Assembly (NCBI RefSeq): GCF_010725055.1
Contig: NZ_BJKB01000002.1
Coordinates: 62,001-126,000 of the forward strand
DNA: 64,000 nucleotides
DNA from: Gelidibacter japonicus
Lineage (GTDB): Bacteria > Bacteroidota > Bacteroidia > Flavobacteriales > Flavobacteriaceae
Direction: 5' to 3'
Made by a program: the position numbers and the translations under genes. A model generated the notes under the pieces. That model did not search any database, was not told the origin of the DNA, and worked only from the letters and a program-made list of their open reading frames with translations. Below, piece by piece: positions 1 to 64,000 of this stretch. Position 1 is the stretch's first letter; each line of letters starts with the position of its first letter.

Positions 1-46
1 ATTTGTAAAGTCTTTGCCCACACATCCTTCTGAAAATTCGATTTAT

Positions 47-565
47 ATGAACCATTCCAAACTCTTAGTCTCCGTCTTTTTTCTTTTGATATTTGCCTGT
101 AAAAAAACGACTCAAAAAGAGCAAAGAGAATTAATTTCTACTGATCACCAATTAGAAAAATCGATCGAAAAGAAAACGGATAGCATTTATAAAACAAGAA
201 AAGTCTACGTTCCCGTTTATTCTGACATTTACCAACGCACACGAAATGAAAGAACATTGCTCACTTCAACCCTAAGCATTCATAATACCAGCGAGACAGA
301 TACATTATATCTCAGTCGTATTGATTATTACAATACCGAAGGAAAGTTGGTTCGAAAATATATAGAATCGACCATTTTCCTAACCACGTTTGAAACTTTG
401 GAATATGTTGTAGATGAAGAGGATAAAACAGGTGGATCGGGCGCCAATTTTATAATTGAATGGTATGGAAACGAAAAGCTCAATCCCATTTTTCAAGCTG
501 TCATGATCGGTGGTTTGGGCAACAAATCATTTTCATTTACCACAGAAGGCGTGGAGGTAGAATGA
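47..565 (+). CDS. DUF3124 family lipoprotein
   Basis: Small predicted lipoprotein of 172 residues. The start at 47 is preferred over the ATG at 14 because it places a basic residue and a hydrophobic stretch directly before a lipobox-like FACK, with the acylated Cys around residue 18. The body (VYVPVYSDIYQR, then alternating strands ending in AVMIGG) matches my memory of DUF3124 proteins, which have no established function. It lies alone upstream of the FKBP gene, about 250 bases away. The start choice is inference and the family call is moderately sure. Confidence 0.7.
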   Translation: MNHSKLLVSVFFLLIFACKKTTQKEQRELISTDHQLEKSIEKKTDSIYKTRKVYVPVYSDIYQRTRNERTLLTSTLSIHNTSETDTLYLSRIDYYNTEGKLVRKYIESTIFLTTFETLEYVVDEEDKTGGSGANFIIEWYGNEKLNPIFQAVMIGGLGNKSFSFTTEGVEVE

Positions 566-819
566 GATTTGACATGCTGCACAAATTAAAAAGTGTTTAG
601 AAATTTGATATCACATCATTGTGAAATGTCCTTCTTCGCATAACATAACACAAAATCCCATAATTTTAATTATTAATGCTTTAACTAGCATATTTATATC
701 TCTATAATGGTATAAAGTAGTTAAGTTTTTCTTAAATACTCCATAAACTTCCTTAGTCGCCCTTTATTTTATTCTTTAAGCAGTAGTTTTGTACTTTATT
801 AAAAAACAAAAACACAATT
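566..819. other. Intergenic spacer upstream of FKBP gene
   Basis: AT-rich spacer without a credible reading frame. A promoter-like TAGTTTTG is seen near its right end, 28 bases before the FKBP start; nothing else was recognised. Confidence 0.5.
784..791 (+). promoter_or_regulatory. Bacteroidota -7 element of FKBP gene
   Basis: TAGTTTTG fits the TAnnTTTG -7 consensus of Bacteroidota sigma-ABfr. It lies 28 bases before the ATG at 820. A clear TTTG -33 partner is not visible, so the call rests on one box and position. Confidence 0.5.
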
Positions 820-1248
820 ATGAGTCAAGTAAAAGTAAATGACACAGTAAAAGTACATTACACGGGTAAGTTAACCAATGGTCAAGTTTTTGACAGTTCT
901 TTAGAGCGTGAGCCTTTAGAAATTACGGTCGGCGAAGGTAAACTGATTCCGGGTTTTGAAAATGCTCTCCTCAACATGCAAGTGAACGAGAAAAAAACAG
1001 TCGAAATTGGAAAAGAGGAAGCTTATGGTGACATCCAAAAAGAACTCTTTCATCAAGTTACAAAAGATCAATTGCCTCAAGATATCCAGCCAGAAGTTGG
1101 CATGGGATTAGCTTCCAAAGCGCCTGATGGCACTGAGCACCAGTTTAGAGTGGTTGAAGTTCAGGAAGATCATATCGTTGTAGATGGAAACCATCCATTA
1201 GCAGGTCAAGATTTAGTTTTCGATTTAGAATTGGTTGAAATCAAATAA
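820..1248 (+). CDS. SlyD-like FKBP-type peptidyl-prolyl cis-trans isomerase
   Basis: Cytoplasmic proline isomerase/chaperone of 142 residues, the usual SlyD-like length. It begins MSQVKVNDTVKVHYTG, continues GQVFDSS and a P-G-F-E-N-A-L segment of the FKBP fold, and ends with the conserved DGNHPLAG and a DLELVEIK strand. There is no signal peptide. An insert-in-flap chaperone segment occupies roughly residues 65-120. The 3' 240 bases recur at 7806-8042 as a truncated copy in front of mpl, and this intact copy is followed by a decayed piece of the mpl 3' end. The gene therefore marks the left edge of an apparent integration. It has its own promoter box and a strong terminator. Confidence 0.93.
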   Translation: MSQVKVNDTVKVHYTGKLTNGQVFDSSLEREPLEITVGEGKLIPGFENALLNMQVNEKKTVEIGKEEAYGDIQKELFHQVTKDQLPQDIQPEVGMGLASKAPDGTEHQFRVVEVQEDHIVVDGNHPLAGQDLVFDLELVEIK

Positions 1249-1905
1249 ATCAGATATATTTTTATTTCAAAAAGCCATTTACTTATCGTGAATGGCTTTT
1301 TTAATTTAGGTGCTATAAATTCAGATCTGCGTCTATAATTTGATGATCTAAATACATTAGACCGTCAAATTCTTCACAACTGATCCAAGCCTTATAAAAG
1401 GCAGAAAAGAGTTTTCAAATATGAGTGGGTCCTAATTCAAGAACGTCAGGGTCCGACCGGCTCGGGCGGGCAAACCCATGAAGTATGAATAAGGAATTGC
1501 CTTTTTGATCGAGGTGAGCTTCGGACCATTAAAACCCACTGGTGGAAATAAAGGCGATACTGGCGTACACTTCGACCGAATGAAGGAGTTTTTCATTCAG
1601 CACCTGATTCTAAAATAGCAACTTATAATGGTGGTACTTTCTAAATCATAGATTATGTTAAGTGTAAATACCAATGTAAACAGCGTGGAAACACCATCAG
1701 AGTTGATTAATCCAAAAAACACTATCTAAAACCCCAGAAACTCAAGAGACTACATTAAGCTTTTATTAATTTCAATTTAATCTTCACAAAAATATCGTTT
1801 AATAACTTTTACTGATGTTGGCTTAATTTAATTTCTATCCTCGGTACTCAATTAACCCTGAAAGGATAGACAATTGATATTCTTATTTTAAATTCGGTCA
1901 GTTAA
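1249..1905. other. Intergenic stretch with decayed mpl 3' remnant
   Basis: After the terminator, about 1303-1375 still matches the sequence between the FKBP remnant and the end of mpl near 8.1 kb. It includes a remnant of the mpl C-terminus: on the minus strand, VKNLTV-stop instead of VKGLMV-stop. Homology then fades by roughly 1410. From 1410 to 1905 no credible gene is seen. A GC-rich patch near 1450-1470 (CGGCTCGGGCGGGC) resembles a degenerate copy of the window's hairpin modules. Confidence 0.6.
1269..1302 (+). terminator. Rho-independent terminator after FKBP gene
   Basis: An 11-bp perfect stem (AAAAAGCCATT / AATGGCTTTTT) with an 11-base loop and a T-run, 20 bases after the stop codon. 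The same hairpin is duplicated at 8063-8096. Confidence 0.85.
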
Positions 1906-3159
1906 TCAGTCTTTTTTTTGATTGCAATAGGTCATTACAGCTCTAAAAATTTGTTCTCTTATTGGGCTGAGATTATAATACGACCGATTTAGCAATAATC
2001 CCATGTTCTGACGGTTTATTAATAGAACAATCGACAAGTCGTATTGTGGAATAACGACAATGCTTGTCCCCGTAAAACCCGTGTGTCCATAACTGCCGCT
2101 TGGTGCATTCTTCATAAAAGAATTGGTAGCGTCCATTGCCCATCCCAATCCATTTTTAAATTTATCTTGGGTTAAAAATAAACTGATGGTCTTTTCAGAT
2201 ATAAATTGAAGATTTCCTGCTTGACCATTATTTTTTAAAACATCAAGTACTTTTTGTAAGTCAGAAACAGTAGAAAAAAGCCCAGCATGCCCCGAAATAC
2301 CGTTGCTGGCGTACCAGGCATTGCCGTCATTCACTTCACCTTTTAAGGTATAATTGCGCCATCCATTCCATTGGTCAGGACTGATACTATCTATCGAAAA
2401 TCCGAGAACCGGATCAGATACCATCCTTTTCTCGTAAGGATTACCGTGGGATGTGGCGGATATTTTAATCTCAATTCCGTTTTTTAACGGATTGAACATA
2501 GTGTGCTCCATCTTAAGGGGCTTAAAAATATTTTGATACATAAATTGCTCTAAGGTCAGTTTTGATACAGTTTCAACAATCTCTCCTAACAAAATAAACC
2601 CTAAATCACTATAATGCCTGCCGCCACCTACGGGGTATTTTAAAGGTAGATTATCAATAAGCTTATAGACTTCCTGTTTGTTATTGCCAAAATAATATAG
2701 GGGGTACCATTCATAAAGCCCTGAGGTATGGCTTAACAAATGTCCAATGGTTATTTTACTTTTTTCCGGAGAATCAAAGGCCTTAATATATTTTACTACA
2801 GGATCTTCAATATTTATAAGCCCCGAATCAACCAGCAACATTATAGAGGTAGTGGTACCGATAACTTTTGTAAGTGAAGCAATATCGTAAAGATGATCAA
2901 CGGTTGTTTTTTCAGGATTGGCAAGAATTTGATGATTAAACTCCTTAATAGAGGCATAACCATAAGCCTTTTTATGAATCTCTTGATTGCCTTGCTTTAT
3001 TAAAATAACTGCTCCTGGAATTTTAGAATTATCTATTGAGGCCTGCAAAATAGTATTGATTTCGGAAATAAGTTTTTCTTTATCATTCTTGTTTTGCCCA
3101 AAGGAGGTATGGTAAAGTAAGAGCAATGAAATAAATGATAGAATTATTTTTTTAGGCAT
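1906..3159 (-). CDS. Secreted serine hydrolase (beta-lactamase/PBP-like, S12 family)
   Basis: Serine hydrolase of the beta-lactamase/D-alanyl-D-alanine peptidase superfamily, 417 residues from the ATG at 3159. That start gives MPKK plus a hydrophobic signal peptide ending near SFGQ; the longer ATG at 3192 only adds an unlikely leader. Catalytic motifs visible are S95-L-T-K98 (nucleophile and general base), Y183-S-D (the YxN-type motif) and a C-terminal YGHTGFTGT in place of KTG. The HTG form is typical of class C-like esterases and peptidases rather than true beta-lactamases. It diverges from the SusC gene and sits with it inside the duplicated FKBP/mpl junctions, so it may process the substrate taken up by SusCD. 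The substrate is unknown. Confidence 0.85.
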   Translation of the reverse strand: MPKKIILSFISLLLLYHTSFGQNKNDKEKLISEINTILQASIDNSKIPGAVILIKQGNQEIHKKAYGYASIKEFNHQILANPEKTTVDHLYDIASLTKVIGTTTSIMLLVDSGLINIEDPVVKYIKAFDSPEKSKITIGHLLSHTSGLYEWYPLYYFGNNKQEVYKLIDNLPLKYPVGGGRHYSDLGFILLGEIVETVSKLTLEQFMYQNIFKPLKMEHTMFNPLKNGIEIKISATSHGNPYEKRMVSDPVLGFSIDSISPDQWNGWRNYTLKGEVNDGNAWYASNGISGHAGLFSTVSDLQKVLDVLKNNGQAGNLQFISEKTISLFLTQDKFKNGLGWAMDATNSFMKNAPSGSYGHTGFTGTSIVVIPQYDLSIVLLINRQNMGLLLNRSYYNLSPIREQIFRAVMTYCNQKKD

Positions 3160-3416
3160 AAATAATTTATTTAGAATAGCTACAATAAACATATTTTAAT
3201 AAAAACGAAGACACATCTCTTTATCACTGGGCATTAATCAAAAATAGTACAACGTGACATTGAAAGATGCCATATTTCAAAAAATACATTTTTATGAACA
3301 TTATAAAGATAGAACCAAAATAAATTAACAAAAAACGATTTAAAATAGCAAAAACATCATATAAAACTTATTAAATTTTTATATTTTTCGACCAACTAAC
3401 CAATAATTCTATTCCA
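3160..3416. promoter_or_regulatory. Divergent promoter region hydrolase/SusC
   Basis: An AT-rich 257-base region between divergent genes that must carry both promoters. I see no perfect TAnnTTTG box. TATATTTTTCG about 40 bases before the SusC ATG is the nearest candidate on the plus strand. Confidence 0.35.
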
Positions 3417-6400
3417 ATGAAAATAACCGATGAAAGGCTCTTACATGGTAAGTGTTTTCGATTTTTGAGCAGCTTTTTATTGTTGTTCATGTTTGGCTTT
3501 GGCTCATATAGTCAATCAACTTATACATTACGAGGTAATGTAAAAGATAATTTAGGCGGACCAGCAATGGGTGTTACGGTTCAAATTAAAAACACAAATC
3601 ATGGAGCAATAACTGACTTTGCTGGCAACTACGACTTAAGTGCGACAATTGACGCAGGAAGTTACACACTTGTCTTCAGATCGTTAGGACTTTCAACTAA
3701 GGAGGTGAAAATTACTTTAGGCCAACAGACTGATGTCGTGACTGATGTCGTTATGGCTGATGATATTTTGGGATTGGATCAAGTAGTCATCACGGGTGCA
3801 GGAGCATTGACAGCCAAAAAACAACTTGGTAATACCATTTCAAGTGTTAAAGGTTCCGTAATTTCTGAATCTGGCGCTACTGATATTACTGGAGGTCTTT
3901 CAGGAAAGCTCGCTGGGATTCAGGTAACCCAAAATTCAGGTGATCCCGCTGCAGGTATCAGTGTAAGGTTAAGAAGTGCGAGCACGGTTAATGGAAGTTC
4001 AGATCCATTATATATTATTGATGGAGTAATTGTTAATAATAATTCCACAGATGTTTTGGGCACAACTAGTGTTGTTCAAAACAGGCTGTCTGATATAAGT
4101 CCACAAGATATAGATAGAATTGAGGTCATAAAAGGAGCTGCTGCCGCTGCAATATATGGCTCGCGGGCAAGTAACGGTGTCGTGCAAATTTTTACTAAAA
4201 AAGGGAAAACTGGAAAACCGGTGATCACTTTTTCTACTAGCATGAATTTCAACTCTTTAAGAAAAAAGCGTGATTTTAATCAGGAACCTTTAGACTGGGC
4301 TTCTAGTGACATTACTAATCTTACCACAGTTGCCGCAACAAGATATGACTATCAAGACATGGTGTTTCAAAATTCAATGGGAACCGATAACTACGTTTCC
4401 CTATCTGGAGGGAGTGAGAATACCGATTATTTTGCGTCATTTTCATATTTAAACAATGATGGGATTCTTAAAAGTACAAATTATGAAAGACAAGGTGGTA
4501 GAATTCGGGTCAATCAAGTCTTTAATGATTGGATATCCGCATCTTTTGGAACATATTTTTCAACAAGCAACAGTCAAGACCAACCTAATGGTGGTTATGT
4601 TGCTGGGGTGCTGCCAACGATATTATTTACAAATAATACGATAGATCCAAAGCCCGATGCAGACGGTAACTATCCAACGATGACGTTCTATCCAAATATT
4701 TTGGAATACATAAACACCTTCGATTTCAATCAAAAGAACAATAGAACTATTAGTGATTTACAGCTTAACTTAAAGCCTACAGATGGACTTAAAATCACCT
4801 ATATTCTTGGTTATGACAATTCAGAGTCAATTGGAAACTCCTATATACCTATAGGAACTACTACAATGGTAATTGGTAGTGCAAGCACTACGACTGTTAG
4901 TACAAAACAATTCAATAGTGATTTAAATGGTTCTTTTGACAAGGATATTAACGATATTTTAAAATCAACAACTACAGTAGGGTTTTCTTGGCAATCAGAT
5001 CAAACGATGTATCGTTCTATTTCAGGAAGCGGATTGGCATTAGGGGTTAAAACCACGGATGGTGCTGCTTCAATTTCTACGAATGAAAGTAGAAGTGAGA
5101 GATCGTTCTGGGGAGGCTTTTTACAGCAGACTTTTGGAATAAGCGGAAAGCTTTTTCTGACAGGAGCCATTAGACTAGATGGATCTTCGGTATTTGGCAA
5201 AGATGAAAGAAATCAATTATACCCTAAAGCAAGCATGTCATATTTAGTTTCAGAAGAAGATTTCTGGAAGGACAATCTGGCATCTTCAATCAATAGTTTT
5301 AAGGTAAGGGGTGCTTGGGGTCAAGCGGGGAACCTAACAGCCATCGGACCATTTGATAGGTTGTCAAACTATTCGGCTATTAGTATCGATGGAAGTTCCG
5401 GTTTAATTGCTCCTACTCAATTGGGTAATGCTAATCTAAAACCTGAAAGACAGACAGAGTTAGAGTTTGGTATTGATATGGGATTGTTTGACAATAGGAT
5501 AGGTTTAGAGCTAACCTATTACAAACAAGACATTGAGGACCTTCTTTTGGCAAGAACACTGTCACCTTCTACAGGTTTTGGTTCAAGGGTTGAAAATATA
5601 GGGATCATGACAAATAGAGGTTTTGAAGCAATGATTACGGCAACTCCTATTCAAACCAATAATTTTAGTTGGACAATTACAGGGACTTATTCTACAAACA
5701 AAAATGAAGTAAATAATATTGAAGGAGAGCAATTTGGTATTGGGAACTTTGGTTTTTCAGTTGCTAAGAACGGACAACCTTTAGGCGTCTTCTATCAAGG
5801 TTTTTATGCAAGAAATCCAGATGGCAGCCTACTATTAACACCAGGAGGTTTGCCTCAGAGAGAGAAAGGCTCACTTGATGCAAACGGCAATCCAGTTCCA
5901 GAGAGAGATGGTACAGGTCAACCTAGTGGAGCAAATTTAAGTAAGGTCATTGGAGATCCAAATCCTGACTTTACAGCCTCTTTGACTAATGAACTAAAAT
6001 ATAAAAACTTTTCTTTTAGAATGCAGTTTGATGCTGTTCAAGGAGGTGACGTTTTAAGTTGGGATACACGTATGTTCTATCGATTTGGAGGAGGTCCGGA
6101 AACAGCTAAGGAATTAAGAGGAGAGAGTGTAAGGGGAACTGGAGCGGCTAAGTTTGGAATTGCAGAATCTTATATTGAAGATGGATCTTATATAAAACTT
6201 CGAGAATTGTCCACCTCCTATTTATTAAAAGACCCTTTTAAGGGGGTGAATAGTATTAAATTCACCATATCTGGACGTAATTTGTTTTCAATCGACAATT
6301 TCTCAGGTTACGATCCTGAAGTAAATATGGATGGGCAAAGCAATGGTTCTAGAGGAGGTGTTATGGGACTGGTTCCTATTCCTAGGGTAATCAAGCTTGG

Positions 6401-6419
6401 CCTCATTGCTTCATTTTAA
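3417..6419 (+). CDS. SusC/RagA-family TonB-dependent outer-membrane transporter
   Basis: TonB-dependent receptor of 1000 residues, normal for the SusC/RagA family. After a signal peptide ending near GSYSQ comes a CarboxypepD_reg-like domain (about residues 38-115; TLRGNVKDNLGGPAMGVTV). A plug domain follows (about 120-260) with the SusC signature PLYIIDGV and the run RIEVIKGAAAAAIYGSRASNGV. The rest is the beta barrel, ending in the aromatic IPRVIKLGLIASF. It imports nutrients too large for porins, with the SusD partner 26 bases downstream as lid. No glycoside hydrolase, sulfatase, sigma/anti-sigma or HTCS gene accompanies it, so the substrate cannot be assigned. Both genes lie inside the putative integrated segment. 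Confidence 0.95.
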   Translation: MKITDERLLHGKCFRFLSSFLLLFMFGFGSYSQSTYTLRGNVKDNLGGPAMGVTVQIKNTNHGAITDFAGNYDLSATIDAGSYTLVFRSLGLSTKEVKITLGQQTDVVTDVVMADDILGLDQVVITGAGALTAKKQLGNTISSVKGSVISESGATDITGGLSGKLAGIQVTQNSGDPAAGISVRLRSASTVNGSSDPLYIIDGVIVNNNSTDVLGTTSVVQNRLSDISPQDIDRIEVIKGAAAAAIYGSRASNGVVQIFTKKGKTGKPVITFSTSMNFNSLRKKRDFNQEPLDWASSDITNLTTVAATRYDYQDMVFQNSMGTDNYVSLSGGSENTDYFASFSYLNNDGILKSTNYERQGGRIRVNQVFNDWISASFGTYFSTSNSQDQPNGGYVAGVLPTILFTNNTIDPKPDADGNYPTMTFYPNILEYINTFDFNQKNNRTISDLQLNLKPTDGLKITYILGYDNSESIGNSYIPIGTTTMVIGSASTTTVSTKQFNSDLNGSFDKDINDILKSTTTVGFSWQSDQTMYRSISGSGLALGVKTTDGAASISTNESRSERSFWGGFLQQTFGISGKLFLTGAIRLDGSSVFGKDERNQLYPKASMSYLVSEEDFWKDNLASSINSFKVRGAWGQAGNLTAIGPFDRLSNYSAISIDGSSGLIAPTQLGNANLKPERQTELEFGIDMGLFDNRIGLELTYYKQDIEDLLLARTLSPSTGFGSRVENIGIMTNRGFEAMITATPIQTNNFSWTITGTYSTNKNEVNNIEGEQFGIGNFGFSVAKNGQPLGVFYQGFYARNPDGSLLLTPGGLPQREKGSLDANGNPVPERDGTGQPSGANLSKVIGDPNPDFTASLTNELKYKNFSFRMQFDAVQGGDVLSWDTRMFYRFGGGPETAKELRGESVRGTGAAKFGIAESYIEDGSYIKLRELSTSYLLKDPFKGVNSIKFTISGRNLFSIDNFSGYDPEVNMDGQSNGSRGGVMGLVPIPRVIKLGLIASF

Positions 6420-6445
6420 GTATCATAATCAAAAAACAAAAAAAG

Positions 6446-7792
6446 ATGAAACATATAAAGTTATATACAATCATAGGTGTTTTGCTTATCGGTAGTGGTC
6501 TATTCACTGCTTGCGACACCGATTTTGAAAACCCGAACAATCCAACAGAAGATGTTGTTTTAGGGACTAAAGGAGGTCTTTTTGCTTTAGCTACTGGTAT
6601 CAGGCAATACTATTCAGTATTTGCTTTGAGACAAATAATTGAAGCTCCAGGCATTACAACAAGAGAGTTGGGAGTAACCAATACATTTTTAAATATTAAT
6701 GAATTGGCCAGAGGAGGCGCTGAATTACCTAGTGAAAGTGGCGGTATCACCAATCCTTGGATTGTTTTTCTACGAGCCAAAGGAATGTCTGAATCACTAA
6801 TTGAAGGCGCAAATACAGTAGAACTTTCAAGTGGAACAAAAAGCGGATTATTGGCTTATGGCAATTTATTTAAAGCAATGTCTTTAGGCTCCCTAATTGA
6901 AATGTTTGAGCAAGTCCCGATCAACAACTCCGCTGATGGTGCAGCTCCATTTAGTGATAGAGCAACCGTGTTGACCACTTGCATTGCATTGTTAAAGGAA
7001 GCACGGGATGTACTGGCAACAACACCAATGTCGGATGAGTTTAAGTCATCGGTTCTATGGTCTGAATTTAATATGGAAAAAACAATCAATGCTTATCTAT
7101 CGCGATATGAGTTGATGGCAGGCAATTATGATGGAGCAATAGAGGCAGCTAATGCCGTATTAAATAATAGTGATGCTACAATTTCAATGTGGGTTTATGA
7201 CGCTAACAACCAAAATCCTATTTGGAATAGAACGGTCAATTCGACCGATTTAAAACCGCAAACAAATTTTGGGTTATTAGGAGCTTATGTGCCCGAGGCA
7301 GGTGACGAGCGTGTTGGTTTTTATCTAGGCGCTGATCTTGGCTTTGCCAATGCAGACGCTGGAGGACAAGCGATTAGTGAGATGCTTGGTTTTTTTGCTA
7401 CCAATACATCGTCTATTCCAATGTACCTACCTGGTGAAATGCTATTAATTAAAGCAGAAGCCTATGCAAGAAAAGACATATTAGACAAAGCAGTTGAGCA
7501 ATTGAATTTAGTTAGACAAAAAAATAATGACCCACTTGGTGTCAATGCTAACCTTCCTGCTTGGGCAGGTGATGAAACCAACCAGAATGCTATTTTAGAA
7601 GAGATATATAAAAACAGAAGTATCGAGCTTTTTTTAACAGGGTTGAGGTTTGAGGACAGTAAAAGGTTCCATCCTAATTTTGTTGTTCCTATGGAATCTA
7701 ATACAACAAATGAAAGGAACAGAAATTATTACCCTTATCCGTCAATAGAACGGGAGAATAATCCAAATACGCCTGCAGACCCTTCGATTTGA
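6446..7792 (+). CDS. SusD/RagB-family surface lipoprotein
   Basis: Substrate-binding lipoprotein partner of the SusC transporter just upstream, 448 residues. The N-terminus has a hydrophobic signal with lipobox LFTAC (Cys at about residue 23), followed by DTDFENPNNPTED, the usual start of mature RagB/SusD proteins. The C-terminal region contains the helix ELFLTGLRFEDSKRF, characteristic of SusD-like C-terminal domains, and a TPR-like segment around LLIKAEAYARKDILDKAVEQLNLVRQ. It is predicted to act as the extracellular lid over SusC. The stop codon lies only about 14 bases before homology to the FKBP gene resumes, so this gene abuts the right junction of the duplicated segment. Confidence 0.93.
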   Translation: MKHIKLYTIIGVLLIGSGLFTACDTDFENPNNPTEDVVLGTKGGLFALATGIRQYYSVFALRQIIEAPGITTRELGVTNTFLNINELARGGAELPSESGGITNPWIVFLRAKGMSESLIEGANTVELSSGTKSGLLAYGNLFKAMSLGSLIEMFEQVPINNSADGAAPFSDRATVLTTCIALLKEARDVLATTPMSDEFKSSVLWSEFNMEKTINAYLSRYELMAGNYDGAIEAANAVLNNSDATISMWVYDANNQNPIWNRTVNSTDLKPQTNFGLLGAYVPEAGDERVGFYLGADLGFANADAGGQAISEMLGFFATNTSSIPMYLPGEMLLIKAEAYARKDILDKAVEQLNLVRQKNNDPLGVNANLPAWAGDETNQNAILEEIYKNRSIELFLTGLRFEDSKRFHPNFVVPMESNTTNERNRNYYPYPSIERENNPNTPADPSI

Positions 7793-7805
7793 AATTCTAG
7801 AATGA

Positions 7806-8042
7806 AATGACGAACCTTATGATGACATCCAAAAAGAACTCTTTCATCAAGTTACAAAAGATCAATTGCCACAAGATATTCAGCCAGAAGTTGGCATGGG
7901 ATTAGCTTCCAAAGCGCCTGATGGCACTGAGCACCAGTTTAGAGTGGTTGAAGTTCAGGAAGATCATATCGTCGTAGGCGAAAACCATCCATTGGCAGGT
8001 CAAGATTTAGTTTTCGATTTAGAATTGGTTGAAATCAAATAA
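7806..8042 (+). pseudogene. Truncated 3' fragment of SlyD-like FKBP gene
   Basis: A second copy of the last 78 codons of the FKBP gene at 820-1248, without start codon or N-terminal half. An in-frame TGA lies just upstream at 7803. Between 1022-1248 and 7816-8042 I count eight base differences in 227 positions. Several change residues: AYGD becomes PYDD, and the conserved DGNHPLAG becomes GENHPLAG, consistent with loss of constraint or a foreign donor. It is followed by the same terminator and then by mpl, which is presumably the ancestral neighbour. Not expected to make a functional isomerase. Confidence 0.85.
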
Positions 8043-8062
8043 ATCAGACATATTTTTATTTC

Positions 8063-8096
8063 AAAAAGCCATTTACTTATCGTGAATGGCTTTTTT
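8063..8096 (+). terminator. Duplicated rho-independent terminator
   Basis: Identical to the hairpin at 1269-1302 (AAAAAGCCATT / AATGGCTTTTT). It now lies between the FKBP remnant and the 3' end of mpl, so it can terminate SusD read-through and, being symmetric, possibly mpl. Confidence 0.75.
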
Positions 8097-8151
8097 AATT
8101 TAGGTGCTATAAATTCAGATCTGCGTCTATAAATCTGATGCTCTAAATACA

Positions 8152-9507
8152 TTAAACCATCAAACCTTTTACTTCCTCAAAATCCAATCCACCATAAGTT
8201 CCCGAACTCATCAACAACAAGACCTTGTTGTCGAAATTTTGTGAAAACAGAAAATTCTTAAAATCGTCAGGATTGGTATAAATAATCAAGTCGTCTCTTT
8301 CAAAAGCATTGGCAATTTGCGCTTGCGTCACTTCCTTCAGTTTTTTAATTTCAACCGCATGCGGCGAATAAAACACAACGGCTACATCGGCTGCATCCAA
8401 GGTGCCTTTATATTCTTTTAAAAAATTGGCATTCAAGCTGCTGTAGGTATGCAATTCTAAACAAGCCACGACAGATCTATCGGGAAACTGTTCTTTTACA
8501 GCATTGGTGGTTGCCTTAACTTTACTTGGAGAATGTGCAAAATCCTTAAATGCAATACTTTTTTCACCCTCCCCTATTTTTTCAAGACGTTTGCTGGCTC
8601 CTTTAAAACTGGCGATGGCCTCATAAAAGTCGTCTTCATCCACCCCCATATGTTGGCAAATCCATTTGGCACCAGCCAGGTTGTTTAAGTTGTGTTTTCC
8701 AAAAACCTCAATTGGCAAAGGCCCTTCAGGAGTATCCAAAAGGGTTTCTCCATTGACCACGCTGTATTCTGGTGTGTGATAAGGTAATTTTCTGATGGTG
8801 TTTTCTGAAGCCTCCACCACTCTTTTGACTTCGTCATCTTCTTCATTATAAGTAATGCTTCCACCCTTAACAATGCTATCCACAAAGATTTTAAACTGCT
8901 CGACATATCCTTCATAGGTCGGAAACACATTGATATGATCCCAAGCAATCCCGCTCAATAACGCAATATTGGGTTGGTACAAATGGAATTTCGGTCGTCT
9001 GTCAATCGGCGAACTCAGATATTCATCACCTTCCAAAACGATAAAATCATTGTCATCCGTCAATTTTACCATCACATCAAAGCCTTCCAATTGCGCGCCC
9101 ACCATATAATCAACATCCCTATCGTGATAATCCATCACATGGAGAATCATTGATGTAATAGTCGTTTTTCCATGACTGCCGCCAATCACGACTCGGGTTT
9201 TATGTTTCGACTGCTCGTACAAAAACTCTGGGTAGCTATAAATTTTCAAGCCCAATTCCTGTGCTCTCAGCAGTTCAGGATTATCAGCTTTGGCATGCAT
9301 TCCCAAAACCACGGAATCAATAGAACTATTTATTTTTTCAGGAAACCAGCCAAAGCTTTCTGGAAGCAAACCTTGCTGATCCAATCTTGTTCTAGAAGGC
9401 TCATAAATTTCATCATCACTTCCTGTTACCTGATATCCTCTATTGTGTAACGCAATGGCGAGATTGTGCATGGCACTGCCACCAATGGCTATAAAATGTA
9501 CGTTCAT
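8152..9507 (-). CDS. mpl: UDP-N-acetylmuramate:L-alanyl-gamma-D-glutamyl-meso-diaminopimelate ligase
   Basis: Cytoplasmic Mur ligase of peptidoglycan recycling. It joins the recovered tripeptide L-Ala-gamma-D-Glu-mDAP to UDP-MurNAc using ATP. The 451 residues match Mpl length. Visible are the N-terminal IAIGGSAMHNLAIAL dinucleotide-like fold, D31/E33, the P-loop GGSHGKTT (residues 109-116) and, in the C-terminal domain, DFAHSPSKVKATT, which is diagnostic of Mpl rather than MurC. It ends beside the FKBP remnant, and its last few codons are also duplicated in decayed form near 1357. Convergent with SusD. A TATCTTTG box lies 20 bases upstream of the ATG. Confidence 0.93.
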   Translation of the reverse strand: MNVHFIAIGGSAMHNLAIALHNRGYQVTGSDDEIYEPSRTRLDQQGLLPESFGWFPEKINSSIDSVVLGMHAKADNPELLRAQELGLKIYSYPEFLYEQSKHKTRVVIGGSHGKTTITSMILHVMDYHDRDVDYMVGAQLEGFDVMVKLTDDNDFIVLEGDEYLSSPIDRRPKFHLYQPNIALLSGIAWDHINVFPTYEGYVEQFKIFVDSIVKGGSITYNEEDDEVKRVVEASENTIRKLPYHTPEYSVVNGETLLDTPEGPLPIEVFGKHNLNNLAGAKWICQHMGVDEDDFYEAIASFKGASKRLEKIGEGEKSIAFKDFAHSPSKVKATTNAVKEQFPDRSVVACLELHTYSSLNANFLKEYKGTLDAADVAVVFYSPHAVEIKKLKEVTQAQIANAFERDDLIIYTNPDDFKNFLFSQNFDNKVLLLMSSGTYGGLDFEEVKGLMV

Positions 9508-9526
9508 AGTTTAATTTTGAAGAGTT

Positions 9527-9534
9527 CAAAGATA
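9527..9534 (-). promoter_or_regulatory. -7 promoter element of mpl
   Basis: TATCTTTG on the minus strand, an exact TAnnTTTG match ending about 20 bases before the mpl start. Confidence 0.6.
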
Positions 9535-9575
9535 GTTTTTTTGATGCGAATGGCGAATGATTTTATTTATGAAGA

Positions 9576-9640
9576 TGGAAAGTAATTACACAGAGACACG
9601 CTGAGTTAGGCGGAGTGTCACAGAGAGTTTAATAAGAATA
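9576..9640. repeat. CACAGAG-type intergenic repeat
   Basis: ACACAGAGACACGCTGAG followed by GTCACAGAGAG. It belongs to a phrase family also seen near 19050-19100, 23965-24060 and 34335-34350. Function is unknown. Confidence 0.55.
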
Positions 9641-9665
9641 TTCGTGTATTCGTGGCAATTTAAGA

Positions 9666-10619
9666 TTAAAGTTTACGAATGGCCGTTTTTTCCGACTGAA
9701 AAACTTCGTTCTGGGGCAATTCAGTAATGGCGAGTTCGATATACTTCAACGCATCAGCCTTATTGTTTTTGAGTTTGTAAATCTGCGCCAAACGGTAATT
9801 TGCCCATGCTTTTGACACCTCATCCTTCACTGAGTAATTCGTGATATAATTGTGTAAGTACTTTTCACCTTTGACCAATTGAATATTATATTCCGCAGCC
9901 ATCTTCCCTATATGGTAATTTAGATTATTACTACCATGCTTCTTCTGAGCGGCTTCCAAATTGGCAATGGCTTTATCTGGTTCTTTTTGGGCTTCATATA
10001 AATTGGTAAGTTTCTCGTAACAAACTAAGGATCCACCTTCCATCACGGCCAACTTAAAATATTTTTCAGCGGTTTTTAAATCGTTATCGTATTGATAGAT
10101 ATAGCCTTTTGCCAGATAGCCATCTACCTTAGAAAGATTCTGCAATTCATCAGCATATTTAAGGGATTTGGTCATGCTACCTCCAACAATCCCTGGCAAT
10201 TGCATATACAATTCTACCAATGCCCAACGGGCTTCAATATGTTTTGGATCAAGATCTGCGGCCGTAATAAATGCCTGCTTTACATCACCGATAATCGATA
10301 GCGCCTTCATCTTATTAACCGACAAGGCTTTCATGCCCAAAGCACCACCGTATTTGTAATGATAATTAGCTGTTTTAGGGCTCGCTTTTACCAATTTTTT
10401 ATAGTTCTCAATAGCTCCATCCCATTTCTTCTGATGCCCATATGCATCTCCCAAAAGCTCAATACCTCTAAGGTTATTAGGGTTATCCTTCACGTAATTG
10501 TTCATCAACACTTCCGCTTTAGAAAATTGTTGGTCAGCGAAAAGTTGTTCGGTTTTTTGAATATCTGTCTGACTTATTGCCGATACCGAAAAAAATAAAA
10601 TGTAAATAATGAATCTCAT
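9666..10619 (-). CDS. Secreted tetratricopeptide-repeat protein
   Basis: Predicted periplasmic TPR protein of 317 residues from the ATG at 10619. This start begins MRFIIYILFFSVSAISQ, a clean signal peptide; the ATG at 10655 adds 12 charged residues in front. Several TPR-like helical hairpins follow (for example NLRGIELLGDAYGHQKKWDGAIENYKKL, here described rather than fully aligned, and a C-terminal RLAQIYKLKNNKADALKYIELA). No enzymatic motif is present. It is transcribed divergently from the giant alpha-2-macroglobulin gene. It probably acts as a scaffold, but no specific role can be assigned. Confidence 0.75.
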   Translation of the reverse strand: MRFIIYILFFSVSAISQTDIQKTEQLFADQQFSKAEVLMNNYVKDNPNNLRGIELLGDAYGHQKKWDGAIENYKKLVKASPKTANYHYKYGGALGMKALSVNKMKALSIIGDVKQAFITAADLDPKHIEARWALVELYMQLPGIVGGSMTKSLKYADELQNLSKVDGYLAKGYIYQYDNDLKTAEKYFKLAVMEGGSLVCYEKLTNLYEAQKEPDKAIANLEAAQKKHGSNNLNYHIGKMAAEYNIQLVKGEKYLHNYITNYSVKDEVSKAWANYRLAQIYKLKNNKADALKYIELAITELPQNEVFQSEKTAIRKL

Positions 10620-11058
10620 CCTGAAGTTTCTGAATTCAAAAATAAACATTCTCATGCATTGTTATCTAATCTTTTACAACTCATTTATATCAAAACCCTT
10701 GGAATTCCAAATACATATTTTAATTGCATAAGAAGCCAAAACAGGCCAATATAGATTTATCATATTCTTGCAAACATATATTCTCAGAATCATAAGGGTC
10801 AAGTCTTGATTCCCGCATTCAAAAAATTTACGGACAGGAAGGCTTGATTCTAAAAACGAAGCGGTCTTGACTCCTTTATCACATATTATTAATTGTTATG
10901 GTATTGTTTTTGCTTAATGATAAAAAATAATAAAGTTAACTTCAGAATTCGTTAACTTCACTCAATCAAATGTAGGCGTGACGTATTTCCTCTTTTTTAA
11001 AAGATCCAATGGCATTAGCTTACGTACAAATCCATGTTAAGGATTCAAATCTATTCAA
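10620..11058. other. Divergent spacer TPR / alpha-2-macroglobulin
   Basis: About 440 AT-rich bases that must contain both divergent promoters. Near 10855-10880 is the phrase GAAGCGGTCTTGACTCCTT, a copy of an intergenic phrase also found near 17980-17998 and 41876-41898. No small gene is seen. Confidence 0.5.
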
Positions 11059-14000
11059 ATGATGAAACAGTTTATAACTCTATTTATGGTCATATTTTTT
11101 GCAAATTTTGCACAATCCCAATCCAATAATTATGAAAAATTATGGAAAGAAATTGAAAAATATGAAAATGAAGGTTTGACCAAATCTGCCTTACAGGTTA
11201 CCGAACAAATTGCCAAATTGGCTGTTGCCGAAAAAAATACAGTTCAACATATCAAAAGTTTATTGTATAAAAGTAAGTACGCACTAATTTTAGAGGAAGA
11301 CGCACAACTTAAAATTATCAACGATTTTAAATCACAAAGTGCCTCCAGCGATATTCCAACCAAAAATATTCTTGAAAATATGCTCGCCAATTTATACTGG
11401 CAGTATTTTCAGCAAAACCGCTATCAATTCTATAACCGAACCCATACCGAAAGCAAAGTTGATGCTGAAGATTTCAGAACCTGGGACCTTCAAACCTTGT
11501 TTGAAGAAATTGATGCCCATTATCAAAATTCGCTTAAAAACGGATTGATTCTTCAGGAAACGCTGTTGGTTAATTATAACGATTTATTACACAAAGCGAA
11601 TGGATCAAAGCTATTCAGACCTACTCTCTTCGATTTTTTGAATCACAATGCCTTAGCTTTTTACCAAACCGATGAAACCAGCATCACTCAACCTGCCTAT
11701 AAATTCCTGATTGATAATCCTGAGTTCCTATCGGATGCCAAGACTTTTTCAGGGTTGGACATCACCCACCGAGATTCCACATCCTTACAATTTAAAGCTT
11801 TAAAGATTTACAAAAATTTAATCGCTTTTCACCTTAAAGACAAAGAACCTTACGCTTTGGCGGATGTCAATATCCAACGACTTCAGTTCGTTAAAAACAA
11901 TGCCACATTTAGCGATAAGGATGCTGTTTATTTGAAGAGTCTCCAACAAGCTTCAGCCGCGTATAAAGACCATGAAGTCTCTGCCCTTTACGATTTCGAA
12001 ATAGCATCATTATACCATCAACAAGGTCAAGGTTTTGATGCTAAAACCAATGTGGATGCACGTTGGAAATTTAAAGATGCCATTGCGATTTGTGATGCGG
12101 TCACGCAAGATTTCCCAAGAAGTAAGGGCGCAGAAAAATGTGCTGTTTTAAAGAATCTTATTTTGAAACCCACTTTGCAACTGACTGCAGAAAACAATAT
12201 CCCCATTCAAAGCAACAGTTTGATATTGGTACGCTATTCAAATTTGAACCATTTAAAGTTTAAAGCATATCGGCTTTCACCATCCCAGTTAGACAGTTTC
12301 AATAAAACCTACCGTCAGGACGAACGATTCGCATTTATCAAAAAACTAAGAGTCTCGGAAGAATGGGACAGCCCACTCAATAATGAAAATGACTTTCAAG
12401 TACATACTACTGAGGTGGTCCTTCCTAAACTGAATAACGGACAGTATCTTATTGTGGCCACACCTGATTTCTCAAACGATGAGTTATTCGCCCATAAAAC
12501 TATTCAAGTGACCAATATGGCGTTGGTGACAAAATCAGATACAAATAGAGAATTGTTCCAATTGATCAATAGAAACAATGGTCAACCTCTTGGAGGTGCA
12601 AACGTGTCGGTTAGATACCAAATCAATTATAATAACGAGTACAAAACGCAAGATTTCCTAACGGATAAAAACGGCGAATTCAGCATGGAGAATTCCAAGA
12701 ACCGCTATTATAATATGAATATCACAGCGGTCAACAATTCAGACACTGCATACTTCAAAGATTATTATAGCAGAAGTTATTATAACGATGACGATGGTCA
12801 AGAGCCGATCAGTTATACCCCATTTTTATTCACAGATCGAAGTATTTACAGACCCGGTCAAGTCGTCTATTTTAAAGGGATAGCCACTAAAACAGAAAAC
12901 AAAAAAACCACGGTTTATGCCCACCAATCGGTAAAAGTGACCCTTAAAAATGTCAATGGCGAAGTGGTCAAGGAATTAGAACTCAAAACCAACGAATTTG
13001 GTTCGGTTTCTGGAGAATTCATCCTGCCAAATAATGGATTAACCGGCCAGTTTAGTCTTGAAATCTACGCTGGGAATTATGGTTATGCCAACATTTCGGT
13101 TGAAGAATACAAACGTCCAAAATTTGAAACTAAATTGCTTCCGATAACCGAAACCTTCAAAATCAATGATTCTGTAACCGTAAAAGGAAATGCTTTAGCC
13201 TACGCTGGCAGTACGATAACGGACGCAAAAGTAGTCTATCGCGTGCACAGAAAAGTCCAATATCCACGATGGTATTACTGGTACAGACCGTGGTTTAACA
13301 GTGAACCTCAGGAAATTGCCCATGGCGAAAGCATGACCGATAAAGACGGTAATTTTGAAATAAAATTCAAAGCTATTCCTGATGAAAGTGTAGACAAAAA
13401 CAGTCTCCCGGTATTTAATTATGAAATCACTGCTGATGTCACCGATCTCAATGGCGAAACTCGCAGCGCCACCACTATTGTGAATGTTGGCTACCATGCA
13501 CTTTTAGCAAACATAAGTATAAAAGGACAGTTGGATAAATCGAAAATAGAACACCAACTTTCTATAAGCACAAAAAACTTGAACGGCGAGTTTGTTGTTG
13601 CTCAAGGCACTGTCAAAATTTATAAACTCCAATCTCCCAAAGAAGTTTTAAGACCACGCCCGTGGCCTGCACCAGATTATCACGCCTTATCCCGCGAAGA
13701 ATTTAAAAAAATATTTCCGCATGAAGTGTATCAAGATGAGCATAATCCCGAAACATGGGAGAAAGGCAAGATGGTATTTGAGACCAATTTTGACACTTCG
13801 AAATCGAAGGAAATCAAATTGGAAAGTCTTAAAAAATGGGAGTCCGGCAATTATATCATCATTTTAGAAAGTCAAGATCGATTTGGACAATTAGTGACGG
13901 ATCAAGCGCGGACTTTTGTATTCAGCCCAGATGACAAAATGCTTCCGGATAATCAGCTGTTTAGTGTTAGCACAGATCAGTCCACATATAAAACAGGTCA

Positions 14001-17000
14001 AAATGTGATCATAACTTTTGCTAGTGCTGCGCAAAACCTGGTCGTTACCGTGGATGTTGAAAAAGGACAAAAAATCATCAATACCTATATCGTATCGTTA
14101 AGCAACAACAAAAAAACAATTGCTATCCCTGTGACCAATGCGGATATGGGCGGATTCGCCATCCATTACAGTTATGCTGCCTTCAACAGTTTTCACTCCG
14201 GAACACAGATCATTGCAGTTCCTTATCCAAAATCGGAGTTGACCATTGAAACAAAAACGTTTAGGGACAAATTAGAGCCTGGAACAGACGAAACCTGGAG
14301 TTTCAACATCAAGGGTCCACAAGGCGATAAAGTGAGCGCTGAACTGCTGGCAAGCATGTATGATATGTCATTAGATCAGTTTCAACCCCACCAATGGCAA
14401 TTTAGCCCATTATATCAACCTATTTATTATAGCCATAACCAAAGACGCGCCGTCCAAAGCTTCGGAAGTACTAATTTTAACGTCTATTTACCGACCAATA
14501 ATTTGAGCTACCCTTATCAAAGTTATGATCAATGGAATTGGTTTGGGTTTTATTTTGGTCGAGGCAGATATAATATGATGCCAATGGTTAGAGGAAATGC
14601 TTCTGGTATTCAAATTGTTGAAGATCAAATGGAAGTTGAAGAATCTGTAATGTCCGAAGCAGTCGGTATTAACCGAGAAAAAAAATCATTAGCTAATGAT
14701 TCTATAACAAATTCTCCTGATGATACAGATATAGCTACCAAAAACAACACCGAAGAAGATTTGCAATCTGTTGCCATCCGTAAAAACCTTCAAGAAACAG
14801 CATTCTTCTTTCCGCAATTGCAAACGGATGCCGACGGCAATGTGTCTTTCAGCTTCACAACACCTGAAGCATTGACAAAATGGAAGTTGCAACTTTTAGC
14901 GCATACCAAAACCTTAGAAAGTGCTACGTCCACTTTGGAAACCATTACTCAAAAAGAATTGATGGTCATTCCTAATGCACCTCGTTTCTTACGTCATGGT
15001 GATGTGATTTCCATCAGTACAAAAATTGCAAACCTCACTGAAAACTCATTATCTGGTGAGGTGATATTGCAGCTTTTTGACGGCATGACAGGAAATCCTA
15101 TTGACGCTAAGCTTAATAATTCAGACAATAGAAAGTCATTCACAGTAGATGCGATGGGCAATACGCAAGTTTCTTGGAGTCTGACCATTCCTGATGATGT
15201 GGATGCCGTTCAATACAAAGTAATTGCGAAGTCGGGACAATTTAGTGATGGCGAACAAAACCTACTGCCTGTACTTTCAAACAGAATGTTGGTTACTGAA
15301 ACTTTACCGATGTGGATACGCTCGAATGAGACACGCACTTTTACTTTGGACAAATTAGCTTCGACAAGCGCTGCCAACAGCTCCAAAACACTTAAAAATC
15401 ATAAATTGACCTTGGAAATGACCTCCAATCCGGCGTGGTATGCCGTTCAGGCCTTACCTTACCTAATGGAATATCCGTATGACTGTAACGAGCAAATCTT
15501 TAGTAGATATTACGCCAACGCCTTGGCAAGTCATATTGCCAACAGCAATCCGCGAATTAAGGAAGTGTTTGATCAATGGGCTTCACAGGATGCCTTAATC
15601 AGTAATCTTGAAAAAAATGAAGAACTGAAAAGTCTTCTTATTGAAGAAACCCCTTGGTTGCGCGATGCCCAATCTGAAACGGAACAAAAGAAACGCATTG
15701 CTCTATTGTTCGACATGAACAAGATGAACAACGAACTGCAGTCGGCACAACGCAAACTTCAAAACAATCAAATGGGCAGCGGCGCTTGGGCGTGGTTTGA
15801 AGGCGGAAGACCAAACCGATTTATTACCCAGCAAATCATTATTGGTTTTGGACATTTAAAACACCTGAATGTCAATCTGAATGGAAAGGGAGAACCTACA
15901 GATGACATGATCAAAAAAGCCGTCTCCTATTTAGATACGGAATTCATTCAAGAATATAAAGACCTTCGCAAATATGACAAAAAAGTCGATTTAAGCAAAG
16001 ACCATTTAAGCTATACCCAATTGCATTATTTATATATGCGCAGCTTCTTTCCTGATATTCCAAAAAGCAAAGAAGTTCAAACCATAACGGCTTACTACCA
16101 AACGCAAATCCAGAAGTATTGGTTAAGCAGATCGTTGTACGCTAAAGGGCTAATGGCAATGGTTTCACATCGTACCAAAGATTCTAAAACAGCCGATAAA
16201 ATACTAAAATCCCTAAAAGAAAATAGTATCACTTCTGACGAATTGGGCATGTATTGGAAAGAGAATAAAGCGTCGTGGTTTTGGTACCAAGCGCCAATTG
16301 AAACCCAAGCGCTCATGATTGAAGCTTTTTCTGAAATTCAAAATGACGTGCGGACAATTGATAATCTAAAAATCTGGTTGCTTAAGAACAAGCAGACCAA
16401 CAGTTGGGAAACAACCAAGGCTACTACCGAAGCGGTTTACGCATTGTTGCTACAAGGTAGCGATTGGTTAAGCGTGACTGAGATGGTAGATGTTAGTTTG
16501 GGTGGCGAAAAAATAGAAGCTTCAAAATTAGAAAGCGTCAAAGTTGAAGCCGGAACAGGTTACTACAAAACGGCTTGGAATGGTTCTGAAATAAAACCAG
16601 AGATGGCAAATGTTACCTTGACCAAAAAAGAGGACGGTATTGCCTGGGGAAGTCTGTACTGGCAGTATTTTGAAGATTTGGATAAAATTACCTTTGCGGA
16701 AACACCTTTGCAATTGAAGAAGAAGTTATTCTTAAAATCAAACACCGATAAAGGCGAACAACTTTCAGAAATCACTTCCCAAACCGACGTAAAAGTCGGC
16801 GATTTGGTCAGGGTGCGAATCGAATTGCGAAGCGACAGAGACATGGAATTCTTACATATGAAAGATATGCGTGCGGCAGGTTTCGAACCTGTCAATGTGT
16901 TGTCTTCTTATAAATACCAAGACGGATTGGGTTATTACGAAAGCACCAAAGATGCCGCCACCAATTTCTTCTTCGACTATTTACCGAAAGGTATCTATGT

Positions 17001-17124
17001 TTTTGAATACGATTTACGTGTGAACAACAGTGGCGATATGAGCAATGGCATCACGACCATTCAAAGTATGTATGCTCCAGAATTCACGAGCCATAGTGAA
17101 GGGGTTCGAGTGAAGGTGGAGTAA
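11059..17124 (+). CDS. Alpha-2-macroglobulin family protein with thioester motif
   Basis: Very large envelope protein of 2021 residues, in the range of Bacteroidota alpha-2-macroglobulins. The signal peptide (MKQFITLFMVIFFANFAQSQ) lacks a lipobox. A helical N-terminal region of about 480 residues is followed by macroglobulin domains, including an MG2-type segment near residues 590-680 (FTDRSIYRPGQVVYFKG). The alpha-2-macroglobulin domain lies near 1240-1280 (QTDADGNVSFSFTTPEALTKWK), and the thioester site C1476-N-E-Q1479 sits in YPYDCNEQIFSRYYANA. A helical thioester domain and a C-terminal receptor-like domain follow. The intact Cys and Gln predict a protease-trapping thioester. Unlike E. 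coli YfhM/PbpC, no penicillin-binding protein gene is adjacent. Confidence 0.92.
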   Translation: MMKQFITLFMVIFFANFAQSQSNNYEKLWKEIEKYENEGLTKSALQVTEQIAKLAVAEKNTVQHIKSLLYKSKYALILEEDAQLKIINDFKSQSASSDIPTKNILENMLANLYWQYFQQNRYQFYNRTHTESKVDAEDFRTWDLQTLFEEIDAHYQNSLKNGLILQETLLVNYNDLLHKANGSKLFRPTLFDFLNHNALAFYQTDETSITQPAYKFLIDNPEFLSDAKTFSGLDITHRDSTSLQFKALKIYKNLIAFHLKDKEPYALADVNIQRLQFVKNNATFSDKDAVYLKSLQQASAAYKDHEVSALYDFEIASLYHQQGQGFDAKTNVDARWKFKDAIAICDAVTQDFPRSKGAEKCAVLKNLILKPTLQLTAENNIPIQSNSLILVRYSNLNHLKFKAYRLSPSQLDSFNKTYRQDERFAFIKKLRVSEEWDSPLNNENDFQVHTTEVVLPKLNNGQYLIVATPDFSNDELFAHKTIQVTNMALVTKSDTNRELFQLINRNNGQPLGGANVSVRYQINYNNEYKTQDFLTDKNGEFSMENSKNRYYNMNITAVNNSDTAYFKDYYSRSYYNDDDGQEPISYTPFLFTDRSIYRPGQVVYFKGIATKTENKKTTVYAHQSVKVTLKNVNGEVVKELELKTNEFGSVSGEFILPNNGLTGQFSLEIYAGNYGYANISVEEYKRPKFETKLLPITETFKINDSVTVKGNALAYAGSTITDAKVVYRVHRKVQYPRWYYWYRPWFNSEPQEIAHGESMTDKDGNFEIKFKAIPDESVDKNSLPVFNYEITADVTDLNGETRSATTIVNVGYHALLANISIKGQLDKSKIEHQLSISTKNLNGEFVVAQGTVKIYKLQSPKEVLRPRPWPAPDYHALSREEFKKIFPHEVYQDEHNPETWEKGKMVFETNFDTSKSKEIKLESLKKWESGNYIIILESQDRFGQLVTDQARTFVFSPDDKMLPDNQLFSVSTDQSTYKTGQNVIITFASAAQNLVVTVDVEKGQKIINTYIVSLSNNKKTIAIPVTNADMGGFAIHYSYAAFNSFHSGTQIIAVPYPKSELTIETKTFRDKLEPGTDETWSFNIKGPQGDKVSAELLASMYDMSLDQFQPHQWQFSPLYQPIYYSHNQRRAVQSFGSTNFNVYLPTNNLSYPYQSYDQWNWFGFYFGRGRYNMMPMVRGNASGIQIVEDQMEVEESVMSEAVGINREKKSLANDSITNSPDDTDIATKNNTEEDLQSVAIRKNLQETAFFFPQLQTDADGNVSFSFTTPEALTKWKLQLLAHTKTLESATSTLETITQKELMVIPNAPRFLRHGDVISISTKIANLTENSLSGEVILQLFDGMTGNPIDAKLNNSDNRKSFTVDAMGNTQVSWSLTIPDDVDAVQYKVIAKSGQFSDGEQNLLPVLSNRMLVTETLPMWIRSNETRTFTLDKLASTSAANSSKTLKNHKLTLEMTSNPAWYAVQALPYLMEYPYDCNEQIFSRYYANALASHIANSNPRIKEVFDQWASQDALISNLEKNEELKSLLIEETPWLRDAQSETEQKKRIALLFDMNKMNNELQSAQRKLQNNQMGSGAWAWFEGGRPNRFITQQIIIGFGHLKHLNVNLNGKGEPTDDMIKKAVSYLDTEFIQEYKDLRKYDKKVDLSKDHLSYTQLHYLYMRSFFPDIPKSKEVQTITAYYQTQIQKYWLSRSLYAKGLMAMVSHRTKDSKTADKILKSLKENSITSDELGMYWKENKASWFWYQAPIETQALMIEAFSEIQNDVRTIDNLKIWLLKNKQTNSWETTKATTEAVYALLLQGSDWLSVTEMVDVSLGGEKIEASKLESVKVEAGTGYYKTAWNGSEIKPEMANVTLTKKEDGIAWGSLYWQYFEDLDKITFAETPLQLKKKLFLKSNTDKGEQLSEITSQTDVKVGDLVRVRIELRSDRDMEFLHMKDMRAAGFEPVNVLSSYKYQDGLGYYESTKDAATNFFFDYLPKGIYVFEYDLRVNNSGDMSNGITTIQSMYAPEFTSHSEGVRVKVE

Positions 17125-18009
17125 AAAGCAAGGAGTTGGAAGGACGGAGTTAGAAGTAAAATTTTTCGACATAATATCAAACCTAACTCAAACAAAAAAT
17201 TCCTTCCTCTAAAAGGGAAGGTGGATTCATCCTGCGGATACGGGATGAAGACGGAAGGGTTTATTCAAAAGCAATGATTTAGGAACAAAAAAGAATTGTA
17301 AGGAACATTGAATTGATCCAAGTCAAAAACCACCTTGACTTCTGCTTCTCTACGAACGCAGAAGCCACTCCTCCTTAAAAAGCAGGAGAAGTTTGGGGTG
17401 TGCTAAGTTTTAAAATGTAGACAGATAACAAAATTAACCAAGAAGTTGGAAGTGATGAAAAGTTGGAAGGTGGAAATTAGGATCAAGTTAAGCTTATAGC
17501 GCTATTTTAAATCGCAATCAGCCCAAAAAATTCCTTCCCTTCAAAAGATAAGGTGGATTCATCCCGCGGATACGGGATGAAGACGGAAGGGTTTATTCAA
17601 AAGCAATGATTTAGGAACAAAAGAGAATAGCAAGGAACATTGAATTGATCCATGTCAAAAACCACCTCGACTTCTGCTTCTCTACCGAAGCAAAAGCCAC
17701 TTAAAAAGGAGGAAAAGTTTGGGACGTGCTAAGTTTTAAAATGTAGACAGATAACAAAATTAACCGAGAAGAAGGAAGTGGCATAAAATTAGATTTTTAA
17801 CTAAATCTTGAACCGTGTCCAATCAAAAAACTCCTTCGCTTTCAAAAGAGAAGGAGTTTTTCAGGCTCACAGAACAATAAAAGGCCGAAAGATTATCAAT
17901 AAGTGAGCAATCATGATTCCCTGCATGCCGGCAAGCAGGTTGATTCTAACATCTAACTGCGACCTGTGCTGAGCGCAGTCGAAGCAAGCGGTCTTGATTC
18001 TATTAAGAT
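17125..18009. repeat. Gene-free region with 260-bp direct duplication
   Basis: About 885 bases without a gene. Positions 17193-17454 and 17525-17780 are two diverged direct copies of one roughly 260-base sequence. Shared stretches include CGGATACGGGATGAAGACGG and GTGTAGACAGATAACAAA-like text around a conserved TAAAATGTAGACAGATAAC core. The copies differ by small indels and substitutions. A terminator-like hairpin at 17826-17861 and a phrase ending in AAGCGGTCTTGATTCT near 17985-18000 complete the spacer. Confidence 0.75.
17826..17861. terminator. Bidirectional hairpin terminator
   Basis: A 12-bp perfect stem AAAAACTCCTTC / GAAGGAGTTTTT with a 12-base loop, A-run on one side and T-run on the other. 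It lies between the convergent alpha-2-macroglobulin and cysteine synthase genes and could serve either strand. Confidence 0.7.
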
Positions 18010-18990
18010 TCAATCAATATACCCCATTTCTTTCATCCACTCGTTGTTGAACATTTTGCCTACATAACGACTGCCATGATCATGGAATAAAACCACCACC
18101 ACATCATCTTTAGTAAAATGTTCCTTTAATTGCAGCAAACCCTTTATGGCAGCTCCCGCAGAATTTCCTAAGAACATGCCTTCCTCCTTCGCCAACAATT
18201 GAGTATAAACCGCAGCATCTTTATCGGTCACTTTTTCAAATCCATCGATGATGTCAAAATTGACATTTTTAGGAAGAATATCTTCGCCAATCCCTTCGGT
18301 GACATATGGATAGATTTCATTTTCATCAAAAATACCAGTTTCGTGATATTTTTTGAAGACACTGCCATAGGTATCAATGCCCCAAACTTTAATATCAGGA
18401 TTTTGCTCCTTTAGATATTTCCCAATTCCAGAGACCGTACCCCCGGTACCTACTCCAACCACAAAATGAGTGATCTTACCACCCGTCTGCTTCCAGATTT
18501 CAGGACCTGTACTTTCGTAATGGGCCTTTGTATTGCTTAAGTTATCGTATTGATTGACATACCAAGAGTTTGGCGTTTCTTCACTCAAACGTCTGGCCAC
18601 CGAATAATAACTTCTTGGATCGTCTGGTGCGACATCTGTAGGACAAACAACAACCTCAGCACCAACGGCACGCAGGATATCCATTTTTTCCTTGGATTGT
18701 TTATCGCTCATCACAAAAATACATTTGTAACCTTTTACGATGGCCACCAAAGCCAATCCCATTCCTGTATTTCCAGAAGTCCCTTCAATGATGGTGCCTC
18801 CAGGCTTCAATCGTCCGTCAGCCTCGGCATCTTCCACCATTTTAACAGCCATCCTATCTTTGACAGAATTTCCAGGATTAAAAGTTTCATATTTGGCCAA
18901 GACCAAACATGGTAAATCTTTAGTTAATTTGTTGAGTTTGACCAAGGGCGTATTTCCAATGGTTTCAAGTATGTTTTCGGCGTAGTGCAT
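18010..18990 (-). CDS. PLP-dependent cysteine synthase / cystathionine beta-synthase
   Basis: Fold-type II PLP enzyme of 326 residues, beginning MHYAENILETIGNTPLVKLN. The PLP lysine is K44 in NPGNSVKDRMA, the substrate loop is EGTSGNTG and the phosphate loop is GVGTGGTVSG. The C-terminus (VVLFHDHGSRYVGKMFNNEWM) resembles cystathionine beta-synthase cores more than CysK or CysM. There is no CBS regulatory domain. The reaction is therefore beta-replacement on serine or O-acetylserine by homocysteine or sulfide; the preferred substrate cannot be decided here. The gene stands alone with a TACCTTTG promoter box upstream. Confidence 0.88.
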   Translation of the reverse strand: MHYAENILETIGNTPLVKLNKLTKDLPCLVLAKYETFNPGNSVKDRMAVKMVEDAEADGRLKPGGTIIEGTSGNTGMGLALVAIVKGYKCIFVMSDKQSKEKMDILRAVGAEVVVCPTDVAPDDPRSYYSVARRLSEETPNSWYVNQYDNLSNTKAHYESTGPEIWKQTGGKITHFVVGVGTGGTVSGIGKYLKEQNPDIKVWGIDTYGSVFKKYHETGIFDENEIYPYVTEGIGEDILPKNVNFDIIDGFEKVTDKDAAVYTQLLAKEEGMFLGNSAGAAIKGLLQLKEHFTKDDVVVVLFHDHGSRYVGKMFNNEWMKEMGYID

Positions 18991-19009
18991 GTGTTTTATT
19001 TTAAGATTG

Positions 19010-19017
19010 CAAAGGTA
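19010..19017 (-). promoter_or_regulatory. -7 promoter element of PLP enzyme gene
   Basis: TACCTTTG on the minus strand matches TAnnTTTG and lies about 20 bases upstream of the ATG at 18990. Confidence 0.55.
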
Positions 19018-19047
19018 AGCCGAATTTTTGATTTATTAAATTGCTGG

Positions 19048-19101
19048 ATGTATTACACAGAGATGCACAGAGAAAACACGGAGATGCACAGAGTTTTTGG
19101 T
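19048..19101. repeat. CACAGAG-type intergenic repeat
   Basis: ACACAGAGATGCACAGAG, then ACACGGAGATGCACAGAG: two near-copies of an 18-base phrase in tandem. The adjoining CTCTACCCTCTCACCACTC near 19155 belongs to the CTACCCTCT phrase family that flanks the lipoate-ligase region. Confidence 0.55.
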
Positions 19102-19187
19102 GAAAGATCTGCGCAATCTACGGGGAAAACATCAAAAGTTGGCCCACTTATCTCTACCCTCTCACCACTCACCTCTCTACCCACTGC

Positions 19188-20423
19188 CTAATCAAACCGC
19201 ATCGCCTTAACCGGAGATATTTTTGTAATAATGACTGAAGGAATCAAGAGCATCAGCAAACACACAATGAAGGTTCCTAAATTCAGAAGTAAAACATAGT
19301 CCAAATTGAGATACACCGGAGCTTCTGAAACATAATACACTTCGGGATTTAATGGTACCAATCCAAGATACTTTTGTGCCAGCAACATTCCCAATCCGAT
19401 TAAATTTCCCCAGAACAGTCCCAGTCCAATCAAATAAGTGGCATTATACAAAAACACTTTCCTAATGCTCCAATTATTGCTGCCCAAAGCCTTGAGAATA
19501 CCAATCATTTGTGTGCGCTCTAATATGAGCACCAATAAAGCGGTGATCATATTAATACCAGCCACAAGGATCATGATGCCGATAATGCCATAAGTATTAT
19601 TATCAAAGATTTTGATCCACTCAAAAATGGAGATGTATTTTTGCTCTACAGTGGTTGCGTCAAGATCTGAAGGAATATTCTGGTAGATTTCCATTCCTTT
19701 GGCTTCAATCTGTTTGAAATCGTCAATAAACACCTCAAAATTCCCAACTTGATCTTCATCCCATTTATTGAGTCGTTGCACGTGGCGAATATCGCCCATA
19801 ACAAATTTCTCATCCAATTCCTTAAATCCCGAATTATAGATCCCTACGATCTTAAAAGCTCGCAAAAAAGGCATTTCATCAATACTTTCCTTTTTAAATA
19901 CAGTTTGAAAACTCTCGTCCAACTTGAATTGCAATCGGTTGGCCAAATATTGTGAGATCAGAACTTCATTGCTCATCTCACCCGAAAAATCGGGCAATCT
20001 TCCTTCAATTAGAAACTCTTTAAAATAGCGCCAATCATAATCTGAACCAACGCCTTTAAAAACGACCCCTTCAAAATCAGTGGCGGTACGAATGACCCCA
20101 AATTTGGTTGCCGTTGCCTGAACATGCCTAATTCCATCAATATTTTTAAACTCCGGATAAAAATCCTGGTGTATGCTGATTGGGATCTCAGATTCATCAG
20201 ACACGTTACTGTCAAAATTGGTAATGGTCACATGCCCATTGAAGGCCACGACCTTATCTCTTATTTTTTGTTGAAGGCCAATTCCCGTGGCAATGGCGAT
20301 AAGCATCACCACAATGCCAATAGCAATGGCAGCAATACCAATTTTTATTATAGGTGCTGAAACACTACTTTTATACGCTTTACTGCCTATAATTCGTTTA
20401 GCTATAAAAAACTCGTAATTCAA
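19188..20423 (-). CDS. FtsX-like ABC transporter permease (LolC/LolE family)
   Basis: Inner-membrane permease of 411 residues with the LolC/E topology. One transmembrane helix near residues 25-50 (IGIAAIAIGIVVMLIAIATGIG) precedes a periplasmic domain of about 210 residues and three C-terminal helices (around 270-400) ending SVIITKISPVKAMRFD, the typical FtsX-family tail. The family extracts lipoproteins from the inner membrane for transfer to the outer membrane. The LolD-type ATPase is not adjacent, which is common in Bacteroidota. The start lies only 9 bases from the possible start of the divergent NamZ gene, so its promoter must lie within that gene's 5' end. Confidence 0.85.
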   Translation of the reverse strand: MNYEFFIAKRIIGSKAYKSSVSAPIIKIGIAAIAIGIVVMLIAIATGIGLQQKIRDKVVAFNGHVTITNFDSNVSDESEIPISIHQDFYPEFKNIDGIRHVQATATKFGVIRTATDFEGVVFKGVGSDYDWRYFKEFLIEGRLPDFSGEMSNEVLISQYLANRLQFKLDESFQTVFKKESIDEMPFLRAFKIVGIYNSGFKELDEKFVMGDIRHVQRLNKWDEDQVGNFEVFIDDFKQIEAKGMEIYQNIPSDLDATTVEQKYISIFEWIKIFDNNTYGIIGIMILVAGINMITALLVLILERTQMIGILKALGSNNWSIRKVFLYNATYLIGLGLFWGNLIGLGMLLAQKYLGLVPLNPEVYYVSEAPVYLNLDYVLLLNLGTFIVCLLMLLIPSVIITKISPVKAMRFD

Positions 20424-20432
20424 AATTTTAAG

Positions 20433-21734
20433 ATGCGATTAAAGATGCTCAAAAATACAGTATTCTCGATAATAACGGCGATTGTTTTGATATTGATTTC
20501 TTGTGGAAATGGAACTAAGAGTACAAAGTATGACGTACAAAGTACAAAGATGGTCGACGGAGATCAAAAAACATACAAAAGTAAACTGCCTACTGAAGAC
20601 TTGCTACTGCCGACTATAAAAGTGGGCGCCAATCAAACGGAAAAGTACTTGAGACTATTAGAAACCAAACGCGTTGGCGTGGTTGGGAATCAGTCGAGTG
20701 TTATTTTTAAGGACAAAAATCGAAAAAATGACCTCGGAGATTATACTCACCTTGTTGATTCCCTACTTAGTCTAAGCATAAACGTAAAAAAAGTATTCTC
20801 CCCAGAACATGGATTTAGAGGTACCGCCGATGCTGGCGAGAAAATTCAGGATGGTCTTGATCCAAAGACAGGGCTGCCCATCATTTCACTTTATGGCGAC
20901 AATAAAAAACCAAAACCAGAACAGCTCAAAGGCTTGGATATTTTAGTATTTGACATTCAAGATGTGGGCGTCCGATTTTATACCTACATCTCAACTTTGC
21001 ATTATGTCATGGAGGCTTGTGCGGAGGCCAATATTCCAATTATTATTTTTGACAGGCCCAACCCAAATGGGCATTATATAGATGGTCCTATTTTAGAAAA
21101 AGCAAATACGAGTTTTGTGGGAATGCATCCTATCCCAATTGCTCATGGGATGACCATTGGTGAATACGCCAAAATGATCAATGGTGAAAAATGGTTGAAA
21201 AATGAGGTTCAATGTCAATTGACCGTTATTCCGATAACAAATTACACACACCAATCGCCCTATAGTTTACCTATTAAACCATCGCCAAACTTACCGAACG
21301 ATCAAGCCATTGCCTTATACCCAAGCCTGTGCTTTTTTGAAGGCACCAACGTGAGTGTTGGACGTGGTACAGATAAGCAATTCCAAGTATTTGGAAGTCC
21401 CGATTTGGATAAAAAGCACTTTACTTTTAGTTTCACACCGCAACCTAATGAAGGTGCCAAAACACCACCTCAACAAGGAAAAACATGTTATGGCAAAAAT
21501 TTAACGGAAGTCGATGTAAAACCAGGTATAAACTTACATTATGTAATTGAAGCCTATACACATACTGCGGATAAAACCAAATTCTTTAATTCGTTTTTTG
21601 TAAAATTGGCCGGCACTACAAAACTTCAGGAACAAATAGAGAAAGGTCTTTCTGAAAAGGAAATTAAAGCCACTTGGGCAAAAGGACTTGAAGATTTTAA
21701 AAAAACTCGCAGTAAATATGTGCTCTATTCATAA
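20433..21734 (+). CDS. DUF1343 / NamZ-like exo-beta-N-acetylmuramidase lipoprotein
   Basis: Predicted lipoprotein of the DUF1343 family, whose studied member NamZ (GH171) removes MurNAc from the non-reducing ends of peptidoglycan fragments. Lipobox LISC puts the lipid Cys near residue 24; a start at 20445 (MLKNTVF) is equally plausible. The conserved block FSPEHGFRGTADAGE is visible around residues 127-141, followed by VFDIQDVGVRFYTYISTLHY and PNPNGHYIDGP. The linker between lipobox and domain (codons at 20513-20625) is a low-complexity sequence. It shares the 18-mer AAACTGCCTACTGAAGAC with intergenic DNA at 34522-34539, so it looks like a repeat captured in frame. It may act in cell-wall recycling with Mpl. 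Confidence 0.88.
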   Translation: MRLKMLKNTVFSIITAIVLILISCGNGTKSTKYDVQSTKMVDGDQKTYKSKLPTEDLLLPTIKVGANQTEKYLRLLETKRVGVVGNQSSVIFKDKNRKNDLGDYTHLVDSLLSLSINVKKVFSPEHGFRGTADAGEKIQDGLDPKTGLPIISLYGDNKKPKPEQLKGLDILVFDIQDVGVRFYTYISTLHYVMEACAEANIPIIIFDRPNPNGHYIDGPILEKANTSFVGMHPIPIAHGMTIGEYAKMINGEKWLKNEVQCQLTVIPITNYTHQSPYSLPIKPSPNLPNDQAIALYPSLCFFEGTNVSVGRGTDKQFQVFGSPDLDKKHFTFSFTPQPNEGAKTPPQQGKTCYGKNLTEVDVKPGINLHYVIEAYTHTADKTKFFNSFFVKLAGTTKLQEQIEKGLSEKEIKATWAKGLEDFKKTRSKYVLYS

Positions 21735-22014
21735 ATTGGATAAACCACTATCGATTGGAAAACCACAGGTTTATATTGCCAGATTGAAACTCTGCTTCAT
21801 GAAATAGCTGGAAAAAAAATATGAGAAAACACATCATTATGCGTGTACCCGCCCCTGGCTAATCGGGCAAGTTCGTAGCTAAAACATTGATAGAAACTAA
21901 AGTCGCTGCAATAAATCCCGAGAGCCATCTGAAGCAGGGTCTTAACTTTAGATTAGAGAATAAAAATCGTCAAGTATAAAGCCTCTGTGGCTTGACCAGA
22001 TATTTTTGAAGGGG
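21735..22014. other. Intergenic spacer with degenerate hairpin module
   Basis: 280 bases between convergent genes. Around 21848-21875, CCCGCCCCTGGCTAATCGGG-type sequence resembles a degraded copy of the CCCGCCC...GTTCGGGC module that forms the large array at 45.8-47.1 kb. No gene is seen. Confidence 0.45.
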
Positions 22015-22914
22015 CTATAAATGAAGATTAGCAATCAATTCGGCTTTTCTCAAGTTGACTAAAGAAACTTTACTTTTCCACAACTCCGAATTTTTCTCAT
22101 CTTTTCTCAGTTGATAGGCCGCATAATAGAGAAAAGCGAGTTGGGAATCAGTAGTTTCATCAATTTCTGAAGTATCAAATTTTTTCAGCAACCTTAACAC
22201 CTTTCTCGGTCTATTTTGAAGAAGATATTGTGACCACCTTAATAAATTGATCTTATCTTTAAAGTCTTTCTTATCACTTATATCACTTGTTAACAAATAT
22301 CTATCGGCATCATCCAAATAGATAATGGATAAATTAACAATATCCTTTCTTGTGTTTTTATTGACCAATATCGCATAATCCATATATTTTGAAGCCAATC
22401 GAAAGGCGGTGCTAAAATCTTTATGCTCCACATAATTACGCAATTCCGCGTTTAAAAAAGAAGTATTCAGACCATAATTAGTTATGAATTCTGTCAAATT
22501 AAAATAGGCTTGAGGAGAAACGGACGTATTGACGATATTAAAATTAACATCCATAATCTTAATATTATCATCTTCAAATTGCGCCAAATAACTCCTACTT
22601 CTGCTATCCTTTATAGCATCATATAATTCACCATAAAGGTTTTCATCGACCTTCACCGGCACAAAATATTTCCAGATAATCTGGTTGATCTCGTCATTTT
22701 TAAACAAATCGTCAAAAAGGATCTCGTTCCCATTTGTATCATGCATGATTACAGGATAAGGGATTGAAGTGGCATCCTTCCACATCATGAATAAAAATTT
22801 ATCCTGAACCAAAGCAATGCGTTTTGCCGCATCCAGAGAGGTCATCCATTCTTGAGATATGCAAATATTGGACGTTGCTATGGTTAACAGTAAAAACAGA
22901 ATTCCTCTTTTCAT
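22015..22914 (-). CDS. Secreted thioredoxin-fold-like protein of unknown function
   Basis: A 299-residue exported protein with a clear signal peptide (MKRGILFLLLTIATSNICISQ). The region after it, KRIALVQDKFLFMMWKDATSIPYPVIM, has the strand-helix layout of thioredoxin_7-type domains. The place where CxxC would sit reads ATSIPYPV, with no cysteine. The C-terminal half is helical and shows no motif I recognise. If it is a thioredoxin fold it cannot do dithiol chemistry, and a binding role is more likely. The gene stands alone, convergent with the NamZ gene. Function unassigned. Confidence 0.65.
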   Translation of the reverse strand: MKRGILFLLLTIATSNICISQEWMTSLDAAKRIALVQDKFLFMMWKDATSIPYPVIMHDTNGNEILFDDLFKNDEINQIIWKYFVPVKVDENLYGELYDAIKDSRSRSYLAQFEDDNIKIMDVNFNIVNTSVSPQAYFNLTEFITNYGLNTSFLNAELRNYVEHKDFSTAFRLASKYMDYAILVNKNTRKDIVNLSIIYLDDADRYLLTSDISDKKDFKDKINLLRWSQYLLQNRPRKVLRLLKKFDTSEIDETTDSQLAFLYYAAYQLRKDEKNSELWKSKVSLVNLRKAELIANLHL

Positions 22915-23261
22915 GGTTATTGGTTTATATTTTTTGACCTCGTTTCATTACTACTATACTATTGAATAACAATGACAAATCAACTACATTTTTATTGTGA
23001 AATTAGTAATTATTTGACATCTCTACCGATTATCCAAACCATGCACACTATATATGTTTCAAATGCCCACGTAATGAACCAAAAATCATACAGTTCTTAA
23101 AATATACAATGTTTCATTTTGGACTATTCGAAAGAAGGTTTCATTTTCCTAATGCGTATATTTGTCGCCCTATGAGATTCTATACGAAGTCTTATATAGC
23201 GTAAAAATAACACATTTAGAACTTAATATTTCCATCAATAGGGAAATGAAAAAAAAATTCA
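22915..23261. other. Divergent spacer upstream of methyltransferase
   Basis: 347 AT-rich bases between divergent genes. A TATATTTG box is present at 23157-23164; no small gene is evident. Confidence 0.5.
23157..23164 (+). promoter_or_regulatory. -7 promoter element of methyltransferase gene
   Basis: TATATTTG matches TAnnTTTG. It would give an untranslated leader of about 90 bases before the ATG at 23262. Confidence 0.45.
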
Positions 23262-23957
23262 ATGAGAGATATATTTGGAAAAGCATTATTGGATTATTAT
23301 AACGGGAATTATACTGAAGACGTTTACACGGCTACAAATATCTCTGATGAAGATGAACTGCCCTTACCATTTCTCTTCAGAAACTATGAGGAAATGCCCA
23401 TATTAGAGAAGAAAGCCATGGGAATGGCCAAGGGAAGAGTATTGGATGTTGGTTGTGGTGCAGGAAGTCATGGCTTGTATCTTCAGGAACAAGGTTTTGA
23501 TGTCAAGGCTATTGACGTTTCTAAAGGTGCCATTGAGGTTTCACGAAAACGCGGACTTAAGAATGCCGAAGTTATTGCTCTTTTAGATGAAACTGAGAAG
23601 TTTGACACCATCTTACTTTTGATGAACGGTTCCGGAATCTTTCAAGAACTCTCAAAAGTCCCACTCTATTTGAATCATCTTAAGTCCCTTCTAAATCCTG
23701 GGGGTCAAATTCTCCTCGATTCTACAGATATCATTTACATGTATGAGGATGAGGATGGCGGGATTTGGCAAGACCTGAACGCCAATTACTACGGCGAACT
23801 CGATTATCTTGTGAGTTACAAAGGCGAATCGGAACCATTGACCACGTGGCTTTACATCGATTTTGAAACTTTAGTAACGGCCTGCAAATCGGTGGGATTA
23901 GAATGCGAATTGGTGATGGAGGGTGAACATTATGATTATTTGGCACGAGTTTATTAA
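23262..23957 (+). CDS. Class I SAM-dependent methyltransferase
   Basis: Cytoplasmic methyltransferase of 231 residues. The SAM-binding motif I is VLDVGCGAGSHG (about residues 60-71), followed by the acidic strand end VKAIDVS for the ribose. Motif IV-like LLLMNGSGI and the post-motif LNPGGQILLDSTD complete a Rossmann core. The C-terminal half carries an acidic stretch (YEDEDGG) and no recognisable acceptor domain, so the methyl acceptor cannot be named. The gene is monocistronic and convergent with the amidohydrolase gene. Confidence 0.85.
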   Translation: MRDIFGKALLDYYNGNYTEDVYTATNISDEDELPLPFLFRNYEEMPILEKKAMGMAKGRVLDVGCGAGSHGLYLQEQGFDVKAIDVSKGAIEVSRKRGLKNAEVIALLDETEKFDTILLLMNGSGIFQELSKVPLYLNHLKSLLNPGGQILLDSTDIIYMYEDEDGGIWQDLNANYYGELDYLVSYKGESEPLTTWLYIDFETLVTACKSVGLECELVMEGEHYDYLARVY

Positions 23958-23960
23958 CGG

Positions 23961-24064
23961 TTATTACACAGAGATTCGCGGAGAAGTCACAGAGGTACGC
24001 AGAGAATTAATTGTAAATTAAGGTATTTCTGTATAACTCCTCTGTGCAACTCTGTGTAATAATT
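23961..24064. repeat. Inverted CACAGAG repeat between convergent genes
   Basis: The left arm (about 23961-23983) reads TTATTACACAGAG and the right arm (about 24036-24064) ends with its complement CTCTGTGTAATAATT. Together they form a long imperfect hairpin exactly between the ends of the methyltransferase and amidohydrolase genes. It may double as a bidirectional transcription stop. Confidence 0.6.
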
Positions 24065-24081
24065 AAAGAAATAGCAGGTAT

Positions 24082-25698
24082 TTATTGCTTCTCCCCGCCC
24101 ACAAAGGTTCCCTCCACTTTAATGTTCGGGATATCATGAATATCTATGGTCATAATATCTTTATCAAGGATGATAAAATCGGCAAATTTACCTTTTTCGA
24201 TGCTTCCCTTTTCGTTTTCCTCAAAATTGGAATACGCCGCCCAAATGGTCATTCCTTTTAAAGTTTCTTCGCGGGTCAATGCATTTTCCATTTGGTAACC
24301 ACCTTCTGGAAACGACTCCAAATCTTGACGCGCCACTGCCGCATAAAACGTTAAAAACGGACTCACCTGCTCCACCGGGAAATCAGTTCCCAAAGCAACT
24401 TTTCCATAAGCGTCCAATAACTGTTTGTAAGCGTAAGCACCTTTGATGCGTTCTGATCCCAAGCGGTCTTCTGCCCAATACATATCAGAAGTGGCATGTG
24501 TTGGCTGGATTGATGGCATCACGTTTTTATAGAGCTCAAAATCTCCAGGTGATACAATTTGCGCATGCTCCACACGCCAACGTCTATCAGATTGGTCCTT
24601 TAATACCTTGTTATAGGTTTGTAAAACCGCATGATTTGCAGAATCGCCGATAGCATGGGTATTCATCTGAAATTCAGAATTGGCAATCCGTTGTGCTGCA
24701 TCATTAAAAGTTTCCAAATCGGTCACCATCAATCCGAAATGATTCGGTTTATCACTGTACGGCGCCCTTAACATCGCTCCTCTTGAACCTAAAGCGCCAT
24801 CGGCATAAAACTTAAAACTGCTCACGTTGAGCTTATCGTTCTTGCTGATACCTTTGTTCAAGTAATAATCCACATTTTCCTTTGATCCGGAAACCATCGC
24901 ATAGATTCGCATTTTTAGATCGCCCGATTGCTGCAAACTGTCAATAAGTTCAATGGCTTGTCGAGATAAACCCGCATCATCCACAGTGGTCAATCCATAA
25001 TCAAAGCAGATTTTCTGAGCGTCCAAAAGTGCATTGATCAATTCTTTTTTAGAGGATTTCGGCCAATGTGCCATCACCAGATTCTCAGCGTTATCCACTA
25101 AAACACCTGTCAGTTCACCGTTTTCAATGACGACCTCACCACCATTCACTTTACTGTCAACAGTCACCTTGCCCAAATCCAAGGCCGCTTGATTGGCCAA
25201 AATGGCATGCCCGTCAATACGCGTTAAAACGATCGGTGTATCAGGGTACAAGGCGTCCAATAAGGCTTTATTGGGAAACTCCTTGACCTCCCAATTGTTT
25301 TGATCCCAACCACGACCTTGTATAAAATCAAGATTTTTCTCATTTTGAAAATCGCTGATGCGTTGAACTATTTCTTCAAAACTTTTAGTGCCTACCAAAT
25401 CGACGGATTGTTGGTTTAATCCCAATCCCAAGAAATGGCAATGTGCATCGATAAATCCAGGAACAATTGTCTTCCCGTTGGCATCGATGATATTAATCGA
25501 AGTATATTTGTCCTGAATAGCTTTCGAACTTCCTATCTCAAGAAATTTCCCATCTTTAATGGCGAAGGCTTCTGCATGGTCAAAATTGTCATTTACGGTA
25601 TAGATATTGGCATTAACGACTATGGTATCAACCTCAGTTTTTTCGCTTTCGCATGAAAAAATAAGGGCTAAAAAAAGGAGAACTAATAGTTTTTTCAT
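24082..25698 (-). CDS. YtcJ-like metal-dependent amidohydrolase lipoprotein
   Basis: Amidohydrolase-superfamily protein of 538 residues. The start at 25698 gives MKKLLVLLFLALIFSCESEK, a clean lipobox with Cys near residue 16; an upstream ATG at 25758 would place 20 extra residues before it. The metal-binding HxH lies in VPGFIDAHCHFLG, and further metal or catalytic segments are NTHAIGDSAN, VEHAQIVSP and GTDFPVE. This layout matches YtcJ/NfdA-type amidohydrolases, which act on N-substituted amides such as formamides. The real substrate is unknown. A lipoprotein form anchored in the envelope is common in Bacteroidota. Confidence 0.88.
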   Translation of the reverse strand: MKKLLVLLFLALIFSCESEKTEVDTIVVNANIYTVNDNFDHAEAFAIKDGKFLEIGSSKAIQDKYTSINIIDANGKTIVPGFIDAHCHFLGLGLNQQSVDLVGTKSFEEIVQRISDFQNEKNLDFIQGRGWDQNNWEVKEFPNKALLDALYPDTPIVLTRIDGHAILANQAALDLGKVTVDSKVNGGEVVIENGELTGVLVDNAENLVMAHWPKSSKKELINALLDAQKICFDYGLTTVDDAGLSRQAIELIDSLQQSGDLKMRIYAMVSGSKENVDYYLNKGISKNDKLNVSSFKFYADGALGSRGAMLRAPYSDKPNHFGLMVTDLETFNDAAQRIANSEFQMNTHAIGDSANHAVLQTYNKVLKDQSDRRWRVEHAQIVSPGDFELYKNVMPSIQPTHATSDMYWAEDRLGSERIKGAYAYKQLLDAYGKVALGTDFPVEQVSPFLTFYAAVARQDLESFPEGGYQMENALTREETLKGMTIWAAYSNFEENEKGSIEKGKFADFIILDKDIMTIDIHDIPNIKVEGTFVGGEKQ

Positions 25699-25744
25699 CT
25701 TAATGATTGGTTTGAGTTGGAAATTGATTGTCTTGTAAAAATAA

Positions 25745-25772
25745 GAAAAGCATTCCAAATGAAATGCTTTTC
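25745..25772 (-). terminator. Rho-independent terminator after fic gene
   Basis: A 10-bp perfect stem GAAAAGCATT / AATGCTTTTC with an 8-base loop, ending 6 bases after the fic stop codon on the minus strand. It separates fic from the downstream amidohydrolase gene. Confidence 0.75.
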
Positions 25773-25777
25773 AAAAC

Positions 25778-26731
25778 TTATCTCTTACGTTTTCTGTTTT
25801 TCACGTAATTATCTATAGCCTCCTTTGTAGTCAACCAGTTCCTGCCTTCCTTATAAGCATCTATCTTTCCTGTACGAGCCAAAAGGCTGATATATTCCTG
25901 ACCATAGGGAAGATTTTCTTCCTCTACCAAATTGGAAATCTCTGTATATTCCAAGGTGTTCCCTGGCATAGCATTGAGGTAAATATTTAAGGTGCGCTCT
26001 AGGGCTTGCGACATAAGAAGCATCAACTTTCCATATCGCCCTTTATTGGCATCATTAAGCGCTGTATAATATTTCACTCGATCATTTGTCAAAATAATAG
26101 CAGGCGGAAATCCATGGGCCATCAACAACAAATTCATGGCCAACCGTACGGTCCTACCGTTTCCATCAAAAAATGGATGTATCCAAACAAACCGATGATG
26201 AAATACGGCAGATAGTTCAATAACATTCAAATTTAAAGGATTCTCTTTTGTAAATGTTAAAAGATCATCCATCAAACCAGACACTTTTACGGCATTTGGA
26301 GGCACGAAATTCGCTCCTGAAATACGCACACCACCGTTGCGAAGTCTTCCCGCAAATTCTTCTTCTATGGAATTCAATACCAGCCCATGTAAAGAAAGGA
26401 TGTCATGAATGGAAAGTGTTTCACGACGCTCTACTAACTTATAAAGCAGATTTATGGCCCGTTCATGGTTTTTTGCTTCAAAATGTTCACGGAGTGATTT
26501 CCCTTGTATAGTAATGCCATCTTGCAATACCATTTGGGTTTCTCTTAAACTTAAAGTGTTACCTTCTATACTATTGGAATTATAGGTCCACTCAACAGTC
26601 AAAGCTTCCCTGATTTTATTTAGAGCCATGGAAGGCAAAGGCCGGTGCTTTTTTAATTGCTCCAATTTCATCTCAAGACGCTCAAAGATAGGCGTCATTT
26701 CTTCGCGATATGTTAAATCTAATTCTTTCAC
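25778..26731 (-). CDS. Fic-domain protein with N-terminal inhibitory helix and C-terminal wHTH-like tail
   Basis: Fic enzymes usually transfer AMP from ATP onto a target hydroxyl. The core motif HPFFDGNGR (H185) is complete. The inhibitory alpha-helix motif (S/T)xxxE(G/N) is present as S52-N-S-I-E56-G57, making this a class II, self-inhibited Fic protein. The flap is near GGVRISGANFVPP. The last 60 residues (EISNLVEEENLPYGQEYISLLARTG then EGRNWLTTKEAI) look like a DNA-binding-type helix-turn-helix. The start codon given is GTG, but a TATCTTTG box only 5 bases upstream suggests translation from the ATG at 26698. An inverted repeat next to that promoter suggests autoregulation. It stands alone, with no antitoxin gene beside it. 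Confidence 0.9.
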   Translation of the reverse strand: MKELDLTYREEMTPIFERLEMKLEQLKKHRPLPSMALNKIREALTVEWTYNSNSIEGNTLSLRETQMVLQDGITIQGKSLREHFEAKNHERAINLLYKLVERRETLSIHDILSLHGLVLNSIEEEFAGRLRNGGVRISGANFVPPNAVKVSGLMDDLLTFTKENPLNLNVIELSAVFHHRFVWIHPFFDGNGRTVRLAMNLLLMAHGFPPAIILTNDRVKYYTALNDANKGRYGKLMLLMSQALERTLNIYLNAMPGNTLEYTEISNLVEEENLPYGQEYISLLARTGKIDAYKEGRNWLTTKEAIDNYVKNRKRKR

Positions 26732-26735
26732 TTCA

Positions 26736-26743
26736 CAAAGATA
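26736..26743 (-). promoter_or_regulatory. -7 promoter element of fic gene
   Basis: TATCTTTG on the minus strand. It places transcription start close to 26731, so the GTG there would be leaderless, while the ATG at 26698 would have a leader of about 33 bases. Confidence 0.55.
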
Positions 26744-26750
26744 CTGTTTT

Positions 26751-26784
26751 TATCGGATATACTTCTAATTATATCTATCCGATA
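26751..26784. promoter_or_regulatory. Candidate operator: TATCGGATA inverted repeat
   Basis: A perfect 9-bp inverted repeat, TATCGGATA (26751-26759) and TATCCGATA (26776-26784), separated by 16 bases, immediately upstream of the fic -7 box. Centre-to-centre spacing of 25 bases suits two half-sites bound by a dimer. The wHTH-like tail of the Fic protein itself is the obvious candidate binder; this is inference. Confidence 0.6.
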
Positions 26785-27009
26785 TTAAGATGATTAAAAG
26801 TTGTAAGAACCCATTTGAATGAGGAGATATTTATTTTCAACAACGAGCAATACAGTTCTTTAATGGAACACAGGCCTAACCATCAGTTCAAGCAGGTGAC
26901 GCTGATTGCCCAAGATGAACTATGATTTAATTTGGCATTCAAATGAGTAAAGAGATTAAGCGTTTTTTTCAATAGTTTTTATTTGAATTCATAGTATATA
27001 AAAATGTGA

Positions 27010-27034
27010 AAAGCACCCACTGTTTGGGTGCTTT
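27010..27034 (-). terminator. Hairpin terminator downstream of barrel gene
   Basis: A 10-bp perfect stem AAAGCACCCA / TGGGTGCTTT with a 5-base loop, followed on the minus strand by a T-rich tract. It probably ends the TPR/barrel transcript. Confidence 0.7.
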
Positions 27035-27083
27035 AAATGTCTTACGGTAGTCGAATAAACTAAATTTCACTTCTCATCATGAG

Positions 27084-27103
27084 ATCCCTGCCTTCGCAGG
27101 GAT
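27084..27103 (-). terminator. Short hairpin just after barrel stop codon
   Basis: ATCCCTGC-CTTC-GCAGGGAT, a perfect 8-bp stem with a 4-base loop, 4 bases beyond the stop of the barrel gene. There is no T-run; it could equally be a dispersed repeat of the CCCTGCCTTCGCAGGG type. Confidence 0.45.
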
Positions 27104-27107
27104 GTAG

Positions 27108-28835
27108 TTAAAAGTCAAATTGGTAGGTGGCGCCCACCAAAAATTGGATGCCCTGTACTGGTGTGTTTATCCAGCGCTGATAGGTCTTATCGGCAATATT
27201 GTTGGCTTTGGCGTAGAATGAAAGCTGGTCGTCAAAACGATAGCCCACATGGGCGTTGGCATCAAAGTAACTATCCAAAGTCATCGTCTGTTCCATAGGT
27301 GTCAAGGTTCCAAATTCACGAAACTGATCTTTTCGTTCACCCACATAGAACAAACCTGCTCCAGCAAACCAATTTTCATCAATTTGATAGTCCATAAACA
27401 ACGACGCTTTCAAATCTGGAAGGTTCCAAGCTTCCACCTCAGTATTGGCACTATATGAAAAATATTCGGCTTTGGCACCTAATTTGAAATTCCTGTTGAC
27501 ATCTACATTTAGTTCTCCAACAAAGGAAAATGTTTTCACATCGTCATAGACTATTCCGAAAGAGTTTCCATATTGATAATCTTCGGTAGCTCCTATAAAA
27601 ACAGGATTCGATGTGTACAAAGCCTTATCATTTTCATTCATATAATATCCGCCCACGCTATAACTGATACTATTGGACAGTTTCCCTTTTAAACCCACAG
27701 ACAAATTGTATTTTTGATCGGTGGGACTAATATAAAGTGTAGGTGACAAAAACGGATTTTCTTGGGCAAGATCATAATACGAAATTTGTTTGAGCCCGCC
27801 TTCAAGTCCCCCAAAGGCAATCATCAACTCGTCAATTATCCTAAAGCTCGCTGTAATATTTGGATAAATATGCAATTTGCTGGCCCCAAAGTCGCCCGTA
27901 TTGTTCTTATAGACCAGATTCACCCCCAAATTAAGCGTTAGATCATCTTGGGTCAATTGGTAACTTGGTGCAATTCCGAAACTCACATTGCCGTAGTTTA
28001 TTTTGGAGTCGGTGTAAAAGTTGCGCGAAAACGAACCATTTATATAATCTATAGTAAGCTCCGTAGAAATCAATTCATCTTGAATAGGAACATCCGCTGT
28101 ACCTTTTAATACAAATCGATTTTCGCCAGAACCTTGGTTATCTCCAAATCTCCTGTAGCGAACACTGGCATATTTTATAAGATAATCATAAAGCTTTATT
28201 TTAGCACCAACATTCCCTCCATAAAACTGATGCCCAACATCCAGGGTGTCTGCCGTTGTAGCGTCAAAATAAGGCTTTGGCAATCCGTACCAATTGTATT
28301 TTTGATATAAACCGCCACCTTCCAGCGTCCATGACAAATCTCTAAGTCTTTGACTGTAGTTCACATGGAGTTTGGTATCGATAAAATCATCATCCAACAA
28401 TACACCATCAATTCCGCCACTTGATGAATGGTGCGTGAAATACCCACCAACATTCTCTCCTCTGCCCAACTCGTGATTTAAATATACTTCCCCTAAAATG
28501 GTGGTGTAAGTACCCACGCCCAAAGACGCATAATTATCATAGAGTTTGATGGGTTTGGCTTTATTGACGGTTGCCGCCTTTCCCTTTGCAGGAGTAAAGG
28601 TTGACGCCACAGGAATTGAAAAAATATTGTATTTTATTTCCTTTTTTGTGGTATTGACGTCGTCATCCAAAACTGGGGTTTCCTTTATTTTAAAGGCATC
28701 TGCAACGGTAGGCGTATAGGGTTTGACAACATTGACCACTTCAGAATCCAAAGTGTCCTTTGTGCGTTCCTGTGCAAAAGATGCAGCACTTATCAGAACT
28801 GCGATGAGGGAAATATATTTGATTTGTTTTAGCAT
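27108..28835 (-). CDS. Plug-less outer-membrane beta-barrel, TonB-receptor-like
   Basis: Predicted outer-membrane protein of 575 residues with signal peptide (ending ASFAQ). A 75-residue polar N-terminal segment containing VVKPYTPTVADAFKIKETP is followed by a barrel of alternating strands from about residue 95 to the terminal YQFDF. The last third (NNIADKTYQRWINTPVQG) resembles the end of TonB-dependent receptors, but no plug domain or TonB box is visible. It lies 103 bases downstream of the large TPR gene in the same direction, and one transcript is likely. The pairing of a periplasmic TPR superhelix with an open barrel resembles the architecture of exopolysaccharide or protein export ports; this is inference. 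Confidence 0.78.
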   Translation of the reverse strand: MLKQIKYISLIAVLISAASFAQERTKDTLDSEVVNVVKPYTPTVADAFKIKETPVLDDDVNTTKKEIKYNIFSIPVASTFTPAKGKAATVNKAKPIKLYDNYASLGVGTYTTILGEVYLNHELGRGENVGGYFTHHSSSGGIDGVLLDDDFIDTKLHVNYSQRLRDLSWTLEGGGLYQKYNWYGLPKPYFDATTADTLDVGHQFYGGNVGAKIKLYDYLIKYASVRYRRFGDNQGSGENRFVLKGTADVPIQDELISTELTIDYINGSFSRNFYTDSKINYGNVSFGIAPSYQLTQDDLTLNLGVNLVYKNNTGDFGASKLHIYPNITASFRIIDELMIAFGGLEGGLKQISYYDLAQENPFLSPTLYISPTDQKYNLSVGLKGKLSNSISYSVGGYYMNENDKALYTSNPVFIGATEDYQYGNSFGIVYDDVKTFSFVGELNVDVNRNFKLGAKAEYFSYSANTEVEAWNLPDLKASLFMDYQIDENWFAGAGLFYVGERKDQFREFGTLTPMEQTMTLDSYFDANAHVGYRFDDQLSFYAKANNIADKTYQRWINTPVQGIQFLVGATYQFDF

Positions 28836-28938
28836 TGTTTATTACGTGTTAATGTCCAAAATTAAAATTCCTAATTCCAATGGTTGAAGTCAGTCATGAT
28901 CGTGAATTATTTTCAAGAGATGTGACCGTCACAAGAAT

Positions 28939-31900
28939 CTAATTTTCTGTTGTGATTGATGAGTTTGTTTTTGCTTCCTGTGCTTTAATAATACTGAGTT
29001 CCGTTTGGGCTTCCTGAACCACATCCTTAAATTCCGGGAAGTTTGAAATCACACTTTCCAAAATATATGTGGCTTGGAACGCATCTTTCAAAGCATAGAA
29101 ATTCTTTGCCATCAGCACCAAGCCTTTCGCACTGAAATATTTATAGCTCCCGTAATCCTTCGCCAATTTTTGAGCAGTGGCATTAGATGCTTCATAATGC
29201 CCTTCCTTGTTTTTAAAGTAGGCATTGTAATACAAGGCTTCAGCGGCCAAAGCGCCAGTGGCTATTTTTTCAACCGTAGCGTAAGCCGACTTGGCTTTTG
29301 ACTCATTGCCCGTTTTAATGGCAGAACGTGCTATAATAATCTGTGCATCACTCCTCACCTTATTGTCCAATTTAGAACCCGATAGCACCTTTTCGGCATA
29401 GTTTTCTGCGTCTTTGTACTTTTCCTGTTGGTAATAGGCATTCATCAAATTAGATTGTGCGTAGATGATGTTTTGTGGATAATTGGCTTCTACTTCCAAT
29501 TGTTTTAAGAGTGGAATGGCTTTATTCCATTGTGAAGCATTCAAATAAATCTCTGAAAGTTTGACGATGGCTTGTTCCGAATATTCACTCTTAGGCTTAT
29601 TGACCACAAATTCATAATGCGGCTGTGCAGTTTCTGGAAGCGACTTTTTAGTATATAATTCGCCCAAATAAAAATGCGATTTTAAAGCGTGCATCCCATT
29701 TGGAAATTGATTCAAATACCCATTAAATTGTTTGATGGCATTATCTGTTTTGTTCTCTAAATACTGTTTTTCGGCCGCCAAATACGTGGTATTGTCCAGG
29801 TCGGCATCGGTCACTTCTACGTAATCCAAGGTTTTTACCCAGGCTGCGTATTCATTGACCCTGCCCAAATCGATATAGATCAATCGAGCTGTCGATACGG
29901 CCTGAACGGCTTCCTCACTGCTTGGATAGTTTCTGGCCACATTCTTAAACTTGGTCAAAGCTTGTTCGTTCTGACCAGCGTTGTAATAAATAAGACCTTG
30001 TCTCAAAATCGATCTCGAATTGAAAACAGAGTTCTTGTATTCGGCATTCAATCGGTCGTACATGGCAATCGCTTTGTCGTTCTGATTGGCTTTTACATAA
30101 GAATTTCCCAATTCATACATGGCATCATCTCTTAAGGACGATTTGCTGTATCTATTGATAAAACTGTTCAATTCCTGGATCTTGGTGTTATCCTGTCCGA
30201 TATACCCATAACTCATCGCTTTTTGAAAATCGGCATAATCTGGTTCTATTTGTTTTAAGGTAATGGCCTTATCATAAGCGCCAATGGCATCTTTATAATC
30301 GGACGACACAAAATAACCATCACCCAATCGCAAATAGGCATCATTCAAGCGTAACTTATCCTCCGTACGCTGATTGACAAAAGTTTTGAAATGTTCGGTC
30401 GATTTTGAATAGTTTTTCTGTTTGAAATAAGTGTAGCCCAAATTATAATCGATATTGGTCATTTCCGGCGTTCCAGCAGCTTCATTTTGTTGCTTAAATT
30501 GTCTAAACCCGATTAAGGCCTCATCGTAATTGCCTATATTATAGTCAGATTCTGCTTTCCAAAACGTGGCTCTAGCAGTAAATTTAGCATCGCGTGGCTC
30601 CTTCAGGGATTTTTCAAATAGGTTTTTCGCCCCTCTATAATCGCCTTCATTATAAACTTCAATTCCTCGGTAAAAAGCGACCTTTTGATAAGCAACTTTA
30701 TTTTCAAAGCTGTTTTTCCCTTCCAACAATCTTAAAGCTTCCTTATAGTTTTTCGAAGTGATATACGAATCAATCAATAAAGTTTCAATTTCAGCCTTGT
30801 TCAGTGTTTGTGGATATTTGTTCAAATAGCTGGTCAATACCTGTGGTACCGATTGGTATGGATTTCCTATCTCATAACTGAGCTTTGCATAATTCAACCA
30901 GGCATCCTCCTGGATTTTCAAATCATAATCCATTTGGGAGGCATTTCTAAAAGCGTTCAATGCTTCCTGTTTTTTACCCAAATTGACATAGCTTTCACCT
31001 AAATGGTAATAAGCGTTTTGAGCGACACTATCGTTCCCACCGATGATTTTATTGAATTCGGAAATGGCTTTTTCAAAATCATTTTGTTTGTAATAGGCAT
31101 AACCCAATTGGTAATAATCGGTATTGCTCCATTTCCCTCTTTTCCCGTTATAAGCGGTCAAATACGGAATGGCTTCCTTATATTTTTGAAGGTTGAAATA
31201 GCTTTCACCAATGATTTTGGACAATTCAGATCTTTCACTTGGGTTGCTCTTTTTCATTTGCGCCTCTGCAAGTTTTATTGCCTCTTCAAACTTTCCGAGT
31301 TTAAAATTTAAGTCTGCCTGATAATAGGAAAGTTTCTCCTGATACTTTTCATTATCGCTTACTTGCTCAAAATATTCGTTGGCCCGATCATAGTCATCGC
31401 CTTCATAAGCCATGAATCCGATATAATACTTGGCTTGCGAGCCGTATTCCTTCGAGTTTACAACTCGATTAAGATACTTTTGGGCTTCAACCTGATCTTT
31501 TGTCGAATATAGGCTGTACCCGTAATTGAAATAAAATTTATCACGTTCTGAAATACCAATATTTCCTTCATCCACTTTTTCATACCATTTTCTGGCATGG
31601 GCATATCTACCATTATCAAAATAATAGTCGGCCACATCCATAAACGCAGTATTCCGCTTGGTGCTAGTGGGATATTTTTCAACAAAATCCTCAATGAGTG
31701 CGTCAGCGTTAATTTGATTGAGTCTAACGGCACAGTTGGCGTAATAATACGTACAATCTGCTTGCAACTGTTCATTGTCAGTGGCATCTTTTACTTTATC
31801 AAACATGCTTTGTGCGGCTTGATACTGTTTGTTGTTATATAAGGTCAGTGCTTTTTGATAATCGACCAGTTCATTGGTATAAGTAGCCGATTGTTGTGCG

Positions 31901-31959
31901 TAAGTATGTCCTATCAGCAATAGGAAACCAAGCAAAAGTGAGAGTTTTTTATTAAGCAT
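28939..31959 (-). CDS. Large periplasmic tetratricopeptide-repeat protein
   Basis: A 1006-residue protein made almost entirely of TPR-like helical hairpins after a signal peptide (MLNKKLSLLLGFLLLIGHTYAQQ). The ATG at 31959 is chosen over 31986 because a TATCTTTG promoter box occupies 31984-31991. Recognisable repeats include YAQSNLMNAYYQQEKYKDAENYAEKV and DDAMYELGNSYVKANQNDKAIAMYDRL-type units (about 25 in all, my estimate). No lipobox cysteine and no enzyme motif are present. With the downstream plug-less barrel it forms a probable two-gene unit, and it is best seen as a periplasmic scaffold for that barrel. Confidence 0.82.
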   Translation of the reverse strand: MLNKKLSLLLGFLLLIGHTYAQQSATYTNELVDYQKALTLYNNKQYQAAQSMFDKVKDATDNEQLQADCTYYYANCAVRLNQINADALIEDFVEKYPTSTKRNTAFMDVADYYFDNGRYAHARKWYEKVDEGNIGISERDKFYFNYGYSLYSTKDQVEAQKYLNRVVNSKEYGSQAKYYIGFMAYEGDDYDRANEYFEQVSDNEKYQEKLSYYQADLNFKLGKFEEAIKLAEAQMKKSNPSERSELSKIIGESYFNLQKYKEAIPYLTAYNGKRGKWSNTDYYQLGYAYYKQNDFEKAISEFNKIIGGNDSVAQNAYYHLGESYVNLGKKQEALNAFRNASQMDYDLKIQEDAWLNYAKLSYEIGNPYQSVPQVLTSYLNKYPQTLNKAEIETLLIDSYITSKNYKEALRLLEGKNSFENKVAYQKVAFYRGIEVYNEGDYRGAKNLFEKSLKEPRDAKFTARATFWKAESDYNIGNYDEALIGFRQFKQQNEAAGTPEMTNIDYNLGYTYFKQKNYSKSTEHFKTFVNQRTEDKLRLNDAYLRLGDGYFVSSDYKDAIGAYDKAITLKQIEPDYADFQKAMSYGYIGQDNTKIQELNSFINRYSKSSLRDDAMYELGNSYVKANQNDKAIAMYDRLNAEYKNSVFNSRSILRQGLIYYNAGQNEQALTKFKNVARNYPSSEEAVQAVSTARLIYIDLGRVNEYAAWVKTLDYVEVTDADLDNTTYLAAEKQYLENKTDNAIKQFNGYLNQFPNGMHALKSHFYLGELYTKKSLPETAQPHYEFVVNKPKSEYSEQAIVKLSEIYLNASQWNKAIPLLKQLEVEANYPQNIIYAQSNLMNAYYQQEKYKDAENYAEKVLSGSKLDNKVRSDAQIIIARSAIKTGNESKAKSAYATVEKIATGALAAEALYYNAYFKNKEGHYEASNATAQKLAKDYGSYKYFSAKGLVLMAKNFYALKDAFQATYILESVISNFPEFKDVVQEAQTELSIIKAQEAKTNSSITTEN

Positions 31960-31983
31960 TAAGTTTGTTTTTTTTTTGACGTT

Positions 31984-31991
31984 CAAAGATA
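31984..31991 (-). promoter_or_regulatory. -7 promoter element of TPR/barrel operon
   Basis: TATCTTTG on the minus strand, 25 bases from the ATG at 31959. It supports that start over the one at 31986. Confidence 0.6.
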
Positions 31992-32544
31992 CTTGAATCT
32001 TAAATCTATAACGAAGGATTATTTTTTAAATTATACACGAAGTTATTAAAAGAGAAGTTGGTGGTATTCAGAGGGTAGTGGGTAGTATTTAGAGGGTAGT
32101 GGATAGTATTTAGAGGGTAGTGGGCAGTATATAGAGGGTAGTGGGTCGCTTTCGGTCGACAGGTGACAGGCAAAAATGTCAATTCAAAAAAACAAAACAG
32201 TAATTTCTTAAATAACTCCCCTGAAATCTCCCGTAGGTTTCGAAGACTAAGGCAGACACTAACCGATTAGTTCAGAATCATCCATCATAAGTGTTCCTTT
32301 TAATGTAGCCTTAGAATCTTCCGATTTTAAACTGAAAACCATCAACAACAAACCGCTGATTGATAACTGCCTGCCCGTCCGCCTGCCCGTCCGCCTGCCC
32401 GTCCGTAGCGAAGCGAAGGCGGGTAGCTATAGCGAAGGCGGGTAGCTATAGTGAAGGCGGGAAGTCTAAGTACTGAGTACTGCGACTATAGACTGCCAAC
32501 TGCTGACTGCCAACTGCTGACTGCTGACTGATAACTGCCAATAC
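31987..32544. repeat. Gene-free repeat-rich spacer
   Basis: Three repeat types follow one another. First, about four tandem units of a roughly 21-base phrase AGAGGGTAGTGGGTAGTATTT (about 32066-32150). Second, CTGCCCGTCCGC repeated three times, running into GTAGCGAAGCGAAGGCGGG and two shorter copies ending GAAGGCGGG (about 32370-32463). Third, tandem ACTGCCAACTGCTG phrases (about 32466-32540). No gene is seen. The first and third families recur inverted at 34478-34553. Confidence 0.75.
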
Positions 32545-33546
32545 TCACTCATCCTCCCCATAAATCAATTCGATAAATTCTTCCTTCGGTATATCTCCAA
32601 AGTATTCCTTAAGCTCGATGTCTTTTAATAATTCTGAAATGTCTTCGCGATCGTAACGAGCACCAATCAGAAGCTCTTCAATTCCTTCTACAGGCTCCTT
32701 TCCAAAGAAATCGCCAAAAATTTTAAAATCTATAATATGGCCTTTTTCTACAAAAATCCGCAGATCAATTTCCCCAACAGAAAAACGCTTGCTACGTTGA
32801 ATATTGAATTTCGGGGAGCGACCATAGTTCCATTCCCAAGTATCGTATTTTTCCTTTTTTAACTCATGGACGGCTTTCCACTCGTCGGGTGTTAGATGAT
32901 AGCTTTCAAAGGCCTCACTTTCATCATAGAGCCCTTCGAGCAATAATTGTCGAAATTCTTCAATTTTCATGGACTCCTTTAAAAACTCGGAGATATTGGC
33001 TACACGACTTCGCACCGATTTGTGGCCTTTGGACTGAATTTTACTCATTTTTACGTTCAGTGCATTGACAACCTCACCCAAATCTGTATCATATAATAAG
33101 GTGCCGTGACTGACCATCCGCTTGCCCGTAGAAAACTGAGCAGTTCCAGAAATCTTCTTATCATCCACCTCAATGTCATTCCGGCCTTTTAATTCGGCTT
33201 TCAGTCCCAAACTGTTCAAGACCTTGATGACCGGAGCCGTGAACTTTTTGAAATTACTCAGGCTTTTGACATCGTGATTGGTGATAAAACTGAAGTTAAG
33301 ATTGCCAAAATCGTGATAAACCGCTCCACCACCGGAAATTCGTCTTACAATATGAATATTGTTTTCTTCAACATAATTATGGTTGATTTCTTCCAAAGTG
33401 TTTTGGTTACGACCGATAATGATGGATGGCTCATTGATATAAAACAGCAGATAGTCATTCTCTGCACTAAAATTTCGCAGTGCATATTCCTCCAAAGCCA
33501 AGTTCAACTTCGGATTGGTATTGCCTTCGTTTTCTATAAAAATCAT
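32545..33546 (-). CDS. lplA: Lipoate--protein ligase A
   Basis: Ligase of 333 residues that activates free lipoate with ATP and attaches it to lipoyl domains of 2-oxoacid dehydrogenases and GcvH. The N-terminal catalytic domain has NLALEEYALRNF, the RRISGGGAVYHDFGNLNFSF lipoyl-AMP loop, the binding lysine in NDIEVDDKKISGTAQ, and HGTLLYDTDLG. The last 90 residues form the accessory domain of bacterial LplA. It stands alone, with repeat-rich spacers on its 3' side and beyond the next gene. A TATCTTTG box lies 20 bases upstream. Confidence 0.92.
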   Translation of the reverse strand: MIFIENEGNTNPKLNLALEEYALRNFSAENDYLLFYINEPSIIIGRNQNTLEEINHNYVEENNIHIVRRISGGGAVYHDFGNLNFSFITNHDVKSLSNFKKFTAPVIKVLNSLGLKAELKGRNDIEVDDKKISGTAQFSTGKRMVSHGTLLYDTDLGEVVNALNVKMSKIQSKGHKSVRSRVANISEFLKESMKIEEFRQLLLEGLYDESEAFESYHLTPDEWKAVHELKKEKYDTWEWNYGRSPKFNIQRSKRFSVGEIDLRIFVEKGHIIDFKIFGDFFGKEPVEGIEELLIGARYDREDISELLKDIELKEYFGDIPKEEFIELIYGEDE

Positions 33547-33565
33547 GGTATGGTATTGTTTTTTA

Positions 33566-33573
33566 CAAAGATA
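33566..33573 (-). promoter_or_regulatory. -7 promoter element of lplA
   Basis: TATCTTTG on the minus strand, 20 bases before the lplA ATG. Confidence 0.6.
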
Positions 33574-33699
33574 ATTAAATGTTGATAGGAAATGGGATGT
33601 GGGGGTTAGGTATTAGGCATGAGGAAGTACAGTTTGTCACATACAAAGTGAATGGATGAGGTTGAAGTTCAAAATGAAAATGAAATTGAAGTTGAAAGT

Positions 33700-33805
33700 G
33701 GAAACGTGAAGGCGGGCCTGCCCGTCCACTTGTCCGAAACTTTTGTAGGGGCGGGCAGCGAAGCGAAGGCGGGCCTGCCCGACCGCAGCGAAGCGAAGGC
33801 GGGAA
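33700..33805. repeat. GC-rich dispersed repeat (GCGAAGCGAAGGCGGG type)
   Basis: Two copies of GGCGGGCCTGCCCG and two of AGCGAAGCGAAGGCGGG separated by about 40 bases, in AT-rich surroundings. The same phrase occurs at 32395-32463 and, reversed, near 43805-43835 and inside the array at 45.8-46.5 kb. The open frame across it is probably not coding. Confidence 0.65.
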
Positions 33806-33867
33806 ACTCGGAACTCAAAACTTGGAACTTCCCTCCAAGAAGCTTAGTTTTACAAAAATTAAATTTC

Positions 33868-34329
33868 ATGAAATTTTCGTTGACCAAGTTAAGGGCGGCT
33901 TTTGGCTCTAATGAACCTGTTGAAGAACAACATGACAGCACCTATACGGAGGCTATTATGAATGATGTTGAAGGTGTGCCTTTTGCCATATCAAATACCA
34001 ATGTCATGTATGCCGGAATGAGCGAACTGGCTGGTTATCATTATTTTAAAACCATCATTATCGGCACATTCAAGATTAAAACCTTCAAAGGCGCCAAACT
34101 GATTATAAATGGTGAGGATTTTAAATTGGAACTAACATCGGACATGTTGGAATTGAACTCCGAGTCCTCCCCTGTCCCCAACCGAAATATTACGCCCATT
34201 GATTTTGAAATTGATGAAGAGGATCTTCCAAAGATTGTGAGATCCAAAATTCAATCCGTTCAACTTTCAGCTAAAAAAGAAAAGATAGTTTTTAATATTA
34301 TGGAAATTACTAAAGAGGAGGAGGAATAA
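33868..34329 (+). CDS. Conserved hypothetical protein
   Basis: Small cytoplasmic protein of 153 residues from the ATG at 33868 (MKFSLTKLRAAFGS). The frame is open back to 33652, but the upstream 72 codons read through low-complexity DNA and the GC-rich repeat at 33700-33805, so that extension is rejected. The protein is acidic, with a strand-rich middle (FKTIIIGTFKIKTFKGAKLIING) and an EEEE tail. I recognise no family. It lies between divergent lplA and convergent recQ and seems monocistronic. Confidence 0.6.
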   Translation: MKFSLTKLRAAFGSNEPVEEQHDSTYTEAIMNDVEGVPFAISNTNVMYAGMSELAGYHYFKTIIIGTFKIKTFKGAKLIINGEDFKLELTSDMLELNSESSPVPNRNITPIDFEIDEEDLPKIVRSKIQSVQLSAKKEKIVFNIMEITKEEEE

Positions 34330-34553
34330 AAGTTATTTCACAGAGTTTCACAGAAAAAATAGAAAATAACTGTTTCCTTTTCCGGTATTTATGTGATAGC
34401 CAAAAACTAAAACTGAGATTTAAAACTATCCAACTTATCACTTAGAACTGACAACCAAAACTGTCAACTGCCTTCCGCCAACTACCCTCTAAAAACTACC
34501 CTCTACCCACCTTTCAACTAAAAACTGCCTACTGAAGACCGCCTACTGCCAAC
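34330..34553. repeat. Phrase-repeat spacer before recQ end
   Basis: CACAGAG phrases (34335-34352) followed by ACTGTCAACTGCC, CTACCCTCTAAAAACTACCCTCT and AAACTGCCTACTGAAGACCG phrases. The CTACCCTCT units are the reverse complement of those at 32066-32150, so the lplA-hypothetical pair is bracketed by inverted copies. The AAACTGCC 18-mer at 34522-34539 also occurs inside the NamZ coding region. Confidence 0.7.
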
Positions 34554-36755
34554 TCAATTCGCTACTTCACTAATAAATTTTATTCGGTACAAACGCAATT
34601 CTTCATCGTCATAATCGCCATCAAACTCATCGATCGCTACGTCTATTTTATCGGTTTTTGATTCCATAAAATAGTCATGGATCTCTTCTTGCTGTTCTTC
34701 ATCCAAAATATCATCGATCCAATAATTAATATTCAATTTGGTCCCAGAATAGACAATAGCTTCCAATTCTTTGATAAAATCCTTCATACTCATCCCTTTG
34801 GCTGCAGCAATATCATCCAAAGGCAGTTTTCGATCAATATTCTGTATGATATAGAGTTTTAATGCAGAATTGCTTCCTGTACTCTTAACTACCAGATCGT
34901 CTGGCCTGATGATATCATTTTCTTCAACATATTCGGCGATAAGCTCTATAAAATCTTTTCCATATTTTTTCGCTTTTCCATCTCCTACTCCGTGCACATA
35001 ACCCAATTCCTCTAAGGTAATCGGGTATTTTAGAGCCATATCCTCCAAGGAAGGGTCCTGAAAAATGACAAACGGTGGTACTCCAAGTTTTTTGGCATTT
35101 CGTTTCCTTAAATTCTTCAAGATGATCATCAGGTTCTCATCCGCTACAGCACCTTCACCTTTTGATGTCGTAATGATACTGTCATCCGTGGTTTCGTCAA
35201 ACACATGATCTTCTGACATCATAAATGAGGTGGGCGATTTTAAAAATTCCCTACCACTATCCATCAATCGCAATACGCCATAGGTTTCGATATCCTTTTT
35301 CAATAGGCCTGCTACCAATACCTGACGGATCAATGCCATCCAATAACGCTTATCCTTATCCTTTCCGACGCCAAAAAATGGCATGGTATCAGTTCTATGG
35401 GACGCAATCAACGCATTGGATTTTCCGGTGATCACGTGCACTAAATCCTTTGATTTATATTTATCATTGGTTTGTTCTACAGTCTCCAACAAAATGACCA
35501 CATCATCCTGAGCCTCAAATTGCTTTTTAGGATAGCGCACATTGTCGTCCATATCGCCACCTTCGCCAGTTTCGTTGTCAAACTCCTCCCCGAAATAATG
35601 GAGAATAAATTTTCTTCTCGACATAGAGCTTTCGGCGAAGGCCACTACCTCCTGAAGTAATGCGTGTCCGATTTCTTGTTCTGCAACGGGTTTTCCGGAC
35701 ATGAATTTCTCCAATTTCTCAATGTCCTTATAGGCATAAAACGCCAAACAATGGCCTTCGCCACCATCACGCCCCGCGCGACCTGTTTCTTGATAATAAC
35801 TTTCTATACTTTTAGGAATATCATGATGGATCACGAAGCGTACATCCGGCTTATCGATCCCCATTCCAAAGGCAATAGTGGCAACCACCACATCAACATC
35901 TTCCATCAAAAACATATCTTGATGTTTCACTCGGGTTTTCGCATCCAATCCGGCGTGATAAGGCACTGCCTTAATTCCGTTGACCTGAAGGACCTGAGCC
36001 AGTTCTTCAACACGTTTGCGACTCAAACAATAGATAATCCCTGACTTTCCCTCATTTTGCTTCACAAATCTGATAATATCAGAATCAACATGTTTGGTTT
36101 TTGGTCGGACTTCATAATATAGGTTGGGTCTGTTAAAAGACGCTTTGAAGGTATTGGCGCCTGTAATATCCAAACTTTTAAGAATGTCTTCCTGCACCTT
36201 AGGCGTGGCCGTGGCAGTCAATCCAATTATGGGGATATTATCGCCAATACGCTTTATAATATGTCTGAGGTTTCTATATTCCGGTCTGAAGTCATGCCCC
36301 CATTCACTGATACAATGGGCCTCATCAACAGCCATAAATGAAATAGGCACAGACCTTAAAAACTCAACGTTCTCTTCTTTGGTCAATGACTCTGGAGCCA
36401 CATAAAGCAGTTTTGTAATCCCACTTCTAATATCCTCCTTAACTTGTTTAATTTCCGTTTTGTTCAATGACGAATTCAACACATGGGCAACACCCTCATG
36501 CTGAGATACAGCTCTGATCGCATCTACCTGGTTTTTCATCAACGCAATTAAAGGCGACACAATAATTGCAGTCCCTTCTTTTATCAATGCCGGCAATTGA
36601 TAGCACAACGACTTCCCTCCTCCTGTTGGCATAATCACAAAAGTGTCGTCTCCTTTTACTATACTTCTAATAACGCTTTCCTGAAGACCTTTGAATTTAG
36701 AAAATCCAAAGTATTTTTTTAGTGCTGCATGTAAGTCAATTTCTTCTTTACTCAT
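34554..36755 (-). CDS. recQ: ATP-dependent DNA helicase RecQ
   Basis: Superfamily 2 helicase, 733 residues, typical for Bacteroidota RecQ. Motif I is MPTGGGKS (K48), the DEAH box is at residues 144-147 followed by the RecQ loop CISEWGHDFRPEY, motif III is GLTATATP, and motif VI is YYQETGRAGRDG. A zinc/RQC winged-helix region (about 350-500) and an HRDC-like C-terminal part (about 525-600; LRKRNAKKLGVPPFVIFQD) follow, with an extra acidic tail. The typical zinc-binding cysteine cluster is not visible: the region after CLAFYAYKD contains FILHYFGEEFD with no cysteines. Such zinc-less RecQ proteins are known in this phylum. It diverges from kdsD. Confidence 0.95.
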   Translation of the reverse strand: MSKEEIDLHAALKKYFGFSKFKGLQESVIRSIVKGDDTFVIMPTGGGKSLCYQLPALIKEGTAIIVSPLIALMKNQVDAIRAVSQHEGVAHVLNSSLNKTEIKQVKEDIRSGITKLLYVAPESLTKEENVEFLRSVPISFMAVDEAHCISEWGHDFRPEYRNLRHIIKRIGDNIPIIGLTATATPKVQEDILKSLDITGANTFKASFNRPNLYYEVRPKTKHVDSDIIRFVKQNEGKSGIIYCLSRKRVEELAQVLQVNGIKAVPYHAGLDAKTRVKHQDMFLMEDVDVVVATIAFGMGIDKPDVRFVIHHDIPKSIESYYQETGRAGRDGGEGHCLAFYAYKDIEKLEKFMSGKPVAEQEIGHALLQEVVAFAESSMSRRKFILHYFGEEFDNETGEGGDMDDNVRYPKKQFEAQDDVVILLETVEQTNDKYKSKDLVHVITGKSNALIASHRTDTMPFFGVGKDKDKRYWMALIRQVLVAGLLKKDIETYGVLRLMDSGREFLKSPTSFMMSEDHVFDETTDDSIITTSKGEGAVADENLMIILKNLRKRNAKKLGVPPFVIFQDPSLEDMALKYPITLEELGYVHGVGDGKAKKYGKDFIELIAEYVEENDIIRPDDLVVKSTGSNSALKLYIIQNIDRKLPLDDIAAAKGMSMKDFIKELEAIVYSGTKLNINYWIDDILDEEQQEEIHDYFMESKTDKIDVAIDEFDGDYDDEELRLYRIKFISEVAN

Positions 36756-36777
36756 TAATCCCTATTAGTATTTTATA

Positions 36778-36785
36778 TACATTTG
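36778..36785 (+). promoter_or_regulatory. -7 promoter element of kdsD operon
   Basis: TACATTTG, an exact TAnnTTTG match 30 bases before the kdsD ATG, in the 60-base divergent spacer shared with recQ. Confidence 0.6.
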
Positions 36786-36815
36786 CATAGGATTAAAGAT
36801 ACTAAAATTCTTTAG

Positions 36816-37808
36816 ATGCATCAAACCCAAAAATCACAAAATTTGAATATTAAAAATTCCATCTTAAGTACTGCAAAAAAAACCATTGACTTAGAGAGTT
36901 CTGCAATCTCCAATCTTGTCAATTTATTGAATGATGACTTTGCCGATGCCGTAGAACTTATCTACAACTCCAAAGGAAGGGTAATTATTACCGGCATAGG
37001 GAAAAGTGCCATTATTGCCAACAAAATCGTGGCCACCTTAAACTCTACAGGTACACCAGCTGTTTTTATGCATGCTGCTGATGCCATTCATGGCGATTTA
37101 GGACTCGTTTTAGAAGATGATGTGGTGATTTGCATTTCTAAAAGTGGAAACACGCCCGAAATCAAGGTATTGATTCCCTTATTGAAAGGCGCCAAAAACA
37201 AACTGATTGCCATTACAGGAAACACAAAATCCTTTTTAGGGCAACAAGCAGATTATGTTTTAAACACTTTTGTGGAGCATGAAGCCTGCCCAAATAACTT
37301 AGCTCCCACAACCAGTACTACAGCGCAATTGGTAATTGGCGATGCTCTTGCTATTTGCCTGGTGGAACTCAGGGGTTTTTCCAGCAAGGATTTTGCCAAG
37401 TACCATCCTGGTGGTGCCTTAGGCAAGCGCTTGTATTTGCGGGTTAGTGATCTCTCTTCCGTTAATGAAAAACCACAAGTGGGCTTAAACACAAATGTAA
37501 AACAGGTGATTGTTGAAATTTCCGAGAAAATGTTGGGCGTTACCGCTGTTGTGGAGGATGAAAAAATCATTGGGATCATTACGGATGGCGATTTAAGACG
37601 AATGCTAACCAAGAGCGACGCTTTTATTCACTTGACCGCAAAGGACATCATGAGCTCCAATCCCAAACGGATTGATGAAAATGCGATGGCAGTAGATGCA
37701 CTTGAACTCATGGAAACTAATGAAATCTCACAACTATTGGTAGAAAATGAAGGCAAGTACGCAGGTGTCGTACATCTTCATGATCTCATCAAAGAAGGAA
37801 TTATCTAA
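36816..37808 (+). CDS. kdsD: KpsF/GutQ-family D-arabinose-5-phosphate isomerase
   Basis: Sugar-phosphate isomerase of 330 residues converting ribulose-5-phosphate to arabinose-5-phosphate, the precursor of Kdo for lipopolysaccharide. A SIS domain (about residues 45-175) shows GRVIITGIGKSAIIANK and CISKSGNTPEIKVL, with NLAPTTSTT as the catalytic-loop segment. Two CBS domains follow (about 215-325), including GIITDGDLRRML. The gene overlaps tatC by one base (TAATG), so translation is probably coupled. Its company of tatC, an AhpD-like gene and lptB makes an envelope-biogenesis cluster. Confidence 0.93.
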   Translation: MHQTQKSQNLNIKNSILSTAKKTIDLESSAISNLVNLLNDDFADAVELIYNSKGRVIITGIGKSAIIANKIVATLNSTGTPAVFMHAADAIHGDLGLVLEDDVVICISKSGNTPEIKVLIPLLKGAKNKLIAITGNTKSFLGQQADYVLNTFVEHEACPNNLAPTTSTTAQLVIGDALAICLVELRGFSSKDFAKYHPGGALGKRLYLRVSDLSSVNEKPQVGLNTNVKQVIVEISEKMLGVTAVVEDEKIIGIITDGDLRRMLTKSDAFIHLTAKDIMSSNPKRIDENAMAVDALELMETNEISQLLVENEGKYAGVVHLHDLIKEGII

Positions 37809-38644
37809 TGACAAAATCAACTTCAAATGAGATGTCTTTTTTAGACCATCTCGAAGACTTACGCTGGCACCTCATCCGGATCACTTTAAGCATCGTTATT
37901 GCGGGAACGGTAGCATTTATCTTTTCGCGATGGATTTTCGATGTTATTATTTTCGGACCGAAAAGCATGGATTTCCCAACCTATAAATATCTGTGCAAAC
38001 TATCGACCTTTTTAAATGTTGATTCCACGTTTTGTGCGGATGCTTTCCCCTTTACCATTCAAAGTAGAACCATGGGTGGCCAATTTTCTGCCGATATCTG
38101 GACCTCAATTTTTGCGGGATTCATTATTGCATTTCCGTATATCATCTATCAGTTATGGAGTTTTATAAGTCCCGGACTTTTGGAAAATGAACGCAAAAGT
38201 TCCAGAGGATTCATTATCGTTTCGTCATTATTGTTCTTTTTAGGGGTACTATTTGGCTATTACGTTATCACGCCGCTCTCCATCAATTTCTTGGGGACCT
38301 ATTCCGTAAGTAGTGAGATTACCAACCAATTTGATATTAGCTCCTATATTAGTTTGGTGCGGTCTTCTTCAATTGCGGCAGGCTTGGTATTTGAATTGCC
38401 GATCATTATTTATTTCTTGACCAAAATCGGAATCGTTACACCTCAGATCCTTAAAAAATACAGAAAATATGCCTTAGTAGGCGTCCTGATCATTTCTGCG
38501 GTGATTACGCCTCCGGATGTCGCAAGTCAGGTGATTGTTGCCATCCCTATTTTAATATTGTATCAAGTGAGCATTTATATATCCGCCATCGTGGTGAGAA
38601 ATCAAAAGCGGGCTGAGGCCAGAAAAAAGAAAAAACATGTCTGA
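37808..38644 (+). CDS. tatC: Sec-independent protein translocase TatC
   Basis: Inner-membrane core of the twin-arginine translocase, 278 residues with six predicted membrane helices. It begins with the family hallmark SFLDHLEDLRWHLIR and has FITPLS-like and PPDVASQ segments near the last helices. TatC binds the RR signal peptide and recruits TatA. A loop insertion of about 30 residues (KSMDFPTYKYLCKLS...) after the first helix is typical of Bacteroidota TatC. It starts inside the kdsD stop and its last 8 bases overlap the next gene. No tatA gene is adjacent. Confidence 0.95.
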   Translation: MTKSTSNEMSFLDHLEDLRWHLIRITLSIVIAGTVAFIFSRWIFDVIIFGPKSMDFPTYKYLCKLSTFLNVDSTFCADAFPFTIQSRTMGGQFSADIWTSIFAGFIIAFPYIIYQLWSFISPGLLENERKSSRGFIIVSSLLFFLGVLFGYYVITPLSINFLGTYSVSSEITNQFDISSYISLVRSSSIAAGLVFELPIIIYFLTKIGIVTPQILKKYRKYALVGVLIISAVITPPDVASQVIVAIPILILYQVSIYISAIVVRNQKRAEARKKKKHV

Positions 38645-38987
38645 TATTGTAAAAGAATTTAATGACTATCGCACCAAGATGAACGATAAAATTTTGGGTG
38701 ATGGCAACAACAAGATTATTAAGCGTATTTTTAATCTCGACACCAACGCTTACACAGAGGGTGCACTGGATGTCAAAACCAAAGAGCTTTTAGGATTGGT
38801 GGCTTCTGCGGTATTGCGATGTGACGATTGCATTAAATACCACCTGGAAACCAGCTACAAACAAGGCCTTACCAAGGCTGAAATCAGCGAAGCCCTAGGT
38901 ATAGCCACCTTGGTGGGCGGCACGATCGTCATTCCGCATCTTCGCAGAGCCTATGAATTTTGGGAAGCATTGGAGACTCAAGGTTAA
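38637..38987 (+). CDS. Carboxymuconolactone decarboxylase / AhpD-like protein
   Basis: Small all-helical protein of 116 residues with the AhpD-type redox motif RCDDCIKYH: a CxxC with the downstream His three residues later. It belongs to the carboxymuconolactone-decarboxylase family and most likely has peroxidase or disulfide-reductase activity rather than decarboxylase activity. Its start overlaps the tatC end by 8 bases, so it belongs to the kdsD-tatC unit, and lptB follows 74 bases later. The link with Tat or LPS export is positional only. Confidence 0.85.
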   Translation: MSDIVKEFNDYRTKMNDKILGDGNNKIIKRIFNLDTNAYTEGALDVKTKELLGLVASAVLRCDDCIKYHLETSYKQGLTKAEISEALGIATLVGGTIVIPHLRRAYEFWEALETQG

Positions 38988-39061
38988 ACTTTTTATAAAA
39001 AGGAATAGGATTATTAGTTGTCCCCTATGATTTTACTATTTTTAGCCTTACAATTGAAGCT

Positions 39062-39802
39062 ATGAAATTAAGCGCAACAAATTTAATGAAGTCCTACGGC
39101 GGGCGTCAAGTGGTCAAGGATGTCTCTTTGGAAGTCAATCAAGGTGAGATTGTGGGCTTGCTCGGACCGAATGGTGCCGGTAAAACCACCTCCTTTTATA
39201 TGATTGTTGGCTTAATCAAGCCCAATGGCGGCAAAATCTTTTTGGACAATATGGAAATCACAAAATTTCCAATGTACAAACGAGCCCAACATGGGATTGG
39301 CTACTTGGCCCAGGAAGCTTCAGTTTTTCGAAAGTTGAGTATTGAGGACAATATTTTAAGCGTGCTGCAAATGACCAAATTGTCCAAAAAAGAGCAACAC
39401 GATAAAATGGAATCTTTGATTGACGAATTTGGATTGGGACATATCCGAAAAAGTAGGGGCGATTTATTATCTGGTGGCGAACGTCGCCGAACCGAAATCG
39501 CGCGTGCCCTAGCTACAAACCCCAACTTCATATTATTGGATGAGCCTTTTGCAGGTGTAGATCCAGTGGCCGTGGAAGACATCCAACGGATTGTGGCCCA
39601 ACTGACCAAAAAGAATATCGGTATTCTAATCACCGATCACAACGTACAGGAAACACTGGCCATTACGGACAGAACCTATTTAATGTTTGAAGGCAACATC
39701 TTAAAAGCCGGAATTCCAGAAGAACTGGCTGCCGATGAAATGGTACGAAAGGTATATTTGGGACAGAATTTCGAATTGCGCAAAAAGAAGATTCTTTTTT
39801 AG
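39062..39802 (+). CDS. lptB: LPS export ABC transporter ATP-binding protein LptB
   Basis: ATPase of the LptB2FG complex that extracts lipopolysaccharide from the inner membrane. 246 residues. Walker A is GPNGAGKTT (residues 35-43), the Q-loop is YLAQEASVF, the signature LSGGERRR is the LptB variant of LSGGQ, Walker B is FILLDEP, and the H-loop is [10 protein letters not shown]. The sequence [15 protein letters not shown] is characteristic of LptB. The C-terminal extension [10 protein letters not shown] is normal for Bacteroidota. It sits 74 bases after the AhpD-like gene, possibly in the same transcript. Confidence 0.95.
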
Positions 39803-39934
39803 ACATTGAACCTCTCTTTTCTTCGATGTTTTTAGTTGAATCTTTGTGGGTGCTGAAGGCAGATCATTTTGCGAAATGAATAATATCTGATTTAGTTCCC
39901 ATTTTATTAAAATTAAATTTGTGAAAATTCGTGA

Positions 39935-39952
39935 TCCCGATTGCTATCGGGA
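39935..39952. terminator. TCCCGAT hairpin between convergent genes
   Basis: Perfect 7-bp stem TCCCGAT / ATCGGGA with a 4-base loop between lptB and the DUF808 gene. No T-run follows, so it may be a dispersed repeat rather than a terminator. Confidence 0.4.
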
Positions 39953-39990
39953 CGTGTCCAAATCATTTAAAGTTCTCCCAACAACTAAAA

Positions 39991-40866
39991 TCACTTCTTC
40001 AACAAACCAACCAGCATCTTAATCCCTTTAATAACCAATAGGGCCACAAACCCAAAAATGACACCCACAGTAAATTCCCGAAGCAGCGAAGGCCAAGATT
40101 CCAACCAATGATGTAGAATATCCAAGTTATGCACAAAAATCCCACCGGCCACCAATAGTAAGGCAATGGTTCCGATAACCCCTAAACTCCTGATCACCCA
40201 AGGCAAGGCGTTGACGAGAAGATGTCCAAAAAAATCGGAGATACTTTTATCCCTGTCATTGAAATTAATCAAACTGTATCCAAAATCGTCCATTCTGACA
40301 ATAAGTGCTACAATCCCATACACCCCAACGGTTGCGATGAGCGCCACAATGGAGACTACCAAAATCTGATTGAGCAATGGAATGCCCATAACGCTACCCA
40401 AGGCGATAATGACGATTTCTACAGATAAGATAAAATCGGTAACGACGGCCGATTTGATTTTGGATTTTTCAAGTGCCACAATCTCAGATGGGCTCATGCC
40501 TCCTTTATCCTCTATGGCAGAACTATGATGATGGGGCACTAAATACTCATAGACCTTTTCCGCTCCTTCGTAGGCTAAATAAATGCCACCCAAGACCAAG
40601 ATCACCGTTACAGCCACAGGGAAAAAGGCACTTAATAAGAAAGCCACCGGTAAAATAATCAGTTTATTGATAAAAGATCCTTTAGTAATGGCCCATAACA
40701 CAGGGATTTCGCGAGAGGAGACAAATCCGGAGGCTTTTTCGGCATTTACTGCCAAATCATCGCCTAATATGCCAGCAGTTTTTTTTGTTGAGACCTTAGC
40801 CATGGAAGCCACATCATCCATCAAAACGCCGATATCATCTAAAAGTGCAAAAAAACCTGAAGCCAT
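39991..40866 (-). CDS. DUF808 family inner-membrane protein (YedI-like)
   Basis: Integral membrane protein of 291 residues. The N-terminus FFALLDDIGVLMDDVASMAKVSTKKTAGILGDDLAVNAE, up to the ILGDDLA segment, is diagnostic of DUF808/YedI. Membrane segments follow at about 75-105, 140-195 and 220-290. Biochemical function is unknown in the family. It lies 55 bases downstream of the phosphatidylserine synthase gene on the same strand, so the two may share a transcript. Convergent with lptB. Confidence 0.88.
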   Translation of the reverse strand: MASGFFALLDDIGVLMDDVASMAKVSTKKTAGILGDDLAVNAEKASGFVSSREIPVLWAITKGSFINKLIILPVAFLLSAFFPVAVTVILVLGGIYLAYEGAEKVYEYLVPHHHSSAIEDKGGMSPSEIVALEKSKIKSAVVTDFILSVEIVIIALGSVMGIPLLNQILVVSIVALIATVGVYGIVALIVRMDDFGYSLINFNDRDKSISDFFGHLLVNALPWVIRSLGVIGTIALLLVAGGIFVHNLDILHHWLESWPSLLREFTVGVIFGFVALLVIKGIKMLVGLLKK

Positions 40867-40921
40867 TTGTTTGAAAGAATTAGTTACGACGACACGCCGT
40901 TAATTAAAATAAAATGATTGC

Positions 40922-41683
40922 TTATGCTGTTAATGATTTTGAAAACAAAGACAGCAAAACATAAAAAACTATAATTATAGGAATCGCCAAAAACTTGAAA
41001 AGAACGATAAATATAATGCTCAATATGATGAAAACATAGCGGACCGCATTCGCTTTAAAACTCCAATCCTTAAACTTTAATGCAAACAAGTTTATTCCCG
41101 AATTCAGTAAATAGCAGCTTAAAATAGTCACAGCAACCAAAAACCAAGGATTCAAGATGATCGCATTTATAGTATCACTGTGTTGAAACTCCATGATCAA
41201 CGGCAATGAAATGATCATCAGCGCATTTGCAGGGGTTGGTAATCCCTTAAAAGAAGCCTGTTGCTCCTCATCAAGATTGAATGTTGCCAACCGATATGCC
41301 GAAGCCAGGGTGATAAAAAAACCAATGAAAGCCAAAGGTGAATAATGGTGTAGTCCTTCAAACAGATTTGAGGAGCTCCAGAGTGTATCGGCGTTTTCTA
41401 CAACTGGATGACCTATGGCCCAATTCAGCAATTTGAACATGACAATCCCTGGCACCAAACCACTAGTGACCATATCCGCCAAAGAATCCAATTGAAGTCC
41501 CAACGCGCTCTGCACATCCAATTTTCTGGCGACAAGACCATCAAAGAAGTCAAAAAATATCCCTAAGAACATGAATAAAGCTGCCGCCACAAAATAGTTC
41601 TGTACGGCTAATACAACTGCAATACTGCCGGAAAACAAATTGAGCAGCGTAATGATGTTGGGAAGATGTTTCTTTATGGCCAT
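40922..41683 (-). CDS. pssA: CDP-diacylglycerol--serine O-phosphatidyltransferase
   Basis: Membrane enzyme forming phosphatidylserine, precursor of phosphatidylethanolamine. 253 residues with about eight hydrophobic helices. The CDP-alcohol phosphatidyltransferase signature is complete: D-G-x2-A-R-x8-G-x3-D-x3-D, in FFDGLVARKLDVQSALG followed by LQLDSLAD (about residues 48-71). It starts MAIKKHLPNIITLLNLFSG, as PssA proteins of this phylum do. No phosphatidylserine decarboxylase gene is adjacent. Likely cotranscribed with the DUF808 gene. Confidence 0.92.
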   Translation of the reverse strand: MAIKKHLPNIITLLNLFSGSIAVVLAVQNYFVAAALFMFLGIFFDFFDGLVARKLDVQSALGLQLDSLADMVTSGLVPGIVMFKLLNWAIGHPVVENADTLWSSSNLFEGLHHYSPLAFIGFFITLASAYRLATFNLDEEQQASFKGLPTPANALMIISLPLIMEFQHSDTINAIILNPWFLVAVTILSCYLLNSGINLFALKFKDWSFKANAVRYVFIILSIIFIVLFKFLAIPIIIVFYVLLSLFSKSLTA

Positions 41684-42119
41684 GATATAAGTTTGTGTAA
41701 AAATAACAAACTATTTTTATAAGAATATGCTCATAAGCGAATATTGAAAACTTAAATGCCGAAATTTTCTGGCATCATTGAATTTACTACAATGTACACT
41801 CCCATTTCACCGCCTTTTCCTAAAAAACAGGAGCCGAAATTTTATGTCTTAATCCCTCAGCTCCTGGTTCTTGTAGCGAAGCGGTCTTGGTTCTTTTGTT
41901 GGAGCATCATGATTTAAAAGTTATCACATTTTTAAACTGAATGGTTTTTGTTTCTTCACATCATCCAGAAACACAATATCTACAGAAATTGATAGTTTAA
42001 CTAAAAGAAGTTATCCTTAGGCAATTTTGCCCCATAATTGTCGAAGTTTTAAACTTGAGAACCCGCCAAAAAAGTGGAAATAGTTCAACTTTTTGTGCAT
42101 CTTTGTAAAAATTTTGCGA
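41684..42119. other. Divergent spacer pssA / PorV-like gene
   Basis: About 436 bases without a gene. It contains a small hairpin ATGCC-GAAATTTTCT-GGCAT (about 41756-41775), a phrase GCGAAGCGGTCTTGGTTCTT (about 41878-41897) shared with other spacers, and a promoter-like box at 42098-42105. Confidence 0.5.
42098..42105 (+). promoter_or_regulatory. -7-like element of PorV/PorQ-family gene
   Basis: CATCTTTG differs from TAnnTTTG at one base. It lies 14 bases before the TTG at 42120, supporting that as the start codon, with a very short leader. Confidence 0.4.
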
Positions 42120-43190
42120 TTGAAAACGAATACATTTGTTGCGTTCTTCTTGTTGACCATGGTTGCTTTTGGTCAAACGACGCGTAAATACTCCAATGAG
42201 TTTATGAATATTGGAGTTGACGCCGCCGCATTAGGAATGAGCAATGCTGTCGTATCGCATTCTGCCGATGTGAATTCAGGCTATTGGAATCCCGCGGGAT
42301 TGGTTAAACTTGAAGACAATCAAATCGCTTTGATGCACTCCAGTTATTTTGCCAATATCGCCAACTACAATTATGCAGCCTTTGCCATGCCGCTTGACGA
42401 TAGAAGCGCCGTTGGAATCTCGCTGATCCGATTTGGTGTAGATGACATTTTAGACACCACTCAACTTATTGATGATCAGGGCAATATTAATTATGACCGG
42501 ATCAGCCTCTTCTCGGCAGCCGATTATGGACTGACATTTTCGTACGCCAGAAAAATTCCGTTGGATGGTTTTAGCTATGGAGTGAACGCGAAGGTCATCC
42601 GCAGAATTATTGGCGATTTTGCTTCATCTTGGGGATTTGGTCTCGATTTAGGTGTGCAATTCCAATCGCAGAACAACTGGAAATTCGGATTGATGGCCAG
42701 GGATATCACCACGACCTTCAATGCTTGGACCTTTGATAAGGACAAATTGGCGGACATTCAAGATGCCGTGGAAGGTCAAAATCAAGAAGTTCCAGAATCC
42801 ACTGAATTGACCATCCCAAAATTGCAATTGGGTATGTCCAAAAAGTTCATTTTCAATTATGACTATTCTTTGGTAGCGGCCTTGGACCTCAATGTGCGCT
42901 TTGAGCAAAACAATGATGTCCTGTCCACTTCGTTTGCAAGTATGACGCCTTCCTTAGGATTCGAATTTGGCTATACCGATTTGGTGTTTTTAAGAGCAGG
43001 TGTAGGCAATTTCCAAAATGAACTCCAGCTCGACAACTCCGAAAACCTCACTTTTCAGCCCAATTTTGGTGTCGGTTTTAAATATCGTGGTATCCAAATA
43101 GATTACGCCTTTACGGATATTGGCGACCAAAGTGCCGCCCTATATTCGAACGTGTTCTCCTTGAAATTGGATTTCAGTATTTTTAGGTAA
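42120..43190 (+). CDS. PorV/PorQ-family outer-membrane protein
   Basis: Predicted 14-strand FadL-like barrel of about 356 residues. Family features are NEFMNIGVDAAALGMSN and NSGYWNPAGL near the N-terminus, typical of PorV/PorQ, and a C-terminal strand ending DFSIFR. PorV shuttles type IX secretion cargo and PorQ is a related accessory protein; which subtype this is cannot be told. The frame is open from a TTG at 42093. A second TTG at 42120 gives KTNTFVAFFLLTMVAFGQ, a tidy signal peptide, and fits the promoter-like box, so it is preferred. No ATG is available before the signal. Confidence 0.8.
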   Translation: MKTNTFVAFFLLTMVAFGQTTRKYSNEFMNIGVDAAALGMSNAVVSHSADVNSGYWNPAGLVKLEDNQIALMHSSYFANIANYNYAAFAMPLDDRSAVGISLIRFGVDDILDTTQLIDDQGNINYDRISLFSAADYGLTFSYARKIPLDGFSYGVNAKVIRRIIGDFASSWGFGLDLGVQFQSQNNWKFGLMARDITTTFNAWTFDKDKLADIQDAVEGQNQEVPESTELTIPKLQLGMSKKFIFNYDYSLVAALDLNVRFEQNNDVLSTSFASMTPSLGFEFGYTDLVFLRAGVGNFQNELQLDNSENLTFQPNFGVGFKYRGIQIDYAFTDIGDQSAALYSNVFSLKLDFSIFR

Positions 43191-44115
<925 letters not shown>

Positions 44116-45705
44116 ATGAAAAACTTCGTCCTCGCCATACTCTCGGGATTACTTTTAGCCTTTGCTTGGCCCACCTACGGATTTCCTGTCTTACTGTTTA
44201 TTGGGTTTGTACCCATTTTGTTGGTGGAGCGCCACGTCCGACAATCCGTTATCAGATGGAAAAAGATGTCGATCTTCGGGTATAGCTACCTCAGCTTTGT
44301 CATCTGGAATTTCATCACCACCAATTGGCTTCAATATGCCGATGTATTTGGTGCCAGCTTCGCCATCTTGGTAAATTCAATGCTCATGGCCCTGCTGATG
44401 GTCCTATATCACAGCATAGCAAAACGCGCTACAGTTAACATCAGTTTGTTGTTTTTGATGTGCTTATGGATGGCCTTCGAAAAACTACATTTAGGATGGG
44501 ATTTCTCCTGGCCTTGGCTGAATTTGGGCAACGGGTTTTCTGAGTATTACACCTGGATCCAATGGTATGAATACACCGGGACCTTTGGAGGCACCTTATG
44601 GGTTTGGCTCGTGAACATTTTGGTTTATAAGTTGATTGTAAAATATCAGGCTCAGAAATCTATAAAAAGTATTACATCTGAAGGCATCACCGTATTGGCG
44701 GTGATTATGTTGCCCATTTTAATCTCCTTATCCATCTATTATTCCTACACCCTTGAAGGTGACGAAGTGAACGTCATTGCCCTACAGCCCAATATCGATC
44801 CATATTCCGAAAAATACAATGTATCCAATGAAGAAATTGCCGATATGTTGTTGAAGCTGGCAGATACCAAAATAAATGCGCAAACAGACCTTATTGTCGC
44901 TCCAGAAACGGTATTTGCAGACAACGTCAAGATCACACAGTTGGAAAATGCCTATTTCAAACGAAAACTGGACGTATATCTTTCTGAACATCCCAATCTT
45001 AATATTTTAACCGGTATATCGTTTATTAATTTCATCACGGACAAATCACAGATCAAAAAACAATCCAACTATCATAAAAGCGGATTTTGGTACGACGATT
45101 ACAATTCGGCCATGATGCTCAACGGAAGTGGCGATGTGCAGCTCTACCACAAATCAAAATTGGTGGTGGGCGTAGAAACTTTGCCTTATCAAGCCATTAT
45201 AAAACCAATCATTGGCGATTTCATGATTGATCTTGGCGGCACATTGGCCATGAAAACCACTCAAGAAGAACGCACGGCATTTACAACCTCCAATCCCAAC
45301 TTAAAGGTGGCTCCCATTATTTGTTACGAATCGGTTTATGGCGAATTTGTTACGGGATACATTAGAAATGGCGCCAATGTATTGGCCATCATTACCAACG
45401 ATGCATGGTGGGGAGAAACCCAGGGTCATAAACAACATCTAAGCTACGCAAGACTACGCGCCATTGAGACCCGTAGGGACATTGTCAGAAGTGCCAATAC
45501 AGGAATCTCCGCACTGATCAATGCCAAAGGCGACATCACCTCATCATTGGCCTATAACACACAAGGGGCCTTATCAGGAACGATAACCACCAACGAAAAA
45601 ACTACCTTTTATACTTGGGCAGGCGATTATATTGCAAGGATTGCCATATTTATTGCGCTGTTTGTGTTTCTGATTACGATGTTTAGGAAGAGTAGGATTT
45701 CATAG
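44116..45705 (+). CDS. lnt: Apolipoprotein N-acyltransferase
   Basis: Inner-membrane enzyme adding the third acyl chain to lipoproteins. 529 residues: six N-terminal membrane helices (about 1-210), a periplasmic nitrilase domain (about 218-490) and a final helix. The catalytic triad is visible: E264 in VAPETVF, K346 in YHKSKLV and C403 in IICYESV. NDAWWGETQGHKQH, the conserved WWG loop, follows. It would mature the lipoproteins predicted in this window. It is convergent with the glycosylphosphotransferase gene, separated from it by the large repeat array. Confidence 0.95.
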   Translation: MKNFVLAILSGLLLAFAWPTYGFPVLLFIGFVPILLVERHVRQSVIRWKKMSIFGYSYLSFVIWNFITTNWLQYADVFGASFAILVNSMLMALLMVLYHSIAKRATVNISLLFLMCLWMAFEKLHLGWDFSWPWLNLGNGFSEYYTWIQWYEYTGTFGGTLWVWLVNILVYKLIVKYQAQKSIKSITSEGITVLAVIMLPILISLSIYYSYTLEGDEVNVIALQPNIDPYSEKYNVSNEEIADMLLKLADTKINAQTDLIVAPETVFADNVKITQLENAYFKRKLDVYLSEHPNLNILTGISFINFITDKSQIKKQSNYHKSGFWYDDYNSAMMLNGSGDVQLYHKSKLVVGVETLPYQAIIKPIIGDFMIDLGGTLAMKTTQEERTAFTTSNPNLKVAPIICYESVYGEFVTGYIRNGANVLAIITNDAWWGETQGHKQHLSYARLRAIETRRDIVRSANTGISALINAKGDITSSLAYNTQGALSGTITTNEKTTFYTWAGDYIARIAIFIALFVFLITMFRKSRIS

Positions 45706-47138
45706 GTTTGGGGGTTGGGTGCAAGATTTAGGGTTCAAGATTCAAAGTTTCGAGTTTAACCAACAACCCGCCCAAACCTAAAAAGGTACGTTCGGACAAG
45801 TCGTTAATTTCGACTTCGCTTCGCTACGGACGGGCAGGCGTTAAAAAATCATCAATCAAAAATCATCGATCTCCAATCGTTAATCGTTAATCTTCAACCC
45901 GCCCCTACCCAAAAAGGTACGTTCGGGCGAGTCGTTAATCGTTAAGAGCCAAGAGAGGATAAAAAGTTTAGCAATGACTTTTTTGGGCTTTGCCCCCAGC
46001 CCCTAAAGGGGGATTAGGGACATTCATTAATCATCAACTCGCCCATGCCTGGAAAGGCACGTTCGGACAAGTCGTTAATCCCGACTTCGCTTCGCTACGG
46101 ACGGGCAGGCGTTAAAAAATCATCAATCAAAAATCATCGATCTCCAATCGTTAATCGTTAATCATCAACCCGCCCCTACCCAAAAAGGTACGTTCGGGCG
46201 AGTCGTTAATCGTTAAGAGCCAAGAGAGGATAAAAAGTTTAGCAATGACTTTTTTGGGCTTTGCCCCCAGCCCCTAAAGGGGGATTAGGGACATTCATTA
46301 ATCATCAACTCGCCCATGCCTGGAAAGGCACGTTCGGACAAGTCGTTAATCCCGACTTCGCTTCGCTACGGACGGGCAGGCGTTAAAAAATCATCAATCA
46401 AAAATCATCGATCTCCAATCGTTAATCGTAAATCATCAACCCGCCCCTTACCTAATAAGGCACGTTCGGACAAGTCGTTAATTTCGACTTCGCATCGCTA
46501 CGGACGGGCAGGCGTTAAAAAATCATCAATCAAAAATCATCGATCTCCAATCGTTAATCGTCAATCTTCAACCCGCCCTTACCCAAAAAGGGACGTTCGG
46601 GCAAGTCGTTAATCGTTAAGAGCCAAGAGAGGATAAAAAGTTTAGCAATGACTTTTTTGGGCTTTGCCCCCAGCCCCTAAAGGGATGAGGAGGGATTTAG
46701 CTTTTGGAACAACGAATAACGGTCAACTCTATTCAGGGACATTCAATAATCATCAACCCGCCCATGCCTGGAAAGGCACGTTCGGACATGTCGTTAATGG
46801 TTAAAAAATCATCAATCAAAAATCATCGATCTCCAATCGTTAATCGTTAATCATCAACCCGCCCCTACCTAATAAGGTACGTTCGGACATGTCGTTAATG
46901 GTTAAAAAATCATCAATCAAAAATCATCGATCTCCACTCGTTAATCGTTAATCTTCAACCCGCCCCTTACCTAACAAGGTACTTTCGGACATGTCGTTAA
47001 TGGTTAAAAAATCATCAATCAAAAATCATCGATCTCCAATCGTTAATCGTTAATCTTCAACCCGCCCCTTACCTAACAAGGTACGTTCGGGCGAGTCATC
47101 AATTCCCAATCAAAAATCGTAAATCGTAAATCCCCAAT
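45706..47138. repeat. Eleven-unit module array (271-, 131-, 140-, 101-bp units)
   Basis: A gene-free 1.4-kb array. Each unit opens with a hairpin-forming module of the form AACCCGCCC-x-ACC-x-GGTACGTTCGGGC followed by AAGTCGTTAAT. Module starts are 45765, 45896, 46036, 46167, 46307, 46438, 46570, 46755, 46856, 46957 and 47059, giving units of 131, 140, 131, 140, 131, 132, 185, 101, 101 and 102 bases. Units at 45896-46166 and 46167-46437 (140+131) are 271 bases each and differ at one base by my reading. Many units end with ATCATCAATCAAAAATCATC and CGATCTCCAATCGTTAATCG. It lies between the convergent lnt and glycosylphosphotransferase genes. Confidence 0.9.
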
Positions 47139-48530
47139 CTACTGTCCCCTATAATACAACACCGTACTCATGGTTTTCACCATAATATTCAGATCGAGAA
47201 ATAGACTTCGGTGCTTAATATAAAATAAGTCGTATTGCAATTTCACAAGACTCTCATCGACAGAGCCTCCATAGCGCGTTTTTACCTGCGCCCATCCGGT
47301 CAAACCTGGTTTCACAATATGTCGGGTTTCATAAAACGGAATGGTCCGTGAGAGTTCATCTACAAAGAATTTCCGTTCCGGCCTTGGGCCAATCATGCTC
47401 ATCTCGCCTTTGAGGACATTAAAAAATTGGGGGATTTCGTCTATTCTACTGCGTCGCAGAAATTTTCCGAATTTAGTAATCCGTACATCATCCACCCGCG
47501 CCCATTCGGCACCATTGGTCTCGGCATTGACGATCATGCTCCTCAACTTAACAATCTTAAAAACCTTCCCATTCTTCCCCACCCGTTCCTGTCTATAAAG
47601 CAAAGGCCCCCTATTCCCGAACAGGTTTCCTATCAAAACGAATGGTAAAATTAAAATCCCGGAAACCAACCCTACAATTGAAAAAATGATGTCAATAACC
47701 CGGTTAAAAAAGAGATATAATTTATTCTGGTTGCTTCGGCTAAAAGGGAAATACTTATAAAAGTCCTTGCCAACAAATTGGATGGGCACCCGATGGGTAA
47801 TCTCTTCATATACCTGGGTGTATTCCCTAATGGTAAAACCGCGCTCCAAAAGCTGCATGAGATCACTATAGATTTCCGCAGTGATGGTCTCCGAATTAAA
47901 ACTGGCTACCACGACTTCCGAAATCTGCTCATCAATAATAACCTGCATCAGGTCATTGGATTGAAACTCCTTAACTCCCTTAAACTTTACGGGAAGTTCC
48001 TTTGGAAATTCGCAATTCACAAACCCAACGATCTTATAATGCGGATCGGATTGGCTTAGCGCATTGATAAAGGCTTCCACATAGGTCACCTCCCCCACCA
48101 ACAGTACTTTTTTATAAAATCGGGGAGAGGCAATCAAACTGACATAGGCGACCCGCCAAAAAAATATACTAATGATGATGGTCAAATAAAAATAGACAAT
48201 CTGAAGGCGTTTCTCGGGTAAAAAAGGCGTCAATACAGGCGTCAAAAAATAAAACAATACGCTGGTGGAAACCATAAGTACAATGGTCCTAAAGGTCACA
48301 TCCAACTGACTCGATTTCTGCAAGTCATAAATTTCAAAAACCGTCCCGAAAACTGCCAAATACAACAATAGAAGAAAAATGGCGACGCTATTCTGCCAGG
48401 AAATCTCAAGATAGGTATAATCAAAAAAGAGACCGAGCAAGTATAACCCGAAAACAACCATGATCAAATCCATTCCACGGAGCAAGAGTTTGCGCTCTGA
48501 AACTTGAAAATGAATTCCTTTTTTTGACAT
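47139..48530 (-). CDS. Polyprenyl glycosylphosphotransferase (initiating enzyme, WcaJ/WbaP-like)
   Basis: Membrane enzyme that starts a polysaccharide repeat by transferring sugar-1-phosphate to undecaprenyl phosphate. 463 residues: four N-terminal helices (about 15-125), a Rossmann-like CoA_binding_3 domain (about 140-250), a re-entrant hydrophobic segment (about 275-305; VIDIIFSIVGLVSGILILPFV), then the catalytic domain. That domain has QERVGKNGKVFKIVKLRSM, RRSRIDEIPQFFNVLKGEMS, GPRPER and KPGLTGWAQV. Full-length multi-domain forms like this usually use glucose- or galactose-1-phosphate; the sugar is not decided here. It is the last gene of the polysaccharide locus and is flanked on both sides by hairpin-module repeats. 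Confidence 0.94.
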   Translation of the reverse strand: MSKKGIHFQVSERKLLLRGMDLIMVVFGLYLLGLFFDYTYLEISWQNSVAIFLLLLYLAVFGTVFEIYDLQKSSQLDVTFRTIVLMVSTSVLFYFLTPVLTPFLPEKRLQIVYFYLTIIISIFFWRVAYVSLIASPRFYKKVLLVGEVTYVEAFINALSQSDPHYKIVGFVNCEFPKELPVKFKGVKEFQSNDLMQVIIDEQISEVVVASFNSETITAEIYSDLMQLLERGFTIREYTQVYEEITHRVPIQFVGKDFYKYFPFSRSNQNKLYLFFNRVIDIIFSIVGLVSGILILPFVLIGNLFGNRGPLLYRQERVGKNGKVFKIVKLRSMIVNAETNGAEWARVDDVRITKFGKFLRRSRIDEIPQFFNVLKGEMSMIGPRPERKFFVDELSRTIPFYETRHIVKPGLTGWAQVKTRYGGSVDESLVKLQYDLFYIKHRSLFLDLNIMVKTMSTVLYYRGQ

Positions 48531-49062
48531 CTGTTAAAATAAACTTAAAGCGAAGATACTAAGTCTCCACAATTCTACAAGTCTACAACGGTTTTTAATT
48601 AAAATGTCAGCAATAATAGTCTACAGTCCGCAGTACTCAGTCCGTTAATGCCTAAATAACGTTTAAGAATTTCTACATTAATAGTCAAAATTAATTATAA
48701 AATCCAAGGTCCTTTGCGAACCTTTGTGTCTCCCCTGTCCGACGAAGTCATTCAGGCGGGCGGCAGGCTGGCTTGTGCAACTTTGCGTCATAGCTATTTG
48801 ACAATAGGAATTATTCAGCCTTTCCGTGATAGGTCATCCATAACAAATCAACAATCTTAAATCATCAACCCGCCCCTACCTAAAAAGGTACGTTCGGGCA
48901 AGTCGTTAATCTAAAATCATCAATCATCAACCCGCCCCTACCTACAAAGGTACGTTCGGGCAAGTCGTTAATCATCAACACGCCCACACCTAAAAAGGTA
49001 TATTCGGGCGAGTCGTAAATCGTAAATCTCAAACTCATAACTCATAACTCATAACTCTGAAC
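48531..49062. repeat. Spacer with three dispersed hairpin modules
   Basis: 532 bases without a gene. Three modules start at 48867, 48929 and 48977 (ACCCGCCCCTACCTAAAAAGG-type, then GTTCGGGC). A related GC-rich phrase GGCGGGCGGCAGG lies near 48754-48768, and four ACTCATAACT-type tandem phrases lie near 49030-49070. These mirror the array on the other side of the glycosylphosphotransferase gene. Confidence 0.7.
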
Positions 49063-50085
49063 TCATAACTCATCCCTCCCCAACAACGCCTCCCAAAGCC
49101 CTTTCACTCTGCTCCAATCAAAGCTCTCCACCTTGTTCCTCGCCCTAACAACCCTCGCCTCCGTCCGAACCACATCCTCAAATAGCGAACAAATCGCATC
49201 CACCATAGCCACTTTATCACTAGGAGCCACCAAAAGCCCATCCACCCCATCCTCTATCAAATACGGCATACCGCCCACATTGGTTGACACTACTGGAAGT
49301 CCCAAAGCCATAGCTTCAATGACGCTTACCGGCATATTATCAAAATTGGTGGTATTGATAAACACATTATAATCTTTTGAAAGTGTAATCCATTCTGCCT
49401 TTGTGAGTTTTCCAGTAAACGTAACGGACACACGAAGTCGTTCCGCTAAGGCCTTCATCTCAGCCAAACTCCCATCAGCATCGGGTCCTACCATACATAA
49501 AGTTGCATCATAACCACGTTGCCTAAGTTCATGCAACACCTTGACCGCCAAAGTCGGATTATAAATTTCAGAAAAGGAGCGCACCCACAAAAGTCGGGGT
49601 GTATCATAGGTTTTTTTGTGTTGTGGATAATTTTCGAGGCTAATGGTATTGGGAATATACACCACATTTTTATAGCCAAACGCTTCAAAGCTTTCTTTTA
49701 AATATAAGGACGGGGAGACATTGGCATAAGCATTCTTAAAAACCCATCTGGACAATTTAGGTGAGCTTTTTAAACGGTTTGGCAAGTTACCACCGTGCAG
49801 AATGGGAATATAAGGCAATTTCAAAACTCGGCACAACTGACTGACCAACACGGCATAATAAAAATTCTGAGTGCTGTAGGTGTCAATGAGTACGAGGTCT
49901 GTCTTTTTACGGAACCTTAAAGTAGTCCCTAACATGTCCAGAAGCCTGAGTACTTTATTGGTTTTATTGGAGGTATAACGCACTTCATAGCCACCTTGCT
50001 CTAGCAATGGCCCCAAAACTTCACTGTAACTAAGATTGGTCTGTGAGTTTTGGAGATGGTTTCCGACGAAGACTAGGTTTTTCAT
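49063..50085 (-). CDS. GT4-family glycosyltransferase
   Basis: Retaining GT-B glycosyltransferase of about 340 residues from the ATG at 50085 (MKNLVFVGNHLQNSQ; an ATG at 50094 adds three residues, and the frame is open from a TTG at 50163). The N-terminal Rossmann half includes PYIPILHGGNLPNR. The C-terminal half shows RLLWVRSFSEIYNPTLAVKV, the nucleotide-binding start, and the donor-binding motif SVIEAMALGLPVVSTNVGG (the E-x7-E region, second position altered). It overlaps the preceding wzy-like gene by about 56 bases. It probably adds one sugar of the repeat unit; donor and acceptor are unknown. Confidence 0.88.
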   Translation of the reverse strand: MKNLVFVGNHLQNSQTNLSYSEVLGPLLEQGGYEVRYTSNKTNKVLRLLDMLGTTLRFRKKTDLVLIDTYSTQNFYYAVLVSQLCRVLKLPYIPILHGGNLPNRLKSSPKLSRWVFKNAYANVSPSLYLKESFEAFGYKNVVYIPNTISLENYPQHKKTYDTPRLLWVRSFSEIYNPTLAVKVLHELRQRGYDATLCMVGPDADGSLAEMKALAERLRVSVTFTGKLTKAEWITLSKDYNVFINTTNFDNMPVSVIEAMALGLPVVSTNVGGMPYLIEDGVDGLLVAPSDKVAMVDAICSLFEDVVRTEARVVRARNKVESFDWSRVKGLWEALLGRDEL

Positions 50086-51427
50086 TAGTGACATGTAAAA
50101 GTGATAATCCGTATAAAAAAGCGGGTGCGGCAATCCGCATGGCGGAGTGGTTGATGGTGGCAAACCAAAAGGCCAAAAACGAATAAAAAAAGATATTGTT
50201 CCGATGTCGACTCCTGAAATCCAATGGTTTTAAGATGAGGATCATCAAAATGATAACACCAAACATCCCGTGTTCTGAAAGCACGCGGCTAATCTCATTA
50301 TGGGAAGCGATAATCGTACCTTCCGAAATCAACCGCTCTTGTTTCATGCCACTAGCGCCTACCCCCAAAAATGGATGCTCTTGAAAACCTTCAAATTCAT
50401 GGACAAAGAGCTCCACTCGACCGGTGGACATATCGATTTTTTCGCGTCCAGCCGCATCTTGATTGGCATAACGGTTACCGACCAGGCCACTCGATTGATT
50501 CAAACTGATGATCCAAGTAATCACCCCTACAAAGACCAACAAAAAAACGGAAGCCATAATCTGCTGTTTTTGACGGAACTTGGCACCGCCATAATAAATC
50601 ACCAAGAAGGCTGCGATCATAATTAAGGCTCCAAAAACACCACCCCTGCTTAAGGTCACCAAGGCTCTAAAGGATACGGCTGCCAAAAGAAATAAATTAA
50701 AAACTTTTAGAAACAGACTGGGTGATTTCATAAAAAAGCGAACCGTCAAAGCAAACATTCCCAAGCCCAATAGGGTTGATACTTGATTGGGACCAAAGCC
50801 TCCAGAAGTCGCAAAACTTGAACCTGTTGACGTCAGGACTTCCTTGACACTTGGGTTGTATAAAAAAATATGTGTGGTCATAGCAATAATCGGATAACTC
50901 AAGCAAGCTACAATCTGCAACAAAACCTCTTTACTCACTTTTTTATCATAACAATACAATGCCGAAACGCCCAAACAGACAGGGCCGCTCAACACAAAAG
51001 CAACACTGGTCCTAAAATTAAGATCATAGCCCAAAGTAGTAGAAGCCACCAACACCGCTGGCACCATCAAAATGAGATAGATAAAGTAGGGGTAGGCTTT
51101 TCCTGATATGCCATCATAAAACATTCCCATCCCCATCAATAAAATCACAAAATACTTAGAGAATTCATAAAACAGACCGCCTCCGGTCATTCTAAAAAGA
51201 GACTCCGCGGCTACGATATAAGTGGCTCCAAATAACACCCATATCACTTTTTCATGTTTAGGCATCACAATGATCTTGAAGATAAAAAACACACAAACCA
51301 CGGTGAAATACAATTTTGAAAACTGCGGGATCATATTGATAAAAATGCCCATGATGATGTGCAGCACAATCAAGGCCACATAGGCATCATTGGTAAACCG
51401 GTAACAATAGCGTTGTTTGGCTTTCAT
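50030..51427 (-). CDS. O-antigen ligase / Wzy-like polymerase
   Basis: Integral membrane protein of 465 residues with about 11 hydrophobic segments and the Wzy_C/O-antigen ligase feature LSRGGVFGALIMI. A long periplasmic loop holds GNRYANQDAAGREKIDMSTGRVELF and HPFLGVGASGMKQE. The SHNEISRVLSEHG segment carries the His characteristic of this family. It either polymerises lipid-linked repeats or ligates glycan to lipid A; sequence alone does not decide, but as the only such protein in this part of the locus a polymerase role is likely. It lies between two GT4 genes and overlaps the downstream one. Confidence 0.87.
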   Translation of the reverse strand: MKAKQRYCYRFTNDAYVALIVLHIIMGIFINMIPQFSKLYFTVVCVFFIFKIIVMPKHEKVIWVLFGATYIVAAESLFRMTGGGLFYEFSKYFVILLMGMGMFYDGISGKAYPYFIYLILMVPAVLVASTTLGYDLNFRTSVAFVLSGPVCLGVSALYCYDKKVSKEVLLQIVACLSYPIIAMTTHIFLYNPSVKEVLTSTGSSFATSGGFGPNQVSTLLGLGMFALTVRFFMKSPSLFLKVFNLFLLAAVSFRALVTLSRGGVFGALIMIAAFLVIYYGGAKFRQKQQIMASVFLLVFVGVITWIISLNQSSGLVGNRYANQDAAGREKIDMSTGRVELFVHEFEGFQEHPFLGVGASGMKQERLISEGTIIASHNEISRVLSEHGMFGVIILMILILKPLDFRSRHRNNIFFYSFLAFWFATINHSAMRIAAPAFLYGLSLLHVTNEKPSLRRKPSPKLTDQS

Positions 51428-51467
51428 AGGACTAAAATATCAAGGGCCTGCAAAATACTGCATTTTT

Positions 51468-52541
51468 TTAGAGTTGGGAATAAAAGGACAGCAATTTATC
51501 CTTAACCGCCATTGCTGAGAACTGCTCCAAAACATGCCGGTTAATCATTTTGCCTGTTGTTATTCGTAAGTGTTGGTCAGAAATCAAAACCATCATCTGT
51601 TCCGCCAACTGTTCAGAATGGTTTGGAGCCACCAAAAACCCCTGGCACACTTCGGGAAATACGCTACTGCAATCGCCCACATTGGTAGCCACAATAGGCA
51701 ATTGCCCGAGTCCGTATTCCAATAATGCCAAAGGCAGACCTTCTGAGGAAGAGGATAAGATGCCAATATCAACTTGTTGAATTATGGCACTGGAATCTGG
51801 ACAGCTGCCATAAAAGAAGACTTGATGCCCTAAATCCAGCTCCGCGACCAATTGATACACAGATTCGGAATATCTATCCTTAAAGTCCTGACCCACACAA
51901 TGCAAGCTCCAATCGGGGTGATGTTCAAGAATCAATTTAAAAGCATTTAAAAGATTATGATGATCTTTTTGAGGCCTCAGATTTGCTAAACATAATAGTC
52001 GTTTTCCTTGAATTCCCTTGAGCTGCGTTACTTTCGATATTTCACTTTCCTGAATGGCAAAATTGGGGAGATAAGCCACATTTTTACATTTCAAGTTTTT
52101 TTTCGCCCAAGTTTCCAACACCCTATTCACACTCAAAATCAAGGAGAAAGACCGTGAGCAAAACTTTAATACGCCATATTTACGTTTTTCCAAACAGACA
52201 CTATCTCCATAATGGTCATGCCAAACAATTTTCAAACCTGGAATTGACCATTTCATGAGCGTTGCCATAAAAAAAGAAGTAGAATGTGCGTGGATAATGT
52301 CAATCTGCTCCTTTAGGAGATACCGTCTTAATTTGATCATGGCAGGCCAATCAATTTGACGCTTTTTATTCAAAAACATATACGAAACCTCGGGCGATAG
52401 TGATGCTTTCAAAAGTCCTTCCTTCCGGGTGGCACATAGATAAGAACGCTCAAGAGTTTCAGACAGCATATTGGCAATATTGACCGCCATCCGCTCTGCC
52501 CCACCTGCTTCCAAACTATCAATCAATTGCATTACACGCAT
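51468..52541 (-). CDS. GT4-family glycosyltransferase
   Basis: GT-B glycosyltransferase of 357 residues. The N-terminus MRVMQLIDSLEAGGAERMAVNIA contains the GGAER loop typical of GT4 enzymes. The C-terminal donor half has RLLCLANLRPQKDHHNLLNAF, VFFYGSCPDS and SEGLPLALLEYGLGQLPIVAT, where the E-x7-E second acid is replaced. It is 40 bases upstream of the wzy-like gene on the same strand, and behind it lies a 530-base gene-free gap, so it may be first in a sub-operon. Confidence 0.88.
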   Translation of the reverse strand: MRVMQLIDSLEAGGAERMAVNIANMLSETLERSYLCATRKEGLLKASLSPEVSYMFLNKKRQIDWPAMIKLRRYLLKEQIDIIHAHSTSFFMATLMKWSIPGLKIVWHDHYGDSVCLEKRKYGVLKFCSRSFSLILSVNRVLETWAKKNLKCKNVAYLPNFAIQESEISKVTQLKGIQGKRLLCLANLRPQKDHHNLLNAFKLILEHHPDWSLHCVGQDFKDRYSESVYQLVAELDLGHQVFFYGSCPDSSAIIQQVDIGILSSSSEGLPLALLEYGLGQLPIVATNVGDCSSVFPEVCQGFLVAPNHSEQLAEQMMVLISDQHLRITTGKMINRHVLEQFSAMAVKDKLLSFYSQL

Positions 52542-53071
52542 GGGATTATTCTTTATTGGTATTAATTATTTTTTATTAATATTAACTATTGTTTATTGGG
52601 GCAACTTCAATTTCGATTTCAATTTATTGCCCAATCCCCAATAGCGTCATTGAGAGCTTGACTGGCGGCTGACAGGGACGCAGGACGAAGCAATCTTTAG
52701 GTTCGAACAAGGAATCAAGTTAAGTAGACCATCAGACACTACTCAAAACTTCACTCAACAACCAAGTCTCGGACTCACAATCAAAAGATTGCCACGGTCG
52801 TTCCTCCCTCGCAATGACCAATCGCAGCATGCGGAACCCTCCAGCTACTTACATTTCAAAAGTCCCCTTAGGGCAAGTTATAATTCCCTGTTTAGAGTTG
52901 ACTATTTTTAATTAATTTTCATAGTCAAAAATAGTCATCAACTTATGTAATTAGCAGTCATCAATCAAAAATCAACAATCAACAACCCGCCCATACTTAA
53001 AAAGATACGTTCGGGCAGGTCGTAAATCTTAAATCTTAAATCTTAAATCGCATATCGCAATCACCTTATCC
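52542..53071. repeat. Gene-free gap with inverted REP-like arms and one module
   Basis: No gene. Arms at about 52645-52698 (starting GTCATTGAGAG, ending GACGAAGCAATCTTT) and about 52783-52819 (AAAAGATTGCC to CCTCGCAATGAC) are imperfect inverted copies of the CATTGCGAGG...GAAGCAATCTTT repeat seen in many bacteria. One hairpin module starts at 52984. TTATTAATATTAACTATTG phrases occupy the left edge. The gap splits the polysaccharide locus in two. Confidence 0.65.
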
Positions 53072-54196
53072 CTAATCCCTCACAAATAACACCCCCCTAA
53101 TATCCTCCTCCAACCGATCAAAGGTATATTGTTGCGACCATTCCAAGGCCGCCTTCGCCATGGTATCCAAATCGGCATTATTCAAGGCTGTCACAATCTG
53201 GGAAACGGCGGTTTCCAATTCAGGTTCAATTAAGATGCCTCGCGTGCCATCGCCAAGCATCCAGCCGACGCAAGAAACGGGTGTTGCGATGGGAATACAT
53301 CCAAAAAACATCCCTTCGGCCACCGCCTTGGGCCAACCCTCACTTTTGGACGGCAGAATATTAAAATGGGCGTCCATCAAAGAGGCTTTGACCACCCTTT
53401 TATCCTGGTTGCCGTAGAGAAAAACAACAGTTTCCAAACCGTTCCTCTTGACATAGTCTTGCAGTTCTGGCATTAAAGGGCCATCGCCGTACATATGTAA
53501 TCTTACAGAAATTCCTTTTTGAAATAAACTCTCGATAATTTGAATGGTCAATAACGGGCGTTTTCCGACTACCAAAGCCCCGGCAAAAACAAAACTCAAA
53601 GGCTGAGTATAATCCTTCGGTTGAAATTCTATTTTTTCATCCTCATAATAGGTCGCCGATATAAAAGGCTGAATATTCGTGGTTTCATTAGGCCATTCGC
53701 CGTATACCAAGACTTGCATATTACGGGTCAAAAAAGTGTTTCGCAAGATGGTTTGCTGCAATCTGTAAGTCCATGGCTGATTGCTGTTGGGATCCCAATT
53801 GCCGGCATATTTGGTCGATTTCTTTTTATTTGGGAAAAAGATTTGGGTAAAACAGGCCACCAAGCTCACGTTGGCAGGACATCTCAAATGGATATGATCG
53901 GCTTGGCGCATCACCTGGGCACATTTGAAAAATATATAGGGCACTTTAAAAAGTGTTGTAAAAATCGCCGCAATTCCTAAAATATTAAAATTAGGCACTG
54001 GAACAAATCTTAGCTTCTTGTGATGATAAGCAGTATCAATACCCTCAACCTCATTTGATGGTTTTTTGATACCCACCACAATCACCTCATCAGCGTACTT
54101 CCCCCAAAGATTCATTTCATTGATATACGGCGCATAACCGTAATACCGGCCATCCTTAAAACTGTGTTGGACTAATGTAAATATGGCTAACTTCAT
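53072..54196 (-). CDS. GT4-family glycosyltransferase
   Basis: GT-B glycosyltransferase of 374 residues from the ATG at 54196 (MKLAIFTLVQHSFKDGRYYGYAP). The ATG at 54244 is rejected because it runs into the preceding gene and adds a hydrophobic leader. The donor half has PLSFVFAGALVVGKRPLLTI, LHMYGDGPLMPEL and SKSEGWPKAVAEGMFFGCIPIATPVS, with both acids of the E-x7-E motif. It starts 10 bases after the FkbM gene stop, consistent with cotranscription. Base composition here is richer in GC than in the genes upstream. Confidence 0.87.
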   Translation of the reverse strand: MKLAIFTLVQHSFKDGRYYGYAPYINEMNLWGKYADEVIVVGIKKPSNEVEGIDTAYHHKKLRFVPVPNFNILGIAAIFTTLFKVPYIFFKCAQVMRQADHIHLRCPANVSLVACFTQIFFPNKKKSTKYAGNWDPNSNQPWTYRLQQTILRNTFLTRNMQVLVYGEWPNETTNIQPFISATYYEDEKIEFQPKDYTQPLSFVFAGALVVGKRPLLTIQIIESLFQKGISVRLHMYGDGPLMPELQDYVKRNGLETVVFLYGNQDKRVVKASLMDAHFNILPSKSEGWPKAVAEGMFFGCIPIATPVSCVGWMLGDGTRGILIEPELETAVSQIVTALNNADLDTMAKAALEWSQQYTFDRLEEDIRGVLFVRD

Positions 54197-54206
54197 TAAT
54201 TGAATT

Positions 54207-55145
54207 TCAAAAAAATATGTTACGAAAAAACGGATTAAACGCATTTAAGAATAATGCTTTATTTATAGAACTGACCAAGTTTATTTTATTTTTTGGAATA
54301 CATAGCCAGTTCTTATTATCCTTTGTTGAATATTTAAAAACATCTATTTCTTTGAGCCTTGTTTTACCTACATAATAACATACGTAGTCTAAATCACAGA
54401 AATATTTATAAAAATCAACTAAACTTATATTGCCTCGACTCTGCATATAATTTTTATTTGCTTCAGCTACAATTATAGGCATATTCGTTTTAATTATCTT
54501 GGAAGCACCCAACAACACTTGGTATTCAAATCCTTCTACATCAATAGATACAAAAGAAATATTTTGTTTCGTCAATGACTCATCTAAGGTAACCACATTA
54601 AATTCCTCGAAGCTTTCATCTATATTATTACTATATATAATATGTCCAGATCCCGAGCTCTGTTTATCAGGAATCTTGAATTTTGCCTTCCCTGATTGAT
54701 CGGATACTAAATCTGAGTAAATATTTAAATTTTCAAATTTATTCTCCATTTTATTCCTCAATAAGATGGTATAATTTATGGGTAAAGGCTCATAAGCAAA
54801 CACCTTCATTCCAAACTTTCTTGCAACATCTGAAAAAGAAATTGTTTCTGTGCCTATATTCGCTCCAACCTCTACTATATGTCCTTTATATTTCTTTAGT
54901 ACTTCATTAGAAATAATTATATTCCTCCAATCGAAATAACCATGAACACTAAACTTAAATGCATGGAAATCTGAAGTATTGCCATAAAAATAACTCCCAG
55001 TAAAACTTTTAGTCTTAAAATCTAAATTCAAGGATTCCCCTTCTGATATTTTTATAATAAGATTACGAACCTTTTGAGAACCAATTGGCGGTAACCATTT
55101 ACAAATTAATTTTGCAAATCGATACTTTATTTTAACGTTCATCAT
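54207..55145 (-). CDS. FkbM-family methyltransferase
   Basis: SAM-dependent O-methyltransferase of 312 residues, probably methylating a sugar hydroxyl on the glycan. Motif I is IVEVGANIGTETISF, the ribose-binding acid lies in VFAYEPLPINY, and the FkbM hallmark FVSIDVEGFEYQVLLGASK is clear. Its stretch is visibly more AT-rich than the glycosyltransferase gene downstream. Its first 14 bases overlap the end of the GT4 gene upstream, and either of two adjacent ATG codons could start it. Confidence 0.88.
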   Translation of the reverse strand: MMNVKIKYRFAKLICKWLPPIGSQKVRNLIIKISEGESLNLDFKTKSFTGSYFYGNTSDFHAFKFSVHGYFDWRNIIISNEVLKKYKGHIVEVGANIGTETISFSDVARKFGMKVFAYEPLPINYTILLRNKMENKFENLNIYSDLVSDQSGKAKFKIPDKQSSGSGHIIYSNNIDESFEEFNVVTLDESLTKQNISFVSIDVEGFEYQVLLGASKIIKTNMPIIVAEANKNYMQSRGNISLVDFYKYFCDLDYVCYYVGKTRLKEIDVFKYSTKDNKNWLCIPKNKINLVSSINKALFLNAFNPFFRNIFF

Positions 55146-56223
55146 GAATCATATTCTTAAAATATAAATAATCTCTTTTAATTGCCATTTCAGTTTCGAA
55201 ACATTCCAAAAACCGCTCATATCCAGCAGTTGTCAATTGATCTCTTAACTTATTATTCTCAATTGCACAATTGAGTTTATTTGCCAAATCTTTATAATTA
55301 TGCGTTTCAAATAACAATCCGGTTTTATTATGAATAATGATTTCCTTTATACCAGTATTATTGGCTCCAATAACCAAAGTTTTCATACTCATCCCCTCAA
55401 TTAACGTAAAACCAAAAGCCTCAGTAACACTGGGAACAACGGCAATATAAGTCTTTTTAAATGCCTCTAATACAGATAATTTAGACATCGTTCCTTTAAA
55501 AAATACCCTTTCTTGTAAATTTAATGATGTCGTTAATTGCTTCAAATGTGCTTCTTCTGGACCATTTCCAATAATTATTAACTCAATATATGGATGTTTT
55601 CTTACTACTATATCAAATGCTTGGATTAAGGTTTCAACCCCTTTTGAATAATGCAATCTACCAACATAGGTAATTGTTTTTTTACAAATTCCGCTAGATG
55701 CAGGAATTGTTTCATAAACATCCTTAACCGAGTTAGGTATTACATAGATTTTCTTTTCGCTAACTTGGTAATTTAAAACCGCATCTTGTTTGGTTGCATT
55801 TGAATTGACAATTATTTTGGTTGCCAATTTGTAAATCATGGATTTCCTTTTTACTAATATGTTTTTCTGAGGAAACTGAGTTGTCAATGTTCTTATCCAT
55901 GCAACTCTTAATTTAACTCCACACAAGAAACCTACGATTAAAAATAAATTAACCGAGTTAAAAACCGAAATAGTAAGGACTGGTTTATAAAACTTCATCT
56001 CTATGTAAAGAAATTTGGCATCGCGAAAAGTTGTAGGGCGTTTAGATGGCCAATATTTTAATATAATATCTTTTGGTAATATTAATTTTTCCGGTTTTTT
56101 CGTGTCCGAAAAGACAACAACTCTATAATTATTCTTAATAAATAATTCTGCCAATGCTAAAAAATAATCCGAAACAGATGTATTCAAAACAGAAAATGAA
56201 AAAAATATAACTTTATCATCCAT
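55132..56223 (-). CDS. GT4-family glycosyltransferase
   Basis: GT-B glycosyltransferase of 363 residues. Donor-half motifs are KKTITYVGRLHYSKGVETLI, ELIIIGNGPEEAHLKQL, VFFKGTMSKLSVLEAF and SVTEAFGFTLIEGMSMKTLVIG, with both acids of E-x7-E. The N-terminal half is AT-rich and lysine-rich. It overlaps the FkbM gene downstream, while 144 bases separate it from the GT2 gene upstream, where a short AT-rich spacer without features lies. Confidence 0.88.
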   Translation of the reverse strand: MDDKVIFFSFSVLNTSVSDYFLALAELFIKNNYRVVVFSDTKKPEKLILPKDIILKYWPSKRPTTFRDAKFLYIEMKFYKPVLTISVFNSVNLFLIVGFLCGVKLRVAWIRTLTTQFPQKNILVKRKSMIYKLATKIIVNSNATKQDAVLNYQVSEKKIYVIPNSVKDVYETIPASSGICKKTITYVGRLHYSKGVETLIQAFDIVVRKHPYIELIIIGNGPEEAHLKQLTTSLNLQERVFFKGTMSKLSVLEAFKKTYIAVVPSVTEAFGFTLIEGMSMKTLVIGANNTGIKEIIIHNKTGLLFETHNYKDLANKLNCAIENNKLRDQLTTAGYERFLECFETEMAIKRDYLYFKNMIHDER

Positions 56224-56367
56224 GCATCAGATAATTTTAATTTCCTTTTCTAAAAATAAACTAACATAAAACATTTCTATCATATTTAATAATTTTCATG
56301 AGCAAGGAATTTAGCTTCATAGTTTTTTTTATATTATCCACATAAGCCTAAATTCAATCACAAATCA

Positions 56368-57363
56368 TCAATCTTCAATCAAAGGTTTATTATACAAAAG
56401 GCTCCAACAACCGACTAAACGTCCTATGATATCATTAAAAGCTTCTTTGGGCCTATTCGTAGTGAATATATTTAAAAGTCTCATCGAAATTAGTAATAAA
56501 TGTACAGAATACCATTTTAACTTCATCTTCAAATTTGGCTTTGGGTATTTAACTCTCCAAACGTACCAACCATTCCTAATCACCATTTTACCATATTTAT
56601 ATTTATTTGGACGTCCAAACGGCTCATGATAATGTGCCAATTGCGCAGCAGTGTTAATATATAAAAGACCTCTTTTTGTCAATCTTAAACAAAAATCGAC
56701 GTCTTCATATAATCCATAACCTTCAAAGTAAGTTGAAAATCGCAGATCTTTAAAAACTGACATCTTATAAGATGAAACCCCTCCCATAAAATGTTCCACA
56801 GGGTATATTTTCCCTGAGGGCGGTAGGAAACCAACTGAACGTCCATGAGAAAAGCTAGGCAAAACACAAGGCGGTGTATCCGGACCAAGCCCAAACCAAT
56901 GTCTAATCCGAAACCTCAAAGGTTCATTGCGCATCCAGCCGTCATAATAAAATCGTTTGGAATTTATTGAACCATCAGCTTTTTGCCAGTGCACTTCATT
57001 GCTAATATAGCCACCTACCCCCAAAGCGTTTGGATATTGATCATAGGTGCTCAACAACTGTTTAAAATAATTTACATTCAAAACAGTATCATCATCTAAA
57101 AAACAGATGGCCTCTGAATTTTGGTGCACTTTTGAAATCCCGTAATTACGTTGTTTGGTCAGACCTCTATGCTCATCATCAACTTTATGATAGACTAAAT
57201 TCTTAAAAGGATGTTGCTTTAAATTTTGCTCAGTCTCACTATTTGTTGATCCATCTATGATTAAAATTTCATTTGGATAAAGAGTTTGCTTGTTTACTGA
57301 ATTCAATAAATTCAATAAGGCCTTTGGTCGCATGTAAGTACAAATAATAAGCGAAAATTTCAT
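56368..57363 (-). CDS. GT2-family glycosyltransferase
   Basis: Inverting GT-A glycosyltransferase of 331 residues. It starts MKFSLIICTYMRPKALLNLL with the family's ICTYMRP turn, then IDGS (UDP-sugar binding), CFLDDDTVLN (the DxD metal site) and GYGLYEDVDFCLRL (the catalytic ED motif). The C-terminal tail includes a moderately hydrophobic stretch, suggesting peripheral membrane association. Its ATG directly abuts the stop of the next upstream GT2 gene. Confidence 0.9.
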   Translation of the reverse strand: MKFSLIICTYMRPKALLNLLNSVNKQTLYPNEILIIDGSTNSETEQNLKQHPFKNLVYHKVDDEHRGLTKQRNYGISKVHQNSEAICFLDDDTVLNVNYFKQLLSTYDQYPNALGVGGYISNEVHWQKADGSINSKRFYYDGWMRNEPLRFRIRHWFGLGPDTPPCVLPSFSHGRSVGFLPPSGKIYPVEHFMGGVSSYKMSVFKDLRFSTYFEGYGLYEDVDFCLRLTKRGLLYINTAAQLAHYHEPFGRPNKYKYGKMVIRNGWYVWRVKYPKPNLKMKLKWYSVHLLLISMRLLNIFTTNRPKEAFNDIIGRLVGCWSLLYNKPLIED

Positions 57364-58893
57364 CTACTCGGTTTTATACATTAACTGTTCAGCCCAAAAT
57401 AGACTTAGTTTCCATTGTACATTCATAGTCCTTATATAAACTATAGGATTCTGTACTCCTTGTTTTTTATAAAATTTAAGATATAAGAGTGTCTTATAAC
57501 CATTCATTTGTTGGGGAGACTTATGCTTCAAGTAATTTAACATCACTGTAGGCGATGGTTTTGGATGGATGGAGTTGTAAGTCCATGCGGTAGAGTGGAC
57601 CGTTCTAAAGCCTCCTATTGGCGCTTTTAAATGATGTAATTGTACATGGGACAAATAGACGATATCCCATCCCAAACTTCGCAATTGCATCCCATAATCG
57701 CTGTCTTCACCAAAACCAAATTCAAATGCGGTATCAAAAGTAATTTTTTTAGCCCTTTTAGCTGCAACAATGCTACAACCAGAACCAAATGTAAACCACT
57801 GTAATGACGTTTGATGAAGTTCCTCTTCTCCTTCTCGCAAACAACTTAAAGTTACAGCTTCTAAATCGTAATTACTAATGGTTGTTAAAGCGTCTTTCAG
57901 AACATGAGGCTCAAAACGAATATCATCATCAGCCAAAAACAAAAATTCAGAATCAACTTCTTTCAATCCCAGATTTCTAGCGTTACAAGCTCCAGTCTGA
58001 TGAATAAATTGATGTTTGATCTGGAATGGCCAGGCCTCTGAGTAAATAAATCCCAACGCACTTGAACTTTCAACATCTGGATTCTGCTCAACAATAATCA
58101 CTTTGTTCGGAAGATGCGTTTGTTCGGCTAAATCTTTTAAAACGTCATGCAAATAGTTGGCACGTCCAATAGTGGGAATTATTACGTCAATAGAAGGTAA
58201 ACTGTTTATTGAACCTGTCGTTAATGTTTCCAGTGGAATAATGTCTTCAAACATCCGTTTTCTATAAAATAGGCTATTCAGAAGAGGCAGTAATGTCAAC
58301 TTTCGTTCATGCCACAAAAAATTCAAGCAGAGCAAAAAAACCCATCGGGTTCTGTAATGCTGTTTTACAAAGCGGAATAAGGTGAAAAGCCCTGCAGGCT
58401 TTTCTGAAAACTTATTTTGTTTTAGAAATAGGTTAGGTTCCGAATAACAAAACAAACCTTTTGGCATACCTTGTTTAGCAATGGAATTTAAATCATATTC
58501 AAAATCATTAGAAAACTTAAGGTCCTTAAATTTCAACAAACTTGTAGTATAAATAGCGCCAACTGTAGAATGCATCAACCAAGTTGGGTATTTTACTGAA
58601 GTCTTGACATTCACAAAAGGTGAGTTTTCCACATAACCAATAGCATCAGGTAAATAACATCCGTTACCATAAGAGATCATGATATTCTTTACCTTAAAAC
58701 TCTTGGACACAGCTTTATGATTTAGTAGCTCTTTACAATCTAAACGACACCAAACTAAAATCCTATCATTACAAATTGAGGCAAGATGCATCAATGTTTT
58801 CAAGATATGCTTTTCTTCTACAAGAATCTTCTCTTGAAGTTGATGATCAAAAACAGAATCCACTTTATGGTTGTTATGATAAACAATAATCAT
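57364..58893 (-). CDS. GT2-family glycosyltransferase with extra N-terminal domain
   Basis: 509 residues, about 230 more than a plain GT2 domain. The C-terminal part is a complete GT-A domain: VIIPTIGRANYLHDVL, VIIVEQNPD, LADDDIRFEPHVL (DxD site) and FGFGEDSDYGMQLRSLGW (catalytic ED). The N-terminal 220 residues look like a partial or degenerate second GT-A-like domain: MIIVYHNNHKVDSVF, then DRILVWCRLD and SVGAIYTT-like segments, without a clear DxD. A similar layout occurs in other Bacteroidota surface-glycan loci. It overlaps the upstream GT4 gene by four bases (ATGA). Confidence 0.87.
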   Translation of the reverse strand: MIIVYHNNHKVDSVFDHQLQEKILVEEKHILKTLMHLASICNDRILVWCRLDCKELLNHKAVSKSFKVKNIMISYGNGCYLPDAIGYVENSPFVNVKTSVKYPTWLMHSTVGAIYTTSLLKFKDLKFSNDFEYDLNSIAKQGMPKGLFCYSEPNLFLKQNKFSEKPAGLFTLFRFVKQHYRTRWVFLLCLNFLWHERKLTLLPLLNSLFYRKRMFEDIIPLETLTTGSINSLPSIDVIIPTIGRANYLHDVLKDLAEQTHLPNKVIIVEQNPDVESSSALGFIYSEAWPFQIKHQFIHQTGACNARNLGLKEVDSEFLFLADDDIRFEPHVLKDALTTISNYDLEAVTLSCLREGEEELHQTSLQWFTFGSGCSIVAAKRAKKITFDTAFEFGFGEDSDYGMQLRSLGWDIVYLSHVQLHHLKAPIGGFRTVHSTAWTYNSIHPKPSPTVMLNYLKHKSPQQMNGYKTLLYLKFYKKQGVQNPIVYIRTMNVQWKLSLFWAEQLMYKTE

Positions 58894-60029
58894 AGGTTGA
58901 TGATACTTTTATAGCATTCAATATTCCGCTTAACAATAACGGCTGTGGAAAAATATCTGATCACATGAGCCCTACCTGCTTTTCCAAACTGAGCACATTT
59001 ATCAGGGTTATTTAATAACTCAACAATCCTCTCAGCATACAATTCATGGTCTTTAGGGTTAACGGTATACCCAGTAACACCATCCATCATTAATTCATTG
59101 GCCCATCCAATATTTGAACTCACCAAAGCCTTTTCCATGGCCAAGCTTTCCAGCCAAGTCATCGGGAAGGCCTCGGCAAAACTTGGCAACACCACAACTT
59201 GGGAACTTGCAATATAGGTTTGAATCTCAGCATACGGTACTTCATCCAAATGTTTCATTCTCTTTTTGGCTTCATCAGATAACAAACTCATAAATAGTGA
59301 TAGTGTTGAAACCTTTTCAAAAACATCAAGAGTATCCTTCCCAATAAGTAAAAGCGTGCTGCGTGGCACTTTTTCAACAACCTTATTAAAAATTTTCGCC
59401 AACTCCAATATGCCTTTCTTTCTAATGAGTGTTCCAAAATATAATATTTGGCCTTGGTTGATTACTAAATCTAATGGTTTAAAATCATCCGTATTGATAC
59501 CATTAGGAATAGTAACTATTGGTTGATTTAATCTAAAAAGTTCTTTTGTAAGTTCCCCCGTAAATGAGCTTACTGAAGCAATGGCATCAGCACTTTTAAG
59601 CGCTGTTTTCTCCAAAAAACGATTTTTCCATTTTTGTTTTCTGTCCTCCAAATGGCAGAAATAACCATCACTGCCGTGCAGTCGAATAACAAGTGGTATC
59701 TTAAATTCCATAAAAGCAGAAATCCCTGTCCAATCAGGCGCCTCAATGAGGTCAATACTTTCTTTATCAATATGTTTTTGGATGATTCTTTGATAGCGTT
59801 TACGTTCCAAGTACCAGTTAAAAGCCCCATGTTTTTGTTTAGCAATACTTATAATATTTATGTCTTCATCTATAAAATTGGTATCCTTTTGTTGCCCAAC
59901 AACAAATACAGTTACTCTAACACCCTGAGCAATTAATCCTCTGGCTAGGTTTTTAATACTGGTGCCCAAGCCACCCGACCTACTGAGTTTGGAATTTGGA
60001 TATTCTATCGATAGGAAAGCTATATTCAA
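58890..60029 (-). CDS. GT4-family glycosyltransferase
   Basis: GT-B glycosyltransferase of 379 residues. The acceptor half has LSRSGGLGTSIKNLARGL, the GGLG loop of GT4/GT5-type enzymes. The donor half has ILYFGTLIRKKGILELAKIF, LLLIGKDT and SFAEAFPMTWLESLAMEKALV with both acids of E-x7-E. It overlaps the following GT2 gene by four bases. 70 bases separate it from the acyltransferase gene upstream. Confidence 0.9.
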   Translation of the reverse strand: MNIAFLSIEYPNSKLSRSGGLGTSIKNLARGLIAQGVRVTVFVVGQQKDTNFIDEDINIISIAKQKHGAFNWYLERKRYQRIIQKHIDKESIDLIEAPDWTGISAFMEFKIPLVIRLHGSDGYFCHLEDRKQKWKNRFLEKTALKSADAIASVSSFTGELTKELFRLNQPIVTIPNGINTDDFKPLDLVINQGQILYFGTLIRKKGILELAKIFNKVVEKVPRSTLLLIGKDTLDVFEKVSTLSLFMSLLSDEAKKRMKHLDEVPYAEIQTYIASSQVVVLPSFAEAFPMTWLESLAMEKALVSSNIGWANELMMDGVTGYTVNPKDHELYAERIVELLNNPDKCAQFGKAGRAHVIRYFSTAVIVKRNIECYKSIINL

Positions 60030-60099
60030 TTTAGATCTATTTTTTTTATTGACAAATAATGCCTCTATATTATAATGTTAATTAGATTATTTTGCTAAT

Positions 60100-60675
60100 C
60101 TAAACTATAAACCCCTTTTTATTACTGGTTTGATTTAGTGTATTTAACATTTCTTGTTTTTGCTTAGAATCCACTCCTGCATTCAGAGTAAAACGTTCAT
60201 CAAAACGTGGCGAAGATTTTAAAAGAGTTCTTTGTGTATCAATATAATCACTTGTTTTACCTACTACTTGCGCTGGCACACCACTCACCAAAGTGTTTTC
60301 AGGAACATCTTTGGTCACCACACTTCCAGCGGCAATAATAACATTATTACCTATAGTCACTGACGGCATAATTATACTATTTGCACCAACAAAAACATAG
60401 TCTCCAATTGTTACTGGTCCAATTTTAGTATACTCTAAGGCGTGTTTGGTACTAGCATCATGACACAATATTTGAACTCTTGGTGCTATGGTCACATAAT
60501 TCCCAATAGTAATTAACCAACAATGTGTATCATCCAATATCACATCTTTTTGCATATTAAAATGAGTTCCTACACGCAATCCTCTTCCTTTAAGCTTTTC
60601 CAAATAATCACTGTTATTTTCAACACCTGCAAGACGTCTGAAAACTGATTTTACATACTGTTTTAAAGCATTCAT
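60100..60675 (-). CDS. Hexapeptide-repeat (LbH) acyltransferase
   Basis: Acyltransferase of 191 residues with left-handed beta-helix repeats, probably O-acetylating a sugar with acetyl-CoA. Hexads run from about residue 55 to 145 (IGNYVTIAPRVQIL, VTIGDYVFVGANSII, VTIGNNVIIAAGSVVT), capped by KDVPENTLVSGVPAQVVG, the typical CoA-site end. The catalytic His is in CHDAST. An N-terminal helix (NALKQYVKSVFRRLAG) may touch the membrane. Its ATG overlaps the preceding stop codon by one base, so coupling is likely. Confidence 0.9.
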   Translation of the reverse strand: MNALKQYVKSVFRRLAGVENNSDYLEKLKGRGLRVGTHFNMQKDVILDDTHCWLITIGNYVTIAPRVQILCHDASTKHALEYTKIGPVTIGDYVFVGANSIIMPSVTIGNNVIIAAGSVVTKDVPENTLVSGVPAQVVGKTSDYIDTQRTLLKSSPRFDERFTLNAGVDSKQKQEMLNTLNQTSNKKGFIV

Positions 60676-62057
60676 TATTGGTCAATTATTTTTTCTATTT
60701 GTCTAAAAATTTGTTCCGAAGCATTTGTTGGGTACGCATTAATTTTAGCAAACCATTCATTAGCAAATGTCATATTGTTTGACTCCAAGACATCAAGTAT
60801 AACTCTTTCAAAATCATTTTTATGATTCACCCAAAACACCTGCTCATCATTTGGCATGGATTGAAAGTGAATATACTTATATATTTTTTTGATGGTCCAA
60901 CTTTCATCATTTTTTTCAATAGTATCATAGTTTAAATACGCACAAGGATTATTATGGATAGCAAAATCAAAAACCATTGAAGATCCAACATTTACCACTA
61001 AAATAGCATGTTTCGAAATATTCGCCAATAAACCCATGTCTTCTGGAGTAGGCATGATGGTCTGCCAAGTAGTACCGTATTTTCTCCATAAAGGATCTAT
61101 GACTCTTATCACATCCTTATAAGTTTGCAATACATTGTCAAATCGATCAGAGAAATCGACAGGGCAGCGCCTAAAAATAATCCCTAAAGCACAACCTTTT
61201 TTATTTAGTTCAATAACGCTCTTGGCTAAATCTTCAAGATAATAAGGATCATTTGGAGAAGTTGTAATATCATCACCAGAAAAACAAATATATTTTTTCC
61301 CGCAATCTAATTCGTAAGCGCTAAAAAAATCTTTCCTCGATTTAATTGAATGGCTATAATGAGGTTGAAATTGAGGTGTTCCAACAATCTTGATTTGATT
61401 CTCATTTATATGCGGGTAATAACTTATTAGTTCCTTTTTCATGTGAGCACTCCATACAAAATAATAATCGGCCATGACTACCATGGTCGCCTTTGGCAAA
61501 TTATCCCATGAAAAAATAAAGGTTGCCGTTGGAATACCCAAATCTTGAGCTGCAAGAAGTGGCGCAATAGCTTTAATGATTCTTTGGTTAGTACAAAACA
61601 CAAAATCAGGTTGATGTTCTTGAAGCTGTAATTTTGCTTCGCGATATGCTTGAGTAGATCGTTCTAGTTGAGCTACTTTCTTGTTTATTTTAAGAACACC
61701 CTTGGCTGAATTATATCTTATTTTAAAAAACTTAATTAAAAATTGTTTGACAAAACTTTTAAAATCCGAAATTTTCCCCGGAAAAATATATTTTAGATAG
61801 ATCTCGTTTTCTGAGTTTCTATAACTCAAACCTAATTCAATTTGTTTTTTTGCGTTATGATATAAATCTGATAAAGGGTGGTTCTTAGAACTTGGCAATT
61901 CTAATTCTTTACAATTATAATTTTCTGCAATGGGATAGTTAGTATGATTCCAATAAATGATATCATGACCTTGCAATTTACCCTGTTTCAAAAAATCGGT
62001 AAATAAAAAATTGCGTAAACTTACACCATCAGTAGCCAAGATTAATATTTTTTTCAT
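60675..62057 (-). CDS. GT-B-like surface-glycan protein, function unclear
   Basis: A 460-residue soluble protein with a Rossmann-like start MKKILILATDGVSLRNFL and a second half reading IKIVGTPQFQPHY, KYICFSGDDITTSPND, LGIIFRRCP, then HAILVVNVGSSMVFDFAIHNNPCAYL. The last segment is the kind of donor-site loop seen in UDP-GlcNAc 2-epimerase and CDP-glycerol-transferase-like GT-B folds. The middle carries an extra helical region (about 85-150). No canonical family motif was recognised. It sits in overlapping genes between a 2-hydroxyacid dehydrogenase and an acyltransferase, so a glycosyltransferase role is plausible. Confidence 0.65.
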   Translation of the reverse strand: MKKILILATDGVSLRNFLFTDFLKQGKLQGHDIIYWNHTNYPIAENYNCKELELPSSKNHPLSDLYHNAKKQIELGLSYRNSENEIYLKYIFPGKISDFKSFVKQFLIKFFKIRYNSAKGVLKINKKVAQLERSTQAYREAKLQLQEHQPDFVFCTNQRIIKAIAPLLAAQDLGIPTATFIFSWDNLPKATMVVMADYYFVWSAHMKKELISYYPHINENQIKIVGTPQFQPHYSHSIKSRKDFFSAYELDCGKKYICFSGDDITTSPNDPYYLEDLAKSVIELNKKGCALGIIFRRCPVDFSDRFDNVLQTYKDVIRVIDPLWRKYGTTWQTIMPTPEDMGLLANISKHAILVVNVGSSMVFDFAIHNNPCAYLNYDTIEKNDESWTIKKIYKYIHFQSMPNDEQVFWVNHKNDFERVILDVLESNNMTFANEWFAKINAYPTNASEQIFRQIEKIIDQ

Positions 62058-62998
62058 TTATCCTCAATTAAAACAGTTCGAAATTTATGAGACACATAGT
62101 CTTCGGTCATCTGCATTGATTCGTAGGTTGCACCTGCAATATGTGGAGTAATCAATACATTATACCCTTGGTTCATAAGCACTACCATCTTATTTTCTAT
62201 TGACTTACCTTCCAATTCATCCGTTAGGACATCAAGTGCACATCCTTTGATTTTTCTTTCTTTTATTAAAGTGGCCAAAGCAGCTTCTTCAATAACCGAA
62301 CCCCTGGAGGTGTTAAGAAGTAAGGACTCACTATGCAAATTGGATAAAAGTTGGGCGTTTATAAAACCTTCATTTAATTCAGCGGGAATATGTATAGAAA
62401 TAACATCTGCCCATTGAAAAAGTGCTTCTGCCGTTTCGAACCTTTCACCAATTTCTGGATTAATCTTCTTTTTATCATAAAATCCTATCTGCATCCCAAA
62501 TACTTGTCCATATTTAGAAACTTGAGCTCCGACGCGGCCCATCCCCAAAATTCCAAGTTTTTTCCCACTTAAATTGTTACCTTTAAAGGCATCTCTTCTC
62601 CAATACCCTTTTTTAACATCATCAATCGCATTCGGGATATGTCTTATTAATGCTAATAGCAATGCCCAGGTATGCTCTGCAGTTGACGGAATGCTGGTCA
62701 AAAATTCCGTTTCACCTTGGAGTGAAATGATTTGTCCACCTCTACTCTTAAAGTAAGCACCATCAATATGATCTAAACCAGTTGTCGCCGTTAATATATA
62801 TTTGAGTTGAGAAGCTTGTTCCAATAGTTCTTTATCAATCTTAAACCCCAGTCTTATAAATGCAGCATCTACCGGTTTTAATGCAGCAATAAGTTCTGCT
62901 CTGTCCTTAATATCAGAAATGACAACAGTTCCTAAAGATTTAAGAATTTCAATTGCTCTGCTACTAAAATGCTCAGACTCCGTTATTAGTATTTTCAT
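62054..62998 (-). CDS. D-isomer-specific 2-hydroxyacid dehydrogenase
   Basis: NAD(P)-dependent oxidoreductase of 314 residues. The nucleotide fold shows KLGILGMGRVGAQVSKYG. Catalytic segments are LLLNTSRGSVIEEAAL (Arg), CALDVLTDELEG (acid) and NVLITPHIAGATYES (His). Substrate-domain residues are at both ends, as usual. The gene overlaps the NeuA-like gene by 26 bases and the GT-B-like gene by 4, so it belongs to the nonulosonate segment. It may oxidise or reduce a sugar-acid intermediate, or modify a hydroxyacid substituent of the glycan. Neither can be shown from sequence. Confidence 0.87.
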   Translation of the reverse strand: MKILITESEHFSSRAIEILKSLGTVVISDIKDRAELIAALKPVDAAFIRLGFKIDKELLEQASQLKYILTATTGLDHIDGAYFKSRGGQIISLQGETEFLTSIPSTAEHTWALLLALIRHIPNAIDDVKKGYWRRDAFKGNNLSGKKLGILGMGRVGAQVSKYGQVFGMQIGFYDKKKINPEIGERFETAEALFQWADVISIHIPAELNEGFINAQLLSNLHSESLLLNTSRGSVIEEAALATLIKERKIKGCALDVLTDELEGKSIENKMVVLMNQGYNVLITPHIAGATYESMQMTEDYVSHKFRTVLIEDK

Positions 62999-63677
62999 TT
63001 TTAAAATCGTTGTATAGTAATTCGGCTAATAACAAATCACGTGGACTATCAATATTAGCTAGCCAATTGACATCCATAACATAGGCCTTTTTATTTGCTA
63101 CCATTAAGGTCTTTTCTCTCAAAAAAGCTTCGGTTTTAACCGCATAAAAACACCCGTTTCTAAAAAAAACAGGATCCAAGTCCTGCCTTCTACTTGTTTC
63201 ACCAAATTGAGTTAAAGGTTTCATTGATAAATCCGTATCTAAGGTGTACATCCGAGCTGGGTGTATGTCATGCATAGGGACCACAGAAATCACTGCATTT
63301 AAAGAAGCATCGTTTTCAAACATTGAAATAATTTCATCCAATTGTTTGGAAGTACGTAAAGGTGAAGTGGGTTGCAATAAAACGATAACCTCATAGTTGC
63401 CTAATTCTTTTAAGGCATGTTCAATCGCCAAAACAACATTGCTCTCATCTCGCGCCAAATCCTGAGGCCGATGTATCAATTCAACATCTTTGTGTTTTAT
63501 GGTCTCTAATATCCTTATGGAATCTGAAGTCATAGCAGTACAATCAATTTTTTTGGCACCTCTCGCACAATCCACGGCGTGTTCTATTAAAGTTTTACCT
63601 CCTAATAGTTTAAGATTTTTATCAGGAATACCTTTTGAGCCTCCACGAGCTGGAATAAGAGCTAAAACTTTCATCAA
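62973..63677 (-). CDS. Acylneuraminate cytidylyltransferase (NeuA-like)
   Basis: Activates a nonulosonic acid as its CMP derivative, the donor for transfer to surface glycan. 234 residues. The nucleotide-binding motif ALIPARGGSKGIPDKNLKLL is intact, followed by TSDSIRI, RPQDLARDES, VLLQPTSPLRT and FFRNGCFYA, the usual CMP-sialate synthetase blocks. Whether the sugar is neuraminic, legionaminic or pseudaminic acid cannot be told. It overlaps the NeuC-like gene upstream by four bases. Confidence 0.9.
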   Translation of the reverse strand: MMKVLALIPARGGSKGIPDKNLKLLGGKTLIEHAVDCARGAKKIDCTAMTSDSIRILETIKHKDVELIHRPQDLARDESNVVLAIEHALKELGNYEVIVLLQPTSPLRTSKQLDEIISMFENDASLNAVISVVPMHDIHPARMYTLDTDLSMKPLTQFGETSRRQDLDPVFFRNGCFYAVKTEAFLREKTLMVANKKAYVMDVNWLANIDSPRDLLLAELLYNDFKNENTNNGV

Positions 63678-64000
63678 TACATAATGGTTTTATGAAAGCG
63701 CAATTCAATGGTCGCTAAAATATTGGCAATTTTCTTACCACTATTCCCATCGCCATAAATAGTACTACGCTTATTTTTAGGATTTTTCAATTGCTCTAAA
63801 ATTGCTGATTTAATAGGAACCCCGTCATAGGGCACGTCAATGGTATTTAGTCCACGTTCCCTCCTGTGTTGCCGTGTACCGATATTCACCACAGGAATTC
63901 CTAAATAAGAACATTCTCGAATCCCCACACTACTATTTCCTATTAAGCATTGGCTGTGGTACAACAACTTTAAAAAATCAATAGCATCCATATTCTTGAA
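63674..64000 (-). CDS. UDP-N-acetylglucosamine 2-epimerase (NeuC-like), C-terminal part
   Basis: Only the last 109 codons are in the window; the gene continues beyond 64000. The visible part holds IGNSSVGIRECSYLGIPVVNIGTRQHRRERG, described by its key elements: GNSSVGI and the NIGTRQ-x-RERG UDP-binding/catalytic block of the hydrolysing 2-epimerases. Such enzymes release ManNAc or an analogue for nonulosonic acid synthesis, which fits the NeuA-like gene overlapping its stop by four bases. An internal ATG at 63991 is not taken as the real start. Confidence 0.85.
   Translation of the reverse strand, partial: FKNMDAIDFLKLLYHSQCLIGNSSVGIRECSYLGIPVVNIGTRQHRRERGLNTIDVPYDGVPIKSAILEQLKNPKNKRSTIYGDGNSGKKIANILATIELRFHKTIMY

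Follow-up and report, generated by a model that had tools for sequence, protein, structure and literature searches.

Near the start of the window, by which we mean the whole stretch of 64,000 nucleotides of DNA from the marine bacterium Gelidibacter japonicus that was analysed, two versions of one locus have probably been fused head to tail, one without and one with an island of three genes; the same qualified confidence covers the route and the murein-related cargo proposed below. The gene order reads cl4-DUF3124-FKBP-mpl' fused to 'cl4-HYD-SusC-SusD-'FKBP-mpl. Sequenced relatives with both parental orders allow us to locate the left joint with an uncertainty of 8 bp, and the segment is a readable fossil of a nutrient-uptake gene pair entering a chromosome with no integrase adjoining. 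The rearrangement is mechanistically ordinary, a further example of a common kind, in a well-preserved state. Its features are the following.

14..565, forward strand: DUF3124 gene (Pfam PF11322), belonging to the island-minus version (cl4-DUF3124-FKBP), an order shared with genomes G004 and G006.
820..1248, forward strand: whole FKBP-type peptidyl-prolyl isomerase gene (Pfam PF00254; 97% amino acid identity to G006).
1010..1361, unstranded: left repeat copy, with the FKBP 3' end, terminator, spacer and final few bp of mpl (repeat alignment).
1362..1369, unstranded: left joint, an 8-bp microhomology, CC(A/G)TCAAA, shared by the 3' ends of mpl and cl4 (alignment).
1370..1433, forward strand: first half of a decayed cl4 3' segment, with two in-frame stops (blastn: 83% to cl4 of G007/G005, 75% to the own cl4).
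About 1434..1551, unstranded: 118-bp dispersed repeat splitting the cl4 remnant (own-genome matches and alignment of 10 copies).
1552..1618, forward strand: second half of the decayed cl4 3' segment, to the stop (sequence comparison with cl4).
1906..3192, reverse strand: HYD, a PF00144 serine hydrolase, PBP4B-like (Pfam); orthologues adjoin SusCD in G005 and G007.
3417..6419, forward strand: SusC/RagA outer-membrane transporter (TIGR04056, 567 bits).
6446..7792, forward strand: SusD/RagB lipoprotein (PF07980).
7793..7804, approximate placement, unstranded: right joint, where the stretch following SusD meets codon 64 of FKBP (alignment).
7804..8156, forward strand: right repeat copy, with a start-less FKBP 3' fragment, terminator and spacer (repeat alignment).
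8152..9507, reverse strand: whole Mpl-type Mur ligase gene (Pfam and NCBIfam models).

A direct repeat of about 355 bp brackets the island, as the sequence-only reading had proposed: 1010-1369 and 7804-8164 lie about 6.79 kb apart and differ at 17 of 361 columns of a gapped alignment, so that the two FKBP-mpl copies are about 95% identical. The core (1010-1309 versus 7804-8103, spacing 6794) reaches 96% over 300 nt, and an extension past it (1337-1369 versus 8132-8164) reaches 88%. That reading had also placed a whole FKBP gene in the left copy and an FKBP tail with a whole mpl on the right, and both assignments hold: the left gene spans 820-1248, and the right copy begins at FKBP nucleotide 191 (codon 64), lacks the start and is open in frame across residues 66-142. 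These two copies are the only FKBP matches in the own genome. The possibility that the right copy is a piece of a functional gene was rejected on the missing FKBP start and the lack of a Pfam match. The gene at 8152..9507 is named mpl by elimination; its protein falls under both cut-offs (230 of 335 bits for the murC model, 181 of 389 bits for the mpl model), and another gene of the own genome exceeds the murC cut-off. Eight of the 17 differences between the repeat copies fall in the 54 of 361 columns at the edges (Fisher p 0.001, with edges picked post hoc), and the spacing of the differences is not unusual (longest gap p 0.12, densest cluster p 0.08). Gene conversion between the copies is possible.

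All eight other Gelidibacter genomes compared have a whole single FKBP beside mpl. Two of them, G005 and G007, present the island-plus order cl4-HYD-SusC-SusD-FKBP-mpl, in which the trio lies upstream of FKBP and downstream of cl4, which borders it; G004 and G006 present the island-minus order cl4-DUF3124-FKBP-mpl, and the best SusC match in the six genomes besides G005 and G007 is 32-48% identical. Relatives without the island thus have one FKBP-mpl junction, as had been anticipated from the sequence. Since in G005 and G007 the island adjoins both cl4 and FKBP-mpl, and since the window keeps a cl4 tail, two versions joined head to tail are the reading we prefer. The earlier idea of FKBP-mpl as a homology arm has to be amended accordingly, FKBP-mpl being no arbitrary sequence but the neighbour of the island in those two genomes, with the cl4 tail having come too. 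The cl4 gene is dipeptidyl-peptidase-like, and the own genome has a whole copy of it shortly before the window begins.

At the left joint, where a decayed mpl tail had been described, we found no more than 13 bp of mpl sequence (1357-1369) followed by the cl4 3' end, the two meeting at the microhomology. A microhomology of at least 8 bp occurs at 0.05% of the 78,400 position pairs of the mpl and cl4 3' ends. The cl4 tail has decayed and has taken in the 118-bp repeat, which has 15 matches in the own genome, itself counted and some of them short; folded as a single strand, this repeat gave a z of -1.9, and 12 of 200 shuffles were equally good. Tails of cl4 and FKBP within a foreign gap were found only in the window, in a comparison of the locus intergenic stretches of at least 60 bp in eight genomes (own included, G008 left out). 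In a tree the cl4 remnant was best placed with G001, G005 and G007 (support 55/81), while grouping it with the own cl4 (p-AU 0.069) or with G000, G004 and G006 together (p-AU 0.29) was not rejected; a further tree holding the remnant gave no starred branch, and the donor type suggested by the tree is weakly resolved. The right joint lies about 12 bp past the SusD stop, where the 5' part of the donor FKBP is gone and no clear homology was found. Of the columns that are otherwise invariant, 11 of 76 are changed in the cl4 tail versus 7 of 166 in the right FKBP tail (p 0.008); the two tails may therefore differ in age, or FKBP may have been refreshed by gene conversion.

A head-to-tail joint is also what an unequal tandem duplication of an island-plus locus within this lineage would leave, HYD-SusCD being then lost from the first copy and the 5' part of FKBP together with DUF3124 from the second; the step from the SusD stop to the truncation at codon 64 would be one deletion. 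This history is rather improbable, as it requires three events and as the cl4 remnant is only 74% identical (103/140) to the own cl4, while the two copies of FKBP-mpl agree at about 95%. A chimeric contig from two strains might be suspected from the length of the repeat and from the draft state of the genome (61 contigs, 3.35% estimated contamination), but the two stops in the cl4 tail, the truncated FKBP and the inserted repeat are products of decay and not of misjoining, and the own genome has no FKBP match beyond these two, so that we give an assembly artefact very little credence.

For the fusion of the two versions, we infer the following order of steps. Incoming island-plus DNA (version B) would most likely have been joined on the left by microhomology, the 3' end of the version A (island-minus) mpl meeting the 3' end of the version B cl4, with the right-hand joint falling within FKBP or beside it. 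HYD-SusC-SusD would thereby have been gained without loss of DUF3124 or FKBP, with the FKBP-mpl border doubled. The second FKBP has lost its 5' part. A circle, as the sequence-only reading supposed, is a particular way among several of reaching this fusion and not its opposite: a molecule with cl4'-HYD-SusC-SusD-FKBP-mpl', closed at the cl4/mpl microhomology, would have entered in the Campbell manner by one crossover with the resident FKBP-mpl. The flanking repeats stand, and the joint of mpl' to 'cl4 is the one expected from a circularised segment of the G005/G007 order. After a single crossover with a circle, each repeat position should keep the incoming-type base in one copy. At the 19 usable diagnostic sites, which all lie in the FKBP and terminator part and take G005/G007 as donor type, the recipient type stands in both copies at 15 and the donor type in both at two, the copies are split at one, and the remaining site is recipient-type on the left and of neither type on the right; no donor-type tract appears in either copy. 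Because both copies are mostly recipient-type, a circle with a G005/G007-type FKBP-mpl is disfavoured; a circle might instead have come from a strain whose FKBP-mpl was recipient-type, or gene conversion might have erased the tract afterwards. No circle was seen, and between the repeats there is no ORF of at least 80 aa besides HYD, SusC and SusD; the three genes are those named earlier, and the reported lack of an integrase in the insert is confirmed among ORFs of this size, which rules out a mobile or site-specific integrative element with its own integrase. Nor is a circle necessary, since the same product results from illegitimate joining of a linear fragment, from template switching, or from a tandem duplication followed by losses, and we consider the circle possible but unlikely.

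Some known systems resemble this structure in part. Two studies (PMC3240628, PMC4437187) describe homology-facilitated illegitimate recombination (HFIR), or double illegitimate recombination, in which a foreign segment is attached with 3-10 bp of microhomology on one side and homology nearby, a range that includes the 8 bp of our left joint. HFIR, according to these papers, generally deletes recipient DNA, whereas the window duplicates it, in which it resembles the single-crossover class of the E. coli study (PMC3240628); there, 14 sequenced integrants had duplications of 109-950 bp, which were attributed to one crossover with a circle, a point in favour of the circle. As in a Campbell integration, direct repeats of the target stand on both sides of the insert, but these are mostly recipient-type and the right one is truncated directly behind the cargo.

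Identities at 4-fold sites bear on the movement of the island. Between G000 and G007 they are 51-56% in the island versus 27-51% in nine other genes, and between G005 and G007 42-44% versus 44-94% for seven genes outside it, and the values change stepwise at either edge of the island; two upstream genes are, at 46 and 51% between G000 and G007, as alike as part of the island. On these identities the island has been exchanged horizontally within the genus, in agreement with the acquisition proposed earlier. Between two close species the SusCD cassette diverges far more than the surrounding cl4, FKBP and mpl, a pattern indicative of exchange by way of the flanking sequences. It is conceivable, though we would not favour it, that HYD-SusC-SusD is a murein-scavenging cassette swapped as a replaceable allele at cl4/FKBP via flanking homology, and that the window preserves one such swap that was mis-aligned, so that the cassette came to stand next to the resident version and did not replace it, gene conversion then keeping the two FKBP 3' ends alike. 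Composition is uninformative (GC 0.35-0.39 in HYD, SusC and SusD versus 0.36-0.41 in five neighbouring genes), and an Rfam scan of positions 1-12000 gave no match at the gathering threshold. In the literature found, Gelidibacter, SusD and horizontal were joined only by one species description.

The cargo would most likely be a murein-fragment uptake module, a reading drawn from the gene neighbourhoods of SusCD relatives elsewhere, among which the Gelidibacter pair nests: within the stretches retrieved, 28 of the 40 SusC/SusD loci of other genera (all those retrieved) hold at least one of the murein-catabolism genes NamZ, MurQ and AnmK. SusC/SusD would import muropeptide or MurNAc-type fragments, which HYD would trim, and murein fragments are thus a testable candidate substrate. 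The murein polysaccharide-utilisation locus described for the Urechidicola symbiont (PMC10199937) resembles the relatives' clusters in joining SusCD with MurQ, a DeoR regulator, a sodium co-transporter, an epimerase and GH3. The GH171 of that description corresponds to the NamZ family. The Gelidibacter SusCD differs in standing apart from such catabolic genes and in adjoining a free-standing PF00144 hydrolase, FKBP and the Mpl-type ligase. In G005 and G007 all three of NamZ, MurQ and AnmK are absent from the 10 kb around SusD on either side, and in the window a NamZ lies about 12.6 kb beyond SusD. Looking for a correlation of the three genes with the island inside the genus gave nothing, as each occurs in all nine Gelidibacter genomes compared, island present or not. 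A literature search found nothing joining NamZ, MurNAc and SusD. Among 299 genomes of the family, 23 have SusD matches at E<=1e-30, the own genome being one of them, and the SusD profile matched the solved structure 3jq1 (E 0.0004). HYD scored 217 bits against the NCBIfam PBP4B model, under its cut-off of 385, and its best solved structure was a putative beta-lactamase (6kjh, residues 40-234). Judged by eye, HYD has a putative signal peptide.

The locus is a genuine and well-resolved recombination scar belonging to a known type, marked by a direct repeat of the border between FKBP (a peptidyl-prolyl isomerase gene) and mpl (an Mpl-type Mur ligase gene). The repeat reported by the sequence-only reading is present, and in a MAFFT alignment its left and right copies differ at 17 of 361 columns. 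The window lies at C2:62001-126000 of an assembly of 4.67 Mb in 61 contigs, and contains the following features:

14-565: DUF3124 gene
1010-1309 and 7804-8103: direct repeat, ungapped at 96% identity
1337-1369 and 8132-8164: the repeat resumed, at 88% identity
1362-1433 and about 1551-1618: matches to the 3' end of cl4, a dipeptidyl-peptidase-like gene
1434-1551: 118-bp dispersed repeat
20433-21731: NamZ exo-muramidase gene, about 11 kb past the Mpl-type ligase

FKBP is whole on the left, while the right copy starts at FKBP nucleotide 191; its frame is open over residues 66-142, the FKBP start is absent, and a Pfam search gave no match for it. The genes between the copies are a PF00144 serine hydrolase (HYD), SusC and SusD, besides which no ORF of at least 80 aa was found there. 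What had been read on the left as a decayed mpl tail is, from 1362 on, the 3' end of cl4, with at most 13 bp of mpl left. This gene resembles dipeptidyl peptidases (NCBIfam Dpp5 at 98 bits, far under the cut-off) and presumably belongs to family S9; the genome's own whole cl4 lies upstream of the window (C2:59715-61799). The remnant has two in-frame stops and is interrupted by the 118-bp repeat. Its first half is 83% identical to cl4 of G007 (an uncultured Gelidibacter sp.) and G005 (G. sediminis DSM 28135) versus 75% to the own cl4, its second half 79-80% versus 77.5%. At the left joint, 8 bp are common to mpl (ACCATCAAACC) and G007 cl4 (TCCATCAAATT); shared runs of at least 8 bp occur at 0.05% of the 78,400 position pairs between the two 3' ends. 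Scanning the intergenic stretches of at least 60 bp of this locus in eight genomes (G000, the window's own, to G007), we found cl4 and FKBP tails within a foreign gap in the window only; the remaining matches were an unlisted DUF3124 and a tail of cl3 (the gene upstream of cl4) in G002, both at the expected place, as well as a 22-bp match on the reverse strand in G007 and, in G001, an extension of cl3 at its start codon. The 118-bp repeat has 15 matches in the genome, itself included and some of them short; of 10 copies aligned, most have ends close to AATCAAGAAC and CCCACTGGTGGGAATAAA. By eye, a fragment resembling it lies in the FKBP-mpl spacer of G006.

Among eight further genomes of the genus Gelidibacter, FKBP is whole and adjoins mpl in all eight, and a DNA search returned no second long FKBP match in any. 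The island-free relatives with a single junction that the earlier reading proposed to look for were thus found, and where the island is present it lies upstream of FKBP. The order is cl4-DUF3124-FKBP-mpl in G004 and G006; G003 has one extra gene between DUF3124 and FKBP, G002 one gene between cl4 and FKBP, and G001 the order DUF3124-cl3-cl4-FKBP-mpl, the order in G008 being known only from its contig start 649 bp upstream of FKBP. G005 and G007 carry DUF3124-cl3-cl4-HYD-SusC-SusD-FKBP-mpl, their SusC being 92-93% and their SusD 92% identical to those of the window, while the best SusC matches by E-value in the other six genomes reach 48% (G002) and 32-33% (the rest). DUF3124 stands before cl3-cl4 in G001, G005 and G007 and after cl4 in G000, G003, G004 and G006, a permutation that tandem duplication followed by losses would be expected to give.

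We favour a head-to-tail fusion of two versions of the locus, cl4-DUF3124-FKBP-mpl and cl4-HYD-SusC-SusD-FKBP-mpl. Within it, the preferred route is that a linear island-bearing piece would have entered, with a microhomology joint on the left and a right-hand joint inside FKBP or close to it. Extracts from PMC3240628 give 3-10 bp of microhomology at most joints of homology-facilitated illegitimate recombination, to which the 8 bp at our left joint compare. The same extracts describe 14 sequenced insertions with duplications of 109-950 bp, attributed to a circle that recombined through one crossover, and the window likewise has a duplicated border. An mpl tail set against a cl4 tail, with a truncated FKBP behind SusD, would result from the linear route, from integration of an island-bearing circle by one crossover, or from tandem duplication followed by losses; the circle is ranked below the linear route. 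The sequence-only reading, right about the repeat, came near the mechanism but could not reveal cl4 at the left joint or the position of the island upstream of FKBP in relatives. Had a circle come from a donor of the G005/G007 type, the donor base should be present in one of the two copies. Diagnostic columns, at which G001, G005 and G007 share one base and G004, G006 and G008 another, numbered 20, one falling outside the aligned copies; at 15 of the 19 usable sites both copies are G004-type (recipient-type), at two both have the other base, one is split, and at one the left copy is G004-type and the right neither. Tandem duplication followed by losses, also ranked lower, leaves unexplained a cl4 tail that matches the own cl4 at only 74% (103/140). 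The linear piece is preferred because the repeat copies are mostly recipient-type and because duplication does not account for this divergence.

Eight of the 17 inter-copy differences lie within 54 edge columns (Fisher p 0.001, the edges having been picked after data inspection); neither their longest gap (p 0.12) nor their densest cluster (p 0.08) is unusual. Private changes in otherwise invariant columns number 11/76 in the cl4 tail versus 7/166 in the right FKBP tail (p 0.008) and 2/166 in the left one. Gene conversion refreshing the FKBP copies would explain the difference between the cl4 and FKBP tails, as would decay of the cl4 tail before arrival. The cl4 tail is best placed with G001, G005 and G007, a weakly resolved position (support 55/81), and neither a tree with the own cl4 as sister (p-AU 0.069) nor a grouping with G000, G004 and G006 together (p-AU 0.29) is rejected.

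Between G005 and G007, 4-fold-site identity is 72% in cl3, 83% in cl4, 94% in FKBP, 77% in mpl and 85% in the A2M gene, lower in DUF3124 (50%) and the TPR gene (44%), and 42-44% in HYD, SusC and SusD; in 250-bp windows, identity is 0.90-0.98 in cl4, 0.58-0.85 in the island and 0.98 in FKBP. Between the window and G007, the island reaches 51-56% at 4-fold sites versus 27-43% in cl3, cl4, DUF3124, FKBP, mpl, TPR and A2M, an excess that is moderate, since a SusC relative and its neighbour farther upstream reach 46 and 51%. The Gelidibacter SusCD pairs form a single clade (100/100, tree of 34 rows). Together, these identities and this clade suggest an exchange of island alleles among members of the genus, the simplest route being through the flanks.

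The neighbourhoods of related loci suggest a murein link for the cargo. Loci with SusD relatives numbered 45, of which 40 remained after removal of two from Gelidibacter and three duplicates, clusters being named by Pfam on one member each and MurQ after a Gelidibacter gene, 72% identical, that passes TIGR00274. By tblastn (E<=1e-20), NamZ is present in 20/40, and 28/40 have one or more of NamZ, MurQ and AnmK; six of the other 12 are stretches shorter than 8 kb. In an initial sample of picked loci, NamZ was present in 15/20. In several genera a GH3 enzyme of 971 aa lies nearby that carries a PF00144 domain at its C-terminus, to which HYD aligns at 24%; the best curated match of HYD is PBP4B (217 bits, below cut-off). 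We infer a putative role of the trio in the import and trimming of murein fragments. The idea is not new, as a SusCD-bearing murein polysaccharide-utilisation locus of a symbiont is described in extracts from PMC10199937. Two observations argue against close coupling: all 9 genomes of the genus have NamZ, AnmK and MurQ, those lacking the island included, and in G005 and G007 the 10 kb on either side of SusD hold none of the three. In G001, G004, G005, G007 and G008, FKBP and NamZ matches share a contig, 12-13 kb apart. The window's genome has six NamZ matches in all, three of them consecutive outside the window (C4:42629-46065). Its MurNAc cluster (L187, C3:3000-22900) has a different SusC and SusD and a GH3 of 563 aa without the PF00144 domain, and comprises DeoR-like, SusC, SusD-like_2, NamZ, symporter, MurQ, GH3, GH18, a second NamZ and GH9.
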